Shown here in pieces: positions 1 to 64,000 of a stretch of DNA of 64,000 bases. Source of the stretch: Gemmiger sp. An194 (GTDB taxonomy: Bacteria > Bacillota > Clostridia > Oscillospirales > Ruminococcaceae); assembly GCF_002160145.1 (NCBI RefSeq), contig NZ_NFKA01000004.1:124001-188000 (forward strand). The letters are read 5' to 3'. The notes beneath the pieces are model-generated. The model was not told the DNA's origin. It searched no databases and worked only from the letters and a program-made list of their open reading frames with translations. The translations under genes were made by a program, and so were the position numbers. Numbering within the stretch: the stretch's first letter is position 1; each line of letters opens with the position of its first letter.

Positions 1-1256
1 TTGATGAAGTCGATGGCCTTGTTCACAGCCAGATCCTTCTTCACCTCGTCGGCATTGACCAGAGACTTCACCTTGTCGATCTCCATCTTGTACTGATCGG
101 CAATGCGCTGCATCTCGTTCTCGTAGTCCTCGTCGCTGGCAGTGATGTTCTCAGCGGCGGCAACGGCCTCCAGAGCCAGGCGGATCTTAACCTGCTTCTC
201 AGCCTGCTCCTTGAAGGAAGCACGGAAGCTGTCCATGGTCTGACCCATGTACTGCAGGTACATATCCAGCTTCAGGCCCTGCTGAGCCAGACGGTACTCG
301 AAGTCACGAACCATCTCGTCCATGCGGTTCTCGTACATTACCTCGGGAATATCACCCTCGATGGTAGCGATCACCTGGTCAACCAGATCGTTCTCAACAG
401 CCAGAGCAGCCTGCTTCTCGTTCTGCTCCTCCATACCCTTGCGGATGTTAGCCTTCAGCTCATCCAGGGTATCGAACTCGCTCACGTCCTTGGCGAACTC
501 GTCGTCCAGCAGGGGCAGCTCCTTGGTCTTTACCTCGTGCAGCTTGATCTTGAAGACAGCAGCCTTACCAGCCAGCTCCTTGGCCTGGTACTCCTCGGGG
601 AAGGTCACGTTCACGTCGAACTCCTCACCGGCAGCGTGGCCAACAACCTGCTCCTCGAAGCCGGGGATGAAGCTGCCGGAGCCCAGAACCAGGTTGTAGT
701 GCTCGGCCTTGCCGCCCTCAAAGGCGACGCCATCCACAAAGCCCTCGAAATCGATATCGGCGGTGTCGCCGTTCTCAGCCTTGCCATCGCGGGTAACGAT
801 GCGGCCGTTGCGGGCCTGCATGCGGGCCAGCTCGGCATCCACATCGGCGTCCTCAACAGTATTGACCTTCTTGGTGGCCTTTAAACCAGCGTACTGGCCA
901 ACCTTGATCTCGGGTTTCACAGCCACAACTACCTTCAGCACAACGCCGTCCTCCAGGCTCTGGGAAACGATGTCGGCTTCGGGGCGGCCCACAGGCTCGA
1001 TGCCGGCTTCCTTCACCGCAGCCTCAAAAGCCTCGGGGAACAGATCGTTGATGGCATCGTAGTGGAAGATATCAGCGCCATACATCTTCTCGATCACAGC
1101 GCGGGGAGCGTGGCCCTTGCGGAAGCCGGGCACGTTGTACTTCTTGCCTTCGCGCTTGAACGCCTTGTCAATGGCAGCCTTAAAAGCCTCGGCATCCACC
1201 GAAAACTGTAACTCATGCATGCTCTTTTCGAGCTTTTCACTTTTTACGAGATTCAT
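1..1256 (-). CDS. tig: trigger factor, C-terminus cut by window edge
   Basis: This is the ribosome-bound chaperone and prolyl isomerase that meets nascent chains at the exit tunnel. The ribosome-docking signature GFRKGHAPR sits at about residues 44-52. It is followed by an FKBP-like isomerase domain (about 150-240) and the start of the helical chaperone domain. About 418 codons are present and the frame is still open at base 1, so only the extreme C-terminus is missing. The ATG at 1256 is chosen because GGAGG lies just upstream. It has its own promoter at 1288-1316 and follows the phosphoesterase gene. Family assignment is firm. Confidence 0.95.
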   Translation of the reverse strand, partial: MNLVKSEKLEKSMHELQFSVDAEAFKAAIDKAFKREGKKYNVPGFRKGHAPRAVIEKMYGADIFHYDAINDLFPEAFEAAVKEAGIEPVGRPEADIVSQSLEDGVVLKVVVAVKPEIKVGQYAGLKATKKVNTVEDADVDAELARMQARNGRIVTRDGKAENGDTADIDFEGFVDGVAFEGGKAEHYNLVLGSGSFIPGFEEQVVGHAAGEEFDVNVTFPEEYQAKELAGKAAVFKIKLHEVKTKELPLLDDEFAKDVSEFDTLDELKANIRKGMEEQNEKQAALAVENDLVDQVIATIEGDIPEVMYENRMDEMVRDFEYRLAQQGLKLDMYLQYMGQTMDSFRASFKEQAEKQVKIRLALEAVAAAENITASDEDYENEMQRIADQYKMEIDKVKSLVNADEVKKDLAVNKAIDFI

Positions 1257-1287
1257 TTTATTTCCTCCATACAAAGAAATTCAATTT

Positions 1288-1316
1288 ATTATACCATGCT
1301 GTGCATGGAATTTCCA
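1288..1316 (-). promoter_or_regulatory. tig promoter with nested palindromes
   Basis: The -10 box TATAAT (1288-1293) is preceded by TGG, which makes an extended -10. A weak -35 box TGGAAA (1311-1316) lies 17 bp upstream. The spacer is filled by the inverted repeat CCATGC-N3-GCATGG (1294-1308), which overlaps a second palindrome, ATGGAATTTCCAT (1305-1317). The promoter call is seen directly; a repressor bound to the palindromes is only a suggestion. Confidence 0.65.
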
Positions 1317-1324
1317 TACTTTCG

Positions 1325-2005
1325 TTAAATTTTATATGGGCAAAATGCCAGTGCATCCGCCGAAATCAGTCGGTATTCAATGCCATCCACCATTCCCTGC
1401 ACCGCAAAACGGATCGCATTCCCGTGCAGGTGCCCGTAAAAGCAGCGTTTTACATTGTATTCCTTCAGCAGGTCGATCACCTGCTGGGCGTTGGCATTGG
1501 GATATACCGGAGGGTAATGCAGAAAGGCAACCCGCTCGGCCCCCTCCGGTGCCGCCTCCAGGCTGGTACGCAAACGGCCCAGCTCACGGTTCATCACCTT
1601 TTCGTCGTGGGGCTCTCCCACATCGAACATCCAGCTGCGGGTGCCGCACACGGCCAGGCCCTCGGCCAGAATGGAATTGTTGTGCAGGATATGAAGGCTG
1701 TCAAAGCCTTTTTCCTGCAAAAAGCGCTCCATCTTCTTGACGGTGGTCCACCAATAGTCGTGGTTTCCCTTTAAAAGCAGTTTCTGACCGGGCAGGCGCT
1801 GCAAAAAGGAAAAGTCCTCAGCAGTATCCTCCAGCTTCATAGCCCAGCTGGTATCGCCCGCCAGCACAACCGTGTCCTCCGGGCGCACCAGCGTATTCCA
1901 GTGATGCTCCAGCTTTTCCATGTAGCCCTGCCAGCCCGGAAAAATATCCATGGGTTTTTCGCATCCCAGCGAAAGATGCAGATCCCCGATCGTATAAATT
2001 GCCAT
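1325..2005 (-). CDS. calcineurin-like metallophosphoesterase
   Basis: The protein has 226 residues and carries the dinuclear-metal phosphoesterase motifs in order: GDLHLS near the N-terminus, GDTSW, GNHDYWW and a C-terminal GHLHG. It resembles the cytosolic YkuE/YpbG-like group that hydrolyses phosphomonoesters or diesters. The substrate cannot be inferred. The ATG at 2005 is preferred because GAGGAG precedes it, although the frame is open 11 codons further upstream. It lies between tig and a divergent DUF1540 gene. Confidence 0.85.
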   Translation of the reverse strand: MAIYTIGDLHLSLGCEKPMDIFPGWQGYMEKLEHHWNTLVRPEDTVVLAGDTSWAMKLEDTAEDFSFLQRLPGQKLLLKGNHDYWWTTVKKMERFLQEKGFDSLHILHNNSILAEGLAVCGTRSWMFDVGEPHDEKVMNRELGRLRTSLEAAPEGAERVAFLHYPPVYPNANAQQVIDLLKEYNVKRCFYGHLHGNAIRFAVQGMVDGIEYRLISADALAFCPYKI

Positions 2006-2067
2006 ATATTTCTCCTCATATTCCAGTCGATCCGGCAAACAATAACCTCACAAAGGAGGTTTTGAAA

Positions 2068-2226
2068 ATGGAACACAAAGAACCTGTCATTCGGGGAGTA
2101 TGCTGTGATGTACGCAACTGCGTCCACAACGACGGCTCGTGCTGCTGCACCGCCGATTCGATCCATGTGAACCGCTGCTCCGACGATCCGGGCAAAACCA
2201 AATGTGATACCTTTGCAGAGATCTGA
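2068..2226 (+). CDS. DUF1540 cysteine-rich small protein
   Basis: This 52-residue protein contains eight cysteines, with CC at 12-13, C18, CCC at 25-27, C37 and C46. That spacing fits the DUF1540 family of Clostridia and bacilli, which is thought to bind metal or an iron-sulfur centre but has no settled function. AAAGGAGG stands a few bases ahead of the ATG. It is one of the few plus-strand genes here, divergent from the phosphoesterase and convergent with thrC. A hairpin terminator follows at once. Confidence 0.85.
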   Translation: MEHKEPVIRGVCCDVRNCVHNDGSCCCTADSIHVNRCSDDPGKTKCDTFAEI

Positions 2227-2253
2227 TCAAAAACAGTTTCTCTGCTCCGGGAA

Positions 2254-2302
2254 ACAGCAGTGCTGCTTCGGCAAACATGCGAAGCGGCACTGCTGCTTTT
2301 TT
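2254..2302 (+). terminator. Rho-independent terminator after DUF1540 gene
   Basis: A stem built from AGCAGTGC and GCACTGCT, extended by CTTCG/CGAAG, is followed on the plus strand by TTTTTT. It reaches the last bases of the convergent thrC gene. Confidence 0.8.
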
Positions 2303-3767
2303 ACAGGATTTTTGCGATCTCGCGGATCTGCTCCGGTTCGATCTCCCGCTCAAAGCGTTCCGGCTGCCCCTGCAGCGAAGCAAGCGCCTGCGGCGCGGGG
2401 ACATTTGTGTGTGCGGCCAGCTGCCGCATCGCCTCAAATTCGTCCTCCGGCACCGGATGACCCAAAGCCTTCAGCACATCGCCGGGGAACTTAAAGGGGC
2501 TTGCAGTGGACAGCACCACCATAGGTGCCCCGGAAGAAGTTTCGTTCTTGTATTCCTGCGCCACGCGGAAAGCCACCGCCGTGTGGGGATCGCACAGATA
2601 CTGATTGTCACGGAACATAACGCTGATCTCTTCAGCGGCCTGTTCATCATCCGTGCAGCCTGCGGAGAAAATCTCCTGAATCTTCTCCAGGCACTGTGCA
2701 TCCACCTGATAGTGACCCTGGGTACGCAGCTCTTCCATCCATCCGCTCACCTTTTCGGTGTCCTCGCACATGTGGTACAGCAGGCGCTCCAGATTGGAGG
2801 ACACCAGAATATCCATAGAAGGCGATGTGGTGCGGTAGAAGGTGCGGCGGGCATCGTAATGACCAGTCTTCAAGAACTCGGTGAGCACATTGTTCCGGTT
2901 GGACGCGCAGACAAGCCGGCCCACAGGCAGGCCCATCCGCTTGGCGTAATAGCCGGCCAGGATATCGCCGAAATTGCCGGTGGGTACACAGAAATCCACC
3001 GCGTCGCCCATCTGAATGCGACCCTGCTCCAGCAGCTGCCGGTAAGCGGCAAAGTAGTACACGATCTGAGGAGCCAGACGGCCCCAGTTGATGGAGTTCG
3101 CACTGGACAGGCACACATTCTGCTCGGCCAGCTGACGGCCCAGCTCCTGATCTGCAAAGACCTTTTTCACACCGGTCTGTGCATCATCGAAGTTGCCGTT
3201 CACCGCATACACAGCCACATTATCGCCCTGCTGCGTGGTCATCTGCAGGCGCTGCACCTGGCTGGTGCCGTGGGAGGGGTAAAACACCGCGATTTTCACA
3301 CCGGGAACATCCTGATACCCGGCCAGAGCTGCCTTGCCGGTATCGCCGGAAGTCGCAACCAGAATATAGGTCAGTTCACTGCGCCCCAGCAGCTCCTTGC
3401 CCTTGACCAGAAGCTTCGGCATGATCTGGAGTGCGTAGTCCTTGAAGGCGCAGGTGGGGCCGTGCCAGAGTTCCAGCGAATACAGATCCTCGTTTACCGG
3501 GCGAAGGTAGCCGGCTTTGCCTTGAAATGCCGCACCGTAGGTCTTCTCTGTAGCTTCCGCCACAAATTCCTGAGGATATCCCGGAAGGACAAGTCCAAGC
3601 ACATAGGCCGCCAGGTCTGCATAGCTGCCCTTTTCACAAGCGGTTTTCAGGTCTGCCTGAGGGAAGGATTCCGGTACAAAGAGTCCGCCCTCGGAAGAAA
3701 GGCCCTGAACAATGGCCTGAGCTGCCGACACCCGGCTGCCCGCGTTCCGCGTACTGAAAAATTGCAT
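2301..3767 (-). CDS. thrC: threonine synthase
   Basis: This PLP enzyme converts O-phosphohomoserine to threonine, the last step of the pathway. The 488-residue product has the PLP-lysine segment TCAFKD (Lys about 109) and the phosphate-binding loop ATSGDTGKAA. Its length matches the long class of threonine synthases with an N-terminal extension domain. The ATG at 3767 has GGGG upstream; the open frame above it is not protein-like. It is the last gene of the rplS-lepB-rbgA-rnhB-yraN block and no other threonine gene is adjacent. Confidence 0.95.
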   Translation of the reverse strand: MQFFSTRNAGSRVSAAQAIVQGLSSEGGLFVPESFPQADLKTACEKGSYADLAAYVLGLVLPGYPQEFVAEATEKTYGAAFQGKAGYLRPVNEDLYSLELWHGPTCAFKDYALQIMPKLLVKGKELLGRSELTYILVATSGDTGKAALAGYQDVPGVKIAVFYPSHGTSQVQRLQMTTQQGDNVAVYAVNGNFDDAQTGVKKVFADQELGRQLAEQNVCLSSANSINWGRLAPQIVYYFAAYRQLLEQGRIQMGDAVDFCVPTGNFGDILAGYYAKRMGLPVGRLVCASNRNNVLTEFLKTGHYDARRTFYRTTSPSMDILVSSNLERLLYHMCEDTEKVSGWMEELRTQGHYQVDAQCLEKIQEIFSAGCTDDEQAAEEISVMFRDNQYLCDPHTAVAFRVAQEYKNETSSGAPMVVLSTASPFKFPGDVLKALGHPVPEDEFEAMRQLAAHTNVPAPQALASLQGQPERFEREIEPEQIREIAKIL

Positions 3768-3804
3768 GGTAGTTGTCCCCTTTCTTTTCTGTGGATCTGC
3801 AGTC

Positions 3805-4164
3805 TTACGCCTGAAATGCGTCCTGAATGCAGTGTATCGCAAAACCACCCTGGGGCAGAGTCAGCGCCTCCACCACATCGAACCGGATCGTCTTTTCCAG
3901 CAATCCGTTGGTTTGCAGGTAAGCTTGTGCAGCCAGCAAAATACGCTGCTGCTTTGCCCGGGTCACCGCCTCCTGCGGTCGGTACCAGGCATTTTCCGCG
4001 CGGGTCTTGACCTCTGCGATGACCACAAGCTCTCCCCTTTGCAATACCAGATCCAATTCGCCCTGGCGGGTTTTGTAGTTGTGGTCCAGCAGCTTATAAC
4101 CGCGGTTCATGTAATAACGGGCGGCAGCAGCTTCTCCGCGCCGGCCCGTAGCCTGAGCATTCAT
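3805..4164 (-). CDS. yraN: YraN family endonuclease-like protein (UPF0102)
   Basis: This 119-residue protein begins with GRRGEAAAARYY and carries GELDLVLQ...VVIAEVKTR, the PD-(D/E)XK-type core of the UPF0102 family. No reaction has been proved for the family; a role in nucleic-acid processing is inferred from the fold and from its habitual place next to rnhB. The ATG at 4164 is preferred over an in-frame TTG two codons upstream. The start lies 3 bases past the rnhB stop, so the two genes are probably translationally coupled. Confidence 0.85.
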   Translation of the reverse strand: MNAQATGRRGEAAAARYYMNRGYKLLDHNYKTRQGELDLVLQRGELVVIAEVKTRAENAWYRPQEAVTRAKQQRILLAAQAYLQTNGLLEKTIRFDVVEALTLPQGGFAIHCIQDAFQA

Positions 4165-4166
4165 CC

Positions 4167-4769
4167 TCAATACCCCAGCTTCTTCAGGAAGGAGCGACGG
4201 TAGAAGGGCTGAATGCCGTATTGCTGAATCAATTCATAATGCAGCTTGGTGGGATATCCCTTATGCTTTGCCAGCTGATACTGGGGATACTGCCGATCCA
4301 GCTCCAGCATGAACCGGTCCCGGCTGACCTTGGCCAGAATGGATGCCGCACCGATGCTGGCGCTGGTGGCATCGCCCTTCACCTGAGCTCCCGCCGGAAT
4401 CGAAAGCTCCGGCGGGACACGATTACCGTCCACCAGAACATATTCCGGCCGGATGGAAAGCTGCTCCACCGCCTGACGCATACCGTCCATAGTAGCCCAC
4501 AGGATGTTTTTCTCATCGATCACCGCAGGCTCCACCATCACAATGCTGTAGGCCAGCGCTTTTTCCAGAATCACATCAAACAGCTGCTCACGCTTTTTTT
4601 CACTGAGCTTTTTGGAGTCGTTGATCCCCTCGATGGGATTTTCCGGGTCCAGAATGACAGCTGCACAGCAAACCGGACCGCACAGCGGGCCACGGCCTGC
4701 CTCGTCCACACCACAGAAAACACCCTTTTCCCGGCGGAGCTGCTCGTCGAATTCATACAACGCGTTCAT
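4167..4769 (-). CDS. rnhB: ribonuclease HII
   Basis: RNase HII nicks RNA-DNA hybrids and single ribonucleotides in DNA. The 200-residue protein shows the [11 protein letters not shown] active-site segment near residue 22, then [12 protein letters not shown] and VLVDGN, in family order. The start MNALYEF fits the family; the open frame above lies within the end of rbgA. The start overlaps the rbgA stop by 4 bases. Together with yraN and rbgA this is a conserved Firmicutes gene order. Confidence 0.93.
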
Positions 4770-5674
4770 TCCTGCACCTCTTGCTCCTGGGCCTGCTCCA
4801 TCTGATAGGGTTTTTCCAGGGTGATGCGGCTCCACTTGCTGGCGCGGAACTCGTCCACCAGCATGATAGCCGCCCGCTCGGTGTTTACCTCGCCGCCGCT
4901 GATCAGCATGCCGCGCTTACGGCCGATGGCCTCCAGCAGTTCCCAGGGTCCCAGCTGCAGCTGCTCCTCGCTGAGCTTGTAACACTCGGCCAGCTTCTCC
5001 GGATAAATCTTCTGCATCTGACTAAGCAGGCCCATGGCCAGCTCTTCAATATCCAGAATGTCATCCTTGATGGAACCGATGAATGCCAGGTTTGTGGCAG
5101 TCTCCAGGCTGTCGAACTTTTTCCACAGCACACCGGGCATATCCAGCAGGTCGTAGTTGCCCACGGTAACCCACTGCTTGCCGCGGGTCACGCCCGGACG
5201 GTCTGCCGCCTTGGCGCGTACCTGGCCCGCAAAGTTATTGATAAAGGTGGACTTACCCACGTTGGGGATGCCTACCACCATGACCCGGATACGGGCGCCG
5301 CCCATGCCCTTGATGGCCCGGCGGGCAATCAGGTCCTCCAGTTCCTTTTCAATGGCGGTGCGCACCTGCGCGGCACTGCCCTTCTGCTTGGCACTGATGG
5401 CCACGCAGCCGGCGCCGGAAGCCCGGAAATACTTCACCCAGGCATTGGTCAGGGTCGGGTCCGCCAAATCCGCCTTGTTCATCACATACAGGCGAGGCTT
5501 CTGCTCGGTGATTCGCTGAATCTCCGGGTTCAGGCTGCTCATGGGAATGCGGGCATCCAGCAGCTGCAGAACCGCATCCACATTCTTGATATTTGCCTCC
5601 ATCAGCCGCAAGGTCTTCATCATGTGACCGGGGAACCACTGGATATTGCGGCGGTTGATCATATCGTTGCTCAT
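4766..5674 (-). CDS. rbgA: ribosome biogenesis GTPase RbgA/YlqF
   Basis: This is a circularly permuted GTPase that acts late in assembly of the large ribosomal subunit. The G motifs occur in permuted order: NKAD (G4) first, then the P-loop GIPNVGKST, then DMPG (G3). The N-terminal INWFPGHM-like segment is present as [10 protein letters not shown], and the C-terminal RNA-binding region follows. The ATG at 5674 has GGGAGG ahead of it and overlaps the lepB stop as ATGA, so translation is probably coupled. About 302 residues, normal for the family. Confidence 0.93.
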
Positions 5675-6210
5675 TCGATCCTCCCAAATGCGTTCAGCGG
5701 GAAGATGCGCCACAGCACCTTGCCCAGAATATCCCGTTCATCGATCAGGCCCACACTCACAAAGCGGCTGTCGGTGGAATGCTGCCGGTTATCACCCATC
5801 AGAAACAGCTGTCCCTCCGGCACCGTCAGCGGGAAGCCGATGTTGCCTTCAGTATAAGTGGGCTCGGCGGTATAGGGCTCGTCCAGGGCTTCGCCGTTTA
5901 CATACACGATACCCTGCTCTGCGTCGATATCCACCGTATCACCGCCCACGGCGATCACACGCTTAACCAGCGGTTTACCGTAATTGATGTAGCCATCCAC
6001 CACAACCACATCCCCACGCTGGGGTTTGTAAAAAGTGCTCTGCACCAGCAGACGGTCCTGCTCATGCAAGGTGGGCTCCATGGAATGGCCATCCACCACT
6101 ACGATTCGTGCGCAGAACGCAAAGATCAGAACCAGGGCGGCCAGCGCGAACACTAACGCGTCGTACCAGTCCAGCAGGTCCACATTTTTGCGGAAACGTT
6201 TTTCTTCCAT
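5671..6210 (-). CDS. lepB: signal peptidase I
   Basis: This membrane serine protease removes signal peptides from secreted proteins. One transmembrane helix lies near residues 18-37. It is followed by GHSMEPT with the catalytic serine, VKRVIAVGGD with the catalytic lysine and the MGDNRxxSxDSR box. The ATG at 6210 (MEEKRF) is preferred over one three codons upstream because GAGG is then properly spaced. At 179 residues it is the short Gram-positive type with a single anchor. It follows rplS across a terminator and leads into rbgA. Confidence 0.93.
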   Translation of the reverse strand: MEEKRFRKNVDLLDWYDALVFALAALVLIFAFCARIVVVDGHSMEPTLHEQDRLLVQSTFYKPQRGDVVVVDGYINYGKPLVKRVIAVGGDTVDIDAEQGIVYVNGEALDEPYTAEPTYTEGNIGFPLTVPEGQLFLMGDNRQHSTDSRFVSVGLIDERDILGKVLWRIFPLNAFGRIE

Positions 6211-6252
6211 TGGGTACATCCTCTTTCCAGGGATTTACAGAACGCATTTCAC

Positions 6253-6260
6253 ATTTTACC
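6253..6260 (-). promoter_or_regulatory. possible extended -10 promoter for lepB block
   Basis: TGGTAAAAT, read on the minus strand, is an extended -10 element about 43 bases ahead of lepB and just below the rplS terminator. No convincing -35 box is seen, so the call is tentative. Confidence 0.35.
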
Positions 6261-6268
6261 ATATAACG

Positions 6269-6301
6269 AAAAAAGGGGCAATATAAATTGCCCCTTTTTT
6301 G
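6269..6301 (-). terminator. bidirectional terminator after rplS
   Basis: The palindrome pairs AAAAAAGGGGCAAT with ATTGCCCCTTTTTT. Its A-run gives a U-tract to the minus-strand rplS transcript and its T-run does the same on the plus strand. Confidence 0.9.
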
Positions 6302-6308
6302 TCGATTA

Positions 6309-6650
6309 TCAGATCTGCTCCTTAACCTTGGCAGCCTTACCGGTGCGGCTACGCAGGTAGAACAGCTTCGCACGGCGAACCTTACCGCAGCGAACAACCT
6401 CAACCTTCTCAACGAAGGGGGAGTTCACGGGGAACACGCGCTCTACGCCAACGCCGTAGGAAGAACGGCGAACGGTGAAGGTCTCAGCCACGCCGCCATG
6501 CTTCTTGGCGATTACAGTGCCCTCGAAGGCCTGAATACGCTCACGCTCGCCTTCCTTGATGCGAACGGAAACGCGAACGGTGTCGCCAACTTCGAACTTG
6601 GGCTTGTTCTCTTTGATCATGCCCTCGGTGATAATCTTCATTGCGTCCAT
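6309..6650 (-). CDS. rplS: 50S ribosomal protein L19
   Basis: L19 sits at the interface of the ribosomal subunits. The 113-residue sequence shows the family core [16 protein letters not shown], the FEGTVIAKK loop and the basic C-terminal [11 protein letters not shown] segment. GGAGG stands 8 bases before the ATG at 6650; a start five codons earlier lacks such a site. It is transcribed alone, from a strong promoter at 6774-6802 through a leader of about 117 bases to a terminator at 6269-6301. Confidence 0.97.
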
Positions 6651-6767
6651 TGTAAAATCCTCCATTTTTATCGACGTTCGTACCCGTGCAATGGCCGCAC
6701 AGCAGAGGACCGCCTGTTTTAATGATATACATTAACCCCGCTGGTTGGAGCCAGCGAACACTAACGC
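6651..6767 (-). other. structured 5' leader of rplS
   Basis: The predicted rplS transcript has about 117 untranslated bases. Near its 5' end is a hairpin, CGCTGG-loop-CCAGCG, followed by a second GC-rich segment with GTGC/GCAC pairing. L19 leaders that act in autoregulation are known in Firmicutes, but I could not match this to a consensus by eye, so the regulatory role is inferred. Confidence 0.4.
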
Positions 6768-6773
6768 CTAAAT

Positions 6774-6802
6774 ATCATATCACAGCCTTGTGCGTTTTGC
6801 AA
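6774..6802 (-). promoter_or_regulatory. rplS promoter
   Basis: The -35 box TTGCAA (6797-6802) and the -10 box TATGAT (6774-6779) are separated by exactly 17 bp. This is a housekeeping-type promoter with transcription starting near 6767. Confidence 0.8.
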
Positions 6803-6809
6803 GGTCTTT

Positions 6810-7454
6810 TTATCGAAAATCCGTTTGATCTTCCAGCAAAAGTGCGGTACGCAGCACCGAAACATCGGTGGGGTTGAGTCCGCAGTGCTCCTGCATGAAA
6901 TTCAGCCAGAGCGAGGGATTCAGATTGTTTCCCTCTCCTGCAGTCAGAAGCAGTTCTGCCTGCAGTTCATTCTCCTTCTGTTCAGTCTCGATGCGGGGCA
7001 GCGCCTGCTTCAGGTCGATCTCCTTATGGCCGCGCTTGGTCTTTTTCTGAATGACCGCGCTCTCCAGCTGATTGTAGGCATCCACACTGGCTTGGGCACT
7101 CAGCGGCATGCGCAGCTGATAGCGCGCAAAACAGATTTTCTCTGCCTTGTACTTGGGAAGTGTGACCCGGGTCACCTTGATGCCCAGGGGCATCACCCGA
7201 TCCAGAGCCTGCCGCCAGTCTTCCAGGGGAACCTTCTCCAGCTCGGTTTTCACATCCACGCTTTCCACCAGGCTCTCCTGGCCCAGCGGCAAGGGGTTAG
7301 CAAAGGTCATATAGATATGGGGATTAAAGCCCATGGTATACCACACCGGAATGCCGCTGCGCTTGATGGAGCGCTGCATAACACGCTGCAGGTCCAGCAG
7401 CGAAATGTAGGAGGCCTCCCCTGTCTTAGTGAACCAGATCCTTACTGTAGTCAA
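6810..7454 (-). CDS. TIGR03936/DUF2344 radical SAM-associated protein
   Basis: The protein of about 214 residues begins RIWFTKTGEASYISLLDLQRV, a hallmark of the DUF2344 family encoded next to or fused with B12-binding radical SAM proteins. The function is not known; a role in tRNA or rRNA modification has been guessed from context elsewhere. No cysteine cluster is visible. I chose the TTG at 7454 because GGGAGG lies 8 bases upstream. It overlaps the radical SAM gene by 29 bases, a sign of tight coupling. Confidence 0.8.
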   Translation of the reverse strand: MTTVRIWFTKTGEASYISLLDLQRVMQRSIKRSGIPVWYTMGFNPHIYMTFANPLPLGQESLVESVDVKTELEKVPLEDWRQALDRVMPLGIKVTRVTLPKYKAEKICFARYQLRMPLSAQASVDAYNQLESAVIQKKTKRGHKEIDLKQALPRIETEQKENELQAELLLTAGEGNNLNPSLWLNFMQEHCGLNPTDVSVLRTALLLEDQTDFR

Positions 7455-9297
7455 AGCAGGCACCTCCCAACAGTTTATTTGCTCCGCAGGCACTGCATAC
7501 CCGATTGCAGGGCTGCGTGGTCTGCGCCATGGTAGCTTTCTTATATTCCCGCACCAGGAACTCGTGGCTTACACCGTAATCCAGATGACTCCAGGGAGTA
7601 AGCTCGTCCAGTTCGATGAACCGGTTGGCGTAGAAAGCGGTATCCATATTGAACTCCCGGAAGGTCTCCAGCCAGGTATCGTACTGGAAGCACTCATCCC
7701 AGCCGTCGAAGAAGCAGCCCTTGCGGTAAGCAGCCTCGATTACCGGAGCCAGACGGCGGTCGCCCTTGGCAAACACCGCCTCCAGAAAGCTGGTTTTGCT
7801 GTCGTGATAGTTCACATGAATCTTCTTGCTGTGAACGCTGTGCAGCAGGTGCTGCTGCTTTTCCCGCAGCATCTGCTCGGTATCCTGGGGAACGAACTGG
7901 AAGGGAGTGTGCGGCTTGGGCACGAAGCAGGCACAACTGATGGTCACCTGAACGCCGCGGCCCTTGGGCTTATTGGGGTTGGCGTAGTACAGCTCCACGA
8001 TCTGCTGAGCAGTTTTGGCAATCCCCTCAATGTCCTCCAGCGTCTCGGTGGGCAGACCCATCATGAAGTACAGCTTTACCGAGGTATAGCCTGCGTTGAA
8101 GGCCAGGGTGCAGCTCTTTTCGATCTCATCCCAGGTAATGTTCTTGTTGATTACATCACGCAGCCGCTGGGTACCTGCCTCCGGCGCAAAGGTCAGACCG
8201 CTCTTGCGCACCTTGGTGGTTTTCTCAATCAGGCTCTCGGTGAAGTTATCAATACGCAGCGAAGGCAGCGAAATGCTTACATGCTCTTTCTCAGTCCAGG
8301 GAGCCATGTCGTCCAGCAGGGTTTCCAGCTGGCTGTGGTCCGAAGTGGACAGACTGGTCAGGCTGATCTCTTCGTAGCCGGTGTTGGCGCACAGATCCTG
8401 CGCCGCCCGGTTGAGCAGCTGGGCATCCCGCTGGCGCATGGGCCGGTAAATGAAGCCCGCCTGGCAGAAACGGCAGCCTCGCACGCAGCCTCGCAGCACC
8501 TCGATCTGGGCACGGTCATGCACCGCACCTACCATGGGCACCACAAAGTTGGTGGGCAGCTTCTGGGTGTTCATATCCTTGATGATCGCCTTATGGATCA
8601 CCGCCGGGGCGCAGTCCTCATTGGGGGTGATAGCCTGGATGCGGCCATCCTCTTTGTAGCTCACATCGTAGAAGGAAGGCACATAGCAGCCTTCGATCTT
8701 GGCCAGACGGCGCAGAAGCTCCTTCTTGCTGATGCCCTCCTTCTTGGCCTGCTCCACAGTGGCGCACACCTCGGGCAGCTGCAGCTCACCCTCGCCCAGC
8801 ATCATCATATCGATGAAGTCGGCAATGGGCTCAGCGTTGCACACACAAGGACCACCGGCCACCACCAGAGGCCAGCTCTCGTCGCGGTCCTTGCTGTACA
8901 GCGGGATTCCCGCCAGATCCAGCATAGCCAGGATGTTGGTGTAGGACAGCTCGTACTGCAGGGTAAAGCCCACAATGTCAAATGCAGTCAGCGGGTCTTT
9001 GCTTTCCAGCGCGTAGGTGGGGATGTGCAGCCGCTCCATCTCCTGCTTCATGTCCAGCCAGGGCATGAAGGCGCGCTCGCACCACCAGTTGGGGCGCTCG
9101 TTCAGCAGCTCATACAGAATCTTCATGCCCAGAAAGGACATGCCCACCTCGTAGGTGTCCGGGAAGCAGAATGCAAACCGGAGGTCCACATCCTCTTTGT
9201 TTTTTATAATGCACCCGGGCTCGCCGCCGGTATAGCGGCCGGGCTTCTGTACCCGTGCCAGGGCCTCCTTCAATTTCGGATCAAACACTTGCTTCAT
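7426..9297 (-). CDS. TIGR03960 family B12-binding-type radical SAM protein
   Basis: The 623-residue enzyme starts with the RVQKPGRYTGGE signature typical of this family. A B12-binding-like Rossmann domain comes next, then the radical SAM motif CVRGCRFCQ (CxxxCxxC) near residue 275. A cysteine pair near the C-terminus (CNRVCSACG) may hold a second metal site. The substrate is unknown. The ATG at 9297 has its Shine-Dalgarno almost touching it, so a GTG three codons downstream (9288), spaced 9 bases from AAAGGA, may be the real start. The partner gene overlaps its end. Confidence 0.85.
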   Translation of the reverse strand: MKQVFDPKLKEALARVQKPGRYTGGEPGCIIKNKEDVDLRFAFCFPDTYEVGMSFLGMKILYELLNERPNWWCERAFMPWLDMKQEMERLHIPTYALESKDPLTAFDIVGFTLQYELSYTNILAMLDLAGIPLYSKDRDESWPLVVAGGPCVCNAEPIADFIDMMMLGEGELQLPEVCATVEQAKKEGISKKELLRRLAKIEGCYVPSFYDVSYKEDGRIQAITPNEDCAPAVIHKAIIKDMNTQKLPTNFVVPMVGAVHDRAQIEVLRGCVRGCRFCQAGFIYRPMRQRDAQLLNRAAQDLCANTGYEEISLTSLSTSDHSQLETLLDDMAPWTEKEHVSISLPSLRIDNFTESLIEKTTKVRKSGLTFAPEAGTQRLRDVINKNITWDEIEKSCTLAFNAGYTSVKLYFMMGLPTETLEDIEGIAKTAQQIVELYYANPNKPKGRGVQVTISCACFVPKPHTPFQFVPQDTEQMLREKQQHLLHSVHSKKIHVNYHDSKTSFLEAVFAKGDRRLAPVIEAAYRKGCFFDGWDECFQYDTWLETFREFNMDTAFYANRFIELDELTPWSHLDYGVSHEFLVREYKKATMAQTTQPCNRVCSACGANKLLGGACFDYSKDLVH

Positions 9298-9354
9298 TCC
9301 TTTGCAATTTGAATGTTACAGTTCATTTTAACCGATTTGCGCCGGAAATGCAAT

Positions 9355-9771
9355 TTATCCGCCAAAGAAATTATTCCAGATCCGTTTGCCGTCCAGTGGA
9401 CCTACCGGCAGCAGGTTGAATCCTCCCACCAAAAGGTTGGTTCCCAGGAAAAACCAGCCCCAGTAGCTGGCGCTATACAACATCCACAAATACGCCATTC
9501 CGGCTGCAATTAGATTGACCGCCGGGCCGGCAGCAGCCAGAATTCCCTCCTTGCAGGGAGACAGCCGGGCGTTTCCCAGGCATAGCCCGATCCCGCCGGG
9601 TGACAGCTCCAGCATCGGCAGTGTTCCAGTAAAAACGATCCAGGCTGCAATGTGCCCACTCTCATGAAGCAGCGAACACAACAGACTGATTCGCAGAATG
9701 CCCAAGGGATCGTGCGTCAGCCCGAACCACAGCCCGAACAGCAGCAGCTCTGGCTGCCGCAGCCGGATCAA
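9355..9771 (-). CDS. SpoIVFB-like M50 intramembrane metalloprotease
   Basis: This small hydrophobic protein (138 residues) carries the zinc motif HESGH (HExxH) at about 36-40 and the distal NLLPVGPLDGKRI segment that supplies the third ligand. Both are typical of site-2 proteases of the SpoIVFB branch. SpoIVFB cleaves pro-sigma-K in the forespore of Bacillus. The start is a TTG overlapping the stop of the upstream M23 gene, with GGAGG 7 bases ahead. That coupling to a membrane-anchored LytM-fold protein mirrors spoIVFA-spoIVFB. Whether sigma-K processing is its job here is unknown. Confidence 0.8.
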   Translation of the reverse strand: MIRLRQPELLLFGLWFGLTHDPLGILRISLLCSLLHESGHIAAWIVFTGTLPMLELSPGGIGLCLGNARLSPCKEGILAAAGPAVNLIAAGMAYLWMLYSASYWGWFFLGTNLLVGGFNLLPVGPLDGKRIWNNFFGG

Positions 9772-10595
9772 GTGCCCGCCTCCAACGCCTTGGTGGGATC
9801 ACAACGCACATCATTGCAGAAAAGCTCGAAATGCAGATGCGGTCCGGTGGCAGCCCCCGTCTGGCCCACCGTCCCCAGAACATCGTCCAGACTTACCCTC
9901 TGTCCCTGCCGTACAAAGATATACTGCATGTGGCAATACCGGGTAACCAGACCATTTTCGTGAAGGATCTGCACATAGTTTCCGTAGGAAGAATTCCATG
10001 CACTCTTCTGCACTATGCCGCTCCAGGCCGGATGAATAGCAGTCCCCTCCGCTACTGCCAGGTCAATCCCGGTATGAAAATCAGCTTTTCCGGTAAAGGG
10101 ATCACTGCGCCAGCCGTAGCCGGAGGTGATCACATATCCCCGTACGGGCAGCGAGAGCGCATTTTCCGGCTCCGGCGCTTCCAGAGAACTGCCCTCCGGC
10201 GCTGCCCGGCGACTCCATCCGCCCGCACCGTACCCCAAAGTCAATGTGTTCTCTCCCGAAAGCTGCCCGATCGTCTCCACAGCCTGTACGCTCAGATCAT
10301 GGATCGCCGCGCTTGCAAATTTCACCAACTCTTCCTCACCGGACAAAGCAATCCCCTGGTACCGCAGCTGACGGTATCCATCCTGAAAGGATTCGTAAAG
10401 CTGCGGCGACACCGAGCGAATGTACACAACGCAAAGCAGAATCAGCCCGCAGATCAGAATCTGCAAAGAAAGCACCGGGTTTTTTCGTTCCGAATTCTGC
10501 TGCCGGACCGGCGGCGGACGCAGCAGCTGTTCCACTTCCTGCCGACTGGCAAACACAGGGGGGGTCATCGTCTCGTTGGTTTCCACATTCCACAT
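9768..10595 (-). CDS. membrane-anchored M23/LytM-fold protein, SpoIVFA-like
   Basis: The 275-residue protein has a cytosolic N-terminus, one membrane helix at about 45-62 and an outer LytM/M23 domain (about 150-270). The M23 zinc motifs FHTGIDL (HxxxD) and HLHFEL (HxH) are intact, so it could be a real peptidoglycan endopeptidase. In Bacillus SpoIVFA the same fold is inactive and restrains SpoIVFB. AAAGGAGG precedes the ATG. The stop overlaps the start of the M50 protease gene, which argues for joint action. Confidence 0.8.
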   Translation of the reverse strand: MWNVETNETMTPPVFASRQEVEQLLRPPPVRQQNSERKNPVLSLQILICGLILLCVVYIRSVSPQLYESFQDGYRQLRYQGIALSGEEELVKFASAAIHDLSVQAVETIGQLSGENTLTLGYGAGGWSRRAAPEGSSLEAPEPENALSLPVRGYVITSGYGWRSDPFTGKADFHTGIDLAVAEGTAIHPAWSGIVQKSAWNSSYGNYVQILHENGLVTRYCHMQYIFVRQGQRVSLDDVLGTVGQTGAATGPHLHFELFCNDVRCDPTKALEAGT

Positions 10596-10676
10596 GGGCC
10601 TTCCTCCTTTTTGCGGCTGTGCATAAAAGCGCTACTGCATTTCTATGCCGTTTGACTCCGAAATAGGTCTTTTCCG

Positions 10677-10720
10677 TAAAAAACTCCCCTGCCCGAAGCA
10701 ATTGCCCAGGCAGGGGAGTT
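10677..10720 (-). terminator. terminator after ppk
   Basis: A 12-bp stem, AACTCCCCTGCC with GGCAGGGGAGTT, runs into a U-tract on the minus strand (the A-run at 10677-10683). It ends the comEA-ppk transcript. Confidence 0.9.
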
Positions 10721-10733
10721 CCATGTTTACTGT

Positions 10734-12872
10734 TTACTTTTTCCTGGCACGAAGCAAGCCGGTGATTTTCTGCAGCAGACCGGGCTTCGGTGCGGGCGCC
10801 GGAGTCACCGGGGGTTCCGGCAGCACGAAGCCGTCACGGAAGGCATCGTACAAAGCCATCTGGCTGTCCACACGGGGTGCTCCCGGCTCCGCCTTCACCT
10901 TGGAATAGCTGCCATCCGGCTTCATTTCCCGAGCGTTCACATTGTCATTCAGCTGCAGTTCCAGAATCTGACGCAGCTTATTGGCAAGCGCACGGTCCGG
11001 CACCTTCAGGCCAACCTCCACCCGGCGCTCGGTGTTACGGGTGAGGAAGTCACCGGATGCGATGTAGATTCGCATATCGTCGCCATCACCGAAGCAGTAG
11101 ATGCGGGAATGCTCCAGATAGCGGCCCACAATGCTGCGAATCCGCAGATTATCGGTACGACCGGGAATCCCGGCAGTCACGCAGCAGATGCCGCGCACAA
11201 TCATATCCACCGAAACGCCGGCGCAAGACGCTTCCGACAACTTTTCAATCACGTTTTTGTCGCTGACCGAGTTGTTCTTCAGGATAATGCGGGCGGGCTT
11301 ACCTTCTTTTGCTTTCTGAATCTCCCGGTCCATCTCCTCCAACAGAACGCTCTTGAAGCACAGCGGAGCCACCAGCAGATACTTGGTGTTGCTGGTCAGC
11401 CGCTCCACCGCCAGATTGTTGAATACCGCAGCAGCCTCTTCGCCGATTTCGGTACAGGTGGTCACGTAGGAAAGGTCGGTATACTGCTCACTGGTCTTTT
11501 CGTTGTAGTTGCCGGTGCCGATCTGGGTGGTATAGCGATACCCTTCCTTGGTGCGGCGGGTGATCAGGGTCAGCTTGGAGTGAACCTTGTAGTCATCCAG
11601 ACCATACAGTACCGTACAGCCGGCCTCTTCCAGCTGCTTGGACCAGTCGATGTTGTTCTGCTCATCGAAGCGAGCGCGCAGCTCCACAACTGCCACTACT
11701 TCTTTTCCGTTTTCCGCCGCGGCAATCAAAGCCTGTACAATCTGGGAGTCCCGCGCCATCCGATACAGCGTCATCTTGATGGAGATGACCTCCGGGTCAA
11801 ACGCCGCCGCCATCAGCATCTTGATGAAGGGGCGCATGCTCTGATAAGGGTATGCAATCAGCACATCATTCTTCTGCACCGCCTCGCTCAGCTTATATCC
11901 GTGAGGTGCCTGCATCGGCTTGGCCGGTGCATAGAACAGTTCACTGTGGCCCTCACTTTGCAGCCGGGCCGTAAGCTTGAAGCAATAGGAAAGGTCCAGA
12001 GGACTGCTCTGGTTAAAACACTGATGTGCAGGCAGCACCAGCTTTTCGCACAGGTAATTCTTTACCTCCTGCGGGGGCTGGTTCCAGAACTGAATGCGCA
12101 CCGCCGCCAGCTTACGCCGCTTTTTCAGCAGCTCGCTCATCACCTGACGGTAGTCGATGTCCTGGTCGAACATGCCTTCCTTCACATCAATATCCGCGTT
12201 GCGGGTCACCCGGAACAGGCACTTTTTCTGCAGAATCGGGAAAACCAGCTCTGCATAGTGGTAGATCAGCTCCTCCACCAGACCGTAGTACACCGCATCG
12301 TCCTTTTTCAGATACAAAACCCGCTCAAATTGGTTCCCGATTGGGATCAAACCGAAGGACAGGTTGGCATCCCCCTTTGCCTTCAGGGTAGCGCACAGAT
12401 AAATCTCCTGATTTCGCAGGAACGGGAACGGATGCCGGTGGTCGATAATCTGGGGAGAAAGCACCGGGAACAGCTCGCTCTGGAAATACTTCTTCCAGAA
12501 CTTTTCGTCTTCCTTTTCCAGATTTTCAAAATCGATCTTCCGGTAGCCGATCTGCGCCAGATTATCCCGCAGCTTGGTCACGTATTTGTCACATTGGTCC
12601 TGCAGCAGAGCAGTTTTGGGCATGATGGCCGCCAACTGCTGAGCAGCCGTCATATTGGTCTTATTTTCAGTAATCTCGTTTTTCAGCAACGTCCGGTCAT
12701 ACAGCGAACCAACACGCACCATAAAAAACTCATCCAGATTACTGCCGTAAATCGCTGCGAATTTCATCTGCTCCGCCAGGGGAACCGTTTTGTCCTTGCT
12801 CAGAGCCAGCACACGCTTATTGAAATCAAGCCAGCTGAGCTCGCGGTTGATGTAGATGTTGTTCTCTGTCAT
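10734..12872 (-). CDS. ppk: polyphosphate kinase 1
   Basis: PPK1 reversibly builds polyphosphate from ATP at the inner face of the membrane. The 712-residue protein opens with INRELSWLDFNKRVL, has FFMVRVGSL in the N-domain, the phospho-histidine region YKVHSKLTLITR and the second conserved histidine region HSRIYCFGDG. The C-terminus ends in a proline-rich and basic tail. The ATG at 12872 is chosen; the preceding GTG codon is equally close to AGAGGAG. It starts 7 bases after comEA. No exopolyphosphatase gene is near. Confidence 0.95.
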   Translation of the reverse strand: MTENNIYINRELSWLDFNKRVLALSKDKTVPLAEQMKFAAIYGSNLDEFFMVRVGSLYDRTLLKNEITENKTNMTAAQQLAAIMPKTALLQDQCDKYVTKLRDNLAQIGYRKIDFENLEKEDEKFWKKYFQSELFPVLSPQIIDHRHPFPFLRNQEIYLCATLKAKGDANLSFGLIPIGNQFERVLYLKKDDAVYYGLVEELIYHYAELVFPILQKKCLFRVTRNADIDVKEGMFDQDIDYRQVMSELLKKRRKLAAVRIQFWNQPPQEVKNYLCEKLVLPAHQCFNQSSPLDLSYCFKLTARLQSEGHSELFYAPAKPMQAPHGYKLSEAVQKNDVLIAYPYQSMRPFIKMLMAAAFDPEVISIKMTLYRMARDSQIVQALIAAAENGKEVVAVVELRARFDEQNNIDWSKQLEEAGCTVLYGLDDYKVHSKLTLITRRTKEGYRYTTQIGTGNYNEKTSEQYTDLSYVTTCTEIGEEAAAVFNNLAVERLTSNTKYLLVAPLCFKSVLLEEMDREIQKAKEGKPARIILKNNSVSDKNVIEKLSEASCAGVSVDMIVRGICCVTAGIPGRTDNLRIRSIVGRYLEHSRIYCFGDGDDMRIYIASGDFLTRNTERRVEVGLKVPDRALANKLRQILELQLNDNVNAREMKPDGSYSKVKAEPGAPRVDSQMALYDAFRDGFVLPEPPVTPAPAPKPGLLQKITGLLRARKK

Positions 12873-12878
12873 CACGAT

Positions 12879-13250
12879 CTATCTCTCCTCTTTTTGCATC
12901 TCGTCCGATTCGATGTAAAGCCTTGAACGCCAGGCCTCAATGCTCTTTGCAGATATGCCATCGACCTGATCCAGCTCCTCTATGCCGGAAAACGGCCCGT
13001 GCTCCTCTCGATAATCCAGGATGGCCTGCGCCTTTTTCTCACCGACACCGGGGAGCGAACACAACTCCTCCAGTCCCGCAGAGTTCAGATCAACCAGCAT
13101 CATCTGCTGTACATCAAATTCCTCCGAGGCAACGGTCCGATAGCCCGGCTGCCAAAACGGCACACTGAACCCGACTGCTCCCGCCAGCAAAAGTACAAAC
13201 GCAGTCACGCAGCTCAGCAGCACCTTCCCGGTCGTCCGATCCCCTTCCAT
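12879..13250 (-). CDS. comEA: ComEA-type helix-hairpin-helix DNA-binding protein
   Basis: This 123-residue protein has an N-terminal membrane anchor (about 10-30) and a C-terminal double helix-hairpin-helix unit, with NSAGLEELCSLPGVGEKKAQ and the second FSGIEELDQVDGI. That unit binds duplex DNA outside the membrane during transformation. It lacks the SLBB domain of Bacillus ComEA. No comEC or comEB is adjacent. The ATG at 13250 is chosen over a GTG that touches the Shine-Dalgarno. It leads a short transcript with ppk. Confidence 0.8.
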   Translation of the reverse strand: MEGDRTTGKVLLSCVTAFVLLLAGAVGFSVPFWQPGYRTVASEEFDVQQMMLVDLNSAGLEELCSLPGVGEKKAQAILDYREEHGPFSGIEELDQVDGISAKSIEAWRSRLYIESDEMQKEER

Positions 13251-13317
13251 TTCGTGCCGCACCCTCTTTGTTCGACCGTATTCTCTGATCGTTTTTGCCG
13301 AACACGGTCTTTTTTCT

Positions 13318-13326
13318 ATTATATCA
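13318..13326 (-). promoter_or_regulatory. extended -10 promoter for comEA-ppk
   Basis: TGATATAAT (TG-n-TATAAT) on the minus strand is a strong extended -10 element. The sequence 17 bp upstream is not a clear -35 box. Confidence 0.6.
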
Positions 13327-13356
13327 CAAATCCCTGGCAGTGTTTGTAAAGATATA

Positions 13357-13399
13357 CAAAAATCTCCCGTTCCGATATTCCATCGGAACGGGAGATTTC
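13357..13399 (-). terminator. terminator after transketolase
   Basis: A long stem, AAATCTCCCGTTCCGA with TCGGAACGGGAGATTT, closes a 7-base loop. On the minus strand it ends in TTTTTG. It separates the transketolase operon from comEA. Confidence 0.9.
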
Positions 13400-13415
13400 A
13401 AACCACAGATAAGAA

Positions 13416-14363
13416 TCAGCGGGCCACGCGCTCGCGCACCTTCTGAGCAATGGCCTCAGCGGTGAGACCGTAGTGCTTCAGCAGGTCATTGGCAGGGCCG
13501 GACTGGCCAAACGCGTCCATGATCGCAATGGGAGAAACCGGGCAGCAAACACCCGCACCCACCATAGCTTCACAAACCGCACTGTACAGGCCGCCGATCA
13601 CGCTGTGCTCCTCAGCGGTCACAATGCAGCCGGTCTCCTTTGCGGCGTTCACCACAGCCTCCACATCCAGAGGCTTGATGGTGTGCATGTTCACCACACG
13701 CACCTGAATGCCTTCCTGAGCCAGCTGCTCCGCAGCCTCCAGAGCACGGGCAACCATCAGACCGGTAGCAATGACCGTCGCGTCCTTACCCTCGCGCAGG
13801 GTAACTGCGCGGCCCAGCTCAAAGTGGTAGCTTTCCGGATCATTGATCACGGGCACTGCCAGACGGCCCAGACGCAGATAAGCCGGGCCCTTATAATCAG
13901 CCAGAGCATAAACTGCCTGGCTCGCTTCGGTATCGTCAGCGGGATTCACCACGACCATGCCGGGGATACCGCGCATCAGAGCGATGTCCTCCACGCACTG
14001 GTGAGTCGCGCCGTCCTCGCCCACAGAGATGCCTGCATGGCTGGCACAGATCTTCACGTTCAGATGGGGGTAGCCCACCGAGTTGCGGATCTGCTCATAT
14101 GCACGCCCGGTGGCAAACATGGCAAAACTGGAAACAAAGGGAATCATCCCGGCAGCAGCCATGCCAGCCGCAATGGAAACCATGTTGCCCTCCGCAATAC
14201 CGCAGTCAAAATGGCGCTCAGGGAATTTTTCCTGGAACATGCAGGTTTTGGTGGACTCTGCCAGGTCCGCATCCAGCACAACGACCTTATTGTTTTCCGC
14301 GCCCAGCTGCGCCAGGGTGCGGCCATAGCTCTCACGGGTAGCGATCGGTTTTGTCTGCATCAT
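13416..14363 (-). CDS. transketolase, C-terminal subunit
   Basis: This subunit carries the pyrimidine-binding and C-terminal domains of a split transketolase, which moves two-carbon units between sugar phosphates. GIAEGNMVSIAAGMA includes the conserved glutamate that activates thiamine diphosphate. SVGEDGATHQCVEDIALMR and EEHSVIGGLYSAV are family landmarks. It has 315 residues. Its GGAGG site lies inside the last codons of the N-terminal subunit gene, so the two halves are made together. It closes the sepF-to-transketolase gene run. Confidence 0.93.
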   Translation of the reverse strand: MMQTKPIATRESYGRTLAQLGAENNKVVVLDADLAESTKTCMFQEKFPERHFDCGIAEGNMVSIAAGMAAAGMIPFVSSFAMFATGRAYEQIRNSVGYPHLNVKICASHAGISVGEDGATHQCVEDIALMRGIPGMVVVNPADDTEASQAVYALADYKGPAYLRLGRLAVPVINDPESYHFELGRAVTLREGKDATVIATGLMVARALEAAEQLAQEGIQVRVVNMHTIKPLDVEAVVNAAKETGCIVTAEEHSVIGGLYSAVCEAMVGAGVCCPVSPIAIMDAFGQSGPANDLLKHYGLTAEAIAQKVRERVAR

Positions 14364-14368
14364 CGTTA

Positions 14369-15211
14369 TTATACCTCCAGTTCAGCCGCCGCGGCGCGCA
14401 GCTCTTCGATAGCCTGTTCATACTGCTGCTGATTGGGGGCCTTGCCGTGCCAGCCAGCCTGGTTTTCCATAAAGGATACGCCCTTGCCCTTTACCGACTT
14501 CTGTACGATCACGCTGGGCTTGCCCTTCACCTGACGCGCCGCGCTGAACGCAGCGTCCAGGCTCTCGAAATCATGGGCATCCGCAGTAAATACTTCCCAG
14601 CCAAAGGCGCGGAACTTCTCATCGATGGGGTACACCGAACAAACATCGCTCACATTGCCATCGATCTGCAGGCCATTATTATCCACCACAGCGATCAGGT
14701 TATCCAGCTTGTGGTGTGCCGCGAACATGGAAGCCTCCCAAACCTGGCCCTCCTGCAGCTCACCGTCACCCAGAACCGTGAACACACGCCAGTCAGCGCC
14801 CTGAGTCTTGGCAGCCAGCGCCATACCCACAGCAGCAGAAATGCCCTGACCCAGGCTGCCGGTGCTCATATCCACACCGGGGGTACCTTTCATATCCGGA
14901 TGGCCCTGCAGCATCGCGCCCAGGTGACGGAACTTCTTCAGTTCCTCCCGGTCAAAGAAACCCTTCTGCGCCAGAATCGAGTAGAGTGCGGGGCAGGTGT
15001 GACCCTTGGAAAGCACCAGACGGTCACGCTCCTCCCAGGAAGGATTCTTGGGGTCTACCCGCATCTGTACCTCGTAGATATAGGTCAGAGTGTCGGCTAC
15101 CGACATCGATCCGCCCGGATGACCGGAAGCGGCGCTGTACACTTCGCTCAGAACGTCCTGCCGCACCTGATTTGCCATACGCTTCAGATGGTTCATCGTT
15201 TGTTTGTCCAT
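14369..15211 (-). CDS. transketolase, N-terminal subunit
   Basis: The 280-residue subunit holds the diphosphate-binding domain of the split enzyme. ASGHPGGSMSVAD is the substrate-phosphate loop and GDGELQEGQVWEA with a downstream VDNNGLQIDG segment is the thiamine diphosphate/magnesium motif. The enzyme joins pentose phosphates to glycolysis, important where the oxidative branch is absent. The ATG at 15211 is preceded by GGAGG. Split transketolases are normal in Clostridia, so the division is not a mutation. Confidence 0.93.
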   Translation of the reverse strand: MDKQTMNHLKRMANQVRQDVLSEVYSAASGHPGGSMSVADTLTYIYEVQMRVDPKNPSWEERDRLVLSKGHTCPALYSILAQKGFFDREELKKFRHLGAMLQGHPDMKGTPGVDMSTGSLGQGISAAVGMALAAKTQGADWRVFTVLGDGELQEGQVWEASMFAAHHKLDNLIAVVDNNGLQIDGNVSDVCSVYPIDEKFRAFGWEVFTADAHDFESLDAAFSAARQVKGKPSVIVQKSVKGKGVSFMENQAGWHGKAPNQQQYEQAIEELRAAAAELEV

Positions 15212-15223
15212 GCTGTTCCTCCG

Positions 15224-16045
15224 TTATTTTCCCTCTTGTTTTTTAACCAATGCATACAGGTACTCGCCCACACCTCCGTCTGTGCAGCGGGCCACCACCT
15301 CATCGGCGGCATTCTGCACCTCCGGCGGCGCGTTGCTCACGGCCACCGAATATCCGGCGGCGGCCATCAGCTCCAGATCATTGAAGTAATCGCCGATCAC
15401 GATGGTATGTTCTATAGGGATGAGTTCCCTGCGGCAAAGCTCTTTCAATGCGGACGCTTTCGAGACCTGCTCCGGCATGATCTCGAAGTAAATAAAATTG
15501 GTAGGCACAAATTGCAGCCCGGGGTAGCTTTTGTCCGCGAAATACTGCTGCACCTTGAACAGGGCAGCAGGATGCGCTGCAAAAACCACCTTGGCCCAGT
15601 TCGCCGGAACCTGCTCCAGCGGACAGAGCACACAACCCATTTTTTCGTCCTTCATATGTGCGGTGGTGTATTGGTTGGCTCGCACCACATACGGCCGGCC
15701 CTCCTCCACCATGATTTCCACACCCAGATCCGGAAATGCAGCCATTGCTTCCTCAATGGCTCGCACAGCGGATTCCTGGTTTAGGAAATGCTGATCCACG
15801 GCTTCATTCGTATGCAGATCGTACAGCACCGAACCGCCGCACGCAATGGCTGGGCAGGAAAGCTCCAATCCCTGCAGCGCCGCCTGAATCGATTCCGGCG
15901 GGCGTCCGGTGGCCACCGTAAAACGCCCTCCCATAGCCATAAACAGCCGGATGGCTGCCAGATTGCAATCCGGGATGCCCTCCTTGGCGGTGAGCAGGGT
16001 GTTATCCATATCGCAAACCACAAGATAATTTTTCAGTGGTTCCAT
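15224..16045 (-). CDS. Cof-type HAD phosphatase
   Basis: The 273-residue protein begins with the HAD nucleophile motif DMDNTLL and has the FTVATGRP motif II and the C-terminal VIGDYFNDLELM motif for magnesium. The insert between motifs is a type IIB cap, as in sugar-phosphate and flavin-phosphate phosphatases of the Cof/YidA group. The substrate is unknown. It overlaps rluD by 13 bases and is followed after 12 bases by transketolase, which may hint at a sugar phosphate, though this is weak evidence. Confidence 0.88.
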   Translation of the reverse strand: MEPLKNYLVVCDMDNTLLTAKEGIPDCNLAAIRLFMAMGGRFTVATGRPPESIQAALQGLELSCPAIACGGSVLYDLHTNEAVDQHFLNQESAVRAIEEAMAAFPDLGVEIMVEEGRPYVVRANQYTTAHMKDEKMGCVLCPLEQVPANWAKVVFAAHPAALFKVQQYFADKSYPGLQFVPTNFIYFEIMPEQVSKASALKELCRRELIPIEHTIVIGDYFNDLELMAAAGYSVAVSNAPPEVQNAADEVVARCTDGGVGEYLYALVKKQEGK

Positions 16046-16965
16046 TCCTCCTGCTCCTTTCCCAGCGAGCGCAAAAAGCGGTTAAAATACTCCGGCAGCT
16101 CGCTGTCGAATTCCAGATACTCGCCGGTGATCGGATGCACAAATCCCAACGTTTTTGCATGCAGGCATTGCCCCTGCAGGCTCTTGATCACATTTTTCGG
16201 TCCGTAAACCGGGTCACCGGCCACCGGATGGCCGATGCTGGCCATATGTACCCGAATCTGATGGGTCCGGCCCGTCTTCAATCTGCACTCCAGATGGCTG
16301 AATCCCTGATAGCGCCCCAGCACATGATAGGCCGTGTAGGCATATTTGGAGTTCTGCTCCGTAACTGCCATCTTTTTCCGGTCGATTTTATGGCGGCCGA
16401 TGGGCGCTTCCACAACCCCCTCATCGTTTGCAAAGCCCCCGTACACCACCGTCTGATACACCCGGTTGATGCTGTGCACTGCCATCTGCTCCGACAACCC
16501 GGTATGGGTGGCATCATCTTTTGCCACCACCAGCAGACCGCTGGTATCCTTGTCGATGCGGTGGACGATGCCCGGGCGCACCACGCCTCCAATACTGGAA
16601 AGACGCCCCGCGCAATGATACAGCAGCGCGTTTACCAGCGTACCGTCCGGATTGCCGGGTGCCGGATGGACCACCATGCCCTTGGGTTTGTTCACCACCA
16701 GAAGGTGTTCGTCCTCATATACAATATCTACCGGGATATCCTGGGGCACCGCATCCAGCGGCTGCGCCTCCGGAACCTCTACACAGACAGTAATTCCCGG
16801 CTGGATCTTCTGATTTTTCGCAGCAGGCTTGCCAGCATAAAGCACGCCTCCCTGTTCCATCAACTGCTGCAGTGCGCTGCGGGAAAGTCCGGTTTGGGTG
16901 GCCAGGAACCGGTCGAGCCGTTCCCCCGCTTGCTCCGGCTGCACCACAAATTCAAATCGTTCCAT
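16033..16965 (-). CDS. rluD: 23S rRNA pseudouridine synthase RluD family
   Basis: The 310-residue enzyme has an N-terminal S4 RNA-binding domain (GERLDRFLATQTG...RSALQQLMEQG) and the synthase domain with GIVHRIDKDTSGLLVVAK, which holds the catalytic aspartate. The RTHQIRVHMASIGHPV motif lies near the C-terminus. RluD modifies helix 69 of 23S rRNA; which uridines are modified here is not provable. It overlaps lspA by 14 bases, the usual lspA-rluD order. A second RluA-type enzyme lies at 39554. Confidence 0.9.
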   Translation of the reverse strand: MERFEFVVQPEQAGERLDRFLATQTGLSRSALQQLMEQGGVLYAGKPAAKNQKIQPGITVCVEVPEAQPLDAVPQDIPVDIVYEDEHLLVVNKPKGMVVHPAPGNPDGTLVNALLYHCAGRLSSIGGVVRPGIVHRIDKDTSGLLVVAKDDATHTGLSEQMAVHSINRVYQTVVYGGFANDEGVVEAPIGRHKIDRKKMAVTEQNSKYAYTAYHVLGRYQGFSHLECRLKTGRTHQIRVHMASIGHPVAGDPVYGPKNVIKSLQGQCLHAKTLGFVHPITGEYLEFDSELPEYFNRFLRSLGKEQEEWNH

Positions 16966-17449
16966 CCGTTTTTTCTCCAGAAACCTTCTTTTTGGCAGCC
17001 AGTTCCTCCAGAATCAGATTCAGGACCAGCAGGCCGATTCCTGTGCAAACCAATACATCTGCCAGGTTAAAAATCGCAAAGCGGATAAAGAGAAAGTTAA
17101 TGTAATCCACAACCTGATGATTGAACACCCGGTCGATCCAGTTGCCGATTCCGCCTGCCAGAACCAGAACCCAGGCCCAGTATTCCAGTTTCCGGTCCGG
17201 ACGCTTGATCAGCAGATAGGCCGCAATGGCTACCATCGCCACGCTTGTGAACGCAATCAGGAAAAACTGCTGACCGCTGAAGCTGCTGAAAGCAGCACCA
17301 TCGTTCAGATAATAGCGAAGCTCCACCACACCGGGGATGAGCGGCATTGCCCCCACAGGTGCAAGCACCGCCGTCGCCCACAGCTTAACGAGCTGATCCA
17401 AAATCACAAGCAACGCCACCACGGCGGCGGTAATCAATACAGTTACCAA
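16952..17449 (-). CDS. lspA: lipoprotein signal peptidase
   Basis: This four-helix membrane aspartyl protease cuts the signal peptide of prolipoproteins after lipidation. The catalytic aspartates lie in GGIGNWIDRV and FNLADV. LDQLVKLWA and YYLNDGAAFS are the other conserved boxes. The start is a TTG at 17449, with AAAGGAG ahead of it. It has 165 residues and ends in a charged tail. At least one likely substrate, the lipoprotein at 54751, is in the window. Confidence 0.92.
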   Translation of the reverse strand: MVTVLITAAVVALLVILDQLVKLWATAVLAPVGAMPLIPGVVELRYYLNDGAAFSSFSGQQFFLIAFTSVAMVAIAAYLLIKRPDRKLEYWAWVLVLAGGIGNWIDRVFNHQVVDYINFLFIRFAIFNLADVLVCTGIGLLVLNLILEELAAKKKVSGEKTDGTI

Positions 17450-17485
17450 AACAAATGTTCTCCTTTAATCTTCCGATTCGCAGCA

Positions 17486-17516
17486 AAGGCGGCGCCTTTT
17501 TTCAAAACGCCGCCTT
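17486..17516 (-). terminator. hairpin between divIVA and lspA
   Basis: AAGGCGGCG pairs with CGCCGCCTT around a 13-base loop. Only TTTGC follows on the minus strand, so it is likelier an attenuator or mRNA-processing hairpin than a full terminator. Confidence 0.45.
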
Positions 17517-17535
17517 CCCTAGTGCCTTATTCCGA

Positions 17536-18309
17536 TCAATCGGTGAACTGGATTCCCTTGAATCCCTGGAACGCAGGAGCCTGCTCAGGCTGCTCTTCCT
17601 GCTTGGGCTCCTCGGCGGGCTGCTGACTGAAGGTCTGTGCAGAGAAATCCTCCTCAAAGAACTCCTCCACAGTATCCAGCATATTGCCGGCCGGCTCACC
17701 GGACTGCTCCCCGTAAAGCTCGGACAGATCGGGGAACTGCATAGTCTCCGCCTTCGGCTCCTCCATGGCGGGAACCTGCTCAGGCTGTGCTTCTTCGGGC
17801 TGGGATGCTTCTTCCTGTACCGGCTCCACAGTTTCCACCACGGGCTCGATCTCCTCTGCCTCCTCATCACCGGGCAGACCGCTGATCAGCTCGATGTGCT
17901 GCTTATACATGGCCAGCAGAGTGTTTTTGAAATGAGCCACCTCTGCCTTGACGCGTTCCAGCTCCTGCTGCTGCTCCTCGCTCTGCTCCTGAGCCACCCG
18001 GGTAAGCGTATCGGCCCGGATACCAGCCTCACGCAGCAGAGACTCCGCCTTCTGCTTGGCTTCGCGGATCACGCTTTCGCCCATCCGCTGTGCGTTCAGC
18101 AACGCAGTCTTCAGGTTGTCTTCGTCCCGGCGGTATTCTTCGATCTTCTCCGCAAGGATGTACAGTTTCTTTTCCTTGTCGGCGTTGTCCGCGGCCAGCT
18201 GCTCCATATCCTGAGCCACCTGCTGCAAAAAGGCGTCCACGTCCTCCGGCCGATATCCACGCATGACCTTATCGAACGTGACGCTGCGGATTTCCTGCGG
18301 TGAGATCAT
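17536..18309 (-). CDS. divIVA: DivIVA domain protein
   Basis: DivIVA binds curved membrane at poles and septa and recruits partners. The N-terminal domain SPQEIRSVTFDKVMRGYRPEDVDAFL (in parts about 3-28) is the membrane-binding signature. A long coiled coil covers about 30-145. The rest (about 150-257) is an acidic, glutamate- and proline-rich tail of low complexity that ends in a conserved-looking FQGFKGIQFTD. GGAGG precedes the ATG. It lies in the standard sepF-ylmH-divIVA order, so a division or growth role is likely. Confidence 0.92.
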   Translation of the reverse strand: MISPQEIRSVTFDKVMRGYRPEDVDAFLQQVAQDMEQLAADNADKEKKLYILAEKIEEYRRDEDNLKTALLNAQRMGESVIREAKQKAESLLREAGIRADTLTRVAQEQSEEQQQELERVKAEVAHFKNTLLAMYKQHIELISGLPGDEEAEEIEPVVETVEPVQEEASQPEEAQPEQVPAMEEPKAETMQFPDLSELYGEQSGEPAGNMLDTVEEFFEEDFSAQTFSQQPAEEPKQEEQPEQAPAFQGFKGIQFTD

Positions 18310-18336
18310 AATCTAATTCCTCCAGTGCTTCTGGTA

Positions 18337-19134
18337 TCAGTATTGAAAAAATGTAATAAATTGGCGATCTTTTTTGCTTTTACCGCCGATTTCTTCCAAA
18401 CGAAAACGACCGCTCCCTCGCACCGTGAACAGGTCGCCCTGATACACCGGTGCATGCGGGTTGCTCACAGCCACATGGTTGATTTCCAGCCGACCGCCTC
18501 GCACAAGATCAGCAGCCTGCCCGCGACTGCATCGAAGCATCGCCGCCAGGACCGCATCCGCCCGAAGGGACGAAACTGTAGCGTTCTGCCGAGTCCTCTC
18601 CGGCTCCTGCACCGGAATCTCGCCATAAAAACGCTCGGTGTGAACGGAATATCGACCCACACTGGCCAGCTCATTGCAAAGCAGCTCCGCTGCCGGCTCC
18701 AGTGCAAATACATAGGCCGTACCGGGCGCCTGCGGGTCCGGTACGATGTCGCCGATGCTGGACCGATCCAACCCAAGGCCCAGGACCGCACCCAGATAGT
18801 CCTTGTGGGCAGGCACATCCTGCGCGTGAAAGCACTCCACCCGGACACAGGCAATGGGCGGGGTCCCGCAGGACCCCACCGGTTCGATGCACAGAATCTT
18901 TCGCTCCGCAAAGGGATAGCCCCCATCAAAGGAATATTCCTCGCAGCTTTCCCGGTTCAGCGCGGCCTGCGCCAGTGTCTGTTCCCGGTCGCTCAGAAAA
19001 GAGCTATAGCGCGCGATTCCCTTTCGCATGGCGATCCCGCACAGATCCTGAACCCGGCGCATCACCAGACGCTCCTGATCGTTCTGCGGCGGAACAAAAC
19101 CCCGCTGGGCAGCCGAATCAGAAGAATACGCCAT
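18337..19134 (-). CDS. ylmH: YlmH family S4-domain RNA-binding protein
   Basis: The 265-residue protein has a YlmH-type N-terminal region and a C-terminal S4 RNA-binding domain (SLRADAVLAAMLRCSRGQAADLV...). YlmH homologues act on peptidyl-tRNA in stalled 50S subunits as part of ribosome rescue; this role is from work on the Bacillus family and not visible here. The ATG at 19134 sits 17 bases inside sepF. The longer open frame upstream is only the sepF sequence in another frame. Confidence 0.85.
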   Translation of the reverse strand: MAYSSDSAAQRGFVPPQNDQERLVMRRVQDLCGIAMRKGIARYSSFLSDREQTLAQAALNRESCEEYSFDGGYPFAERKILCIEPVGSCGTPPIACVRVECFHAQDVPAHKDYLGAVLGLGLDRSSIGDIVPDPQAPGTAYVFALEPAAELLCNELASVGRYSVHTERFYGEIPVQEPERTRQNATVSSLRADAVLAAMLRCSRGQAADLVRGGRLEINHVAVSNPHAPVYQGDLFTVRGSGRFRLEEIGGKSKKDRQFITFFQY

Positions 19135-19564
19135 TGCTCTCCAGCTCGTCCAGCAGATCGCCCATAATATCCACGTTATAGGGGGTGATGATGAAGGTGC
19201 TGTTGGCCACACGCTTCATCTGGCCGTTGTTGGCATAGGCCACGCCGGACAAAAAGTCCACCAGACGGCGGGAAACCTCTTTGTTCGTGGACTCCAGATT
19301 CAGCACAACGGTGCGCTTGGCGTTCAGGTGATCCGCCACGGTGCTGGCATCGTCAAACCGCTCGGGCTTGACCAGAACCACCTGCAGCTGAGTGGTGGCA
19401 TTGATGTTTACCACCTTATTGCGCTTGCCGGTATTTTCCGGCGGATAATCCTCTTCCGGGGCAGCGCCGCCGCGGGAGGGATTGATGAACATATCGTCAG
19501 TATCGTAGTAATCGTCTTCGGCTTCGTCACCCACGCCCAGCATGCTTTTCACTTTATCAAACAT
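19118..19564 (-). CDS. sepF: cell division protein SepF
   Basis: SepF bundles FtsZ and ties it to the membrane. The 148-residue protein has an N-terminal amphipathic segment (MFDKVKSMLGVG), an acidic flexible linker and the C-terminal SepF domain (about 55-140) with VVLVKPERFDDA and RRLVDFLSGVAYA. AAGGAG lies 9 bases before the ATG. It begins the downstream ylmH-divIVA cluster and overlaps ylmH, so stoichiometric expression is likely. Confidence 0.93.
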   Translation of the reverse strand: MFDKVKSMLGVGDEAEDDYYDTDDMFINPSRGGAAPEEDYPPENTGKRNKVVNINATTQLQVVLVKPERFDDASTVADHLNAKRTVVLNLESTNKEVSRRLVDFLSGVAYANNGQMKRVANSTFIITPYNVDIMGDLLDELESNGVFF

Positions 19565-19722
19565 CTTTCATTGCTCCTTCCAATGTGCATTGACAAGATT
19601 GCCCTTTTTCATGCAAGAAAAATATAAAATCAGTTAGTATATATTATCGCCGTTTTTCGGCAACCTGTCAACAAACAAAATTATTTTTTTGGCTTCTTCC
19701 ATAAATTTTCACGCAGCTGTGA

Positions 19723-20940
19723 TCAGCTCAGGATCTTTCCATCCCGCAGGTCCGTTCCTTCCACGATCACTTCATCAAACATACGCAGTTCGTTGTCGGT
19801 GCCGACCTTTCCGTCCTCTGCCACCAGCATATACTCCTCGTTCTGGTAGACGATCTGGATTTTACGCCAGCGGGCCAGGTTGCCGTACTTTACATACACG
19901 CCCTTTTCACCATCCACAATATGCAGAGCGTCAGTGTCCACACGGAGACCTTCGTATGATTCAAAGTCGATCTTCGCCTCCTCCAGGGAAAGGCCCAGCA
20001 CATCAGCACCGATGTATTCACAGTGCAGCACGAATTTGGCAAGGCCCTGCTCTTCATTCAGCTCAACGGACTCTACCGTGGCCGGAAGCGTTTTCTCCGC
20101 CGCGCCCGGGAAGCTGATCTGTACACTGGATACATTCTCAAACTTCTTGCCCTCTTCCAGGCTGCAGGTGGCGTAGAAATACCAGGTATAGCTGGTCACA
20201 ATTTTACCTGCACCCTCCAGAGGCTGTACTCCATCGCCATTTTCAATGGACTGCGCCAGCGTGGCCGCGTCCATTTCATTCAGCTGTTCCCGGGTGAACG
20301 AGAGCAGATCGGCCGAATCAGAGGCCACGAAATAGCCGCCCACCGATGCAGAAATGGTTGCAGGCTGACCCAGCTGAACTTCCACCTGCTCCTTTTGTGC
20401 CTGCAGCTCCTGTTTCGCATGATCAAAATTTCTTACCGCACCGGTCATAATCTGGATTTTGTTCGCTGCCAGAAGGTACTGATTGCCTGCTTCTTTCACC
20501 CGATCATAGGCTTGCATGTCGATGCAGTCCAACAGATCGTACAAAGCATTCTGCTGCTGCTTATAGAGCATATCCACATCGGTGCCGCTGGTGTTTTCGG
20601 ATTTTTCCAGCAGACTGAGCTGGGTCTCCAGCTCCTCCAGTTGACGGCGGCTCTGGGCCTGCTCGGCACTGGTATAAACCTCCGCCACCGCGGTACCCGT
20701 AGCCACACGCTCACCGTTCTCCACCAGGTAGCCCAGATCCCCGCTGCCCTCTACGGTGGTCTGGTCGAACACCACATATCCGTTAGCGAAAACGCTGTCG
20801 GACATGGTGTATTCCACCGCCGTTTCGGTACGGTAGGGCCGGTTCAGGATGGCAAACAGCTGAACCCCCAGATACACGGCCGGCAGCACGAGCACCGCCA
20901 GCACCACCGCTGTGATGATTTTTTGTTTGGAGCTTCGCAT
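19723..20940 (-). CDS. HlyD-like membrane-anchored adaptor protein
   Basis: The 405-residue protein has one N-terminal membrane helix (about 9-30), then a biotinyl-lipoyl-like segment (YLVENGERVATGTAVAEVYTSAE), a coiled-coil hairpin (about 95-190) and a C-terminal half with a second barrel-like region. That is the plan of a HlyD/membrane-fusion adaptor. No exporter gene is adjacent; it stands between miaA and sepF. Its place by the division genes suggests an envelope role, but that is inference. AGGAGG precedes the ATG. Confidence 0.7.
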   Translation of the reverse strand: MRSSKQKIITAVVLAVLVLPAVYLGVQLFAILNRPYRTETAVEYTMSDSVFANGYVVFDQTTVEGSGDLGYLVENGERVATGTAVAEVYTSAEQAQSRRQLEELETQLSLLEKSENTSGTDVDMLYKQQQNALYDLLDCIDMQAYDRVKEAGNQYLLAANKIQIMTGAVRNFDHAKQELQAQKEQVEVQLGQPATISASVGGYFVASDSADLLSFTREQLNEMDAATLAQSIENGDGVQPLEGAGKIVTSYTWYFYATCSLEEGKKFENVSSVQISFPGAAEKTLPATVESVELNEEQGLAKFVLHCEYIGADVLGLSLEEAKIDFESYEGLRVDTDALHIVDGEKGVYVKYGNLARWRKIQIVYQNEEYMLVAEDGKVGTDNELRMFDEVIVEGTDLRDGKILS

Positions 20941-21025
20941 GCTTCGCTCCTCCTATTGCAATGAATTTGAGCTGAAGCCGTCCGCCGGACGGCCCTGTAT
21001 TTCCCGTTGTGATCTGGCCACAGGT

Positions 21026-21982
21026 TCACAGTCCGGCATCCGGCCGCGGCCAGCGCTCCTGAATAAAGGCCCAGGCCTGCTCTTCCAGATTTCCCCGCAT
21101 GCCATCCAGCCAGATGGTCTGGGGCATCCGCCTAAACCAGGTGAGCTGCCGCTTGGCGTAATTGCGGGATGCCTGCTTGAGTTTTTCCACACAGGGCTCA
21201 AGCGTGCTCTCCCCGCACAGATACGGAAAAAATTCCTTGTATCCAATGGCCTGCGCCGCAGTCCGGTAGGTACCCCGGTGATCGTAGACCAGCTGTGCCT
21301 CCTCGAGAATCCCCTGCTCCAGCATCAGATCCACCCGGCGGTCGATCCGCTGATACAGAACACTCCGGTCCTCAAATCCGATGCAGAACAACAGACTGTC
21401 ATAAGGTGGCTGGGCCGGTTTTGATTCCGCCCGCTGCCGGGTCATGGTAACGCCGGTCACCTGGAACAGCTCCAATGCCCGCAGCACCCGCCCCACATTG
21501 TTGGGATGGACTGTAGCTGCGTACTCCGGGTCGATCTGTGCCAGCTTTTCGTGCATGGCATCGGCCCCCAGCCGTTCCGCCTCTTCTTCCAGCTGCCTGC
21601 GCACGGCTGGGTCGGTCTTTTGCTCAGCAAAGCGAAGGCCGCACAGCAGGCTTTCCATATAAAGGCCGGTTCCGCCCACCAGCACCGGCAGCTTGCCCCG
21701 GGCGCTGATGTCCCGGATGCACCGGTCTGCAAGCGCGACAAAATCTGCCACGCTGAAGGCTTCCTCCGGCGCAAGGAAGCCCACCAGATGGTGGGGTACT
21801 CCCTGCATCTCCTCTTCGGTCACCTTGGCGGTGCCCACATCCAGCCCCCGGTAGATCTGCATGGAATCCACACAGACCACCTCGCCGTTCAAACGCTTGG
21901 CCAGCTCCACCGACAAAGAGGTCTTGCCGGAAGCTGTGGGTCCGCCGATGGCGAGAACTCTTGGTTTATCCAATCCGCCCAA
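21026..21982 (-). CDS. miaA: tRNA dimethylallyltransferase
   Basis: MiaA adds the dimethylallyl group to A37 of tRNAs that read UNN codons. The P-loop GGPTASGKT is near the N-terminus, followed by CVDSMQIYRGLDVGTAK, VGGTGLYMESLL and the C-terminal RQLTWFRR box. The frame overlaps the end of mutL by 17 bases. The start is uncertain: TTG at 21982 or another TTG at 21973, neither with a strong ribosome site. Its partner MiaB is encoded at 27259. Confidence 0.92.
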   Translation of the reverse strand: MGGLDKPRVLAIGGPTASGKTSLSVELAKRLNGEVVCVDSMQIYRGLDVGTAKVTEEEMQGVPHHLVGFLAPEEAFSVADFVALADRCIRDISARGKLPVLVGGTGLYMESLLCGLRFAEQKTDPAVRRQLEEEAERLGADAMHEKLAQIDPEYAATVHPNNVGRVLRALELFQVTGVTMTRQRAESKPAQPPYDSLLFCIGFEDRSVLYQRIDRRVDLMLEQGILEEAQLVYDHRGTYRTAAQAIGYKEFFPYLCGESTLEPCVEKLKQASRNYAKRQLTWFRRMPQTIWLDGMRGNLEEQAWAFIQERWPRPDAGL

Positions 21983-24038
21983 ACTGTTTTTCCAGCTCCT
22001 TCTTCGTCAATTTCAGCACCACCGGTCTGCCGTGAGGGCAGAAGGGCGGCACCTTGCCGTCCAGAATATCCTGCGCCAGATGCATCAGCTCGGCGCTGGC
22101 AGTGCGGTCGCCTGCCTTGATCGCTGCCCGGCAGGCGATGGAATGCAGCACCCACTCGGTCTTTTCGCTCAACGCATCCCGGCTGCCCCGTGCCAGTTTT
22201 GCAGCCAGCTCACAGATCAGGTCTTCCACGTCCGGAGTCTCCACATCGGCCGGGACCGAACGGACCAGCACCGTGCTGCCGCCGAAATCCTCGGTTTCCA
22301 CACCAGCATCCCGCAACAGGACCTCATGCTCCAGAATGGCGTTTTTCTCTTCGGCGGAAAGATTCACCGTGACGGGAGCCAGCAGCAGCTGGCTGCTCAC
22401 CTTGCCGTAATCCGCGGCCAGCCGTTCATACAGAATGCGCTCGTGGGCTGCGTGCTTGTCGATCAGGCACATCTCCTGCCCGCGCTGGGTGATGATGTAG
22501 GTTTTAAACACCTCTCCCACGTATTGCAAGGACTGGCTGGTCTGCTCCGGCTCCATTGTCTGCTGCCGGGGCTCCTGAGACTCTGCCGCAGGCTGAGTAA
22601 ATGCAGTCTGTTCAGCAGACTCTTCCGGTTTCGCCGGTTCTGGCCGCGGCACGGGCTGTACTGCAGCCGCGCCCCACTGACCGGCCGGTTCTTCTTTGAG
22701 CTCCTCCGGCTCGGAATATTTTGCCAGCGGCACCGGCTCTGAATGGAATCCTTCTCCCACCGGCTTCGCAAAGCTGCTCTGACTGTTTTGCCAAACGCGA
22801 GAGAGGCGCGGGGCGTCCTCTTCATCCGGCACCGTGACGATGGGCTCCAACGGCTCTTCCTTTTTGGGCAGAACCGGCCAGATTCCACTGATTTCCGCCT
22901 TTTTCGGTTCCATTTTGACTGTAAAGTCATCTTGCTTCACAGCAAAATTAAATATTTTTTTCGTTGCTTCCGGCTGCGCCGCGGACTGCTTGACCGGCTC
23001 CTTTTCGGGCGATTGACCGGCAGCGAACTGGAACTGCTGCTCCCCGCTGCCGGGCTGACCCAGCGCGTTTTTCACCGCGCCGTAAACTGCATCAAACACA
23101 TCGTTCTCCCGGGCAAAGCGCACCTCGGTTTTAGCGGGGTGCACGTTCACATCCACCAGCTGTGCGGGCATATCCAGCATCAGCACACAGCCCGGGAACT
23201 TGCCCTGCATCAGAGTTCCCCGGTAGGCGTTCTCCATGGCGGCCATCATGGTGCGGTTCTTTACGAACCGCCCATTGATGAAGAAGAACTGCATACCCCG
23301 GCTGGCCCGGCAGGCTCGGGGCGGAGTGATCAGGCCGGACACGGAATAGTTGCCCATGCTGCTTTTTACCGCCAGAAGGTCCCGGGCAAACTCCTTGCCC
23401 AGCACCGCATAGACCGCGCTGCGCAGATCTCCGTCGCCGGGAGTCTTGTAAAGCAGTTTACCTTCACGGACAAAAGACACGCTCACCTCGGGGTGAGACA
23501 GGGCGATCCGGCTGACCGTCTCACCCACAAAGGTGCCCTCGCTGGAATCCTTCTTCAAGAACTTCATCCGGGCGGGGGTGTTGTAGAAAAGATCCCGTAC
23601 CGAGATGGTGGTGCCGATGGGCCGGGCCCCCGGCTCCATGCCAAGCTCATCCCCGCCCTCGATGCGGTAGCAGCATGCAAACTCGTCCGGCTCGGTGCGG
23701 GTGAGCACCTCCACCCGGGCCACGCTGGCAATGGAGGCAAGCGCCTCGCCGCGGAAGCCCAGGGTGTGGATGCTTTCCAGATCCTCCTGGGTTTGAATTT
23801 TGCTGGTGGCGTGGCGGATAAACGCGGTGGAAATGTATTCCGCCTCGATGCCGCTGCCGTTGTCCGCCACCTGGATCAGCGAAACGCCGCCCCGTTCAAT
23901 GGTGACCGCAACCTTGGTGGCTCCGGCGTCGATGGAATTCTCCAGCAATTCCTTCACCACGGAAGCAGGCCGCTCCACCACCTCACCGGCGGCGATCAGC
24001 TCTGCGGTATGCTTGTCCAGAATATGTATGACCGCCAA
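21966..24038 (-). CDS. mutL: DNA mismatch repair protein MutL
   Basis: The 690-residue protein has the GHKL ATPase domain with VKELLENSIDAGA, ADNGSGI and GFRGEALASI. A long unstructured linker (about 330-490), rich in proline and glutamate, follows. The C-terminal domain carries DKHAAHERILYE and FCPHGRP, the metal motifs of nicking MutL proteins, so it is likely an endonuclease. The start is a TTG with GGAGGTGA 6 bases ahead. It lies 28 bases after mutS. Confidence 0.95.
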   Translation of the reverse strand: MAVIHILDKHTAELIAAGEVVERPASVVKELLENSIDAGATKVAVTIERGGVSLIQVADNGSGIEAEYISTAFIRHATSKIQTQEDLESIHTLGFRGEALASIASVARVEVLTRTEPDEFACCYRIEGGDELGMEPGARPIGTTISVRDLFYNTPARMKFLKKDSSEGTFVGETVSRIALSHPEVSVSFVREGKLLYKTPGDGDLRSAVYAVLGKEFARDLLAVKSSMGNYSVSGLITPPRACRASRGMQFFFINGRFVKNRTMMAAMENAYRGTLMQGKFPGCVLMLDMPAQLVDVNVHPAKTEVRFARENDVFDAVYGAVKNALGQPGSGEQQFQFAAGQSPEKEPVKQSAAQPEATKKIFNFAVKQDDFTVKMEPKKAEISGIWPVLPKKEEPLEPIVTVPDEEDAPRLSRVWQNSQSSFAKPVGEGFHSEPVPLAKYSEPEELKEEPAGQWGAAAVQPVPRPEPAKPEESAEQTAFTQPAAESQEPRQQTMEPEQTSQSLQYVGEVFKTYIITQRGQEMCLIDKHAAHERILYERLAADYGKVSSQLLLAPVTVNLSAEEKNAILEHEVLLRDAGVETEDFGGSTVLVRSVPADVETPDVEDLICELAAKLARGSRDALSEKTEWVLHSIACRAAIKAGDRTASAELMHLAQDILDGKVPPFCPHGRPVVLKLTKKELEKQFGRIG

Positions 24039-24066
24039 ATCGGGTCACCTCCCTGAAAACGCCGCC

Positions 24067-26661
24067 TTATTGCAGCGCGTTTTTGATTTCACACAGGAAT
24101 TGCAGCCCCTCGATACCGGTCAGCGTGTTCAGATCGGTATCCCGCAGCTTGTCCAGAATCTCGCTGGGCAGCGCCGGGCTGCTCATCTCCTCCACCACGC
24201 CGAAGTCCAGCTGCTCCACCTGCTGCTTCTTGGGCGCGGATGCCTCCAGTGCACGCAGCACTTCTTTGGCCCGCTTGGTCACACTGTCCGGCAGACCGGC
24301 CAGCTTCGCCACCTGAATGCCGTAGCTGTCGTCGGCCGGGCCGCGCACGATCCGCCGCAGGAAGGTGATGTCGTCCCCCCGCTTTTTCACTGCGATGTTG
24401 TAGTTCTTCACGCAGTCCATGGCGCTTTCCAGCTCGGTCAGCTCATGGTAGTGGGTGGCAAACAGGGTCTTGCAGCCAATCTGCCCGGCGATGTGCTCCA
24501 CCACTGCCCGTGCAATGCTCATTCCGTCGAAGGTGGAGGTACCGCGGCCGATCTCATCCAGAATGACCAGACTGCGCTTGGTGGCGTATTGCAGGATCTC
24601 GGCCACCTCGGTCATCTCCACCATGAAGGTAGACTGGCCGGCGGCCAGATCGTCCGACGCGCCCACGCGGGTGAAGATAGCATCCACCACGCCCACCCGG
24701 CATTCCTGCGCCGGGACAAAACTGCCGATCTGCGCCATCAGGGTGATGAGCGCATTCTGGCGCATGTAGGTGGATTTACCGGCCATGTTGGGGCCGGTGA
24801 TGATGAGCATGTTGTTTTCCCCGCAGTCCAGCAGGGTGTTGTTGGGCACGAACAGGCTACCTTTGAGCATCTGCTCGATGACCGGATGGCGGCCTTCGGT
24901 GATAATCAGCTCGTCGCCGTCGTCCACCACCGGGCGCACATAGTTGTTGTTTACCGCAACCTGGGCAAGCGCCGTGAACACGTCCAGCTGAGCCAGGGCG
25001 GAGGCGGTGTTCTGCACCCGCAAAATCTGGGCGGAGAGGTCCTGCAGCAGGTCCTCGAACAGCTGCCGCTCCAGTGCCAGCAGCCGCTCGCTTGCCCCCA
25101 GGATCTTGCCCTCCAGCTGCTTGAGCTCCTCGGTGATGTAGCGCTCCGCATTGGCCAAGGTCTGCTTGCGGATAAAGTTCTCCGGCACCTGATCGGTGAA
25201 GGACTTGCTGACCTCCAGATAGTAGCCGAACACCCGGTTGTAGCCAACTTTCAGGGTACGGATACCGGTCTCCTCCTTCATGCGTGCTTCCAGCTGGGAC
25301 AGATAGCCCTTACCCCCGTGCACGATGTCGCGCAGCTCGTCCACCTCAGCGTTGTAGCCCTGCTTGATGACACCGCCGTCCTTCAGGGTGGCGGGGGTCT
25401 CCTCATCCAGTGCGGCAAAAATCCGGTCCCGGATATCCTCCAGGGGATCAATGCGCTGGGCCAGATCCTCCAGCTCCGGGCAGCCGCAGCCGGCGGCCAG
25501 CTCCCGGATCAGGGGCAGCTGGGTGCAGGTGCTGGCCAATGCGTAGATCTCCTTGGGGGTGGCGGAGCCGTAAACCGTGCGGGTCATCAGCCGCTCCATG
25601 TCGAACACGTGGGACAGCGCCTCGCTCAGCTCGGCCCGCTGGATGTTCTCGCTGTAAAGGGCCTGCACACAGTTGAGCCGGCGGTTGATGGCCGCCGAGC
25701 TGACCAAAGGCTGCTCCAGCCAGCTGCGCAGAAGGCGCTTGCCCATGGCAGTCTGGGTCTTGTCCAGCACCCAGAGCAGGGTGCCCCGCTTTTCCCGGCC
25801 GCGCATGGTCTCGGTCAGCTCCAGATTGGCGCGGGTCACCGGGGAAAGCTGCATGTACTGGGCCTCGGCGTAGCTGTGCACCAGCTTGAGCCGCTCCACG
25901 CCCTTTTTCTGGGTGCGATGCAGATAGCCCAGCAGTGCGCTCAGCGCCGCGTGGGCATTGCCGTCCCGGGAAAGGCCGGTGGCCTTGGACCAGTCCGCGC
26001 CAAACTGCTCGGTCAGCAGCCGCTCCACCTCATCCGGGGCGTAGCACTCGTCCTCCATCAGCTCCACCGAACAGGTCATGTGCTGCTTGATGTAGGCAGT
26101 CACATCCTTGAAATCCAAAAGGGCCGTGTTGAACAGCAGCTCACTGGGATTGTAGCGGCACAGCTCCGCGATCAGCTGGGTGGAGAGCTTCTCCCCTGCC
26201 AGCTCGGTGGTGTGGGCGCTGCCGGTGGAAACGTCGGCAAAGCAGACGCCGATGCTCCCGTTCTTTAAGTATACACTGCCGATGTAGTTGTTTTTGTCGT
26301 CCTGCAGCATGCTGCTCTCGATCACGGTGCCCGGAGTGATCACTCGGATGATATCCCGCTTGACCAGGCCCTTGGCAGCGGCAGGGTCTTCCATCTGCTC
26401 GCAGATGGCGACCTTATAGCCCTTTGCGATCAGCTTCGCCACATAGTTTTCGTAGCTGTGGAAGGGCACGCCGCACATGGGGGCCCGCTCCTCCTGCCCG
26501 CAGTCGCGGCCGGTGAGGGTAAGCTCCAGTTCCTTGGACGCCAGAATCGCGTCGTCGTAGAACATCTCGTAAAAATCGCCCAACCGGAAGAAGACGATCT
26601 CGTCCTTATGCTTCTTTTTAATTTCGAAGTATTGCGCCATCATGGGCGAAAGCTGTGCCAA
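24067..26661 (-). CDS. mutS: DNA mismatch repair protein MutS
   Basis: MutS recognises mismatches and loops. The 864-residue protein has the mismatch-reading FFRLGDFYEMF motif near residue 24, connector and lever domains, the P-loop GPNMAGKSTYMRQ near residue 612, a DEIGRGTSTFDG Walker B and the dimer helix at the end. The start is TTG at 26661, with GAGGTGAT upstream. It forms a run with mutL and miaA and follows a hairpin after the YlbF-family gene. Confidence 0.96.
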   Translation of the reverse strand: MAQLSPMMAQYFEIKKKHKDEIVFFRLGDFYEMFYDDAILASKELELTLTGRDCGQEERAPMCGVPFHSYENYVAKLIAKGYKVAICEQMEDPAAAKGLVKRDIIRVITPGTVIESSMLQDDKNNYIGSVYLKNGSIGVCFADVSTGSAHTTELAGEKLSTQLIAELCRYNPSELLFNTALLDFKDVTAYIKQHMTCSVELMEDECYAPDEVERLLTEQFGADWSKATGLSRDGNAHAALSALLGYLHRTQKKGVERLKLVHSYAEAQYMQLSPVTRANLELTETMRGREKRGTLLWVLDKTQTAMGKRLLRSWLEQPLVSSAAINRRLNCVQALYSENIQRAELSEALSHVFDMERLMTRTVYGSATPKEIYALASTCTQLPLIRELAAGCGCPELEDLAQRIDPLEDIRDRIFAALDEETPATLKDGGVIKQGYNAEVDELRDIVHGGKGYLSQLEARMKEETGIRTLKVGYNRVFGYYLEVSKSFTDQVPENFIRKQTLANAERYITEELKQLEGKILGASERLLALERQLFEDLLQDLSAQILRVQNTASALAQLDVFTALAQVAVNNNYVRPVVDDGDELIITEGRHPVIEQMLKGSLFVPNNTLLDCGENNMLIITGPNMAGKSTYMRQNALITLMAQIGSFVPAQECRVGVVDAIFTRVGASDDLAAGQSTFMVEMTEVAEILQYATKRSLVILDEIGRGTSTFDGMSIARAVVEHIAGQIGCKTLFATHYHELTELESAMDCVKNYNIAVKKRGDDITFLRRIVRGPADDSYGIQVAKLAGLPDSVTKRAKEVLRALEASAPKKQQVEQLDFGVVEEMSSPALPSEILDKLRDTDLNTLTGIEGLQFLCEIKNALQ

Positions 26662-26697
26662 CGGTTATCACCTCTGCATTTTTTCAAACGGGAAAGA

Positions 26698-26742
26698 GTG
26701 CGGCCCAAAGAGCACTGGAACTCAGCACCCTCCGGGCCGCAC
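26698..26742 (-). terminator. hairpin between ylbF-family gene and mutS
   Basis: GTGCGGCCC pairs with GGGCCGCAC. On the minus strand a mixed TCTTTCCCGTTT follows, a poor U-tract, so partial read-through into mutS is likely. Confidence 0.5.
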
Positions 26743-26766
26743 GAACGCTTTTATGGCAAATGCCTT

Positions 26767-27174
26767 TTAGTGGCAGCCGGAGCAGGAAGAGCAGCTGCCG
26801 CTGCAGCCGGCCTGTGGCTCCTGTACGGTCATGGGATCGCCGCCGTTCATCGCGGTATTGATGATGGCGTCGATGTAACCGATCAGGGCTTCAGCCTCAG
26901 CCTTGGCCTCGTTGTAAGCAACCATGCTCTCGCTGTTCATAATGTCGGTGTACAGCTGGTTGACCTTGGCGTTCAGCTCAGCTACCTTTGCCTCGTCGCG
27001 CTCGTCCTTGGCGATCTCGTTGTTCAGATCCAGGCGGGCCAGGTTGAACTCGCCGATCATGTTCTGCAGGTTCTCGTCCGCATCGTTGGCTTTGCGGGCA
27101 GCATCCAGCGCCAGGTAACGAGCGTCGGTCTGCAGGGCAGCGGCGGCTTTCTTAAACAGGTCGATAACGTCCAT
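26767..27174 (-). CDS. YlbF/YmcA family regulator with cysteine tail
   Basis: The 135-residue protein is a helical YlbF (RicF)-type domain, from DVIDLFKKAAAALQ to DAIINTAMNGG. It ends in a tail of four cysteines and a histidine (CSGSCSSCSGCH). In Bacillus the RicA-RicF-RicT complex binds iron-sulfur clusters and guides mRNA processing by RNase Y. The cysteine tail fits a metal-binding role, but the partners are not in this window. AAAGGAG precedes the ATG and it has its own promoter. Confidence 0.8.
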   Translation of the reverse strand: MDVIDLFKKAAAALQTDARYLALDAARKANDADENLQNMIGEFNLARLDLNNEIAKDERDEAKVAELNAKVNQLYTDIMNSESMVAYNEAKAEAEALIGYIDAIINTAMNGGDPMTVQEPQAGCSGSCSSCSGCH

Positions 27175-27214
27175 GATAATTCTCCTTTGATTGGAACAAT
27201 TTTATAATAAAAAT

Positions 27215-27223
27215 ATTATACCA
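27215..27223 (-). promoter_or_regulatory. extended -10 promoter of ylbF-family gene
   Basis: TGGTATAAT on the minus strand is an extended -10 element about 41 bases before the start codon. No good -35 box is seen upstream, where the miaB terminator lies. Confidence 0.6.
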
Positions 27224-27232
27224 CAAAATTAC

Positions 27233-27259
27233 AAAAAACAGCGGCTGGCGCAGTTTTTT
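27233..27259 (-). terminator. terminator after miaB
   Basis: A compact hairpin (AAAAAACTGCG, loop CCAGC, CGCTGTTTTTT read on the minus strand) has one T-T mismatch. It begins at the miaB stop and ends in six U residues. Confidence 0.7.
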
Positions 27260-28641
27260 CACACAAGCTCGCCTTTGAGCACCGTGCCGCGGGAACCGGT
27301 CAGGTGCACCATGGCATAGCTGCCCACCAGAGTGGGCTCGGCGGCAAACTCCACTACCAGGTTGTTGGTCAGACGGCCGGAAAGGGTGCCTTCGTCCCGC
27401 CCGGGGCCTTCCACCAGCACCCGCTGGGTCTGGCCGGTCATGTCTGCCACCAGCTTGCGGGCGATCTCGTCCTGCACGCTGAGCAGCCGGGCCATGCGGT
27501 CGGTCTTCTCCTTGCGGGTAATGGGGTCCGGCATGGTGGCGGCCTTGGTGCCGCTGCGCTTGGAATAGATGAAGGTGAACAGCTGCATGTAGCCCACCTT
27601 GCGGATCAGCTCCAGCGTACCCTCAAAATCCTCCTCGGTCTCGCCGGGGAAGCCCACGATGATATCGCTGGAGAAGGTGATTCCGGGGATCTTCTCCTTG
27701 GCATAGTCCATCAGCTCCAGGTACTGGGCCACGGTGTAGTGGCGGTTCATCTGGGCCAGAATCCGGTCACTGCCGCTCTGCACCGGCAGATGCAGATGGT
27801 TGCAGATCTTGTCCTGGGCGGCGATGGTGTCGATCAGCTTGCGGCTGGCATCCTTGGGATGGCTGGTCATGAAGCGGATGTGATAATCGCCGGGCACGGT
27901 GCACAGCAGGTTCAAAAGATCGGAGAAGTCGATCTGCTCATCCAGACCCTTGCCATAGGAGTTCACGTTCTGACCCAGCAGAGTGATTTCCTTGTAGCCT
28001 GCGTCTACCAGCTCCTTGAACTCGGCCAGAATGTCCGCGCTGCGGCGGCTGCGCTCCCGCCCGCGCACATAGGGCACGATGCAATAGGTGCAGAAGTTGT
28101 CGCAGCCGTACATGATGGGCAGCCAGGCCCGGAAGTTGGAATCCCGGCGGATGGGGGTTTCCTCCACCACCTCGGCCCGCTCGGTGGGCGTGAGCAGGAT
28201 GCGCTTTTTGTTGCCGGCGATCTTCTCGCACAGCAGCTGCGGCAGGGTGTCGATGCCGTTCACACCGAACACGATATCCACAAAGGGATAGCTTTCGCGG
28301 ATCTTGTCCACGATGCTCTGCTGCTGGGCCATGCAGCCGCACAGGCCGATGATCAGGCCGGGCTTGTCCTTTTTCAACCGCTTGAGCGCGCCCACGTTGC
28401 CAAAGACCCGCTGCTCCGCATGCTCCCGAACCGCGCAGGTGTTGAAGAGGATCAGGTCCGCCTCCTCCACCGAGTCGCACATACCGTAGCCGATGTCTGC
28501 CAGAACGCCCTTGATCTTCTCGCCGTCATTCACGTTCTGCTGGCAGCCGAAGGAATGCACATAGGCCAGCGGGGGGCTGTCGTACCATTTGGCCACCAGC
28601 TCCGCCGCCTGTTTGTTATGTTCAAAATGAATGATCTCCAA
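27259..28641 (-). CDS. miaB: tRNA-2-methylthio-N6-dimethylallyladenosine synthase
   Basis: MiaB is a radical SAM methylthiotransferase that finishes the A37 modification begun by MiaA. The N-terminal domain has three cysteines (FGCQQN, NTCAVRE, GCMAQQ). The radical SAM motif CDNFCTYC is at about residue 179, and a TRAM RNA-binding domain is at the end. The 460-residue length is normal. The start is a TTG with AAGGAG 8 bases ahead. It is the first gene of its transcript, after the ABC-transporter terminator. Confidence 0.95.
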   Translation of the reverse strand: MEIIHFEHNKQAAELVAKWYDSPPLAYVHSFGCQQNVNDGEKIKGVLADIGYGMCDSVEEADLILFNTCAVREHAEQRVFGNVGALKRLKKDKPGLIIGLCGCMAQQQSIVDKIRESYPFVDIVFGVNGIDTLPQLLCEKIAGNKKRILLTPTERAEVVEETPIRRDSNFRAWLPIMYGCDNFCTYCIVPYVRGRERSRRSADILAEFKELVDAGYKEITLLGQNVNSYGKGLDEQIDFSDLLNLLCTVPGDYHIRFMTSHPKDASRKLIDTIAAQDKICNHLHLPVQSGSDRILAQMNRHYTVAQYLELMDYAKEKIPGITFSSDIIVGFPGETEEDFEGTLELIRKVGYMQLFTFIYSKRSGTKAATMPDPITRKEKTDRMARLLSVQDEIARKLVADMTGQTQRVLVEGPGRDEGTLSGRLTNNLVVEFAAEPTLVGSYAMVHLTGSRGTVLKGELV

Positions 28642-28766
28642 AATTTGAGCTCCTTCTGAAAATAGCTTGGTTTCAATACACCGTTTTAGTATACAATACT
28701 TTTGCCCGTTTCACAAGCCCTTTGCGTCGGATATCCGTGCCTCCGGCAGTAAAATTGCAGGCACGC

Positions 28767-28810
28767 AAAAGCCCCGGCCGCCGAAAAGTATTTTTCAGCG
28801 GCCAGGGCCT
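28767..28810 (-). terminator. terminator after ABC permease
   Basis: GC-rich arms around GGCCGC/GCGGCC close a loop and run into TTTT on the minus strand. It ends the two-component/ABC transcript. Confidence 0.75.
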
Positions 28811-28832
28811 GTTTTCTATCGTATTCTTCCGG

Positions 28833-31394
28833 TTATTCCGCCTGCCGCATCCGCTCCACCACTGGCTGCCCGGCTCCGAAGTGCAGCGCCAGCCGCGGAA
28901 CCAGCAGCCCCAGTCCCGCCAGCACAGGAACCGCCGCCAGAAGCGGCCAGACCACAAACCGGTAGCTGGTAAAGAACAGGCCATCCACCAGCGGCTTCAC
29001 GCACAGCAGCGAAACGCCGACCCCTACACCCAGACTGCACAGGACGGTGAACAGCGCATAGCAGCTGCCCTCCAGTGCCACCATCGTCTGAAGCTGCCGC
29101 CTGGTCATGCCGATGGCCTCCATCACGGCAAATTCCCGGCGGCGTGTGATGATACCCGTCAGGATGGAGTTGACAAAGTTCAGCACACCGATCAGCCCGA
29201 TCACCAGCGAAAGTGAGCCGCCCACCGCCACGAACAGAAATTGCATCCCGGTGTATTCCTGGATATAGCCGTCCCGGGAGCGGTAGTCCATCAGCGGGTC
29301 GATCTGATTGGTGTAGAGGTTCAGGTATTGCTCCATGGCCTCCACCGACTCCGGCTCCACCTCGAAGGCGTAGTTCATCTTGTTGGCGGTGTTGCACATT
29401 CCCGCATACACATCCGCCGTGGTGTAATAGACGAATTCGGAAAAGCTGGCCTGCGCCGTCTCACAGTAATAGGCGGGATTGATCACCGACAGGACAGTGA
29501 AAGTGCGCCGGGCGCCGTCTGCATCGTACAGGGTAACCACATCGCCCGCTTTGTGGCGCTGGTCCGGTTCCAGCTCGCCCTCGTCGTTCACCTGGCCCGC
29601 AAAAAGGATGTATTCACCGGTGGAAAGCTTCTGCCGGATCGTTTCCGGGTCGTGCTCCCCTTCCATCACCTGCAGATTGTTCAGAATGAAATCATCCGCT
29701 CCATAGATTACGGTAAGGGGATTCTTTTTCTCATCCACCGCCTGGGGCCGGTTTCTCCCGTCATTCCGGCAGGGGTTCCCCACTTCATCCCAGATGGTAT
29801 CCTCCGGCCATTGGTACTCCTCCGCCCAGGAATAGATGTCGCACCAGATCGCGCCGCCCTGCACAAAGCCCTCCTGCGCCTGCACATTGGCAATCAATGT
29901 ATCGCTCACCGCATCCTCACCGTCCAGTGCGCGGAAGGAATCGATTCCCCAATAGCGTGCGTTGGCCACCACAAAGTCCGTTTTGATGAAGCGTGCCAGA
30001 TATTTGTCCATATCGAAGCTGCCCGCCAGCGTGAACACACTGTTCATGAGTACCAAAGAAAGGCTCATGGAAAGGACCACCAGCACGGCACGGCGCTTGT
30101 TGCGCCCCACATTGGACAGGGCCATCCGCCAGAGTTTCCCGCCGCCGGTGGAGCGCTTCGTCTTTTTAGCGGTTCTGCCGTTTCCTTCGGTATACCGGAC
30201 AGCCTCCACCGGGGAAACCTTTGCGGCAAGCCGGGCGGGCTTACGCATACTCAGCAGCACCGTGATCACCGAAAAGGCCGCAGCCCCCAGAAAAACCGCC
30301 GGGTTCAGCGCCAGTTTGACATCGTCCACCGTATTGACCATCTGCAAAATGAGCGGTGTGAATGCCGTGCCCAGCAAAAAGCCCAGCACCAGCCCCACAG
30401 GGATGCCAAAGCCGCACAGCACCAGCGCCTGGCGGCGCAGAATCCGCCGGATCTGCTTTGCGGTGGTTCCGATGGTTTTCAGCAAGCCATAGTAGCGGAT
30501 ATCCTGCATGACGGAGATCTGAAAAATATTGTAGATGATCAGATACCCGGTGAGCATGATCAGCAGAAGAAGCCCCGCAACCGCGCCGATGCTGGCCCAG
30601 TCAGTGATCCCGGCGCCCACATAAGCCCAGTTCTCGTTCCATTCCACCTCTTCGGCAAGGCCCGCCTTTTCGGCCATGGCTCGCAGCTTACCGCTGATGT
30701 TGAAGCTGCCAGAAAAGGTCACATCACACTGAATCAATCCCACCTGGCTGCCAGTCTGTTTGCTTGCCTCGGTCAGTTCATCGGCATGCTCCGCAAGATA
30801 GGCTTCGCTCACGATACCGAAGCCCGTGTTCATGATATCGCTGTAGCCGAACCAGCCCACCAGTGTGAACCGGCGCTCGATCACCGGCTGGTCGTAGTCC
30901 AGCTTGAGCTGCAGCGTAATGGTCTGCCCTTCCTCGGGAGTGATTCCAAGCAGCTCCAGACTTCGCTCATCCATGGCGATCTCATCCGCCGCCTGAGGTA
31001 CACGCCCGCCGGTCAGCTGGCAGAACCGGCGCTCGTAGGCATCCGGTTGCTGATACCACAGCTCCAGATGACGCTTTAAAAACTCCGGATTTTCCACCTC
31101 ATAGGCACAGATGATGTTCCGGTCCAGAATGGCTCCCGCCGGGGCTGCCTGTTTGAGCTGGTCAAACTGCTCCTGGGTAAGGTCCTTGAAGGTGCCGTGA
31201 GCACTGCCGCCGGACTGAAGCATGGTGCTGTATTGAAAGGAAGCAATCAGGTTGCCGCCAATGGAAAACACACTGGTGAACAGGATGGTGGTGAGCATAA
31301 TTGCCAGAATGGCAATCAGATTGCGGCCCCGGTTTGCCCGGAAGCTTTTGTCCGCCAGGCGATGCAGGGCCTTGCGGTTGTCGATCTTCAGCAC
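28833..31394 (-). CDS. ABC transporter permease, two FtsX domains
   Basis: The 853-residue membrane protein has an N-terminal helix (about 25-48), a large outer domain, a block of helices (about 255-400) and a second helix plus outer domain (about 430-715). The last three helices lie near 725-845. That is the duplicated FtsX/MacB-like plan of permeases for peptide or lipoprotein export and for antimicrobial-peptide resistance. The start is a GTG. It follows the ATPase gene by a few bases, and a kinase/regulator pair upstream suggests induced expression. Confidence 0.85.
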   Translation of the reverse strand: MLKIDNRKALHRLADKSFRANRGRNLIAILAIMLTTILFTSVFSIGGNLIASFQYSTMLQSGGSAHGTFKDLTQEQFDQLKQAAPAGAILDRNIICAYEVENPEFLKRHLELWYQQPDAYERRFCQLTGGRVPQAADEIAMDERSLELLGITPEEGQTITLQLKLDYDQPVIERRFTLVGWFGYSDIMNTGFGIVSEAYLAEHADELTEASKQTGSQVGLIQCDVTFSGSFNISGKLRAMAEKAGLAEEVEWNENWAYVGAGITDWASIGAVAGLLLLIMLTGYLIIYNIFQISVMQDIRYYGLLKTIGTTAKQIRRILRRQALVLCGFGIPVGLVLGFLLGTAFTPLILQMVNTVDDVKLALNPAVFLGAAAFSVITVLLSMRKPARLAAKVSPVEAVRYTEGNGRTAKKTKRSTGGGKLWRMALSNVGRNKRRAVLVVLSMSLSLVLMNSVFTLAGSFDMDKYLARFIKTDFVVANARYWGIDSFRALDGEDAVSDTLIANVQAQEGFVQGGAIWCDIYSWAEEYQWPEDTIWDEVGNPCRNDGRNRPQAVDEKKNPLTVIYGADDFILNNLQVMEGEHDPETIRQKLSTGEYILFAGQVNDEGELEPDQRHKAGDVVTLYDADGARRTFTVLSVINPAYYCETAQASFSEFVYYTTADVYAGMCNTANKMNYAFEVEPESVEAMEQYLNLYTNQIDPLMDYRSRDGYIQEYTGMQFLFVAVGGSLSLVIGLIGVLNFVNSILTGIITRRREFAVMEAIGMTRRQLQTMVALEGSCYALFTVLCSLGVGVGVSLLCVKPLVDGLFFTSYRFVVWPLLAAVPVLAGLGLLVPRLALHFGAGQPVVERMRQAE

Positions 31395-31400
31395 AGCCCA

Positions 31401-32072
31401 TCACCGCCCTTCCCGGATACGGCCATCCTCAATGCGCACGATCCGGTCCGCCAGCTGGGCAATCTCTTCGTTGTGGGTGATCATCACAATGGTCTGCCCG
31501 AATCGCTCGCTGGTCACCCGAAGCAGGCTGAGCACATCCTGGCTGGTCTTGGAATCCAGGTTGCCGGTGGGCTCATCCGCCAGAAGAATGGCGGGCTTTG
31601 TGGCCAGAGCACGGGCAATGGCCACCCGCTGCTGCTGGCCGCCGGAAAGCTGACTGGGCAGGCTTTGCAGCTTGTTTTCCAGCCCCAGCGTGGCGATGAT
31701 CCGACTCACAAAGGCCCGGTCCACCCGGTTGCCGTCCAGTTCTATGGGCAGCACGATATTCTCATACACGTTCAGCACCGGCACCAGGTTATAGCTTTGG
31801 AACACAAAGCCGATCTTGCGGCGGCGAAAGATGGTAAGCGCATCCTTTTTCCGCTGGAAGATGTCCTTGCCCTCCACCAGCACCTTTCCGCTGGTGGGTT
31901 CATCCAACCCGCCCAGCATGTGCAGCAGGGTGGATTTTCCGCTGCCGCTGGTGCCCACGATGGCTACGAATTCCCCTTCCTCCACGGTAAGGTCCACCCC
32001 GTCCAGGGCGCGCACCTGGGTCTCGCCCTCGCCGTAGTATTTTTTCAGCGCTCTTGTTTCCAGAACGTTCAT
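31401..32072 (-). CDS. ABC transporter ATP-binding protein, MacB/LolD type
   Basis: The 223-residue ATPase has Walker A GTSGSGKST, the LSGGQQQRVAIARAL signature, Walker B ILLADEPTGNLD and the H-loop ITHNEE. The sequence places it with MacB/LolD/BceA-type ATPases that pair with FtsX-fold permeases. The ATG at 32072 is chosen because GGAGG precedes it; the longer open frame upstream runs through a hairpin and promoter. It is cotranscribed with the permease. Confidence 0.92.
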   Translation of the reverse strand: MNVLETRALKKYYGEGETQVRALDGVDLTVEEGEFVAIVGTSGSGKSTLLHMLGGLDEPTSGKVLVEGKDIFQRKKDALTIFRRRKIGFVFQSYNLVPVLNVYENIVLPIELDGNRVDRAFVSRIIATLGLENKLQSLPSQLSGGQQQRVAIARALATKPAILLADEPTGNLDSKTSQDVLSLLRVTSERFGQTIVMITHNEEIAQLADRIVRIEDGRIREGR

Positions 32073-32090
32073 ACCTCCAAAACCTCCCGA

Positions 32091-32150
32091 TAAAAATAGT
32101 CTGTGCAGTAAAGATTGCGCGAACGCACTTTTCTTTACAGCACAGACTAT
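32091..32150 (-). terminator. long hairpin between kinase and ABC genes
   Basis: Two 18-base arms (32096-32113 and 32133-32150) match at 17 positions. On the minus strand the stem is followed by TTTTTA. It should end or attenuate the regulator-kinase transcript. The upstream arm holds most of the ABC promoter's -10 box. Confidence 0.75.
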
Positions 32151-32177
32151 ACCAAACAAAGCTTACCGCAGCCTTAC
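32146..32177 (-). promoter_or_regulatory. ABC operon promoter with direct repeat
   Basis: The -10 box TATAGT (32146-32151) is preceded by TGG. Two GTAAG repeats, 11 bp apart (32162-32166 and 32173-32177), cover the -35 region, where an OmpR-family regulator could bind in tandem. The promoter is seen; control by the neighbouring regulator is inferred. Confidence 0.55.
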
Positions 32178-32205
32178 AGGCAGCGAGGCAAAACGAACAG
32201 TTCTG

Positions 32206-33153
32206 TCACATTTGCGCTTCCAGGGGCAGATACAGCGAAAACTCGCTGCCCTTGCCCGGTTCCGATGCCAGCTTGATGTAACCACCCTGCAGCGTGGTAA
32301 TCTGCCTTGCCAGGGCCAGTCCTACTCCGACACCCAGGCTTTTTGACGCAGCGCTGCCCCGGTAGAACCGGCGGAACACCGCCGCCTGCTCCGCTTCCGG
32401 AATGCCGGGACCGTCGTCCTGCACGGTAATACGGCAGAGCATGGCGTACTGCTCACAGGCAACGGATACATGCCCGCCCGCCGGGGTGTACTTGATGGCG
32501 TTGTCCACCAGGTTGCCCACCGCCTCCTGGGTCCACTTACAGTCAAAGCAGGCCCGGGCACCCGTGGACAAAACCCGCAGCGAAACGCTCTTTTGCTCTG
32601 CCACGGGCCGGAAGGAATGTTCCAGCGCCCGCAGCAATGGTTCCAGCGCTTGAACCTCGGTCACAGGTTGAACAACTCCACTTTCCAGACGGGACAGCTT
32701 GACCAGCGCCTCAATCAGAAACCGGAGTTTTTCGGCCTCGGTGTTGACCTGAGCCAGCATGGGGCGGGCGGCTGCGGGCAATGGCTGCTCATCCAGCAGC
32801 TGTCCATAGAGCAGGATATTCGCCAGCGGGGTCTTGGTCTGGTGGGAGATGTCCCCGATCAGGGACTTGATTCGTCCCCGGTCCTCCTCGATTGCTTTGC
32901 GGGAAAGCTGACTGGAGTGCAGAAACCGGCTCAGCTTTTCCTCCAGGCGGGAAAGCCGGGCTTCGCTGTAGTCCCCCTGTTCAAAGCTGCCCGCAATGGC
33001 CTGCTCCAGCATCTGTTCCAGGCGGCGCATGGTGCGCCGAGTGTGCCAGCCATAAACGGCCACACAGATGCCTGCTGCCGCAACTGTCAGCGTGAGCAAT
33101 CCCAGCAGCAGAGCCAACTGCCCGGGGGTGACACCAAAAAACCAATCATTCAT
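32206..33153 (-). CDS. sensor histidine kinase
   Basis: The 315-residue kinase has only one clear membrane helix (about 12-34) and no outer sensor domain. A short linker and the H-box DISHQTKTPLANI follow, then the N-box LVDNAIKY, G1 DDGPGIPE and G2 GVGVGLALA. The lack of a sensor suggests that it reads the membrane or the transporter itself, as BceS-type kinases do; that is inference. The ATG at 33153 overlaps the regulator gene by 8 bases. Confidence 0.9.
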   Translation of the reverse strand: MNDWFFGVTPGQLALLLGLLTLTVAAAGICVAVYGWHTRRTMRRLEQMLEQAIAGSFEQGDYSEARLSRLEEKLSRFLHSSQLSRKAIEEDRGRIKSLIGDISHQTKTPLANILLYGQLLDEQPLPAAARPMLAQVNTEAEKLRFLIEALVKLSRLESGVVQPVTEVQALEPLLRALEHSFRPVAEQKSVSLRVLSTGARACFDCKWTQEAVGNLVDNAIKYTPAGGHVSVACEQYAMLCRITVQDDGPGIPEAEQAAVFRRFYRGSAASKSLGVGVGLALARQITTLQGGYIKLASEPGKGSEFSLYLPLEAQM

Positions 33154-33832
33154 TGGCGTTACCCTTCCAGATATAGCCCACACCGTAGACCGTTTGGATA
33201 TAGCTGGGGCGACGTGGGTCCTCTTCCAGCTTGGCGCGCAGGCGGCGCACTGCCACGGACAGGGTGTTTTCGTCCACGAATTCACCGCCATCCCACACTT
33301 GATCCAGCAAGGTGTCCCGGGGAACGACCTGTCCCCGGTTTCTCACCAGCAGCTGCAGCAGGCGCTGTTCGGTGCGGCTGAGTGCCAGCTCAACACCCTG
33401 CTTTTCAAACTGGAGCCGGGCAAAGTCGAACCGGAAAGGGCCGATCTCCACCAGCTCCGGCCCGGCGGGTGCGCGGCGGCGCAAGGCGGCAGTGACTCTT
33501 GCCCGCAGCACCGCAAGACTGAAGGGCTTGGTAATATAGTCATCGCCACCCGCTTCCAGCGCCGCCACCTCGCTGTACTCGGTATCGTTGGCGGTGAGAA
33601 AAAGCACTGGAACCGGGTCCCGCCGGTCACGCAGCTGGCGGCAAAGCTCCAGCCCGCTGCCGTCCGGCAGGCCCAGATCCAAAAGGATCAGGGAAAACGC
33701 CCGCACCTGCAATGCCTGCCGGGCCTCGGCCAGCGAGGCACAGCGAACAAATTCATAGGGCTGCTGGCTGAATGCCAGAGTAATTCCCTCGCTCAGCGCC
33801 GCATCGTCTTCCACCAACAGGATGGTTTCCAT
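33146..33832 (-). CDS. OmpR-family response regulator
   Basis: The 228-residue protein has a receiver domain with acidic EDD near residue 8, the phospho-acceptor in LILLDLGLPDG and the conserved lysine in YITKPFS. A C-terminal winged helix (about 130-222) ends in YIQTVYGVGYIWKG. All receiver residues needed for phosphotransfer are present. It overlaps the kinase gene and lies 19 bases below uvrA without a visible terminator, so it may also be expressed from the uvrBA transcript. Confidence 0.93.
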   Translation of the reverse strand: METILLVEDDAALSEGITLAFSQQPYEFVRCASLAEARQALQVRAFSLILLDLGLPDGSGLELCRQLRDRRDPVPVLFLTANDTEYSEVAALEAGGDDYITKPFSLAVLRARVTAALRRRAPAGPELVEIGPFRFDFARLQFEKQGVELALSRTEQRLLQLLVRNRGQVVPRDTLLDQVWDGGEFVDENTLSVAVRRLRAKLEEDPRRPSYIQTVYGVGYIWKGNANE

Positions 33833-33851
33833 GGAATCCCTCTTTGCTTTC

Positions 33852-36692
33852 TTATTCGGTCACCCGGTCCCGCTCCAGGATGGGGCCCAGGTATTTGCCG
33901 GTGTAGGAGGCGGGCACCTTGGCTACCTCTTCCGGGGTGCCGGTGGCCACGATGGTGCCGCCCTCGTCGCCGCCCTCGGGGCCCAGATCAATGATATGAT
34001 CCGCCCGCTTGATGATGTCCAGATTGTGCTCGATGATGACCACGGTGTTGCCCGCGTCCACCAGACGATCCAGCACGGTGATTAGCTTGTGCACGTCCGC
34101 CACATGCAGGCCGGTGCTGGGCTCGTCCAGTACATACACAGTCTGGCCGGTCTCCCGCTTGGCCAGTTCCAGCGCCAGCTTTACGCGCTGGGCCTCGCCG
34201 CCGGACAGGGTGGTGGCACTCTGGCCCAGCTTGATGTAGCCAAGGCCCACGTCCAGCAAAGTCTGCAGCTTGCGGTGGATGCGGGGAATGTTGGCAAAGA
34301 AGGTGCAGGCCTCCTCCACCGTCATGTCCAGCACATCGGCAATGCTCTTGTCCTTGTATTTTACCTCAAGAGTTTCCCGGTTGTAGCGGGCGCCCTTACA
34401 CACTTCACAGGGCACGAAGATATCCGGCAAAAAGTGCATCTCGATCTGCACGATGCCGTCGCCCTCACAGGCCTCGCAGCGTCCGCCCTTCACATTGAAG
34501 CTGAACCGGCCGGGGCCGTAGCCGCGCATCTTGGCGTCCTGCGTCTGGGCAAACACATTGCGGATGTCGGTGAACACGCCGGTATAAGTGGCCGGATTGG
34601 AACGGGGCGTGCGGCCGATGGGGGCCTGATCGATGCCGATGACCTTGTCCACATTTTCCAGGCCCTTGATCTCCTTGTATTTGCCGGGGCGGCGCTTGGC
34701 GCCGTTCAGCTCCATGGCCAGCGCCTTATAGAAGATCTCGTTGATCAGGCTGGACTTGCCGCTGCCGGACACACCGGTCACACAGATCATCTTGCCCAGC
34801 GGGATATCCACATTCACATTCTTCAGATTATTTTCGGCTGCGCCCACGATGCGCAGCTTTTTGCCGTTGCCCTTACGGCGGGTGGCGGGCACCTCGATCC
34901 GCTTGCGGCCGGACAGATACGCGCCGGTGATGCTGCGGGGGGCCTTGCAAATATCCTCCACCGAGCCCTCGGCCACCACCTCGCCACCGTGCACGCCCGC
35001 ACCGGGGCCGATGTCCACGATGTAGTCCGCCTGACGCATGGTGTCCTCGTCGTGCTCCACCACCACCAGCGTGTTGCCCAGATCCCGCAGACGCTTGAGG
35101 GTAGCGATCAGCTTGTCGTTGTCCCGCTGGTGCAGGCCGATGCTGGGCTCATCCAGCACATAGAGCACGCCGGTGAGGGCGCTGCCGATCTGGGTGGCCA
35201 GCCGGATACGCTGGCTCTCGCCGCCGGACAGACCGGACGCACCGCGGGAAAGGGTCAGGTAATCCAGACCCACGCTCTGCAAGAAGCCCAGCCGCTCGCG
35301 CACCTCTTTCAGGATGCCGTCGCCGATGCGGTGCTCCTGATCGGTCAGCTGGATGTCGTTGATGAAGTTCAGCTCCTGACGCACGCTCATCTCGCACAGG
35401 TCGCTGATGTTCACCCCGCCCACAGTAACCGCCAGACTGGAGGGCTTGAGCCGCTTGCCGTGGCAGTCCGGGCATTCCACGCCGTTCATCACGGTGGCGA
35501 TCTCTTCCTTCATCCACTCACTGCTGGTCTCCCGGAAGCGGCGTTCCAGATTGTTCACAATGCCCTCGAATTCGTTCAGGTAACGGCCAGAACCGAACTC
35601 GTTTTCCCGGTGCATCTCGATGCGTTCGCCGCCGGTGCCGTAGAGGATGGCGTTCACCGCCTCGGCGCTCATCTCCCTGATGGGAGTGTCCAGCGTGAAG
35701 CCGTATTTTTTGCCAAGGCCCTTGTAGTACATCTCGCTGATCGAGCCTTCGGCGTAGTACCAACCGCTGGCCTTGATGGCTCCCTCCCGGATGGACAGGT
35801 CCTTGTTGGGGATGATCAGCTCCGGGTCCACCCGCATGAAGGTTCCCAGACCGGTGCAGCGTTCGCAGGCGCCGAAGGGATTGTTGAAGCTGAACATGCG
35901 GGGTTCCAGCTCGTCGATAGAGATACCATGATCCGGGCAGGCATAGCTCTGGCTGAACTGCATCTCCTCCCCGCCGCTCACGTCGATGGTCACCAGACCG
36001 CCGGTGAGAGCGATGGCCGTTTCCAGCGAGTCTGCCAGACGGCTCTGCACGGTGTCGTTGATGACCAGACGGTCCACCACGATCTCCACGGTGTGCTTTT
36101 TGTTCTTTTCTAGACTGATTTCTTCGTCCAGATCATAGAGGTTGCCGTCGATGCGCACACGGGCGTAGCCGCCCCGCCGGGCTGCCTCCAGCTCCTTCTG
36201 CTGGGTGCCCTTGCGGCCCCGCACCACCGGAGCCAGCACCTGGAACTTGGTACCCTTGGGCAGCGCCAGAATGGCGTCCACCATCTGGTCCACCGTCTGC
36301 TGGCTGATGACCCGGCCACAGATGGGGCAATGGGGCACGCCGATGCGGGCGTACAACAGGCGCAGATAATCGTAGATTTCGGTCACGGTTCCCACGGTGG
36401 ACCGGGGGTTCCGGTTCGTGGTCTTCTGGTCGATGGAGATGGCCGGCGAAAGGCCCTGGATGTCGTCCACATCCGGCTTTTCCATCTGGCCCAGGAACTG
36501 GCGGGCGTAGCTGGAAAGGCTCTCCATATAACGGCGCTGGCCGTCCGCGTAGATGGTATCGAAGGCCAGGCTGGACTTGCCGCTGCCAGACAGGCCGGTC
36601 ATCACGATCAGCTTGTCCCGCGGGATAGTCAGGTTTACATTTTTCAGGTTGTGCTCGCGGGCACCCTTGATGACGATTTTATCGTTATTCAA
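33852..36692 (-). CDS. uvrA: excinuclease ABC subunit A
   Basis: UvrA is the damage-sensing ATPase of nucleotide excision repair. The 946-residue protein has two ABC modules, with P-loops GLSGSGKSS (near residue 33) and GVSGSGKSS (near residue 640). Zinc sites appear as CPDHG...CERC and CEACEGDG...CEVC. The [12 protein letters not shown] and [12 protein letters not shown] signatures are both present. The start is a TTG, 3 bases after the uvrB stop, with AAAGGAAAG as its ribosome site. Confidence 0.96.
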
Positions 36693-36695
36693 TGC

Positions 36696-38711
36696 TCAGA
36701 ACTTTCCTTTCCTCTTTTTCGGCTTTGTTTCGTTAGCATCGTCGCTGGGATTCTCGCCCCGGCGCAGCTTTTCAATGCGGTCACGCAGGAAGGCCGCGTG
36801 CTCGAATTCCAGCAGCTTGGCCGCCTCCTTCATCTCGCGGGTCAGGCGGGTGATCAGCTGCTCCCGCTCCGCCTTGCTCATGCGGCGGGTGCCAAGCTTT
36901 GCGTTCTCCTTGTGGTCGCTGATTTCAATGCTGTCGCGGATGCTCTTCACGATGGTCTTCGGGGTAATGCCGTGGGCCTCGTTGTAGGCCATCTGGATGG
37001 AGCGGCGGCGCTCGGTCTCGGTGATGGCCTTCTCCATGCTGGGAGTGACCTCATCCGCATACATGATAACGATGCCGTCCGCATTTCGGGCGGCACGGCC
37101 GATGGTCTGCACCAGACTGGTCTCGCTGCGCAGGAAACCTTCCTTGTCCGCGTCCAGAATCGCCACCAGCGAAACCTCCGGCAGATCCAGGCCCTCACGC
37201 AGCAGGTTGATGCCCACGATCACGTCGATGGTGCCGGTGCGCAGATCCTTGATCAGCTCCATCCGCTCGAAGGTATCCACCTCGTGGTGCATGTACTTGA
37301 CCTTGACCCCGTGCTCGGTGAGGAAGTCGGTCAGGTCCTCGGCCATCTTTTTGGTCAGGGTGGTCACCAATACCCGCTCGTTTCGGGCGGTGCGCTGGTT
37401 GATCTCGCCCAGCAGGTCCTCGATCTGGCCCTCCACCGGTTTGACGATGATCTGGGGGTCCAAAAGGCCGGTGGGGCGGATCACCTGCTCGGCCACCCGC
37501 ACGCTATGCTCCCGTTCGTATTCGCCGGGCGTTGCGCTCACGAACACGATCTGGTTCAGCTTGCTTTCCACCTCCTCGAATTTCAGGGGGCGGTTGTCGA
37601 AAGCGGAGGGCAGGCGGAAGCCGAAGTCCACCAGAGTTTTCTTGCGGGCGTAGTCGCCGCCGTACATGGCCCGCAGCTGGGGCAGCATCACGTGGCTCTC
37701 GTCCACAAAGAGCAGGAAGTCTTTGGGGAAGTAGTCCAGCAGCGTGGTGGGAGTGGAACCGGGCGCACGGCCGGAAAGCACCGCGGAATAGTTCTCGATG
37801 CCCTTGCACATGCCCACTTCCTGCAGCATCTCCATATCATAGTTGGTGCGCTGGGCAATGCGCTGGGCCTCCAGCAGCTTGCCCTCCTCGGTGAACTTCT
37901 TCACCTGCCGATCCATCTCTTCCCGGATGCTCACAAGGCCCGCCTGCATCTTTTCCGGAGAAACGATGTAGTGGCTGGCCGGGAAGATGGCCACGTGCTT
38001 GACCACGTTCTTCCGCTCGCCGGTGAGGGGGTTCATCTCGCTGATGCGGTCGATCTCGTCGCCGAAGAATTCCACCCGGATGGCCACGTCGTTCATGTAG
38101 GCCAGATTGATCTCCACCGTGTCGCCCCGCACCCGGAACTTGTTGCGCACAAAGTTGATGTCGTTGCGCTCGTATTGCAGCTTCACCAGCCGCTTGCACA
38201 GCTCGTCCCGGTCCATCTGCATGCCGGGGCGCAGACTGATCACCATGCTCCGGTAGTCGATGGGGTCACCCAGACTGTAAATGCAGGACACACTGGCCAC
38301 GATGATCACATCCCGCCGCTCGGACAAGGCCGCCGTGGCGGAATGGCGCAGCCGGTCGATCTCGTCATTGATGGCGCTGTCCTTTTCGATATAGGTATCG
38401 GTGGACGGAATATAGGCCTCCGGCTGGTAATAGTCGTAATAGGAAACGAAGTATTCCACCGCGTTCTCCGGGAAGAATTCCCGGAACTCGGTGCACAGCT
38501 GGGCCGCCAGCGTCTTGTTGTGGGCCAGCACCAGTGTGGGCCGGTTGACCTTGGCGATCACATTGGCCATGGTAAAAGTCTTTCCGCTGCCGGTCACACC
38601 CAGCAGGGTCTGAGCCTTATCGCCGTTCAGGATGCCCTGGGCCAGTGTTTCAATGGCCTGGGGCTGATCGCCTGTTGGCTGATAGGGCGCTACAAGTTTA
38701 AACTGATCCAT
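36696..38711 (-). CDS. uvrB: excinuclease ABC subunit B
   Basis: UvrB is the helicase-like subunit that checks damage and recruits UvrC. The 671-residue protein has the P-loop [10 protein letters not shown] near residue 40, the beta-hairpin [12 protein letters not shown], helicase motifs to [12 protein letters not shown] and a C-terminal UVR motif ([18 protein letters not shown]). AAAGGATGA precedes the ATG. uvrC is not in the window. It forms a transcript with uvrA. Confidence 0.96.
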
Positions 38712-38762
38712 TCGATCATCCTTTCTGTTCGCGGGCAGGGCCGCGTGTTTCTGCCGGCGGCC

Positions 38763-39458
38763 TCAGGTAAACAGGCTCTGGAACCGGTCGCTCTGCCGCA
38801 GGGAGATATAGCCGTCCGGCGCCACGATCACATGGTCCACCAGCTTCAAGCCAAGGGTCCCCAGCTTCTGGCGGATCTGGCTGGTCAGGTTCATATCCTC
38901 ACGGGAGGGCAGCGCGAAGCCTCTGGGGTGGTTGTGGGCCAGCACCAGCTGGGTGGCGCCCAGAGTGATCATCCGGCTGCTGAGCACGTTCACAAACACT
39001 GACGAGGCGTTCACCGTGCCCTCGAAGCACTTTTCCACCTTGAGGATGTGGTTGCGGTCGTCCAGATACATGGCGTAGACCTGCTCCACCCGGGCGCCGT
39101 AAAACAGCGACTCCATGTGCTCGCCCACCTCTTCCAGGCTTTTCACGGTGCGCACCGGGCGGGTTTTGTGCTGGTGGTAGCGCCGGTCCACCGCCAGAAA
39201 CAGGCAGATCAGCCGGGCGGTGGCAGGACCTACGCCCTCCACCTGGGTGAGCTCCTGCTCACTGGCCTCCAACACCCGGTCCAGCCCGCCGAAGTGATTC
39301 AGCAGCGCGTGGGCAACTGGGTTCACATCTTTGCGGGGAATGGCATGAAACAGGATATATTCCAGCACCTCATGGTCGGAAAAGCCGTCGAAGCCGGTCT
39401 CTTCAAACCGCTTACGCATGCGCTGGCGGTGGTTTGCGTGGATCTGCTGCTGTGCCAT
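38763..39458 (-). CDS. radC: RadC-type JAB domain protein
   Basis: The 231-residue protein has an N-terminal helix-hairpin-helix region (ELTQVEGVGPATARLI) and a C-terminal JAB/MPN metalloprotease-like fold with AHNHPRG and the downstream D. The old link to DNA repair is disputed, and the biochemical activity of the family is unknown. It lies 51 bases above uvrB, so the three genes may be one transcript. It is divergent from the pseudouridine synthase gene. Confidence 0.9.
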   Translation of the reverse strand: MAQQQIHANHRQRMRKRFEETGFDGFSDHEVLEYILFHAIPRKDVNPVAHALLNHFGGLDRVLEASEQELTQVEGVGPATARLICLFLAVDRRYHQHKTRPVRTVKSLEEVGEHMESLFYGARVEQVYAMYLDDRNHILKVEKCFEGTVNASSVFVNVLSSRMITLGATQLVLAHNHPRGFALPSREDMNLTSQIRQKLGTLGLKLVDHVIVAPDGYISLRQSDRFQSLFT

Positions 39459-39489
39459 GCCGTGTTCCCCGTTCCCTTCAAAATTACGC

Positions 39490-39518
39490 TTTACGCGCTA
39501 TTCTTTATATTATATACT
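39490..39518 (+). promoter_or_regulatory. promoter of pseudouridine synthase gene
   Basis: TTTACG (39490-39495) and TATACT (39513-39518) are spaced 17 bp apart on the plus strand, about 30 bases before the gene's ribosome site GAGAGGA. The AT-rich segment probably also holds the divergent radC promoter, which I could not fix. Confidence 0.65.
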
Positions 39519-39553
39519 ATTTACAGGTTATTGGAAAGAGAGGAACCTTTTGA

Positions 39554-40519
39554 ATGAAACGCTTTACCGCGGGTACCAACGAGGAGGGCGTACGCCTTTC
39601 CCGTTTTGTGCAAAACGTTACTGTTAATCTGCCTAACAGCTTGCTGTACAAGAGTTTCCGGAACAAACGCATCAAGGTGAACGGCAAAAAGGCCGACGCG
39701 GATTACCGCATTCACGCCGGAGATGTGCTGGAGCTTTATATCAACGATGAGTTCTTTTCCGCCGCGCCTGCACCCAAGGCCCCGACCCGCCGTCAGCCAT
39801 CGGTTCAAGTAGTCTACGAGGATGAGAATCTGGCGGTGCTGTACAAGCCTGCGCACCTGCTCTGCCACTCGGACCGCACCGGCGACGCCAACCTGGTGGA
39901 TGCCTTCACCGCTTATCTTACCCAGAAAGGCGAATATATTGCCGGGCAGGAGCACACCTTTGCCCCCGCGCTGTGCAACCGGCTGGACCGGGGCACCGAG
40001 GGTCTGGTGGTGGCCGCAAAGAATTATGCTGCACTGCGAGACATGAATGAGATCATCCGCACGGATTCCGTGCGCAAGGAGTACCTGACCATCACCTTCG
40101 GCAAGCCGCCCAAGGGCCGCCACACCGCCTGGCTGCGTCACAATGAATCCAACAACAAGGTACAAGTACGCGCCGACGCAGCCGAGGGCTACAAGGAGAT
40201 CATCACCGAGGTGACCCCGGAAAAAGTGATCGGCCCCTTCACCCTCTGCCGCATCGGACTGGTGACTGGCCGCACCCATCAGATTCGCGCTCATCTGGCA
40301 TTTCTGGGCGCGCCGGTTCTGGGCGACATCAAATACGGCAACCGGAAATGGAACGAGAAGGCTGGCCTGAAAACCCAGGCCCTGTGCGCGGTGCAGCTGA
40401 CCTTCGGCCAGATCCCGGAGGAAAGCTCGCTGCATTACCTGAGCGGCAAGCAGATCCGCCTGGAACAGCCCCAGATCCTGACCACCTTCAATGATCTGGC
40501 CAAGCTTGGACCTCGTTAA
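39554..40519 (+). CDS. RluA-family pseudouridine synthase
   Basis: The 321-residue protein has an N-terminal S4-like domain (VRLSRFVQ...RIKVNGKKAD) and the synthase core with CNRLDRGTEGLVVAAK, where the aspartate is catalytic, and GRTHQIRAHLAFLG. It belongs to the RluC/RluD/YlyB-like group, but the modified RNA position cannot be told. One of the few plus-strand genes, it stands alone between radC and polC and ends in its own terminator. Confidence 0.9.
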   Translation: MKRFTAGTNEEGVRLSRFVQNVTVNLPNSLLYKSFRNKRIKVNGKKADADYRIHAGDVLELYINDEFFSAAPAPKAPTRRQPSVQVVYEDENLAVLYKPAHLLCHSDRTGDANLVDAFTAYLTQKGEYIAGQEHTFAPALCNRLDRGTEGLVVAAKNYAALRDMNEIIRTDSVRKEYLTITFGKPPKGRHTAWLRHNESNNKVQVRADAAEGYKEIITEVTPEKVIGPFTLCRIGLVTGRTHQIRAHLAFLGAPVLGDIKYGNRKWNEKAGLKTQALCAVQLTFGQIPEESSLHYLSGKQIRLEQPQILTTFNDLAKLGPR

Positions 40520-40624
40520 ATTTTTTCGGCGAGCGAAGTGCATATTTTTGCATTTCTCTTGATTCCACTGCAAATTTTCCCATTCTAGCCGAAAAAATGG
40601 CCCTCGACGAAAAAGATTTTCACG

Positions 40625-40653
40625 CCCGTCACGTTTTGTGACGGGTATTTTTT
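40625..40653 (+). terminator. terminator downstream of pseudouridine synthase gene
   Basis: CCCGTCAC pairs with GTGACGGG around a 5-base loop and is followed by TATTTTTT on the plus strand, about 105 bases past the stop codon. Confidence 0.85.
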
Positions 40654-40678
40654 GTATTTCCTACTCTCGTGCGCCATA

Positions 40679-40723
40679 ATAAAAAGAGCGAAACGCGTTT
40701 CACGAACACGTTTCGCTCTTTTG
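40679..40723 (-). terminator. terminator after polC
   Basis: A perfect 13-bp stem, AAAGAGCGAAACG with CGTTTCGCTCTTT, ends in a U-tract on the minus strand. It closes the pyrH-polC gene run. Confidence 0.9.
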
Positions 40724-40780
40724 TTTGAGATTTCTTTTCTCGCCTGCTGCGTCAAAAGGCATGCTGCGAGAATCAAACAC

Positions 40781-43700
40781 TCAGAAGAAGCTCACCTGGC
40801 TGGTATCCGGCAGACCGCCCAGTGCACCCACATTTTTCAGGTTCTCCATCACAGCGCTGGAAACGCCGGTGGCCTGCTGAAGCTCCTCGATGGACAGGTA
40901 TTCCTGCCCGTTAATGGTGGCACGCTCCAGCGCAACGGCGGCGGACTCACCCACGCCCTTCAGCGAGGTGAACGGCAGACGAACCTTGCCGTCCTCCACC
41001 ACATACTGGGTGGCCCGGCTCTTGCCCAGCTGAATGGGCAGAAACTCATAGCCCCGGGCCAGCATCTCATTCACCAGCTGCAGCGAAACCTGAATGTCTT
41101 CGTCCTTGGCTTTCCGCTCCTCCCGCAGGCGGGCGTTTACCTCTTTCAGATGCTGCTGGGCCACCTTCACACCGCCCACCGCTGCTTCGTAGTCAATGTC
41201 GTCGCCGCGGACGGTGAAGTAGGTGGCGTAGAACGCCTGGGGATGGTACACCTTGAACCACATCAGCCGGATGGCCGCAATCAGGTAGGCCACGGCGTGG
41301 GCCTTAGGGAACATGTACTTGATTTTACGGCAGGAATCCATGTACCAGTCCGGCACGCCGCACTCCTTCATGGTCTCCTCTGCTCCCGGCGGGAAACCGC
41401 CTTTTGCCACCTTGCCCTTTCGGGTCAGCTCCATGATGTTGAAGGCCAGCTTGGGCTCCAGGCCTTTGTGCAGCAGGTAGGTCATAATGCTGTCACGACA
41501 GCCGATCACGTCGGAAATGGTGCACACGCCATCCTTGATCAGATCCTGTGCGTTACCGTTCCAAACGTCGGTACCATGGGAAAGGCCGGAAATCTGAATC
41601 AGGTCGCTGAAGTTCTTCGGCTGGGCTTCGATGAGCATCTGCCGCACGAAGGGGGTACCCAGCTCCGGGATGCCGAAGGTACCGGTCTGGCTGTCGATCT
41701 GCTCCGGGGTAACACCCAGCGCCTCGGTGGATACCAGCAAGCTGATCACCTTGGTATCGTTCATGGGCACCTTTTCCATGGGGATGCCGGTCATGTTCTC
41801 CAGATACTTGTACATGGTGGGCACATCATGGCCCAGCTCGTCCAGCTTGAGCAGGGTATCATGGAGGTATTTAAATTCGAAGTGGGTGGTAAGCACACCC
41901 TTTTCCTTATCGTCGGCGGGGTGCTGGATGGGACAGAAATCCTGGATCTCGTGCACATCCGGCACAACCACCATGCCGCCCGGGTGCTGGCCGGTGGTAC
42001 GCTTCACGCCGGTGCAGCCCTGGGTGAGCCGGTTCTCCTCCGCACGGTTCACGATGCGGCCCCGCTCCTCCAGATATTTTTTCACGTAGCCGTAGGCGGT
42101 CTTATCCTGTAAGCCGGACACGGTGCCTGCCTTGAACACGAACTCCTTGCCGAACAGCTCCTCGGTGTACCGGTGCACAAAGCTCTGGTACTCACCGGAG
42201 AAGTTCAGGTCGATATCCGGCTCCTTGTCGCCGTCGAAGCCCAGGAAGGTCTCGAAAGGAATGTCGTGGCCGTCCACGATCAGAGGCGCGCCGCAGCAGG
42301 GGCAGTTTTTGTCCGGCAGGTCGAAGCCGTCGGCCACGCTGCCGTCGGTGATAAACTCGCTGTACTGGCAGTTGGGGCACAGATAATGGGGCGGCAGGCT
42401 GTTTACCTCGGAGATTCCCGAGAAATGGGCCACCGCAGAGGAGCCAACCGAACCACGGCTGCCCACCTGATAGCCATTCTGGTTTGAAAAGGCAACCAGC
42501 TTTACAGCAATTACATACAGAACCGCAAAGCCGTGGCCGCAGATGGAATCCAGTTCCCGCTGCAACCGGGCCCGCACCAGCTCCGGCAAGGGGTCACCGT
42601 AGTGCTTCTTGGCAGTGTTCCAGGTGGCATCACGCAGCTGCTGTTCGGCGCCCTCGATGGAGGGCGGGAAGGTACCCTTGGGAATGGCCCGCACTCCCCC
42701 GTCCACCATGTCGGCGATCTTGTTGGGGTTGGTCACCACGATCTCAAAGGCCTTTTCCTTGGGCAGGTAGTTGAACTGGTTGAGCATATCCTCGGTGGTG
42801 CGGTAGTACAGTGGAGCCTGATTATCTGCGTCCTTAAAGCCGTTTCCGGCCTGCAGCACCGCTCGGTAGACCGAGTCCTCCGGGTCCTGGAAATGCACGT
42901 CGCCGGTGGCCACCACCGGCTTGTTCAGCACCTCGCCCAGCTTGATGATAGTCCGGTTGAAGTCCTGGATCTTGTCCATGGAATCCACCAGATGCTCCCG
43001 CACCATGTATTCGTTATTCCCCAGAGGCTGAACCTCCAGAAAATCGTAATATTCCGCGATCTGGCACAGCTTTTCGAAGCTCTGGCCCTCCACGACAGCC
43101 CTGTAAAGTTCACCTGCTTCACAGGCAGAACCGATCAAAAGTCCGTCCCGATACTTGTTCAGAATGCTGCGCGGCACCCGGGGCTTCTTAAAGAAGTAGT
43201 TGGTGTGGGCCTCACTGACGATCTTGTACAGGTTTTTCAGGCCCACCTGGTTGCGCACCAGAATAATTAGGTGATAATACTTCTTCTTGATGACCTCTTT
43301 GTTGCCGCCGCCCAGGCCGATGTTGATATCCTCCAGCCGCTCGATCTTCTTTTCCGTCAGATCCTCCAGCATCTTGCAGAAGATCTTGGCAAGCGCCATG
43401 GCGTCATCCACCGCCCGGTGATGATTGAAGGGCTCAATCTCCAGATGGTCGTTGATGGTATCCAGCTTATAATTGCGCAGGCCCGGATACAGATTCTGGG
43501 CCATGGGCAGGGTATCGATGTAGGCGTTTTCCAGCTCGATGCCCGCCCGCTTGGCAGCAATGTGCATGAAGCGCATATCGAACTTGTGGGCATTGTGGGC
43601 GATGAGCACCCGGCCCTTCGCAAATTCCGCAAACATACGCACCGCCTCGTCCGGCGTGGGGGCGTCCGCCACCATGCTGTCGTTGATGCCGGTGAGCTCC

Positions 43701-45067
43701 ACGATCTTGGGCGGGATGGGCTTGCCCGGGTTCACAAAGGTGCCGAAGGTTTCGGTGATCTGGCCGTTCTCCACCACCACCGCGCCGATCTCGGTGAGGA
43801 ACTCGGTGTTGGGGTCCAGACCGGTGGTCTCGGTATCGTACACCACAAAGCTGCCGCTCATGGGGCCGGTGGCTTCGCCGTACAGCACCGGAATCATATC
43901 ATCCACAAAGTAGGCTTCAACGCCGTAGATCACCTTGAAGTCCGGGTCGCTTTTGCGGATGGCATCTGCCGCCAGCATCGCTTCCGGGAAGCCCTGTACC
44001 ACACCGTGGTCGGTGATGGCAATGGCCCGGTGACCCATGCGGTGTGCGGTGCGCACGATCTCGCCCGGGTCGCAGAAGCCGTCCATGCTGCTGAGCTTGG
44101 TGTGCAGATGCAGCTCCACCCGCTTCTGGGGGGCGTTATCCTCCCGCTTGCGACGCTCCACCTGCAGCACGTCGTAAGGATAGACCACATAGTCGTGCTC
44201 GTATTTATCGTAGGTGCATTCACCCTTCAGCACCAGGGTGGTACCTTTTTTCAGCTCCTCCCACTTGCTGAAGTCCTCCCCTTCCCGGCTGCGGAGCTTC
44301 AGGTTGATGGAACCGGTATAGTCGGTGATGGAGACGATATAACTCTTCTGGAAGTTGCCCTTCACCTCCACCGCGAACACGTCGCCCCAGATCATCACGC
44401 GACCGCCGTCGCCGCCCAGCTCCTTCAGCGGGGTCAGCTCGCCGGGCTTGAAGTTCTTGCCATGGAACAGCTTGACCGGCTTGTCGGTCAGGTCCAGGCC
44501 GGGAATCTTGATGGGCGGCAGGCCCTTCTTCTCCTCAAACTTGACGGTGGGCACCTTCTGCAGCACCTTTTTCTCCCATTCCTCTACTGTGGCGGTCTTG
44601 CCGGTCTGGGCAAGCTCCACCTGGGGCAGAGTTCCGGTGCGCTGCTCGATGCGCTGGGCCAGCGCCTGCGGAAACTGAATCTCCTCCAGAATCTTTTTGC
44701 CCACCTTGATGTGCAGCCGGATCAGCTGGCCCTCGATGTCGATGGCGGCATGGTCCAAAAAGCCGTTGACCGGATAATCCTCGTCCCGCAGTTCACCGAT
44801 CAGCTTCTGGATGCTCTCCGGCGTGATGGTTTCGTAGGGAAAGCTGTTCTGGATCTCCACCTGAAAGCCGTCGAACAAGGGGCTGAGCGAGGTGCACAGG
44901 CGGTCGCACAGATTCACCGGCAGCGGCGCGCCGCTGCGCAGATGGATGCGGATCTTCCGGCTCAGGCGCAGCATCTCCACATGCTCCACCAGCACCCCCG
45001 CAAAGCAGCGGGCAAAGGTCTCGTCCACCGTGAACTGGGGCCACAGTTGTGTTACCAAAGGTTTCAA
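40781..45067 (-). CDS. polC: DNA polymerase III alpha subunit, PolC type
   Basis: PolC is the replicative polymerase of Firmicutes. The 1428-residue protein has an N-terminal domain, an OB fold (about 220-310), a PHP domain (LHLHTKLSSMDG...ITDHGVVQG) split by a DEDD exonuclease (FVVYDTETTGLDP), and the polymerase core. A zinc-binding insert (CPNC...CPCCG) precedes PDIDLNFSGEYQ. The start is taken as TTG at 45067, 9 bases after AAGGAG; another TTG lies 10 codons upstream. It ends the isoprenoid/lipid gene run. Confidence 0.96.
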   Translation of the reverse strand: MKPLVTQLWPQFTVDETFARCFAGVLVEHVEMLRLSRKIRIHLRSGAPLPVNLCDRLCTSLSPLFDGFQVEIQNSFPYETITPESIQKLIGELRDEDYPVNGFLDHAAIDIEGQLIRLHIKVGKKILEEIQFPQALAQRIEQRTGTLPQVELAQTGKTATVEEWEKKVLQKVPTVKFEEKKGLPPIKIPGLDLTDKPVKLFHGKNFKPGELTPLKELGGDGGRVMIWGDVFAVEVKGNFQKSYIVSITDYTGSINLKLRSREGEDFSKWEELKKGTTLVLKGECTYDKYEHDYVVYPYDVLQVERRKREDNAPQKRVELHLHTKLSSMDGFCDPGEIVRTAHRMGHRAIAITDHGVVQGFPEAMLAADAIRKSDPDFKVIYGVEAYFVDDMIPVLYGEATGPMSGSFVVYDTETTGLDPNTEFLTEIGAVVVENGQITETFGTFVNPGKPIPPKIVELTGINDSMVADAPTPDEAVRMFAEFAKGRVLIAHNAHKFDMRFMHIAAKRAGIELENAYIDTLPMAQNLYPGLRNYKLDTINDHLEIEPFNHHRAVDDAMALAKIFCKMLEDLTEKKIERLEDINIGLGGGNKEVIKKKYYHLIILVRNQVGLKNLYKIVSEAHTNYFFKKPRVPRSILNKYRDGLLIGSACEAGELYRAVVEGQSFEKLCQIAEYYDFLEVQPLGNNEYMVREHLVDSMDKIQDFNRTIIKLGEVLNKPVVATGDVHFQDPEDSVYRAVLQAGNGFKDADNQAPLYYRTTEDMLNQFNYLPKEKAFEIVVTNPNKIADMVDGGVRAIPKGTFPPSIEGAEQQLRDATWNTAKKHYGDPLPELVRARLQRELDSICGHGFAVLYVIAVKLVAFSNQNGYQVGSRGSVGSSAVAHFSGISEVNSLPPHYLCPNCQYSEFITDGSVADGFDLPDKNCPCCGAPLIVDGHDIPFETFLGFDGDKEPDIDLNFSGEYQSFVHRYTEELFGKEFVFKAGTVSGLQDKTAYGYVKKYLEERGRIVNRAEENRLTQGCTGVKRTTGQHPGGMVVVPDVHEIQDFCPIQHPADDKEKGVLTTHFEFKYLHDTLLKLDELGHDVPTMYKYLENMTGIPMEKVPMNDTKVISLLVSTEALGVTPEQIDSQTGTFGIPELGTPFVRQMLIEAQPKNFSDLIQISGLSHGTDVWNGNAQDLIKDGVCTISDVIGCRDSIMTYLLHKGLEPKLAFNIMELTRKGKVAKGGFPPGAEETMKECGVPDWYMDSCRKIKYMFPKAHAVAYLIAAIRLMWFKVYHPQAFYATYFTVRGDDIDYEAAVGGVKVAQQHLKEVNARLREERKAKDEDIQVSLQLVNEMLARGYEFLPIQLGKSRATQYVVEDGKVRLPFTSLKGVGESAAVALERATINGQEYLSIEELQQATGVSSAVMENLKNVGALGGLPDTSQVSFF

Positions 45068-45099
45068 TGGGGTTGTCTCCTTTTTCTTACAAAGCAATG

Positions 45100-45130
45100 G
45101 CCTGCGGGCAGGAAAATCCCGCCCGCAGGC
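45100..45130 (-). other. GC-rich hairpin between ispG and polC
   Basis: GCCTGCGGGC (45100-45109) and GCCCGCAGGC (45121-45130) form a perfect 10-bp stem with an 11-base loop. No U-tract follows on the minus strand. It may moderate polC expression or protect an mRNA end. Confidence 0.5.
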
Positions 45131-45141
45131 TCAAAAACACA

Positions 45142-46185
45142 TCACAGCTTATAGATCTCGTCCACCAGCTGGCCCACAATGTCGCCCCGCAGCATCCGGA
45201 TCTTTTCACCCCGGATGAACAGCAGCGCCTCATCCTTGCCGCCGGCAATACCGATGTCTGCCTCACGGGCTTCACCGGGGCCGTTCACCACGCAGCCCAT
45301 TACAGCAACCTTGATGGGCTTTTTGTAACCCTTCAGGCGCTTTTCCACCTCGTCGGCAATCTGAGCCACCTGAATGTTGGTGCGGCCACAGGTGGGGCAG
45401 CTGATGATTTCCGGGCCGCCCACCGCATGACCGGCAGCACGCAGGATATCGTAGCCAGCCTGCACTTCCTTCTCCGGATCGTCGGTCAGGGAAACTCTCA
45501 GGGTATCACCGATGCCCTCCAGCAGCAGACCGCCGATGCCCATGCCGGACTTGATCAGACCCATGCGATAGGTACCTGCCTCGGTCACGCCCACGTGCAG
45601 CGGGTAATCGCACTTCTCGCTGAGCAGACGGTAGGCCTGCATCATGGTGGGTACGTTGCTGGATTTGATGGAAATCACGATGTTGTTGAAGTCGTGCTTT
45701 TCCAGCAGGGCCACATGGTACATGGCGCTTTCCACCAGAGCCTCCGGCACCGGCGCGCCGTACTTGGCCAGAATCTCCTTCTCCAGGCTGCCCGCATTCA
45801 CACCAATGCGGATGGGGATGTTCTTGGCGTTGCAGGCCCGGGCCACTGCGCGCACGTTTTCGTCCGCGCCGATATTGCCGGGGTTGATGCGGATTTTATC
45901 CACGCCCGCATCCACACAGGCCAGGGCGATCTTGTAGTTGAAATGGATGTCGGCTACAAAGGGCACATCCACTGCGTTTTTCACGGCCTCCACGATGCGC
46001 ACGTCCTCCAGGCTGGGGACACTGGCCCGCAGAATCTGGCAGCCGGCTTCCACCACCCGCTTGGCCTGGGCCACATTGCCCGGGATATCCGCCACAGGTA
46101 CATTCAGCATGGTCTGGACCGCCACCGGGTTGTGCCCGCCGATGACCAGATTGCCGATTTTCACTTCACGTTTGACCTTACGCAT
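45142..46185 (-). CDS. ispG: 4-hydroxy-3-methylbut-2-enyl diphosphate synthase
   Basis: IspG is the [4Fe-4S] enzyme of the second last step in the MEP isoprenoid pathway. The 347-residue protein shows VKIGNLVIGGHNPVAVQTM, the TIM-barrel segment and the cluster ligands in CPTCGRT and VMGCVVNGPGEA. It is the short bacterial form without the plant-type insert. AGGAGG precedes the ATG. The earlier enzyme dxr is two genes upstream in the same run. Confidence 0.96.
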   Translation of the reverse strand: MRKVKREVKIGNLVIGGHNPVAVQTMLNVPVADIPGNVAQAKRVVEAGCQILRASVPSLEDVRIVEAVKNAVDVPFVADIHFNYKIALACVDAGVDKIRINPGNIGADENVRAVARACNAKNIPIRIGVNAGSLEKEILAKYGAPVPEALVESAMYHVALLEKHDFNNIVISIKSSNVPTMMQAYRLLSEKCDYPLHVGVTEAGTYRMGLIKSGMGIGGLLLEGIGDTLRVSLTDDPEKEVQAGYDILRAAGHAVGGPEIISCPTCGRTNIQVAQIADEVEKRLKGYKKPIKVAVMGCVVNGPGEAREADIGIAGGKDEALLFIRGEKIRMLRGDIVGQLVDEIYKL

Positions 46186-46205
46186 GATTGCTTATCCTCC
46201 TGCTT

Positions 46206-47288
46206 TTAAAACAGACGAATGATGTCGTTGAATGTGGCGAAGAGCATGAGCCCGAACAAAAAGCACATGCCTGCCGCATTCACCAGAATCTCGAATTTCT
46301 TGGGAATCGGCCGCTGGAAGATGCCCTCCAGCACCAGAAAAACCAGCTTGCCGCCGTCCAGCGCAGGCACCGGCAGCAGGTTGAACACGCCCAGGTTCAC
46401 GGTGAGCAGCGCCAGCAGGGACAGCACTTCAGCCACACCCATGCTTGCCGCCTGCCCGATGGCAGACACAATGCCCACCGGGCCGGAAAGCTCGTTCACG
46501 CTCACCCGGCCTATCACCAGGTCGATCAGAGAACGGAAGACCAGCCGGGCGTAGAACAGGGTGTAATTGAAGGCCTGCGAGACCACGGTCTTCACGTTCT
46601 TTTCCAGTGCATAGACCTTGAAGCCGATGTTCATGGTCACGGAATCGCCGTTTTCCACCAGATCAAAGCCCACGTTATCCAGTTGAATGACCTGGCCATT
46701 CCGTTTCACGGTCAGGTCCGCGCTCTGGTCCGGGGTACGCTGCAGCTCATACAGCACATCGTTCATCACAAAGCAGTGATGGCCGTTTACTGCCAGGATT
46801 TCATCTCCCACCTGCAGACCAGCAGCCTGCACCGGGGAGCCTTCCTCCACAAAGCCTACGGTTTTGCTGGCACCGGGATCGCCAAAGGCCATCATAACCA
46901 GCAAAACCAGAAAGCCCAGGATCAGGTTCATGATCGCACCAGCCGCCACCACGATGATCCGCTTCCAGACCTTTACCTTTGGGAAGGGCAGGCCCTTGGG
47001 CTGTTCCTCCTCCGCCGTATCAAGTTCCTGCAGTGCATCGCCGGTTTCCGGCTTCTCCAGCTCCTCATCTTCCCCTTCCATGCTCACATAGCCGCCGATG
47101 GGCAATGCACGCACGCTGTAACGGGTGCCGCCCCGCACCGTGGTGAACAGAGCAGGCCCCATGCCGATGGAAAATTCATTCACCTGAATCCCGGCCTTTT
47201 TGGCGCAGACAAAGTGCCCCAGCTCGTGGATCATAACCACCAGGCCAAAGATCAACACCGATATGATGAGGGTAAGGATTGTTGCCAT
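46206..47288 (-). CDS. rseP: site-2 protease RseP
   Basis: The 360-residue membrane metalloprotease has the zinc motif MIHELGHFVCAKKAG in the first helix, a PDZ domain (about 155-230) and the distal LLPVPALDGGKLV motif. RseP cleaves anti-sigma factors and leftover signal peptides within the membrane. An acidic insert (about 70-95) separates the first and second helices. MATILTLI at 47288 is chosen; the 22 codons above it overlap the intergenic region. The dxr-rseP-ispG order is standard. Confidence 0.94.
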   Translation of the reverse strand: MATILTLIISVLIFGLVVMIHELGHFVCAKKAGIQVNEFSIGMGPALFTTVRGGTRYSVRALPIGGYVSMEGEDEELEKPETGDALQELDTAEEEQPKGLPFPKVKVWKRIIVVAAGAIMNLILGFLVLLVMMAFGDPGASKTVGFVEEGSPVQAAGLQVGDEILAVNGHHCFVMNDVLYELQRTPDQSADLTVKRNGQVIQLDNVGFDLVENGDSVTMNIGFKVYALEKNVKTVVSQAFNYTLFYARLVFRSLIDLVIGRVSVNELSGPVGIVSAIGQAASMGVAEVLSLLALLTVNLGVFNLLPVPALDGGKLVFLVLEGIFQRPIPKKFEILVNAAGMCFLFGLMLFATFNDIIRLF

Positions 47289-47311
47289 GTGCGAATAATC
47301 TCTCTTTCTTG

Positions 47312-48463
47312 TTAAATGTGGCTCAGCACAAACTGCCGGGCCATGCGGTCGCATTCATACACATCGGCCAGCGTATAGCTTCCGCCGAAGGAATCACTGT
47401 CCACCACGGCCTCCACCAGACGGCCAATGTCCAAAAAGCCAATCTTATCCTCCAGGAACAGCCGGACGGCCTCCTCGTTGGCACCGTTGGCCGCGCAGGG
47501 ACCAAGACCGCCCTTGGCAATGGCCTTTTTGCAGGCTGCCAGGCAGCGGAAGGTCTCCTCGTCCGCCACATCGAAAGTGATAGACTTGAGCTGGGTGAAA
47601 TCCAGCTCGGGTGCACAACCCGGGAACCGGTCCGGCCAGGTGAGCGCATACTGAATGGGAATACGCATATCCGGCACGCCCAGCTGGGCCAGGATGGAGT
47701 TATCGCTGAACTGCACCATGGAGTGAATGATACTCTGACGCTGTACCACAACCTGAATCTTCTCCGGCGGCAGGCCGAACAGCCAGACTGCCTCGATCAG
47801 CTCCAGGCCCTTGTTCATAAGCGTGGCGGAGTCGATGGTAATCTTTGCACCCATATTCCAGTTGGGGTGCTTGAGGGCATCCGCCCGGGTTTTGCCTGCC
47901 AGCTCTTCCTTCTTCATCCCGAAGAAGGGGCCACCAGAGGCAGTGAGTAAAATCTTGGTGAGTGTCTTGGCAGAATGGGCATCCTGCAGGCACTGGAAGA
48001 TGGCGGAGTGCTCGCTGTCCACCGGGAGCAGCTTGGTGCCATGCTTGGCAGCAGCCTCGGTAACCAGATGGCCGCCGGTGACCAGGCTCTCCTTGTTGGC
48101 CAGGGCCACATCGTGCCCGTTTTCCAGCGCAGCCAGGGTCGCGCCCAGGCCCGCAATGCCCACCACTGCGTTGAGCACTACATCCGGGCCTTCCATTTTG
48201 GCCAGCTCCACAATGCCCTCCGCGCCGCGCAGAAGCTTGGGCGCGCCAGCCACGCCGCCCAGACGCGCAGCCAGCTGGTCGCAGGCGGCCGGATTCGCAA
48301 CCGCCACATAGGCGGGGTGAAACTCTTCGATCTGCTTGAGCAGCAGATCCACATTGGAATTTGCCGCCAGAGCGTATACTTCATAGCCCTGAGCGCGAGC
48401 CACATCCAGGCTCTGGGTACCGATGGAACCGGTGGAGCCCAGCAAAGTAAGTTTCTTAGCCAT
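47312..48463 (-). CDS. dxr: 1-deoxy-D-xylulose 5-phosphate reductoisomerase
   Basis: Dxr makes 2-C-methylerythritol 4-phosphate, the committed step of the MEP pathway. The 383-residue protein has the NADPH loop LGSTGSIGTQSLDV, ALANKESLVTGG, PVDSEHSAIFQ and LLTASGGPFFG for metal and substrate. GAGGAACAG precedes the ATG. It lies 13 bases below cdsA. Confidence 0.96.
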   Translation of the reverse strand: MAKKLTLLGSTGSIGTQSLDVARAQGYEVYALAANSNVDLLLKQIEEFHPAYVAVANPAACDQLAARLGGVAGAPKLLRGAEGIVELAKMEGPDVVLNAVVGIAGLGATLAALENGHDVALANKESLVTGGHLVTEAAAKHGTKLLPVDSEHSAIFQCLQDAHSAKTLTKILLTASGGPFFGMKKEELAGKTRADALKHPNWNMGAKITIDSATLMNKGLELIEAVWLFGLPPEKIQVVVQRQSIIHSMVQFSDNSILAQLGVPDMRIPIQYALTWPDRFPGCAPELDFTQLKSITFDVADEETFRCLAACKKAIAKGGLGPCAANGANEEAVRLFLEDKIGFLDIGRLVEAVVDSDSFGGSYTLADVYECDRMARQFVLSHI

Positions 48464-48476
48464 TTTCTGTTCCTCG

Positions 48477-49352
48477 TTACTTCAAAAACGTTGTGGTAAG
48501 CCAAACCAGCAGAGCCGCGGCCGGCGCAATGAAAGTGACGCTGTCAAACCGGTCCATGATGCCGCCATGGCCCGGGAAGATGGTGCCATAGTCTTTGATG
48601 GCGCACTGGCGTTTTACCGCACTGGCAAACAGATCACCCAGAATGCCCAGCAGTGAGCAGAGCATACCCAGGATAAACACCACCAGATAGCTTGCCGCAC
48701 TGGCGGACATGCGCTCCAGCAGCAGGCAGGCCTTGCCGCCCGCCAGATGGACCGAAAGTTCCTGCGCCGCCAGGGTGCACAATACACCCAGCACGCCGGA
48801 GCCCAGTACACCGCCGATGGCTCCCTCAATGGTCTTGTGGGGGCTGACCACCGGCGCCAGCTTGTGCTTGCCGAAGTAGCAGCCTGCAAAATAGGCCGCA
48901 CTGTCACCACCCCAGGCAAAGCACAGGATCATCATGATCAGATAGATGGACTCAAACTGGTTGTTCAGATGATTCTTGATGAACACAATGGAGTAAAAAC
49001 AGGCAATCATCAGTCCGCTGAACACTACCATGCCCCCCAGCTTTGCGGCGCTCAGGGTCTGGTTGTGCCACAACAGGCACACCGCCAGATACACCGCCAG
49101 CAGATAGCTGCCGGGAACCAGCAACGCCTTTACCGCTGGTACGTGGGAGAACATTACCAGAAAAGTATACGGGACAAATGCGATAAAAATGTGTGATTCT
49201 TTTTCGCCCAATGCGAACGCTTTGTAAATTTCGTGAACGGCAATGATGGCGATCAGAGCGACCACGGTTTCAAACACCAGGGTGTTGAACATCAGCATGA
49301 CCACGGCCAGCACGCAAAGGCCCACCGCGGCAGTTATGATCCTTGTTTTCAC
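48477..49352 (-). CDS. cdsA: phosphatidate cytidylyltransferase
   Basis: CdsA makes CDP-diacylglycerol for phospholipid synthesis. The protein of about 291 residues has many hydrophobic helices and the C-terminal signature SAVKRQCAIKDYGTIFPGHG followed by GIMDRFDS. The start is set at GTG 49352 (MKTRIITA), 10 bases after AAAGGA. A TTG at 49385 that overlaps the uppS stop would add 11 residues. It sits between uppS and dxr. Confidence 0.93.
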   Translation of the reverse strand: MKTRIITAAVGLCVLAVVMLMFNTLVFETVVALIAIIAVHEIYKAFALGEKESHIFIAFVPYTFLVMFSHVPAVKALLVPGSYLLAVYLAVCLLWHNQTLSAAKLGGMVVFSGLMIACFYSIVFIKNHLNNQFESIYLIMMILCFAWGGDSAAYFAGCYFGKHKLAPVVSPHKTIEGAIGGVLGSGVLGVLCTLAAQELSVHLAGGKACLLLERMSASAASYLVVFILGMLCSLLGILGDLFASAVKRQCAIKDYGTIFPGHGGIMDRFDSVTFIAPAAALLVWLTTTFLK

Positions 49353-49381
49353 AACAGGCTTTTCCTTTCTTTCCGCAATGC

Positions 49382-50101
49382 TCAAATCCCGCCAAAGCGA
49401 CGGCTGCGCCGGTTGAACTCCTCAATGGCCAAATCCAGATCGGCGCGGGTAAAATCCGGCCAAAGGACATCCATCTCCACCAGCTCCGAATAGGCGGCCT
49501 GCCACAGCATGAAGTTGGACAGGCGCTTCTCCCCGCTGGGCCGCAGGATGAAGTCCGGGTCCTTTTGACCGCTAGTATACATATGGGCGCTCATCATGTC
49601 TTCGGTGATTTCCTCCGGCCGAAGCTCGCCGTTCTGCACCTTTTCCGCCAGAATACGCGCCGCACGCACAATCTCCTGCCGGCCGCCGTAGTTTACCGCA
49701 ATGTTCAGCGTCATGCCGGTATTGTGGGCGGTCTTGGTCTCGATTTCGTTCATCAGCTTCTGATGCTTGGGCTCCAGAGCGCTGCGGTCACCCAGAAAGA
49801 CGACCCGGTTGTTTTCCTTTTCGTAATCGAAAGCCTTGATCAAGTATTCCCCGAACAGCTTCATGATCGCGCCCACCTCTTCATAAGGACGCTTCCAGTT
49901 TTCGGTGGAAAAGGCATAGAAGGTGACCGACTCCACCCCAATGGAATTGCAGTAACGGGTAATATCCTGAAAGACCTCCGCACCCTTTTTGTGGCCGGCA
50001 GTCCGGGGAAGGCCCCGCTTTTTGGCCCAACGGCCGTTGCCGTCCATGATAATGCCGATGCTGAGCCCTTTTGCAAAATTCTCCGGTTGTGGCATAAGCA
50101 C
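49382..50101 (-). CDS. uppS: isoprenyl diphosphate synthase (undecaprenyl type)
   Basis: UppS builds the C55 lipid carrier for cell-wall synthesis. The 239-residue protein has the catalytic IIMDGNGRWAKKRG near residue 17, the FSTENWKRP box and the C-terminal RPSGEKRLSNFMLWQ. Two starts are possible: GTG at 50101, 6 bases from AGGAG, or ATG at 50095, 12 bases away. The gene links isoprenoid genes dxr/ispG to lipid synthesis in one run. Confidence 0.95.
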   Translation of the reverse strand: MLMPQPENFAKGLSIGIIMDGNGRWAKKRGLPRTAGHKKGAEVFQDITRYCNSIGVESVTFYAFSTENWKRPYEEVGAIMKLFGEYLIKAFDYEKENNRVVFLGDRSALEPKHQKLMNEIETKTAHNTGMTLNIAVNYGGRQEIVRAARILAEKVQNGELRPEEITEDMMSAHMYTSGQKDPDFILRPSGEKRLSNFMLWQAAYSELVEMDVLWPDFTRADLDLAIEEFNRRSRRFGGI

Positions 50102-50173
50102 AAATCTCTCCTGTTACAAAGTGGTGCCGCGCGCAAAACTCGCACGCGGCACATGATTTTTGTTGCCCGAGAA

Positions 50174-50728
50174 TCAGATCTCCATGATCTCCTTGTTCTT
50201 GGCCTCGCAATCCTTATCGATCTGCTTGACGAACTTGTCGGTGATCTTCTGCATCTCTTCTTCCAGATTCTTCTGGTCGTCCTCGGTGATCTCGCTGTTC
50301 TTTTTCAGGGTCTTGAATTTATCCATGGCCTCACGACGCACATTGCGCACCGCAACCTTGGTCTCCTCGCCCAGCTTCTGCACATCCTTGGTGAGCTGAC
50401 GGCGGCGCTCTTCGGTGGGAGCGGGGAACACCAGACGGATCACACGGCCGTCGTTGGTGGGGTTGATGCCGATGTCGCTGACCAGCAGAGCGTGCTCAAT
50501 GGGATGGATCAGAGAGGTATCCCAGGGAGTGATGGTCAGAATGCGCGCTTCCGCCACAGCCACCGCGGCCACCTGATTGATGGGGGTGGGGGTGCCATAG
50601 TAGTCCACTGCAACCCGATCCAGAATGGCGGGGTTGGCACGGCCGGCGCGGATGGCGGCCAGCTCTTTGCCCAGATGGTGAATGGCGCCGGTCATCTTGT
50701 CTTCGTAAGGCTTGGTGTAAGTGCTCAT
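50174..50728 (-). CDS. frr: ribosome recycling factor
   Basis: RRF splits post-termination ribosomes with EF-G. The 184-residue, mostly helical protein has GRANPAILDRVAVDYYG, ILTITPWD and the C-terminal DKFVKQIDK segment of the family. AAAAGGAG precedes the ATG. It follows pyrH, the universal order. Confidence 0.97.
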   Translation of the reverse strand: MSTYTKPYEDKMTGAIHHLGKELAAIRAGRANPAILDRVAVDYYGTPTPINQVAAVAVAEARILTITPWDTSLIHPIEHALLVSDIGINPTNDGRVIRLVFPAPTEERRRQLTKDVQKLGEETKVAVRNVRREAMDKFKTLKKNSEITEDDQKNLEEEMQKITDKFVKQIDKDCEAKNKEIMEI

Positions 50729-50833
50729 GTGTTATACTCCTTTTCTTCGGCCCGGGGCCGAATCCTATGCTCTTTGCTCTTCCGGCAGCAGCACGCAGCC
50801 GGTTTTCAGCGCTGTTTTATCAAAACTGCGCTG

Positions 50834-51550
50834 TTACTCCTCCACGACCAGGGTACCGATGGTCTCACCGCGCACCGCTCTTGCGATATTCTCCGGGTCC
50901 TTCAGGTCGAACACCAGAATCGGAAGCTTGTTCTCCCGGCAGAGGGTGGCAGCAGTGCCATCCATTACGGCCAGGTTCTTTTCCAGCACCTCAGTAAAGG
51001 TGAGCTGGTCGTACTTCACGGCATCCGCATATTTTTTCGGGTCCTTGTCGTACACGCCGTCCACCATCGTGGCTTTGAACATCACGTCGCAGCCCGTCTC
51101 GATGGCACGCAGCGCACTGGCGGTATCCGTGGAGAAAAGCGGATTGCCGGTGCCGCCGCCGAACAGAACCACATTGCCGGCCTCCATGCTTTCCACCGCA
51201 CTGTCACGGGTGAAGACCGAAGCCACCTGAGGCATGACGATCGAGGTCTGGACCTGCGCGGGAACGCCCAGCTGACGCAGCTGATCTGCCACTGCAAGGC
51301 AGTTCATCACCGTTGCGAGCATGCCGATCTTATCGGCGCAGGTGCGTTCCATGCTGCCGCTGGAGCGGCCACGCCAGAAGTTGCCGCCGCCCACGACCAG
51401 ACCGATCTGTACCCCCAGATCATATGCCTGCTTGATGCCGCGGCAGATGGCCTCCATGGTGGGTTCGTCGAACCCGGTGCCCTTGCTGCCCGCCAGCGCC
51501 TCCCCGCTGACCTTCAATAAAATACGCTTGTATTTTGTATCCAAAACCAA
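50834..51550 (-). CDS. pyrH: UMP kinase
   Basis: PyrH phosphorylates UMP. The protein of about 238 residues has RILLKVSGEAL, GLVVGGGNFWRG, the GGGTGNPLFSTDTA loop and a C-terminal TLV segment, all typical of the hexameric bacterial enzyme. The start is a TTG at 51550; a second TTG two codons later (LDTKYKR) has better spacing from GGCGG. It is the first gene of the long pyrH-to-polC run. Confidence 0.95.
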   Translation of the reverse strand: MVLDTKYKRILLKVSGEALAGSKGTGFDEPTMEAICRGIKQAYDLGVQIGLVVGGGNFWRGRSSGSMERTCADKIGMLATVMNCLAVADQLRQLGVPAQVQTSIVMPQVASVFTRDSAVESMEAGNVVLFGGGTGNPLFSTDTASALRAIETGCDVMFKATMVDGVYDKDPKKYADAVKYDQLTFTEVLEKNLAVMDGTAATLCRENKLPILVFDLKDPENIARAVRGETIGTLVVEE

Positions 51551-51582
51551 TACACCGCCTGATCCATATTATATTTGTTCCT

Positions 51583-51611
51583 ATTTTACAATAAAACGTA
51601 TTTCTTGTAAA
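51583..51611 (-). promoter_or_regulatory. promoter of the pyrH-polC gene run
   Basis: TTTACA (51606-51611) and TAAAAT (51583-51588) are spaced 17 bp apart on the minus strand, right below the terminator of the preceding gene. Confidence 0.75.
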
Positions 51612-51619
51612 CAATAAAC

Positions 51620-51651
51620 AAAAAATAATGCCGGGGAAATGCTTCCCCGGC
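51620..51651 (-). terminator. terminator after soluble kinase gene
   Basis: GCCGGGGAA pairs with TTCCCCGGC around a 4-base loop, followed by ATTATTTTTTG on the minus strand. Confidence 0.85.
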
Positions 51652-51660
51652 GTAACCCTT

Positions 51661-52542
51661 TTACCCATCTTCCTGTTCTTCCTTGACAAGCTTGCGGGCC
51701 TGCCATACACCCAGCTCTGCCAAAATGCGGCTTCGCTGCACAGAGCCCTGCCAGCCGCCCCCATCGCTTCGCAGCACCGACTCGGCAGCAGGAGTTACCG
51801 AAGTGTCAGCCGGAGCAAGAGGGACCAGAACACTGGCTCTTGTTCCCTGCTTCGAGCTATTCAGCTCCAGTGTCCAGCCCATGGCACCTGCATACATATA
51901 CGCCAGATACAGGCCCAGCCCCGCGCCCGCGGCCGCCCCCTCGCCCATGGGATTATATTGCCCCACAAACGCCTCGAACAGATGCTCCTGCACCCAGTCG
52001 GGCAGGCCCGGCCCCCGGTCCTCTACCGTAAGGACAAGCGCTGTTTCCTGAAGCCGCAGCGAAACTTTCACCGTCTGCCCCCGCTCACTGCACAACACTG
52101 CGTTGGTCACCAGATGCAGCAGGATCTTATCGGCCCAGTCGCTGTCTGCCGAAAGGAAGAGCGGCTTTTCCAAATCGCATTCCCATTCCAGCGTAATGCC
52201 GTAAAGCTTCGCGCCGTTGGTCAGCAGCTCCATGGCCTCGGAATACTGGCTTTGCAGGTCCAGGGATTCCAGACGCGGCACCAGCGTGCCCCGTTCCGCC
52301 TGCAACAGATCCTGCAGGTTTTCCGCCACCCGGCTGAGCCGCAGGGTGCTTTGATCGATGTTTTCAAAAACCCAGCTCAGCTGACCGTAAGCCTGGGGAG
52401 ACTCTTTGCCCATTGCCTGACGCAAAAGACCGCTGGAAGCCCGGATCGCAGACAGTGCCTGATAAATCTCGTGAGAGAGGCCGGAGCACAGTGCCCCCCT
52501 CTGATTTTCTTCATACAGTTGTTGTTCCAGGCTCTTGTTCAT
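51661..52542 (-). CDS. soluble histidine-kinase-like protein
   Basis: The 293-residue protein has no membrane segment and no sensor domain. It starts almost directly with an H-box-like GLSHEIYQALSAIRAS (His24), then a dimerisation helix, an N-box (LVTNAV), a G1 box DRGPGLP and a G2 box GAGLGLYLA. The C-terminal 50 residues are extra, of unknown role. The histidine and ATP site appear intact. It overlaps the Spo0A-like gene by 32 bases, so the two likely work together, although that regulator lacks the usual acceptor aspartate. Confidence 0.75.
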   Translation of the reverse strand: MNKSLEQQLYEENQRGALCSGLSHEIYQALSAIRASSGLLRQAMGKESPQAYGQLSWVFENIDQSTLRLSRVAENLQDLLQAERGTLVPRLESLDLQSQYSEAMELLTNGAKLYGITLEWECDLEKPLFLSADSDWADKILLHLVTNAVLCSERGQTVKVSLRLQETALVLTVEDRGPGLPDWVQEHLFEAFVGQYNPMGEGAAAGAGLGLYLAYMYAGAMGWTLELNSSKQGTRASVLVPLAPADTSVTPAAESVLRSDGGGWQGSVQRSRILAELGVWQARKLVKEEQEDG

Positions 52543-53299
52543 AACCGTCGCTCAAACCTTCCTGCAAGGATTCCGCCCAGACGCGATCTGCCAGCCAGCC
52601 GAGAAACGGCTTCATCTTTTGGTAAGGAGCAGGAATCTTCCCCTCCTTTTTCAGCTGCAGGATTACCCGATGAATCCCGCTTTCCACCGCTTTTACCGCC
52701 ACCCCATGATAACGCGCCACATCCGGCAAAACACTTTTCATCTGGGGAACCTGTCCGTCGCCGATCAGGCGCAGCCACTCCTGCAGGCAGCCACCCAGAT
52801 ACCAATATCCTTCCATTGTATCGGAAACGCCCAGCACGCGAAGCTGACGGTGAATGATTTTATCCAGCGGTGTGACCTGAGGGAAGCGGCGTGCCGGCGA
52901 AAACATCGCCAGTGCCGACAGCAGATCGTCCGAATCGTATGGCTCTATCATATAATAATCCACACAGTTTGACAAGTGACCCTGTTCCACCAGTTCAATA
53001 TACCGGGCCGGACCGGTCAGAATCACGCGCAGGTGTCGGTCTGCACATTCCTGCTCCATCTGCCGCAGAAATCGCACGGTGTCCATATCCTGCAGATAGC
53101 AGCCCAGCAAAACAAGGTCCACCTGCGGGCCGCTCTTTAAAAAGCGCAGAGCGCTACGCCCGGTCTGAAAGGAATTTACGACCTGGTAGCCGTTCATATT
53201 CAGCAGGCAGTTCAGGGTTTGCAGCATAATGGGGTCGGCATAAACCAACATGATGCTCTTCACTGCCTCCCACACCTGTTTGCGATTGCTTTTTTTCAC
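52511..53299 (-). CDS. Spo0A-like regulator with degenerate receiver
   Basis: The 262-residue protein has a receiver-like fold (about 14-130) and a C-terminal domain (about 145-250) that matches the Spo0A DNA-binding domain in layout: LGVSDTMEGYWYLGGCL and VLPDVARYHGVAVKAVESGIHR. In the receiver, Gly66 stands where the phospho-acceptor aspartate belongs (VLLGCYL), Glu119 replaces the conserved lysine (IEPYD), and one N-terminal acidic residue is lost. It probably does not use standard phosphorylation. The start is taken as GTG at 53299, with GGTGGG upstream. The kinase-like gene overlaps its end. Confidence 0.75.
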   Translation of the reverse strand: MKKSNRKQVWEAVKSIMLVYADPIMLQTLNCLLNMNGYQVVNSFQTGRSALRFLKSGPQVDLVLLGCYLQDMDTVRFLRQMEQECADRHLRVILTGPARYIELVEQGHLSNCVDYYMIEPYDSDDLLSALAMFSPARRFPQVTPLDKIIHRQLRVLGVSDTMEGYWYLGGCLQEWLRLIGDGQVPQMKSVLPDVARYHGVAVKAVESGIHRVILQLKKEGKIPAPYQKMKPFLGWLADRVWAESLQEGLSDGYEQEPGTTTV

Positions 53300-53388
53300 G
53301 TAAAATTTCCCACCATTTATCTTTTTCGTACCTTAGCACCGCACGCTACAGTGTCTTCGGCCGCTTGGGCGTATCATTGCCTAATATA

Positions 53389-53417
53389 ATAGTAGCGAAA
53401 TATGTCATACCGCGCAA
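53389..53417 (-). promoter_or_regulatory. promoter of Spo0A-like/kinase pair
   Basis: TTGCGC (53412-53417) and TACTAT (53389-53394) are spaced 17 bp apart on the minus strand, leaving a leader of about 80 bases. No 0A-box-like TGTCGAA was recognised near it. Confidence 0.5.
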
Positions 53418-53465
53418 CAGGTTTTATTCTTCGTTTTACTTCGCCTGGCGCTGTGGTCTCCGGCA

Positions 53466-53474
53466 TGCTATAAT
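53466..53474 (+). promoter_or_regulatory. extended -10 promoter of trmH-family gene
   Basis: TGCTATAAT on the plus strand is an extended -10 element. The leader that follows contains a 9-bp hairpin, GAGAAAAGC/GCTTTTCTC (53491-53512). Confidence 0.6.
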
Positions 53475-53550
53475 AAAAACATTCTGAACAGAGAAAAGCG
53501 CCTGCTTTTCTCGTCAATCCACTCTGTAATACAAGCGAGTATATTATAAT

Positions 53551-54378
53551 ATGAATGAGATCATCGAAATCACCGATTTATCCGCCCCGGAACTGGATGT
53601 GTACGCCCGGTTGACCGAAGCCCAACTACGCGCCCGGATGGAAGCCGAGCGCGGTGTTTTCATCGCCGAAAGCCCGAAGGTAATCGAGTTGGCTCTGAAC
53701 GCCGGCTGTGTTCCCCTTTCCTTTTTAATGGAACGGAGGCATTTGCAGGGGCAAGGCGCCCCATTGATGGAACGCTGCCCCGGAACACCGGTTTACACCG
53801 CCGATCGGGATGTACTGGCCAGTCTTACCGGCTATGCCCTCACCCGAGGCATTCTGTGCGCCATGCAGCGCCCTGAGCCGAAAAATGCCGAATTGCTGCT
53901 CAGCAACACACAGCGTATTGCCGTACTGGAGGGCATTGTGGACTCCACCAATATGGGCGCGATCTTCCGCTCGGCCGCCGCTCTTGGCATGGACGCGGTC
54001 CTGCTCACACCCACCTGCTGTGATCCGCTGTGCCGCCGGGCGGTACGGGTGAGCATGGGCACTGTCTTTCAAGTACCCTGGGCACGCATCGCCAACTGCC
54101 CAGCCGATTGGCCGGAGGCCGGCATGGGACTTTTGCACCAGCACGGCTTCGCCACGGCAGCCATGGCGCTGGATGACCGGGCGATCTCCATCGACGACCC
54201 GCAGCTGCGGCAGGAGAAAAAACTGGCCGTTCTGTTGGGCACTGAGGGCGACGGACTGAGCCATCATACCATTGCCCGGTGCGACTACACCGTGATGATC
54301 CCCATGGAGCACGGTGTGGACTCGCTGAACGTTGCCGCCGCCAGTGCTGTGGCCTTCTGGCAACTGCGCCTTCGCTGA
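53551..54378 (+). CDS. TrmH/SpoU family RNA 2'-O-methyltransferase
   Basis: The 275-residue protein has an N-terminal RNA-recognition region and a knotted SPOUT domain with the three SpoU motifs: EGIVDSTNMGAIFRSAAALG, LLGTEGDGLS and IPMEHGVDSLNVAAASAVA. It methylates ribose in rRNA or tRNA; the target cannot be read. The ATG at 53551 lacks a clear Shine-Dalgarno: only AAGCGAG lies about 15 bases ahead. It stands alone, with a tRNA gene downstream. Confidence 0.88.
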   Translation: MNEIIEITDLSAPELDVYARLTEAQLRARMEAERGVFIAESPKVIELALNAGCVPLSFLMERRHLQGQGAPLMERCPGTPVYTADRDVLASLTGYALTRGILCAMQRPEPKNAELLLSNTQRIAVLEGIVDSTNMGAIFRSAAALGMDAVLLTPTCCDPLCRRAVRVSMGTVFQVPWARIANCPADWPEAGMGLLHQHGFATAAMALDDRAISIDDPQLRQEKKLAVLLGTEGDGLSHHTIARCDYTVMIPMEHGVDSLNVAAASAVAFWQLRLR

Positions 54379-54382
54379 ATTG

Positions 54383-54447
54383 GATTTCTTCGGCCAGAGC
54401 GTTTTCAAACCGCTTCTTTGCGTTTGAACTGCTCTGGCCGGAAAATC
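54383..54447 (+). other. long inverted repeat after trmH-family gene
   Basis: CGGCCAGAGC (54391-54400) pairs with GCTCTGGCCG (54431-54440). The stem extends outward through GATTT/AAATC and inward through TCAAAC/GTTTGA. No U-tract follows on either strand. It lies just past the stop codon and may act as a 3' end structure. Confidence 0.6.
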
Positions 54448-54478
54448 AAAAACGTGCTCGATTTTTTACTTTTGGGTA

Positions 54479-54506
54479 TTGACTTTTCAAAAAAATGGAG
54501 TAAAAT
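54479..54506 (+). promoter_or_regulatory. tRNA-Ala promoter
   Basis: TTGACT (54479-54484) and TAAAAT (54501-54506) are spaced 16 bp apart, with transcription starting about 14 bases before the mature tRNA. Confidence 0.75.
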
Positions 54507-54526
54507 ATGAAAGGTAATCTTCATAC

Positions 54527-54602
54527 GGGCCTGTAGCTCAGTTGGGAGAGCGCTGCGTTCGCATCGCAGAGGTCAAGGGTTCGAATCCCTCCAGGTCCAC
54601 CA
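54527..54602 (+). tRNA. tRNA-Ala (anticodon CGC)
   Basis: The 76-base sequence folds into a full cloverleaf. The acceptor stem GGGCCTG/CAGGTCC includes the G3-U70 pair that marks alanine tRNAs. The D arm is GCTC...GAGC, the anticodon stem CTGCG/CGCAG has loop TTCGCAT, and the T arm contains GGTTCGAATCC. The anticodon CGC reads GCG. The 3' CCA is encoded. It has its own promoter and terminator. Confidence 0.97.
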
Positions 54603-54603
54603 G

Positions 54604-54638
54604 AAAACCCCCGATGCATTAGCATCCGGGGGTTTTAC
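54604..54638 (+). terminator. terminator of tRNA-Ala gene
   Basis: AAACCCCCGATGC pairs with GCATCCGGGGGTTT, with one bulged base, and ends in TTTTA. It begins one base after the encoded CCA. Confidence 0.85.
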
Positions 54639-54703
54639 TTATTCACTTTTTACTTACTCTCTTGCCACCTTCGCCACACTTTTTCAATATGCACAATATG
54701 CAC

Positions 54704-54736
54704 AAAAGCCGCAAAATCAGATGATTTTGCGGCTTT
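54704..54736 (-). terminator. terminator after lipoprotein gene
   Basis: A near-perfect palindrome, AAAGCCGCAAAATCA with TGATTTTGCGGCTTT, has a two-base centre and is followed by a short U-run on the minus strand. Confidence 0.75.
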
Positions 54737-54750
54737 GTTGTTATTGCATA

Positions 54751-55380
54751 TTATTTATCCTGCATCGAGAGAGTCACAGCAACATCTCCGTTTCCCAGCG
54801 CTTCCTGCCATCCGGCCAGGTCATCAATTTTGCCAAGCCGTGTATAACTCCAGGAGTTGGAGCCGTAGAAAATCACGATCTGACTTCCCTGATAGAGCAC
54901 AATATCACCGGCCTGGGTGGTCGTCTGGCTGTTCTCTGTGGGCAAACTCTGACCGAGGGAGCCCACCTTTTCAAAGCCGCCGTAATCACTCATCCGAATC
55001 GTAATGTCTCCGTCTGCCAGCAGCTCTTTCAAAGCCTGCGCACCGGAATTGTCGGCAAAGGTTGCAGAAAAAACTTTTTCTCCCACACTCACATAAAACG
55101 TATTTTGCTGCACGATGGCCTCTTCCTCACTTTCTTCATCGGAGGTTTCCTTCTCCACAGTAATGTCGGCATTTGTATTGTCCTCAACCGAAGAGGATTC
55201 ACTGTTGTTTTCAGTTGAACCACTGGTTTCACTCAGCTGCATATCCTCCGTCACCTGTTGAACATTGCTTTCCACAGCAGGAAGGCTGCCCACATCCGAC
55301 GCGGATGAGCCACCAAAGCCACAGGCAGTGAGCAAAGCCGCACACAGGCCCACCAGCAGAACGCACCCTGTTTTTTTCAT
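54751..55380 (-). CDS. lipoprotein with cyclophilin-like domain
   Basis: The 209-residue protein has a lipoprotein signal peptide ending in LLTAC (Cys20). A low-complexity, Ser/Glu-rich stalk runs to about residue 90, and a domain (about 93-205) resembles the cyclophilin-like fold family, with ALKELLADGDITIRMSDYGGFEKVGSLG and DIVLYQGSQIVIFYG. Members are small beta-barrel proteins often found near flavoproteins and oxidoreductases; the activity is unknown. It follows the flavoprotein gene and ends in its own terminator. GGGGGAGG precedes the ATG. Confidence 0.75.
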   Translation of the reverse strand: MKKTGCVLLVGLCAALLTACGFGGSSASDVGSLPAVESNVQQVTEDMQLSETSGSTENNSESSSVEDNTNADITVEKETSDEESEEEAIVQQNTFYVSVGEKVFSATFADNSGAQALKELLADGDITIRMSDYGGFEKVGSLGQSLPTENSQTTTQAGDIVLYQGSQIVIFYGSNSWSYTRLGKIDDLAGWQEALGNGDVAVTLSMQDK

Positions 55381-55458
55381 GAAACCTCCCCCTTGTTTGT
55401 TAAATACGGTCAGGAAGACTTATTTCAGCTGCAGCCCGAATTGCCGCAGTTCCTCCAG

Positions 55459-55941
55459 CTATGCCTCTGACTTGTTCTCTTTGTCAAAAGCGGAGAAAAT
55501 ACCCATGTCCTCCAGCTTCAGATAGTTTAAAAAGGAGTTCTGGTACTCGTAGATGGCACCACAGTAGACATGGTTGCTGCCGGAGCTCATGATCAGGGCA
55601 GCTTTTTTGAGGTTTTTCGGCTTATCCAAAGCGTAGATACGATTGATGGCACACTGCAGCTGACCCGTGAAGCTGTGATAGTAAATGGGTGACGCCAATA
55701 CGATCATCTCGGCTTCCTGAAGCAGAGGGTAAACCTGTTGCATGTCATCCTGCTGAATGCACCGGCCATCGCCCTTGGTATGGCAATACTCACAGGCCAG
55801 GCAGCCGGCAATTTTCTTTTGACAGATACTGACCACCTCTACCCGATGGCCACTTTGCTGTGCCCCCTTTGCAAAGGCATTGACCATGGAGGCAGTGTTG
55901 CCGTTTGCCCGGGGACTCCCATTCAGGACTAAAATATTCAC
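55459..55941 (-). CDS. flavodoxin-like NAD(P)H:FMN oxidoreductase, early amber stop
   Basis: The protein of about 160 residues starts NILVLNGSPRANGNTASMV, the FMN phosphate loop of iron-sulfur flavoprotein/NADPH-dependent FMN reductases. It has a CLACEYC motif that could bind a cluster, and the SPIYYHSFTGQLQ segment. A TAG at 55459-55461 ends it. The same frame then reads LEELRQFGLQLK before TAA at 55420, which looks like the normal C-terminal helix. GTG at 55941 is chosen for its spacing from GGGAG. It follows the alcohol dehydrogenase. Confidence 0.8.
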   Translation of the reverse strand: MNILVLNGSPRANGNTASMVNAFAKGAQQSGHRVEVVSICQKKIAGCLACEYCHTKGDGRCIQQDDMQQVYPLLQEAEMIVLASPIYYHSFTGQLQCAINRIYALDKPKNLKKAALIMSSGSNHVYCGAIYEYQNSFLNYLKLEDMGIFSAFDKENKSEA

Positions 55942-55957
55942 GGGCACTCTCTCCCTT

Positions 55958-57126
55958 TTACTGCATGCTCTCCTTCACAATGCGAACAACGTCTTCACGG
56001 CTCAGCACCTTGTAGCCGCCTTGCAGAAGGAAGGTGCCCTGGGCGATTCCATCCAGCATCTCCTCTGTGACACCCAGCTCTCTTGCGTTCATCACCAGCC
56101 CGATTTCCCGCATCCATGCTTCCATGGCGGAAAGGCCTTCTGCGGCAATCTGCTCGTCGTTTTTGCCTTCCGGGTTCACATCCCATACATTCACCGCAAA
56201 GCGCTTGAACTTTTGCAGGCCATAGGGCATGATAAACCGATAATACGGAATGGACACTGAGGAGAGCGTCATTCCGTGCGTGGCATTGGTATAAGCCCCG
56301 ATGGACTGGCCGATCATATGCACTTCCCAGTCGGTGGATTTTCCTTTGGCTACAAAGGTATTCAGTGCCCAGGTTGCGATCCACATGATATTGCTGCGTG
56401 CTTCGTAATCGGTGGGATTCTTGACCGCAATGCGGGAACTGTGGATCAGAGAGCGCAGCAGTCCTTCCATCACATAGTCGGAAGTGTTGTCGTCCTCGCC
56501 GGAGAAATACTGCTCCAGAATGTGGCTCATGATATCAAAGAAACCGGCCACCATCTGCTCTTTCGGGAGAGTGAAGGTGTACACAGGATTCAGAATGGAG
56601 AATCGAGGCATGACATTTTCGCCGAACACGTGGCCGATCTTCAGCTTCTGAGTCGGATTTGTGATGACCGACCCGCCGTTCATTTCCGATCCGGTGCCCA
56701 CCATCGTTAGCACACAGCCCACCGAGATGATTTCGTTATCCACATCTTCCATGCGCAGATAGTATTTTTCCCAAGGATCTTCCTCGCAATGGGTGGACAC
56801 CGAAACCGCTTTGGCGTAATCACAAACAGAACCGCCGCCAACCGCGAGGATCAGATCCACCTTGCCTTCCTGTGCTCTCCGCAGCCTTCATACAGCTTTT
56901 CTACGGTGGGGTTGGGCATTACGCCGCTGTCCTCTACAACCGTCTTGCCGCATTCCTTGAGGATCGCCATGACATCATCATAGATACCGTTTTTCTTGAT
57001 GGAACCGCCGCCGTAAACCAGCAGCACATTCTGACCATACTTCGGCAGCTCCTGATAGAGCCCTTTCAGGGCGTCTTCGCCAAAATACAGCTTAGTCGGG
57101 TTGCAATATGTGAAATTCCCCAACAT
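55958..57126 (-). pseudogene. iron-containing alcohol dehydrogenase, frameshifted
   Basis: Two frames make one YqhD/BdhA-like enzyme. The first (56851-57126) gives the N-terminus LGNFTYCNPTKLYFGEDAL to VEKLYEGC. The second (55958-56860) gives VDLILAVGGGSVCDYAKA to the end, with the metal ligands in FFDIMSHILEQ, EVHMIGQ and ATHGMTLS all intact. After TGC at 56881-56883 one C appears to be missing: restoring it gives YEGC-RRAQEGKVD across the join and about 390 residues, the usual length. It may be a true recent null mutation or a sequencing error. It lies in the hydrolase operon; AGGAGG precedes the ATG. Confidence 0.85.
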
Positions 57127-57141
57127 AATCTATTCCTCCTG

Positions 57142-58086
57142 TTATTTCAGAGTGCTTTTGAGAAACGCCTCAATCTTATCAAAGGGAATACGGTCTGTGC
57201 GGTCATACAAATCGATATGCTCTGCATCTTCCACCACATACAGCTCCTTGGGCTCCTGCGCCTTGGCGTATGCCTCTTCGCTGAAGAAGCGGGAGTGTGC
57301 CCGGTCACCCACCACAAACAGAATGGGGCGGGGGCTAATTTCATCCAGGTAGCTAAGCAGATCAAAGTTGATCAGGGGAATATTGCTGGTGGTGGTGAAG
57401 CCGCCCCGTGCACGCACATGATGCCCTCTTTTGACAGCATAGAACCGGAACCACTCGGCAGTAGGCTCCTCCAAGCCTTCGGGCACCTTTTCCATGGGGG
57501 TCTCCGGGAAGAACGGGATATATTCGGGCATATATCCATTTTCGGCATCCTTCCAGCGCTGCGCCGCCAGAGCCTGCTTAGCCGCCAGAATCTGTTCTTG
57601 CGACTGACCCAATCGGGCAGCTACGCTCATATCATACATGCTGGTGGTGATCACCGCACGGATACGGGTATCCACCTGAGTGGCTGCCAGCGCAAAACCG
57701 CCGCTGCCACAAATGCCCAGAACGGCAATTTTCCCCCGGTCCACAAAGGGCTGAAGGCCCAGGAAATCCACGCCTGCGCTAAAGTTTTCGGTGAACATCT
57801 CCGGGGACGACACATGCCGGGGCTCACCCCCGCTCTCGCCCATATAGCAGGGGTCAAAGGTCAGCACGACAAAGCCTCTTTGGGCCAGCTCGTTGGCGTA
57901 GACGCAAGGCCCCTGCTCTTTGACGCCGCCATAGGGCGCGCCTACGATCAACGCCATCTGAGGCTTCGTTTTGTCCATATCCTTTGCAGTGTACAAATCA
58001 CCGGCCAGCATCAGGCCATATCGATTGGGATAGCGTACATGGGTTCGCTCCACATTCTCACTCAAAGCATGAATATACTCGCTCAT
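57142..58086 (-). CDS. alpha/beta hydrolase, dienelactone hydrolase-like
   Basis: The 314-residue protein has an alpha/beta-hydrolase fold with GAPYGGVKEQ (oxyanion region), the nucleophile elbow GICGSGG where Cys replaces the usual Ser, and a late DAEHIDLYD supplying histidine. A Cys nucleophile recalls dienelactone hydrolases and the YcjY group. The substrate is unknown. The ATG at 58086 has AAAGGAG 7 bases ahead. It is the second clear gene of the LysR-linked operon and leads into the alcohol dehydrogenase. Confidence 0.85.
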   Translation of the reverse strand: MSEYIHALSENVERTHVRYPNRYGLMLAGDLYTAKDMDKTKPQMALIVGAPYGGVKEQGPCVYANELAQRGFVVLTFDPCYMGESGGEPRHVSSPEMFTENFSAGVDFLGLQPFVDRGKIAVLGICGSGGFALAATQVDTRIRAVITTSMYDMSVAARLGQSQEQILAAKQALAAQRWKDAENGYMPEYIPFFPETPMEKVPEGLEEPTAEWFRFYAVKRGHHVRARGGFTTTSNIPLINFDLLSYLDEISPRPILFVVGDRAHSRFFSEEAYAKAQEPKELYVVEDAEHIDLYDRTDRIPFDKIEAFLKSTLK

Positions 58087-58152
58087 TGTTTTTCTCCTTT
58101 CATGTGACAAATGCATCATATTGTTCAGCCTGCTGCATTGGAAGGATTTGAT

Positions 58153-58386
58153 TCAATGCTTTTCTTCCTTCTCAATTTGATAAACCAGATAGTCCAGGCA
58201 TTGAATCTGCTTTTCCTCCCGATGGACCCGCTCCAGCAGGCCTTCTCGCTTTTGCGCCAGCAGCCGAAGCTGTTCCTTCGTTTTTCCTGCTTTCCAGCAA
58301 TCCAGAAACTCCTGGAGCAATGCGCCGTCAACCCCCGCGGCCTTTAAATTGATAATCAAATCCTGTTCCGTAATGGTATGGACCAT
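58153..58386 (-). CDS. small helical protein of unknown function
   Basis: The 77-residue product (MVHTITEQDLIINLKAAGVD...) is predicted to be all helical: a short UBA-like segment (AGVDGALLQEFLDCWKAGK) followed by a charged helix that ends DYLVYQIEKEEKH. Similar short proteins are common beside oxidoreductase and hydrolase genes in Clostridia, and the helix resembles the end of MerR-type proteins, but no DNA-binding domain is present. The start at 58386 has GGGAG 10 bases upstream. I do not recognise a function. Confidence 0.6.
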   Translation of the reverse strand: MVHTITEQDLIINLKAAGVDGALLQEFLDCWKAGKTKEQLRLLAQKREGLLERVHREEKQIQCLDYLVYQIEKEEKH

Positions 58387-58471
58387 ACACCTTACGCTCC
58401 CTCTTGATTTCTGCGCCGGTAACGATGGCAATCGTTTCTTTGTGTACCGGGAAAAACCTGACGTTTGCCAT
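58328..58471 (-). CDS. possible leader reading frame of the hydrolase operon
   Basis: A 47-codon frame (MANVRFFPVHKETIAIVTG...) begins just after the predicted transcription start, with AAAGGG ahead of its ATG. It overlaps the start of the 77-residue gene in another frame, so its translation could control that gene. It shows no known family and may not be a real protein. Confidence 0.3.
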   Translation of the reverse strand: MANVRFFPVHKETIAIVTGAEIKRERKVYGPYHYGTGFDYQFKGRGG

Positions 58472-58486
58472 TTCTTTCCCTTTTTC

Positions 58487-58533
58487 ATTATAGTTGCGAG
58501 AAAAACTCATATCAAATACTTATCATTAATGCA
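58487..58533 (-). promoter_or_regulatory. hydrolase operon promoter and LysR-type operator
   Basis: TTGATA (58510-58515), 17 bp and TATAAT (58487-58492) form the promoter. The 25-bp element at 58509-58533, over the -35 box, matches the element at 62643-62667 at 22 positions, with the same strand and spacing. Confidence 0.75.
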
Positions 58534-58648
58534 CCTGCATAGCAAAAAACTATTTAAGTTTTATGTCACAAAGCCCACATCCTTCCGCGCTATTAAGCGC
58601 CCCCTGCTCCACGGATGCCGCGACGGAAAGGAAAAAGAACTCTCTCGC

Positions 58649-58701
58649 AAAAACACCTGTGCCCCCGGCTGGAGCCTCCGCCGGGGACACAGGTGTTTTT
58701 T
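58649..58701 (-). terminator. bidirectional terminator after GH3 gene
   Basis: AACACCTGTGCCCCCGGC and GCCGGGGACACAGGTGTT form a long stem with an A-run on one side and a T-run on the other. It ends the SDR-GH3 transcript on the minus strand. Confidence 0.9.
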
Positions 58702-58743
58702 ATTTCTTTCTTCCACAAATCAGAGAGGACCGTTTTTCAAGAC

Positions 58744-61700
58744 TCAGACCTTGGTTTTGCTCTTTTTGCGCCAGCGCACAATCACAATGGCTTCCACCGC
58801 TGCCACTGCGGCAAGGATGCCTGCATCAATGGCAATGAAGGTCTTCACCATGGGGCTGAGGCCGGTACCGGAGGCACTGCGGGTATAGGCGCCGCTGTTC
58901 ACAGTGGTGAAGAAGATATTCTTCGCCGCCTGACGCATCGCCTTTACCAGGGTGGCAGAATCCCGGTCGGTCAGCTGATTGGATTCGTGCTGCAAAAAGC
59001 CCAGCATCAGATCGCCGCCGCCCCGCACCACATCGTCGGTGAGCTGGTAGCCATAGGAGCCATCCCAGTCGGTGAGCACCATACCCTGGAAGCCCCACTC
59101 GTCCCGCAGCACATCGTTGAGCAGGTCGGGATTGGCGCCGCAGTATACATCGCCGATGAAGTTGAAGGAGGTCATCACTGCCATGGGATATCCGGCAGCA
59201 GCGCCGCCCATGTCCCGGTTTGCCTTCACGCATATCTCAAACGGCTTCATGTAGATCTCCCGGATGGCCTGTTCGTCGGAATAGGTCAGCAGGAAGGAGC
59301 AGCGGTTGGTCTCCTGATCGTTGAGGACAAAGTGCTTGATGTAGGCATAGATCCCGTTGCTGGTGCCGCCGTTTACCATGGCGGACGCCATATAGCCGCC
59401 CAGCACGCCGTCCTCGGAATAATACTCAAAGTTGCGGCCGCAGAAGGCGTTGCGGTGGGTGTTCATGCCCGGGCCGTACCAGCCCCAGATCTCACAATCG
59501 GCAAACTCCGCGCCCAGCGCCTCGCCAGTGCGGTAGGTCAGCTCGGTGTTCCAGGTCTGGCAGATCAGCACTGCCGTGGGGAACGAGGTTCCAAATACGC
59601 CGATATACCAGTCGTTCAGTCCAGTGCCGCCGTCGGAGTCCATGGTCTGCACCTTGCCCACCGACTTCATGGCCACCGTCTGGAAGCCGCCCAGATTTAC
59701 CAGGTTGAACATTTCATCGAAAGTCAGCTGATCCAGAAGCTCCTCCCACTGCGGGTCATCGTAGGCTTTGCCGGTAAAATCCGCCAGGCTCAAGCCATTG
59801 TTGGCACCAGTAACGGGCATTTCGTCATTCGGATCGTCGTACCGTGTGGGATCATAATAGGCCACGGATTTTTTCGTAATGCGGGCCAGAGTATCCGCAT
59901 CCATGGCATAGGTTTCTTGTGCGGGAGCTGCCGTCGCCTGGGCATAGTTGGCAAAGCCGTCTGCGCGGGAAAGGTAGGTCACGTTGCCTGCGGAATAGTC
60001 CTGAAACTGATTGGTAGGCACAGCGCTGTCAGACGGACGGCCGCTTACACTGTAATCCACATCGCTCTCCACCGTAAAGGTCACACTGTCCAGCACGATG
60101 TGGGAATCCGAGCGGATGGACAGTACATACTCCCCTGCCTTCAGCACATAGCCGCCATTGGCTGTTTTGATGCAGCCGGAATCATAAGAGGCGAAATCCT
60201 CCTTGTCGATGGTGAAGCTGACCGTCTCGGACGCGCCCGGCTCCAGCTGGGCGGTCTTTGCGAACTGCACCAGATTGACCGAAGCCTTTTCAATGCCGCC
60301 GTTGGTGTAAGGCGGTGTGAAATAAACCTCCACCACGTCCTTACCGGCCACATCGCCAGTGTTGGTTACGTTGACTGTGAGAGACACGGTATCCCCATTG
60401 TCGGAAAACTCCGTGATCTCCTGAGCAAAGCTGGTATAGCTCAGACCGTAGCCGAAGGGATACTGAACCGCGGCATCGTAATCAATCAGACCTTCCTCTG
60501 CGGCCGTTTCGTAGAATTTATAGCCCACATAAATACCTTCCACATAATTGACGAAGGCAATCACGCCCTGATAGGCGGGGTCCGCCTGGGTGAGGGCGGC
60601 GCGTAGATCGTCCACATTGTTATAGGTGAAGCTGCCGAAGTTATTGTACCAGGGTGTCTGCTTCACGTCGTACACATAGGTATCCACCGTGCGGCCGGAG
60701 GGATTCACTGAGCCGTTCAAAATCTCGCCCAGCGCAGACATGCCGCTCTCGCCGGTGCCGGGAGCCAGAATGACGGCACCAATCTGGGGGTACTGCTCCA
60801 CCCAGCCCAGCTCCATGGTGTTGTTGGCATTGATCACCACCACAACCTTGTCAAAGGCGGAGCAGACCGTTTCGATCATGGCCTCTTCGGTGTTGCTCAG
60901 CTCCAGGTAGCTCTCGCCCGGGTCGAAGTCATCGTATTCCGTGCTGTTGTTGGTGTAGTTACAGTTGGTGTAATTGTAGTTCTCGTTGCCGTTCGCCACG
61001 GCATCCCGCAGGTCGTAGGTACCGTGGATGATGGCATTCATATCAGTGGGGAGGTCCTGCCCTTCGCCTCCGGAACGGGAGATGACAATCATCGCCGTAT
61101 CGGAAAATTCCTGCGCGTTGGCCATCAGTTCATCGGTATAATATTCTACCGGCGGCTCCGGCAGCGACCAGTCGGTATAGGTAACGCTTACCACATTACC
61201 GCCCAGGTTGCGGGTGGGGCTGTATTCAGTGTACATGTCGATGATTTCCTGATTGTAGGAAATGCCGGCGTCGGTCAGCGATTGCAGAATTCCCACAGAG
61301 GAACTGTTATCCGAAGAGCCGGAACCGGTACCGCCGAAGATTGGATTGGTGGACGCCCAGCCGAACACATTCAGATTGGTAGTATCAGCCAGCGGCAAAA
61401 CGCCGTTGTTCTCCAGAAGGACCATGCCTTCCTCACCGACTTCACTGATCACCGCTTTGCTGTTTGCAATCGACCCCTCGCTCACCTGGGCTCGGGTGTT
61501 CATGATGGGCGAAAGATTGTTGTAAAGCGGCCCAAAGCACATGATGTTGGCGATGATCGCCACGGCCAGAACCCAGGCGAGTGCTGCGCTCCAGCGTACC
61601 ACATGACGCGTTCCCTTTTTTACCAGGAAATGGGCGGCCACCATGATTGCAACAGCCGCTGCCAACAGACCAATAATGGTGTAAATATAGCCGCTGAGCA

Positions 61701-61785
61701 TGTTCACATAGGTCTGCACGTCGGTTGTGCTGACGCCCATTGATGTGAAGATCGGAGTCAGCAGATCAATCAGCAGTTGAATCAC
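58744..61785 (-). CDS. membrane-anchored GH3 glycosidase, permuted domains
   Basis: The 1013-residue protein has two N-terminal membrane helices (about 33-57 and 67-88) and one C-terminal helix (about 980-1004). Between them the usual GH3 order is swapped: the C-terminal sandwich domain (about 110-450) and a fibronectin-like domain (about 480-560) come first, and the barrel follows (about 680-960), with KHFVLNDQETNR and the nucleophile Asp906 in VLTDWDG. Permuted GH3 beta-glucosidases are known from Ruminococcus and Butyrivibrio. The start is a GTG 8 bases after AGGAGG. It follows the SDR gene, from the LysR-linked promoter. Confidence 0.88.
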   Translation of the reverse strand: MIQLLIDLLTPIFTSMGVSTTDVQTYVNMLSGYIYTIIGLLAAAVAIMVAAHFLVKKGTRHVVRWSAALAWVLAVAIIANIMCFGPLYNNLSPIMNTRAQVSEGSIANSKAVISEVGEEGMVLLENNGVLPLADTTNLNVFGWASTNPIFGGTGSGSSDNSSSVGILQSLTDAGISYNQEIIDMYTEYSPTRNLGGNVVSVTYTDWSLPEPPVEYYTDELMANAQEFSDTAMIVISRSGGEGQDLPTDMNAIIHGTYDLRDAVANGNENYNYTNCNYTNNSTEYDDFDPGESYLELSNTEEAMIETVCSAFDKVVVVINANNTMELGWVEQYPQIGAVILAPGTGESGMSALGEILNGSVNPSGRTVDTYVYDVKQTPWYNNFGSFTYNNVDDLRAALTQADPAYQGVIAFVNYVEGIYVGYKFYETAAEEGLIDYDAAVQYPFGYGLSYTSFAQEITEFSDNGDTVSLTVNVTNTGDVAGKDVVEVYFTPPYTNGGIEKASVNLVQFAKTAQLEPGASETVSFTIDKEDFASYDSGCIKTANGGYVLKAGEYVLSIRSDSHIVLDSVTFTVESDVDYSVSGRPSDSAVPTNQFQDYSAGNVTYLSRADGFANYAQATAAPAQETYAMDADTLARITKKSVAYYDPTRYDDPNDEMPVTGANNGLSLADFTGKAYDDPQWEELLDQLTFDEMFNLVNLGGFQTVAMKSVGKVQTMDSDGGTGLNDWYIGVFGTSFPTAVLICQTWNTELTYRTGEALGAEFADCEIWGWYGPGMNTHRNAFCGRNFEYYSEDGVLGGYMASAMVNGGTSNGIYAYIKHFVLNDQETNRCSFLLTYSDEQAIREIYMKPFEICVKANRDMGGAAAGYPMAVMTSFNFIGDVYCGANPDLLNDVLRDEWGFQGMVLTDWDGSYGYQLTDDVVRGGGDLMLGFLQHESNQLTDRDSATLVKAMRQAAKNIFFTTVNSGAYTRSASGTGLSPMVKTFIAIDAGILAAVAAVEAIVIVRWRKKSKTKV

Positions 61786-61811
61786 TCAAATCGCCTCCTC
61801 TTTTTCGTTGC

Positions 61812-62582
61812 TCACAGGAATGCACCGTTGCACACCTGAATGACCTGGCCCTTGACATGACGGCCCATCTTGCTGGCCAGGAACAGGCAGGCGTAGGCCT
61901 GATCCATGGGGTCGCACTCCGGGCCGGGGAAATACACGAAATGCCCGCTGTGCTCCAGCATCTTTGCCCCGCCGGGCTGTTCCCCGGCCTTGTTGGCAAT
62001 GTGAGCCGGGGTCACCGTGGCACCGGGGGCTACCGCATTGCACCGGATGTTGGTATCAATGAGCCGCATGGCCACATTCTTGGTCAGGGTGTTCAGCGCG
62101 CCCTTGGTGGAAGTATAGGTGGCTCCGCAGAAGGGGCGCTCGCCGTTCACCGAGGAAATGTTGATAATGACGCCGTCATTTTTCGGCATAAAGATTTTCA
62201 AAGCTTCCCGGATATACCGCATGGGGCCGCCCAGGTTCGTATTCATCACATACAGCATCCAGTCATCATCGGTCTCGTCAATCATCTTCTGTTCACCGAT
62301 TCCCGCGTTGTTGATAAGGATATCCACATCCCCAAACTCGCGCAGGGCGGTCTCAAACACCCGCTGTGTATCCTCGGTAGAGCAGACATCCGCCACTACA
62401 CCCACTGCGCGGCCGCCTTTGGCGCGAATGCCCTGCACCACCTCATCCAGCTTTTCCTGCCCTCTGGCCGTAAGCACTACGGCAGCGCCTTCCTCGGCAA
62501 ACAACTCTGCCATGGTCTGACCCATACCATAACTGGCGCCGGTAATGATGGCTACCTTTCCTTTCAACATTTCCTTTTCCAA
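61812..62582 (-). CDS. short-chain dehydrogenase/reductase
   Basis: This classical SDR of 256 residues has the cofactor loop GASYGMGQ, NNAG, the catalytic serine in INISSVNGE and the YTSTK (YxxxK) pair. The arginine in VVLTARGQEK after the second strand suggests NADP(H). It would reduce or oxidise an alcohol or carbonyl of unknown identity. The start is a TTG 8 bases after AGGAGG. It is the first gene behind the LysR-linked promoter, with GH3 following. Confidence 0.9.
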   Translation of the reverse strand: MEKEMLKGKVAIITGASYGMGQTMAELFAEEGAAVVLTARGQEKLDEVVQGIRAKGGRAVGVVADVCSTEDTQRVFETALREFGDVDILINNAGIGEQKMIDETDDDWMLYVMNTNLGGPMRYIREALKIFMPKNDGVIINISSVNGERPFCGATYTSTKGALNTLTKNVAMRLIDTNIRCNAVAPGATVTPAHIANKAGEQPGGAKMLEHSGHFVYFPGPECDPMDQAYACLFLASKMGRHVKGQVIQVCNGAFL

Positions 62583-62620
62583 TACAACAACCTCCTTTGT
62601 TGGTCCTGATCTCTGGCTTC

Positions 62621-62667
62621 ATTATAAAGCGGCAGAAATGCTATATCAAATACTTATATTTGATGCA
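62621..62667 (-). promoter_or_regulatory. SDR-GH3 promoter and LysR-type operator
   Basis: TTGATA (62644-62649), 17 bp and TATAAT (62621-62626) form the promoter. Over the -35 box lies the perfect inverted repeat ATCAAATA-N4-TATTTGAT (62645-62664), within the 25-bp element shared with 58509-58533. Confidence 0.8.
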
Positions 62668-62674
62668 TTTTCAT

Positions 62675-62705
62675 AATTGAAAATTATAGAATTTTCAATT
62701 ATACT
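62675..62705 (+). promoter_or_regulatory. lysR promoter with perfect palindrome
   Basis: TTGAAA (62677-62682), 17 bp and TATACT (62700-62705) make the plus-strand promoter. It is covered by the inverted repeat AATTGAAAATT-N4-AATTTTCAATT (62675-62700), a likely autoregulatory site that differs in sequence from the other operator. Confidence 0.7.
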
Positions 62706-62725
62706 GGAACCAGGAGGTGGTGAAC

Positions 62726-63628
62726 ATGGAGCTTCGCGTGCTGCAATACTTTTTGGCGGTAGCCCGGGAACAGAATATTTCCTCGGCTGCAGAATCGCTG
62801 CATCTTTCTCAGCCTACCCTTTCCACCCAATTAAAGGCGCTGGAAAACGAGCTGGGCAAGCAGCTGCTGATTCGTGGAACCAAGGGTTCCCGCAAGGTGC
62901 TGCTGACCGAGGAGGGCATGCTGCTGCGCAAACGGGCGGAGGAGATTCTGGAGCTGGTACGGATGACGGAAAGCGAGATTTCCCTGTCCAACGAAGTGGT
63001 TGCCGGAGACGTGTACATCGGTACCGGTGAATCGGACCTGATTCGTATCTTCGCAAGAGCCGCCAAACACATTCAGGAAAAACATCCGGACATCCACTAC
63101 CATATTCTCAGCGGAAACGCAGCCTTTGTGCAGGAACATCTGGACCGGGGACTGATCGATTTCGGCGTGGTTTACAGCCCGGTGGATACCAGCATCTACA
63201 ATACCATCAAGATCCCCGTTCACGATACCTGGGGCGTTTTGATGCGCCGGGATTCCCCACTGGCACAAAAGGATGCTGTGCAGCCTCAGGACCTGCTGGA
63301 TAAGCCGCTGATTCTTTCCGCCCAGAAAGCCGATGCCTGGCCCATGTCCAACTGGTTCGGGCAGGACATTTCAAAGCTGAATGTGGTGGCCACCTACAAT
63401 CTGGTGTTCAATGCCTCGCTGCTGGTAGAGGAAGGACTTGGGTATGCGGTCTGCTTTGATAAGCTGATCAATGTGAGTGGAGACAGCAACCTTTGTTTCC
63501 GCCCTCTCTCCCCCACGATCGAAGCCAAGGCCTCCATTATCTGGAAGCGTTATCAGGTTCTGTCCAAGGCTGCCGAATGCTTTTTAAACGAACTGCAGCA
63601 GGAAATGGAACTGCTTACTGACCTGTAA
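62726..63628 (+). CDS. LysR family transcriptional regulator
   Basis: The 300-residue protein has an N-terminal winged helix (about 1-60) with NISSAAESLHLSQPTLSTQLKALE, the LysR recognition segment, a linker helix and a periplasmic-binding-like effector domain (about 90-295). AGGAGG lies 8 bases before the ATG at 62726. It is divergent from the SDR-GH3 operon, the usual place for a LysR activator. Two related operators in front of both minus-strand operons suggest that it controls them. The effector is unknown. Confidence 0.93.
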   Translation: MELRVLQYFLAVAREQNISSAAESLHLSQPTLSTQLKALENELGKQLLIRGTKGSRKVLLTEEGMLLRKRAEEILELVRMTESEISLSNEVVAGDVYIGTGESDLIRIFARAAKHIQEKHPDIHYHILSGNAAFVQEHLDRGLIDFGVVYSPVDTSIYNTIKIPVHDTWGVLMRRDSPLAQKDAVQPQDLLDKPLILSAQKADAWPMSNWFGQDISKLNVVATYNLVFNASLLVEEGLGYAVCFDKLINVSGDSNLCFRPLSPTIEAKASIIWKRYQVLSKAAECFLNELQQEMELLTDL

Positions 63629-63633
63629 CAAAC

Positions 63634-63680
63634 AAAAATGCCTGTGCCCGGAAGAAAACCGCCGGGCACAGGCATTTTTA
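63634..63680. terminator. bidirectional terminator between lysR and AKR genes
   Basis: AAAAATGCCTGTGCCCGG and CCGGGCACAGGCATTTTT form an 18-bp stem that serves both convergent genes. Confidence 0.92.
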
Positions 63681-63699
63681 TTGATCGTTCCGGAAATGC

Positions 63700-64000
63700 T
63701 CAGCCGAAATAGGAGGCAATCTCCTGCATGCGGGCCATCTGATCCACCCGAAAGGGACAGCGGCTGTTGCAATGACCGCACTGCACGCAGTCCTCTGCAC
63801 CCTGCTCCAGACCGCGGTAATGCTCAGCAGCCATGGAATCTCCGTTTCGAGCCAGATCATAATACTTGTTCACCAAACCCACATCGATCCCCATCGGACA
63901 GGGTTTGCAGTGGTTGCAGTAAACGCATTTGCCCACCGCATCCGCCGGGCTGAAGGAGCCGATCATGGAGTAGTCCCGCTCCTGCTGGGAAGCATTGAAA
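63700..64000 (-). CDS. aldo/keto reductase, C-terminal ferredoxin part (partial)
   Basis: Only the last 99 codons are in the window; the frame runs off the right edge. The fragment has two cluster motifs, CVYCNHCKPCP and CVQCGHCNSRCP, and the preceding NASQQERDYSMIGSF, which is how aldo/keto reductases with a C-terminal 4Fe-4S domain end. The full enzyme would have about 370 residues and reduce an aldehyde or ketone with NADPH. It is convergent with lysR. Its promoter is outside the window, so membership of the regulon cannot be judged. Confidence 0.8.
   Translation of the reverse strand, partial: FNASQQERDYSMIGSFSPADAVGKCVYCNHCKPCPMGIDVGLVNKYYDLARNGDSMAAEHYRGLEQGAEDCVQCGHCNSRCPFRVDQMARMQEIASYFG

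Follow-up and report, generated by a model that had tools for sequence, protein, structure and literature searches.

A predicted LysR regulon with a shared two-box operator before two neighbouring operons of Gemmiger sp. An194

The LysR-type regulator encoded at 62726-63628 very probably regulates a small regulon in Gemmiger sp. An194, which comprises an SDR-GH3 operon and a second operon for a small protein, a hydrolase, an Fe-containing alcohol dehydrogenase (Fe-ADH), an FMN reductase and a cyclophilin-like lipoprotein, and which would be controlled via two operators, A and B. Both operators lie in a stretch of 64,000 nucleotides (the window) that was compared with the genomes of relatives. 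It had been proposed in the earlier note that one LysR regulator serves both operons, and comparative genomics supports this, as the element tracks the LysR orthologs and its stand-alone copies lie before the same gene types. Joint control is very probable because both operons carry the same two-part switch, which in many related bacteria likewise adjoins this LysR gene and precedes enzyme genes of the same types.

Genes, promoters and operators of the window

The following features were assigned (position, strand, description).

54751-55380, minus: cyclophilin-like lipoprotein, encoded at the 3' end of the second operon (PF18050, E 1.2e-25; lipoprotein signal judged by eye)
55459-55947, minus: NADPH-dependent FMN reductase / flavodoxin-like protein (PF03358, E 9.2e-24)
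55958-57126, minus: Fe-ADH in two frames, 56851-57126 and 55958-56860 (PF00465, PF25137)
57142-58119, minus: alpha/beta hydrolase, longest open reading frame, the actual start perhaps further in (PF12697, E 1.2e-5)
58153-58386, minus: small helical protein of 77 aa, encoded at the 5' end of the second operon, with homologs in LysR loci
58487-58515, minus: promoter of the second operon, TTGATA-N17-TATAAT (sigma-70 match 11/12)
58509-58523, plus: operator B, box 1, ATAT-CAAATAC-TTAT, overlapping the second operon's -35
58539-58553, plus: operator B, box 2, ATAG-CAAAAAA-CTAT (ATAGCAAAAAACTAT), a LysR box that is symmetric and contains no -35
58649-58700, no strand assigned: inverted repeat with terminal T run between both operons (inverted self-match, 91% over 52 bp)
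58744-61785, minus: GH3 glycosidase, 1013 aa (PF01915 at 121-422, PF14310 at 483-561, PF00933 at 731-907)
61812-62582, minus: SDR oxidoreductase, 256 aa (PF00106, E 2.7e-50)
62621-62649, minus: promoter of the SDR-GH3 operon, TTGATA-N17-TATAAT (sigma-70 match 11/12)
62643-62657, plus: operator A, box 1, ATAT-CAAATAC-TTAT, overlapping the SDR promoter -35, centre about -36
62673-62687, plus: operator A, box 2, ATAA-TTGAAAA-TTAT (ATAATTGAAAATTAT), overlapping the LysR promoter -35, centred at about -66 relative to the SDR start
62677-62705, plus: predicted LysR promoter, TTGAAA-N17-TATACT (sigma-70 match 10/12)
62726-63628, plus: LysR-type regulator gene, 300 aa, ATG start 62726 (MELRVL...; PF00126, E 5.3e-21; PF03466, E 3.1e-25)

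The regulator contains an N-terminal HTH_1 domain (PF00126, 74.8 bits) and a LysR_substrate domain (PF03466, 89.2 bits), each above cut-off, and its gene shares the region 62583-62725 with the divergent SDR gene. In the GH3 protein the domain order is permuted, with Glyco_hydro_3_C before Glyco_hydro_3 and both above cut-off, and its hydrophobic ends, judged by eye, suggest membrane anchoring. An intact homolog of the Fe-ADH, with 391 aa, is encoded in locus L133. The inverted repeat at 58649-58700 is likely the terminator separating the operons and is absent from the terminator-scan output; a hairpin at 54705-54736 is found 3' of the cyclophilin-like lipoprotein gene.

The two identical TTGATA-N17-TATAAT promoters described in the earlier note were confirmed on the minus strand (62649-62621 and 58515-58487). 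They are the best two sigma-70 matches in 54500-64000, a region with nine promoter-like sites in total against a chance mean of 6.8, i.e., near chance.

The conserved unit is a two-box operator

The 25-bp elements that overlap these promoters (58509-58533 and 62643-62667) indeed share 22 of 25 bases, while the runner-up on both strands of the window matches this 25-mer at 17 positions. With a 20-mer and up to three mismatches two matches were found in the window versus 0.01 expected. The element had been read as a 25-bp unit; its overlap with the promoters is real, yet the likeness extends further, to a second LysR box at equal spacing. Likewise, the perfect palindrome reported for the second copy, ATCAAATA-N4-TATTTGAT at 62645-62664, is exact but is not the conserved symmetry. 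It is limited to copy A, where both 8-bp arms are perfect, and is missing from copy B. As an operator it was ruled out, since columns +13 to +15 in the middle of the right arm and column -1 are poorly conserved in relatives.

The family position matrix instead describes two T-N11-A boxes, ATA[GT]-N7-TTAT and ATAG-N7-CTAT, 30 bp apart, both of which are found at A and B. By this comparison the conserved unit is a LysR operator that has two boxes and spans about 45 bp, rather than a 25-bp palindrome. Its box centres lie at about -36 and -66 as reckoned from the predicted promoters. Operator B as a whole reaches a matrix score of 30.2; its score with profile R1 is 21.6 bits, at an E value of 1.5e-5 for the window.

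In the whole genome of 3.07 Mb the 25-bp element occurs in two copies only. The pattern TATCAAATACTTATNNTTNATGCA with up to three mismatches gave just sites A and B, with no match for the reversed-pattern control, and the many unrelated copies that the earlier note had named as evidence against a common regulator were not seen in pattern and profile searches. In the profile search of the own genome site A scored 41.6 bits and site B 21.6 bits, B being weaker with a differing spacer. A DUF3737 gene at G000:C45:121060 is likely a third target of the regulon. A fourth match at G000:C49:102539 (18.0 bits) holds box 1 only, with no -10 discernible by eye, and was rejected as an operator. This position adjoins a match to the Rfam sRNA SpF59.

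The operator follows the LysR orthologs

Upstream of LysR, the operator core was found with up to three mismatches in 64 of 80 ortholog loci versus 2.3% of shuffles; 16 of the 80 showed no core at this threshold. The presence of the operator goes along with the identity of the regulator: in a comparison of 27 of 30 LysR loci, with L023 (LysR in two frames) and L024 and L026 (truncated where their contigs end) left out, 14 of 17 LysR proteins with at least 52% identity had an upstream score of at least 25, whereas none of ten paralogs with at most 46% identity reached 15. Two relatives at 52-53% (L017, L018) have no good upstream site. LysR ortholog and operator co-occurred among the 32 shared family genomes (9/11 versus 1/21; Fisher p 2e-5, with cut-offs picked after the searches). 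In one genome whose best LysR reaches only 42% (G034), a partial operator match (L247, matrix score 8.0) precedes a homolog of the small protein. The score cut-offs vary by analysis (13, 15, 19 and 25) and were all set after the data had been seen, and because 61 LysR-adjacent sites served to train the matrix, the LysR-adjacent scores in those loci are by construction. L175 and L112 carry an identical site on contigs of equal length and may stem from the same genome record. The loci of Blautia schinkii DSM 10518 (L046) and Lachnospiraceae bacterium strain X68 (L075) contain one and three operators, respectively.

Stand-alone operators head a recurring gene set

At a matrix score of at least 19, 26 sites that are not LysR-adjacent were found, including B of the window, where chance would give at most about 0.5 per 1.06 Mb. 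A tblastn search over 900 bp showed that four of them are flanked on the opposite side by a LysR gene; 21 stand alone (in 18 loci and the window), and L081, where the contig ends after 120 bases, is counted in neither group. Among the non-adjacent sites, that of L056 lies 509 bp from a LysR of its own, and those of L084 and L112 each face a second LysR gene. Fifteen of the 18 loci with stand-alone sites, and the window, also carry a LysR-adjacent operator. The G at column +32, part of the LysR -35, is present in 60/71 LysR-adjacent sites versus 5/26 other sites; the second sites retain the box arms and have lost the LysR -35.

The genes headed by the operator encode the small helical protein, the hydrolase, Fe-ADH, FMN reductase, cyclophilin-like lipoprotein, SDR and DUF3737. 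Of the loci found via the small protein, 25 of 30 have a correctly oriented operator (score at least 15) within 1.5 kb upstream, six of these 25 stand-alone, and five have no good operator. In the profile search of 100 family genomes, 8 of 9 stand-alone operators head the same gene types, a count that leaves out L247; the remaining one (L244) has no clear gene downstream, and the operators of L236 and L248 are LysR-divergent. Both sets, with 30 and 28 loci, represent part of all matches. The hydrolase follows the operator in L246 (39% identical to that of the window), the Fe-ADH in L038, L066 and L133 and as second gene in L252, the FMN reductase in L253 (33% identity over 102 residues), and the cyclophilin-like lipoprotein in L236, L250 and L254. 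The exact target set changes fast, because three species of the genus (G001, G002 and G004) lack a match to the hydrolase at E 1e-50 and the GH3 is mostly lost in G002 and G004, being reduced to about 180 aa.

Homologs of the small protein occur in 50 of 80 LysR loci. For the protein of the window, Pfam gave no match at E values of 0.1 or below, and one of 26 members matched PF09278 MerR-DNA-bind (E 0.017). Its structure model comprises three helices (pLDDT 94), with a best fold match to chain residues 42-120 of 5d90 (HiNmlR; E 3.1 by Foldseek, and Z 7.3 by VIA with 77 residues aligned at an rmsd of 4.2), and its profile match to the MerR structure 3gpv (E 0.046) ranked below several designed helical proteins. 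Kinship to MerR is at most suggested by these models, as matches of this kind arise by chance with helical models. That the inducing signal is carbonyl or electrophile stress is a guess. In a wider reading, which is doubtful and clearly speculative, gut Clostridia would share a widespread and undescribed regulon for carbonyl/electrophile stress, with LysR as the sensor of a reactive carbonyl from diet or host. The small protein would then be a MerR-like dimerisation helix lacking the DNA-binding domain, and would act in this circuit as sensor or co-regulator.

Proposed mechanism and alternative explanations

In the proposed mechanism, the LysR protein would bind the two-box operator A at its own divergent promoter and also the stand-alone operator B, about 4.1 kb away, resulting in joint control of both operons. 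High-affinity recognition would take place at box 2 (about -66), which would also serve autorepression, since the LysR -35 lies within it; box 1 (about -36) would be the contact point of the inducer-bound tetramer with RNA polymerase. We infer LysR binding, activation over repression, autorepression and a signal of the carbonyl/electrophile class. It is possible, albeit unlikely, that the same LysR mainly represses both operons by competing with RNA polymerase at the -35 in box 1 until the inducer relieves it; the overlap of box 1 with the -35 fits this, and the near-consensus promoters (11/12) would suit a repressible strong promoter. Most LysR proteins, however, activate divergent targets, and the predicted -66/-36 two-box geometry matches that of OccR. 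OccR, with inverted-repeat centres at -33 and -64, responds to an inducer at its target operon (PMC5002191).

Alternatively, another regulator, e.g., a LysR paralog, might bind site B or both sites. This is improbable, although a 40% identical paralog is encoded at G000:C34:190064-190915, only 2.4 kb past the regulator gene, and although second LysR genes face the sites of L084 and L112: the paralog region (L129) contains no operator scoring at least 12, all ten tested paralogs score below 15, and sites A and B are alike in both boxes, in spacing and in promoter fusion. It is more improbable still, and hardly to be expected, that the two operons have no regulator in common and that the likeness comes only from shared sequence of strong promoters or from a local duplication in the recent past. 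The hexamers under both elements are identical and A and B agree in 9/10 positions around the -10, but identity is 10/10 at columns 0 to +9 and 6 or 7 of 10 over +10 to +49, while the promoter spacer (2/10) and the outer ends (2 or 3 of 10) diverge. Moreover, box 2 lies outside the promoter with conserved arms, and the design recurs in other operon orders.

Comparison with known systems

The arrangement is classical and the proposed mechanism textbook LysR; for the regulon itself no published description was found in the open-licence literature. The analysis adds a precise predicted operator, with its two boxes at a distance of 30 bp, and a list of likely targets of a LysR common to many Clostridia, including Lachnospiraceae and Oscillospiraceae. 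It also places the genes for the small protein, DUF3737 and the cyclophilin-like lipoprotein, all of unknown role, in a single predicted circuit. The inducer, if found, would reveal a stress or substrate met by these bacteria.

BenM is the top solved match to the LysR protein by sequence (E 5.9e-15, tied with CysB). BenM/CatM-type sites have the sequence ATAC-N7-GTAT, so that the box geometry is alike, whereas the half-site letters differ and similarity is low; genes of aromatic catabolism, as for BenM/CatM, were not seen among the operons read. CidR, AlsR, HcaR and OxyR are LysR family members too, but their scores are far below the cut-offs (CidR 127 of 415, AlsR 96 of 430 bits); among 25 of 51 matching families no NCBIfam equivalog was above cut-off, the best being CidR (127.1 of 415 bits).

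YqhC is an AraC-type protein, whereas the regulator here is of the LysR family, which sets the system apart from YqhC-type regulons. The larger piece of the Fe-ADH in the window reaches 173.5 bits to PRK15138, which we take to be the YqhD model, with a cut-off of 645. The predicted tie between regulator and Fe-ADH resembles E. coli YqhC-YqhD, where the regulator switches on an Fe-ADH in an aldehyde response (PMC8262776, PMC6115493). A glyoxal operon is described in Pseudomonas (PMC12274486).

LysR-type operators are defined by two or three T-N11-A inverted repeats with conserved spacing (PMC5002191). The system described here resembles OccR and the gammaproteobacterial set of that source in its divergent gene, in T-N11-A repeats about 30 bp apart and, by the predicted promoters, in a proximal box at the target -35 and a distal box near -65. 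It differs from them in belonging to another LysR group with another gene set, in Clostridia, and in a box 1 whose spacer CAAATAC is nearly fixed and which contains the target -35.

Promoters and genes of the window

The proposal of the earlier note that two operons share one promoter design was borne out, as both promoters are TTGATA-N17-TATAAT on the same strand, and the accompanying 25-bp elements are present as described, one beside the LysR gene before SDR-GH3 (site A) and one about 4.1 kb away (site B). A genome search for the 25-bp element revealed no third copy at up to three mismatches. The features are:

62726: start of the LysR gene, direction opposite to both operons
62673-62702: perfect inverted repeat, its 13-bp arms separated by 4 bases, covering the LysR core promoter (starts ahead of the -35, ends within the -10)
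62649-62621, minus strand: promoter heading the SDR gene, with the GH3 gene following 26 bp on
61812-62582: SDR gene
58744-61785: GH3 gene, its C-terminal domain preceding the N-terminal domain
58649-58700: inverted repeat, boundary between SDR-GH3 and the second operon
58515-58487, minus strand: promoter heading genes for a 77-aa protein, an alpha/beta hydrolase, an Fe-dependent alcohol dehydrogenase (Fe-ADH), an FMN reductase and a cyclophilin-like lipoprotein
55958-57126: Fe-ADH gene, broken over two frames

The broken Fe-ADH gene, which has single-frame homologs in loci L133 and L038, may be truly mutated or misassembled. In two sister species (L130, L131; genomes G002, G004) the GH3 gene after SDR is reduced to approximately the first 180 residues. 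The SDR is 91-93% identical in L045, L069 and L088, where LysR identity is only 64-78%; by sequence comparison this may reflect unusually strong constraint or recent transfer.

The predicted operator consists of two LysR boxes

The best 80 of 578 loci with LysR relatives (59-80% identity) were analyzed. The core CAAATACTTATNNTTNAT was found with up to three mismatches within 200 bases upstream of LysR in 64 of the 80 loci, compared to 2.3% of 1,600 shuffled upstream regions. A position matrix built from 61 non-redundant sites contains the blocks ATA[G/T]-CAAATAC-TTAT (columns -4 to +10, box 1) and ATAG-N7-CTAT (columns +26 to +40, box 2), both being T-N11-A LysR boxes with a centre-to-centre distance of 30 bp. 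The 25-bp element of the earlier note is real but shorter than the operator. A further strongly conserved AT at +16/+17 may constitute a third half-site. Site A carries the boxes ATAT-CAAATAC-TTAT and ATAA-TTGAAAA-TTAT, and site B, at exactly the same spacing, ATAT-CAAATAC-TTAT and ATAG-CAAAAAA-CTAT.

Box 2 of the matrix contains the -35 of the promoter that serves LysR itself. At site B, which has no adjoining LysR gene, the box arms are kept and this -35 is absent. Similarly, 60 of 71 LysR-adjacent sites have the G of TTGA (column +32) versus 5 of 26 others, as expected if the protein reads the arms and RNA polymerase reads TTGA.

Stand-alone operators

These sites originate from a search of the 80 loci and the window using the matrix without the -35 columns (score at least 19), which placed 71 sites next to LysR, in the window and 69 loci, and 26 elsewhere, in the window and 23 loci; random sequence of equal length and composition gave about 0.5 matches at scores of 14-18 and none at 20. 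When 900 bp on the far side of each site were compared by tblastn, four of the 26 proved to lie opposite a LysR gene, the locus' own further off in L056 and L070 and a second one in L084 and L112, and one (L081) reaches a contig edge. The remaining 21 stand alone, i.e., 20 in 18 loci plus site B, and a LysR-adjacent operator is also present in 15 of these 18 loci and in the window. At 22 of the 26 non-adjacent sites (spacing 16-17) and 56 of the 71 LysR-adjacent sites (spacing 17-18), box 1 is joined to a -35/-10 pair that matches at 9 or more of 12 positions, the arrangement seen in the window.

The alignment of the small protein recovered homologs in 55 of 148 family genomes. An operator (score at least 15) in the right orientation lies within 1.5 kb upstream in 25 of the 30 loci examined among these matches, 19 being shared with a divergently oriented LysR gene and 6 stand-alone. 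Three stand-alone genomes are outside the genus: G160 and G126 encode a LysR ortholog elsewhere, and in G069 none was found at E 1e-40. In the same-genus genomes G001, G002 and G004 the operator precedes the small protein and a gene that is DUF3737-like by eye, on a different contig from their LysR.

The operator profile matched 25 of 100 family genomes, once or twice each. Of the 28 loci examined among these matches, 18 face LysR and 9 are stand-alone with matrix scores above 20, eight of them preceding members of the same gene set: cyclophilin-like lipoproteins (two), the small protein with a DUF3737-like gene, DUF3737, a hydrolase, a hexapeptide acetyltransferase, an acetyltransferase of the same kind followed by Fe-ADH, and an FMN reductase. 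The L246 hydrolase is 39% identical to that of the window. In the own genome a DUF3737 gene lies behind a similar site (C45:121060), and in G003 the operator is flanked by an intact Fe-ADH gene and a LysR gene itself broken over two frames.

Separately, a stretch of approximately 140 bp, apparently non-coding, looks almost the same across four species of the genus (G000:C49:102539, i.e., L165, and L162, L163, L164); it holds a box 1-like sequence and adjoins an Rfam SpF59 sRNA match in both loci scanned (L162, L165).

Apparent specificity for this LysR group

Among 32 family genomes covered by both LysR and operator-profile searches, the operator (E ≤0.001) occurs in 9 of 11 genomes with a LysR ortholog (E ≤1e-90) versus 1 of 21 without (G034), giving a Fisher p of 2e-5 with cut-offs set afterwards. 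Of 27 LysR genes spanning a range of similarity, 17 have at least 52% identity; 14 of these reach an upstream score of at least 25, and a fifteenth (L010) has the operator at another place in the locus. None of the 10 genes at up to 46% identity reaches 15 (best 13.3). The LysR paralog region beside the window shows no such operator. Judged from these sequences, this points to an operator tied to this LysR group, not to LysR proteins at large.

Just past the window (G000:C34:189600-190915, L129) a LysR paralog (40%) adjoins a gene distantly related to that of the small protein; at this second pairing the operator is absent. Another LysR-divergent operon (L045:2228-7919) encodes a choloylglycine hydrolase/AAT-like protein, an AMP-binding protein, an ABC ATPase and an FtsX permease. 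Judged by lengths only, L044, L060, L067, L101 and L105 have four similar genes in the same order, and L050, L091, L096 and L106 resemble it except for the missing AMP-binding length.

Proposed function and mode of regulation

With Fe-ADH, SDR, FMN reductase, hydrolase and acetyltransferase among its genes, the set suggests a role in dealing with reactive carbonyls or other electrophiles. In LysR, the LCFR cysteine was matched automatically in 73 of 80 sequences and by eye in three more; three carry T or V, so it is not an absolute requirement, and one sequence is incomplete. The model of the small protein (58153-58386; pLDDT 94) contains a helix of 41 residues plus two short ones; its resemblance to the MerR regulator HiNmlR (chain residues 42-120) is not significant.

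The predicted mechanism is of the well-known LysR kind, and no published description of this regulon was found in the open-licence literature. Assuming a start 7 bases past the -10, the box centres in both promoters would fall at about -36 (box 1) and about -66 (box 2); these positions, LysR binding and the regulatory sign are inferred. An inducer-bound LysR tetramer would activate both operons, and box 2 would mediate LysR autorepression. Activation is favoured because the box positions are similar to those of OccR, which, as PMC5002191 describes, binds two inverted repeats centred at -33 and -64, with the greatest affinity for the distal one.
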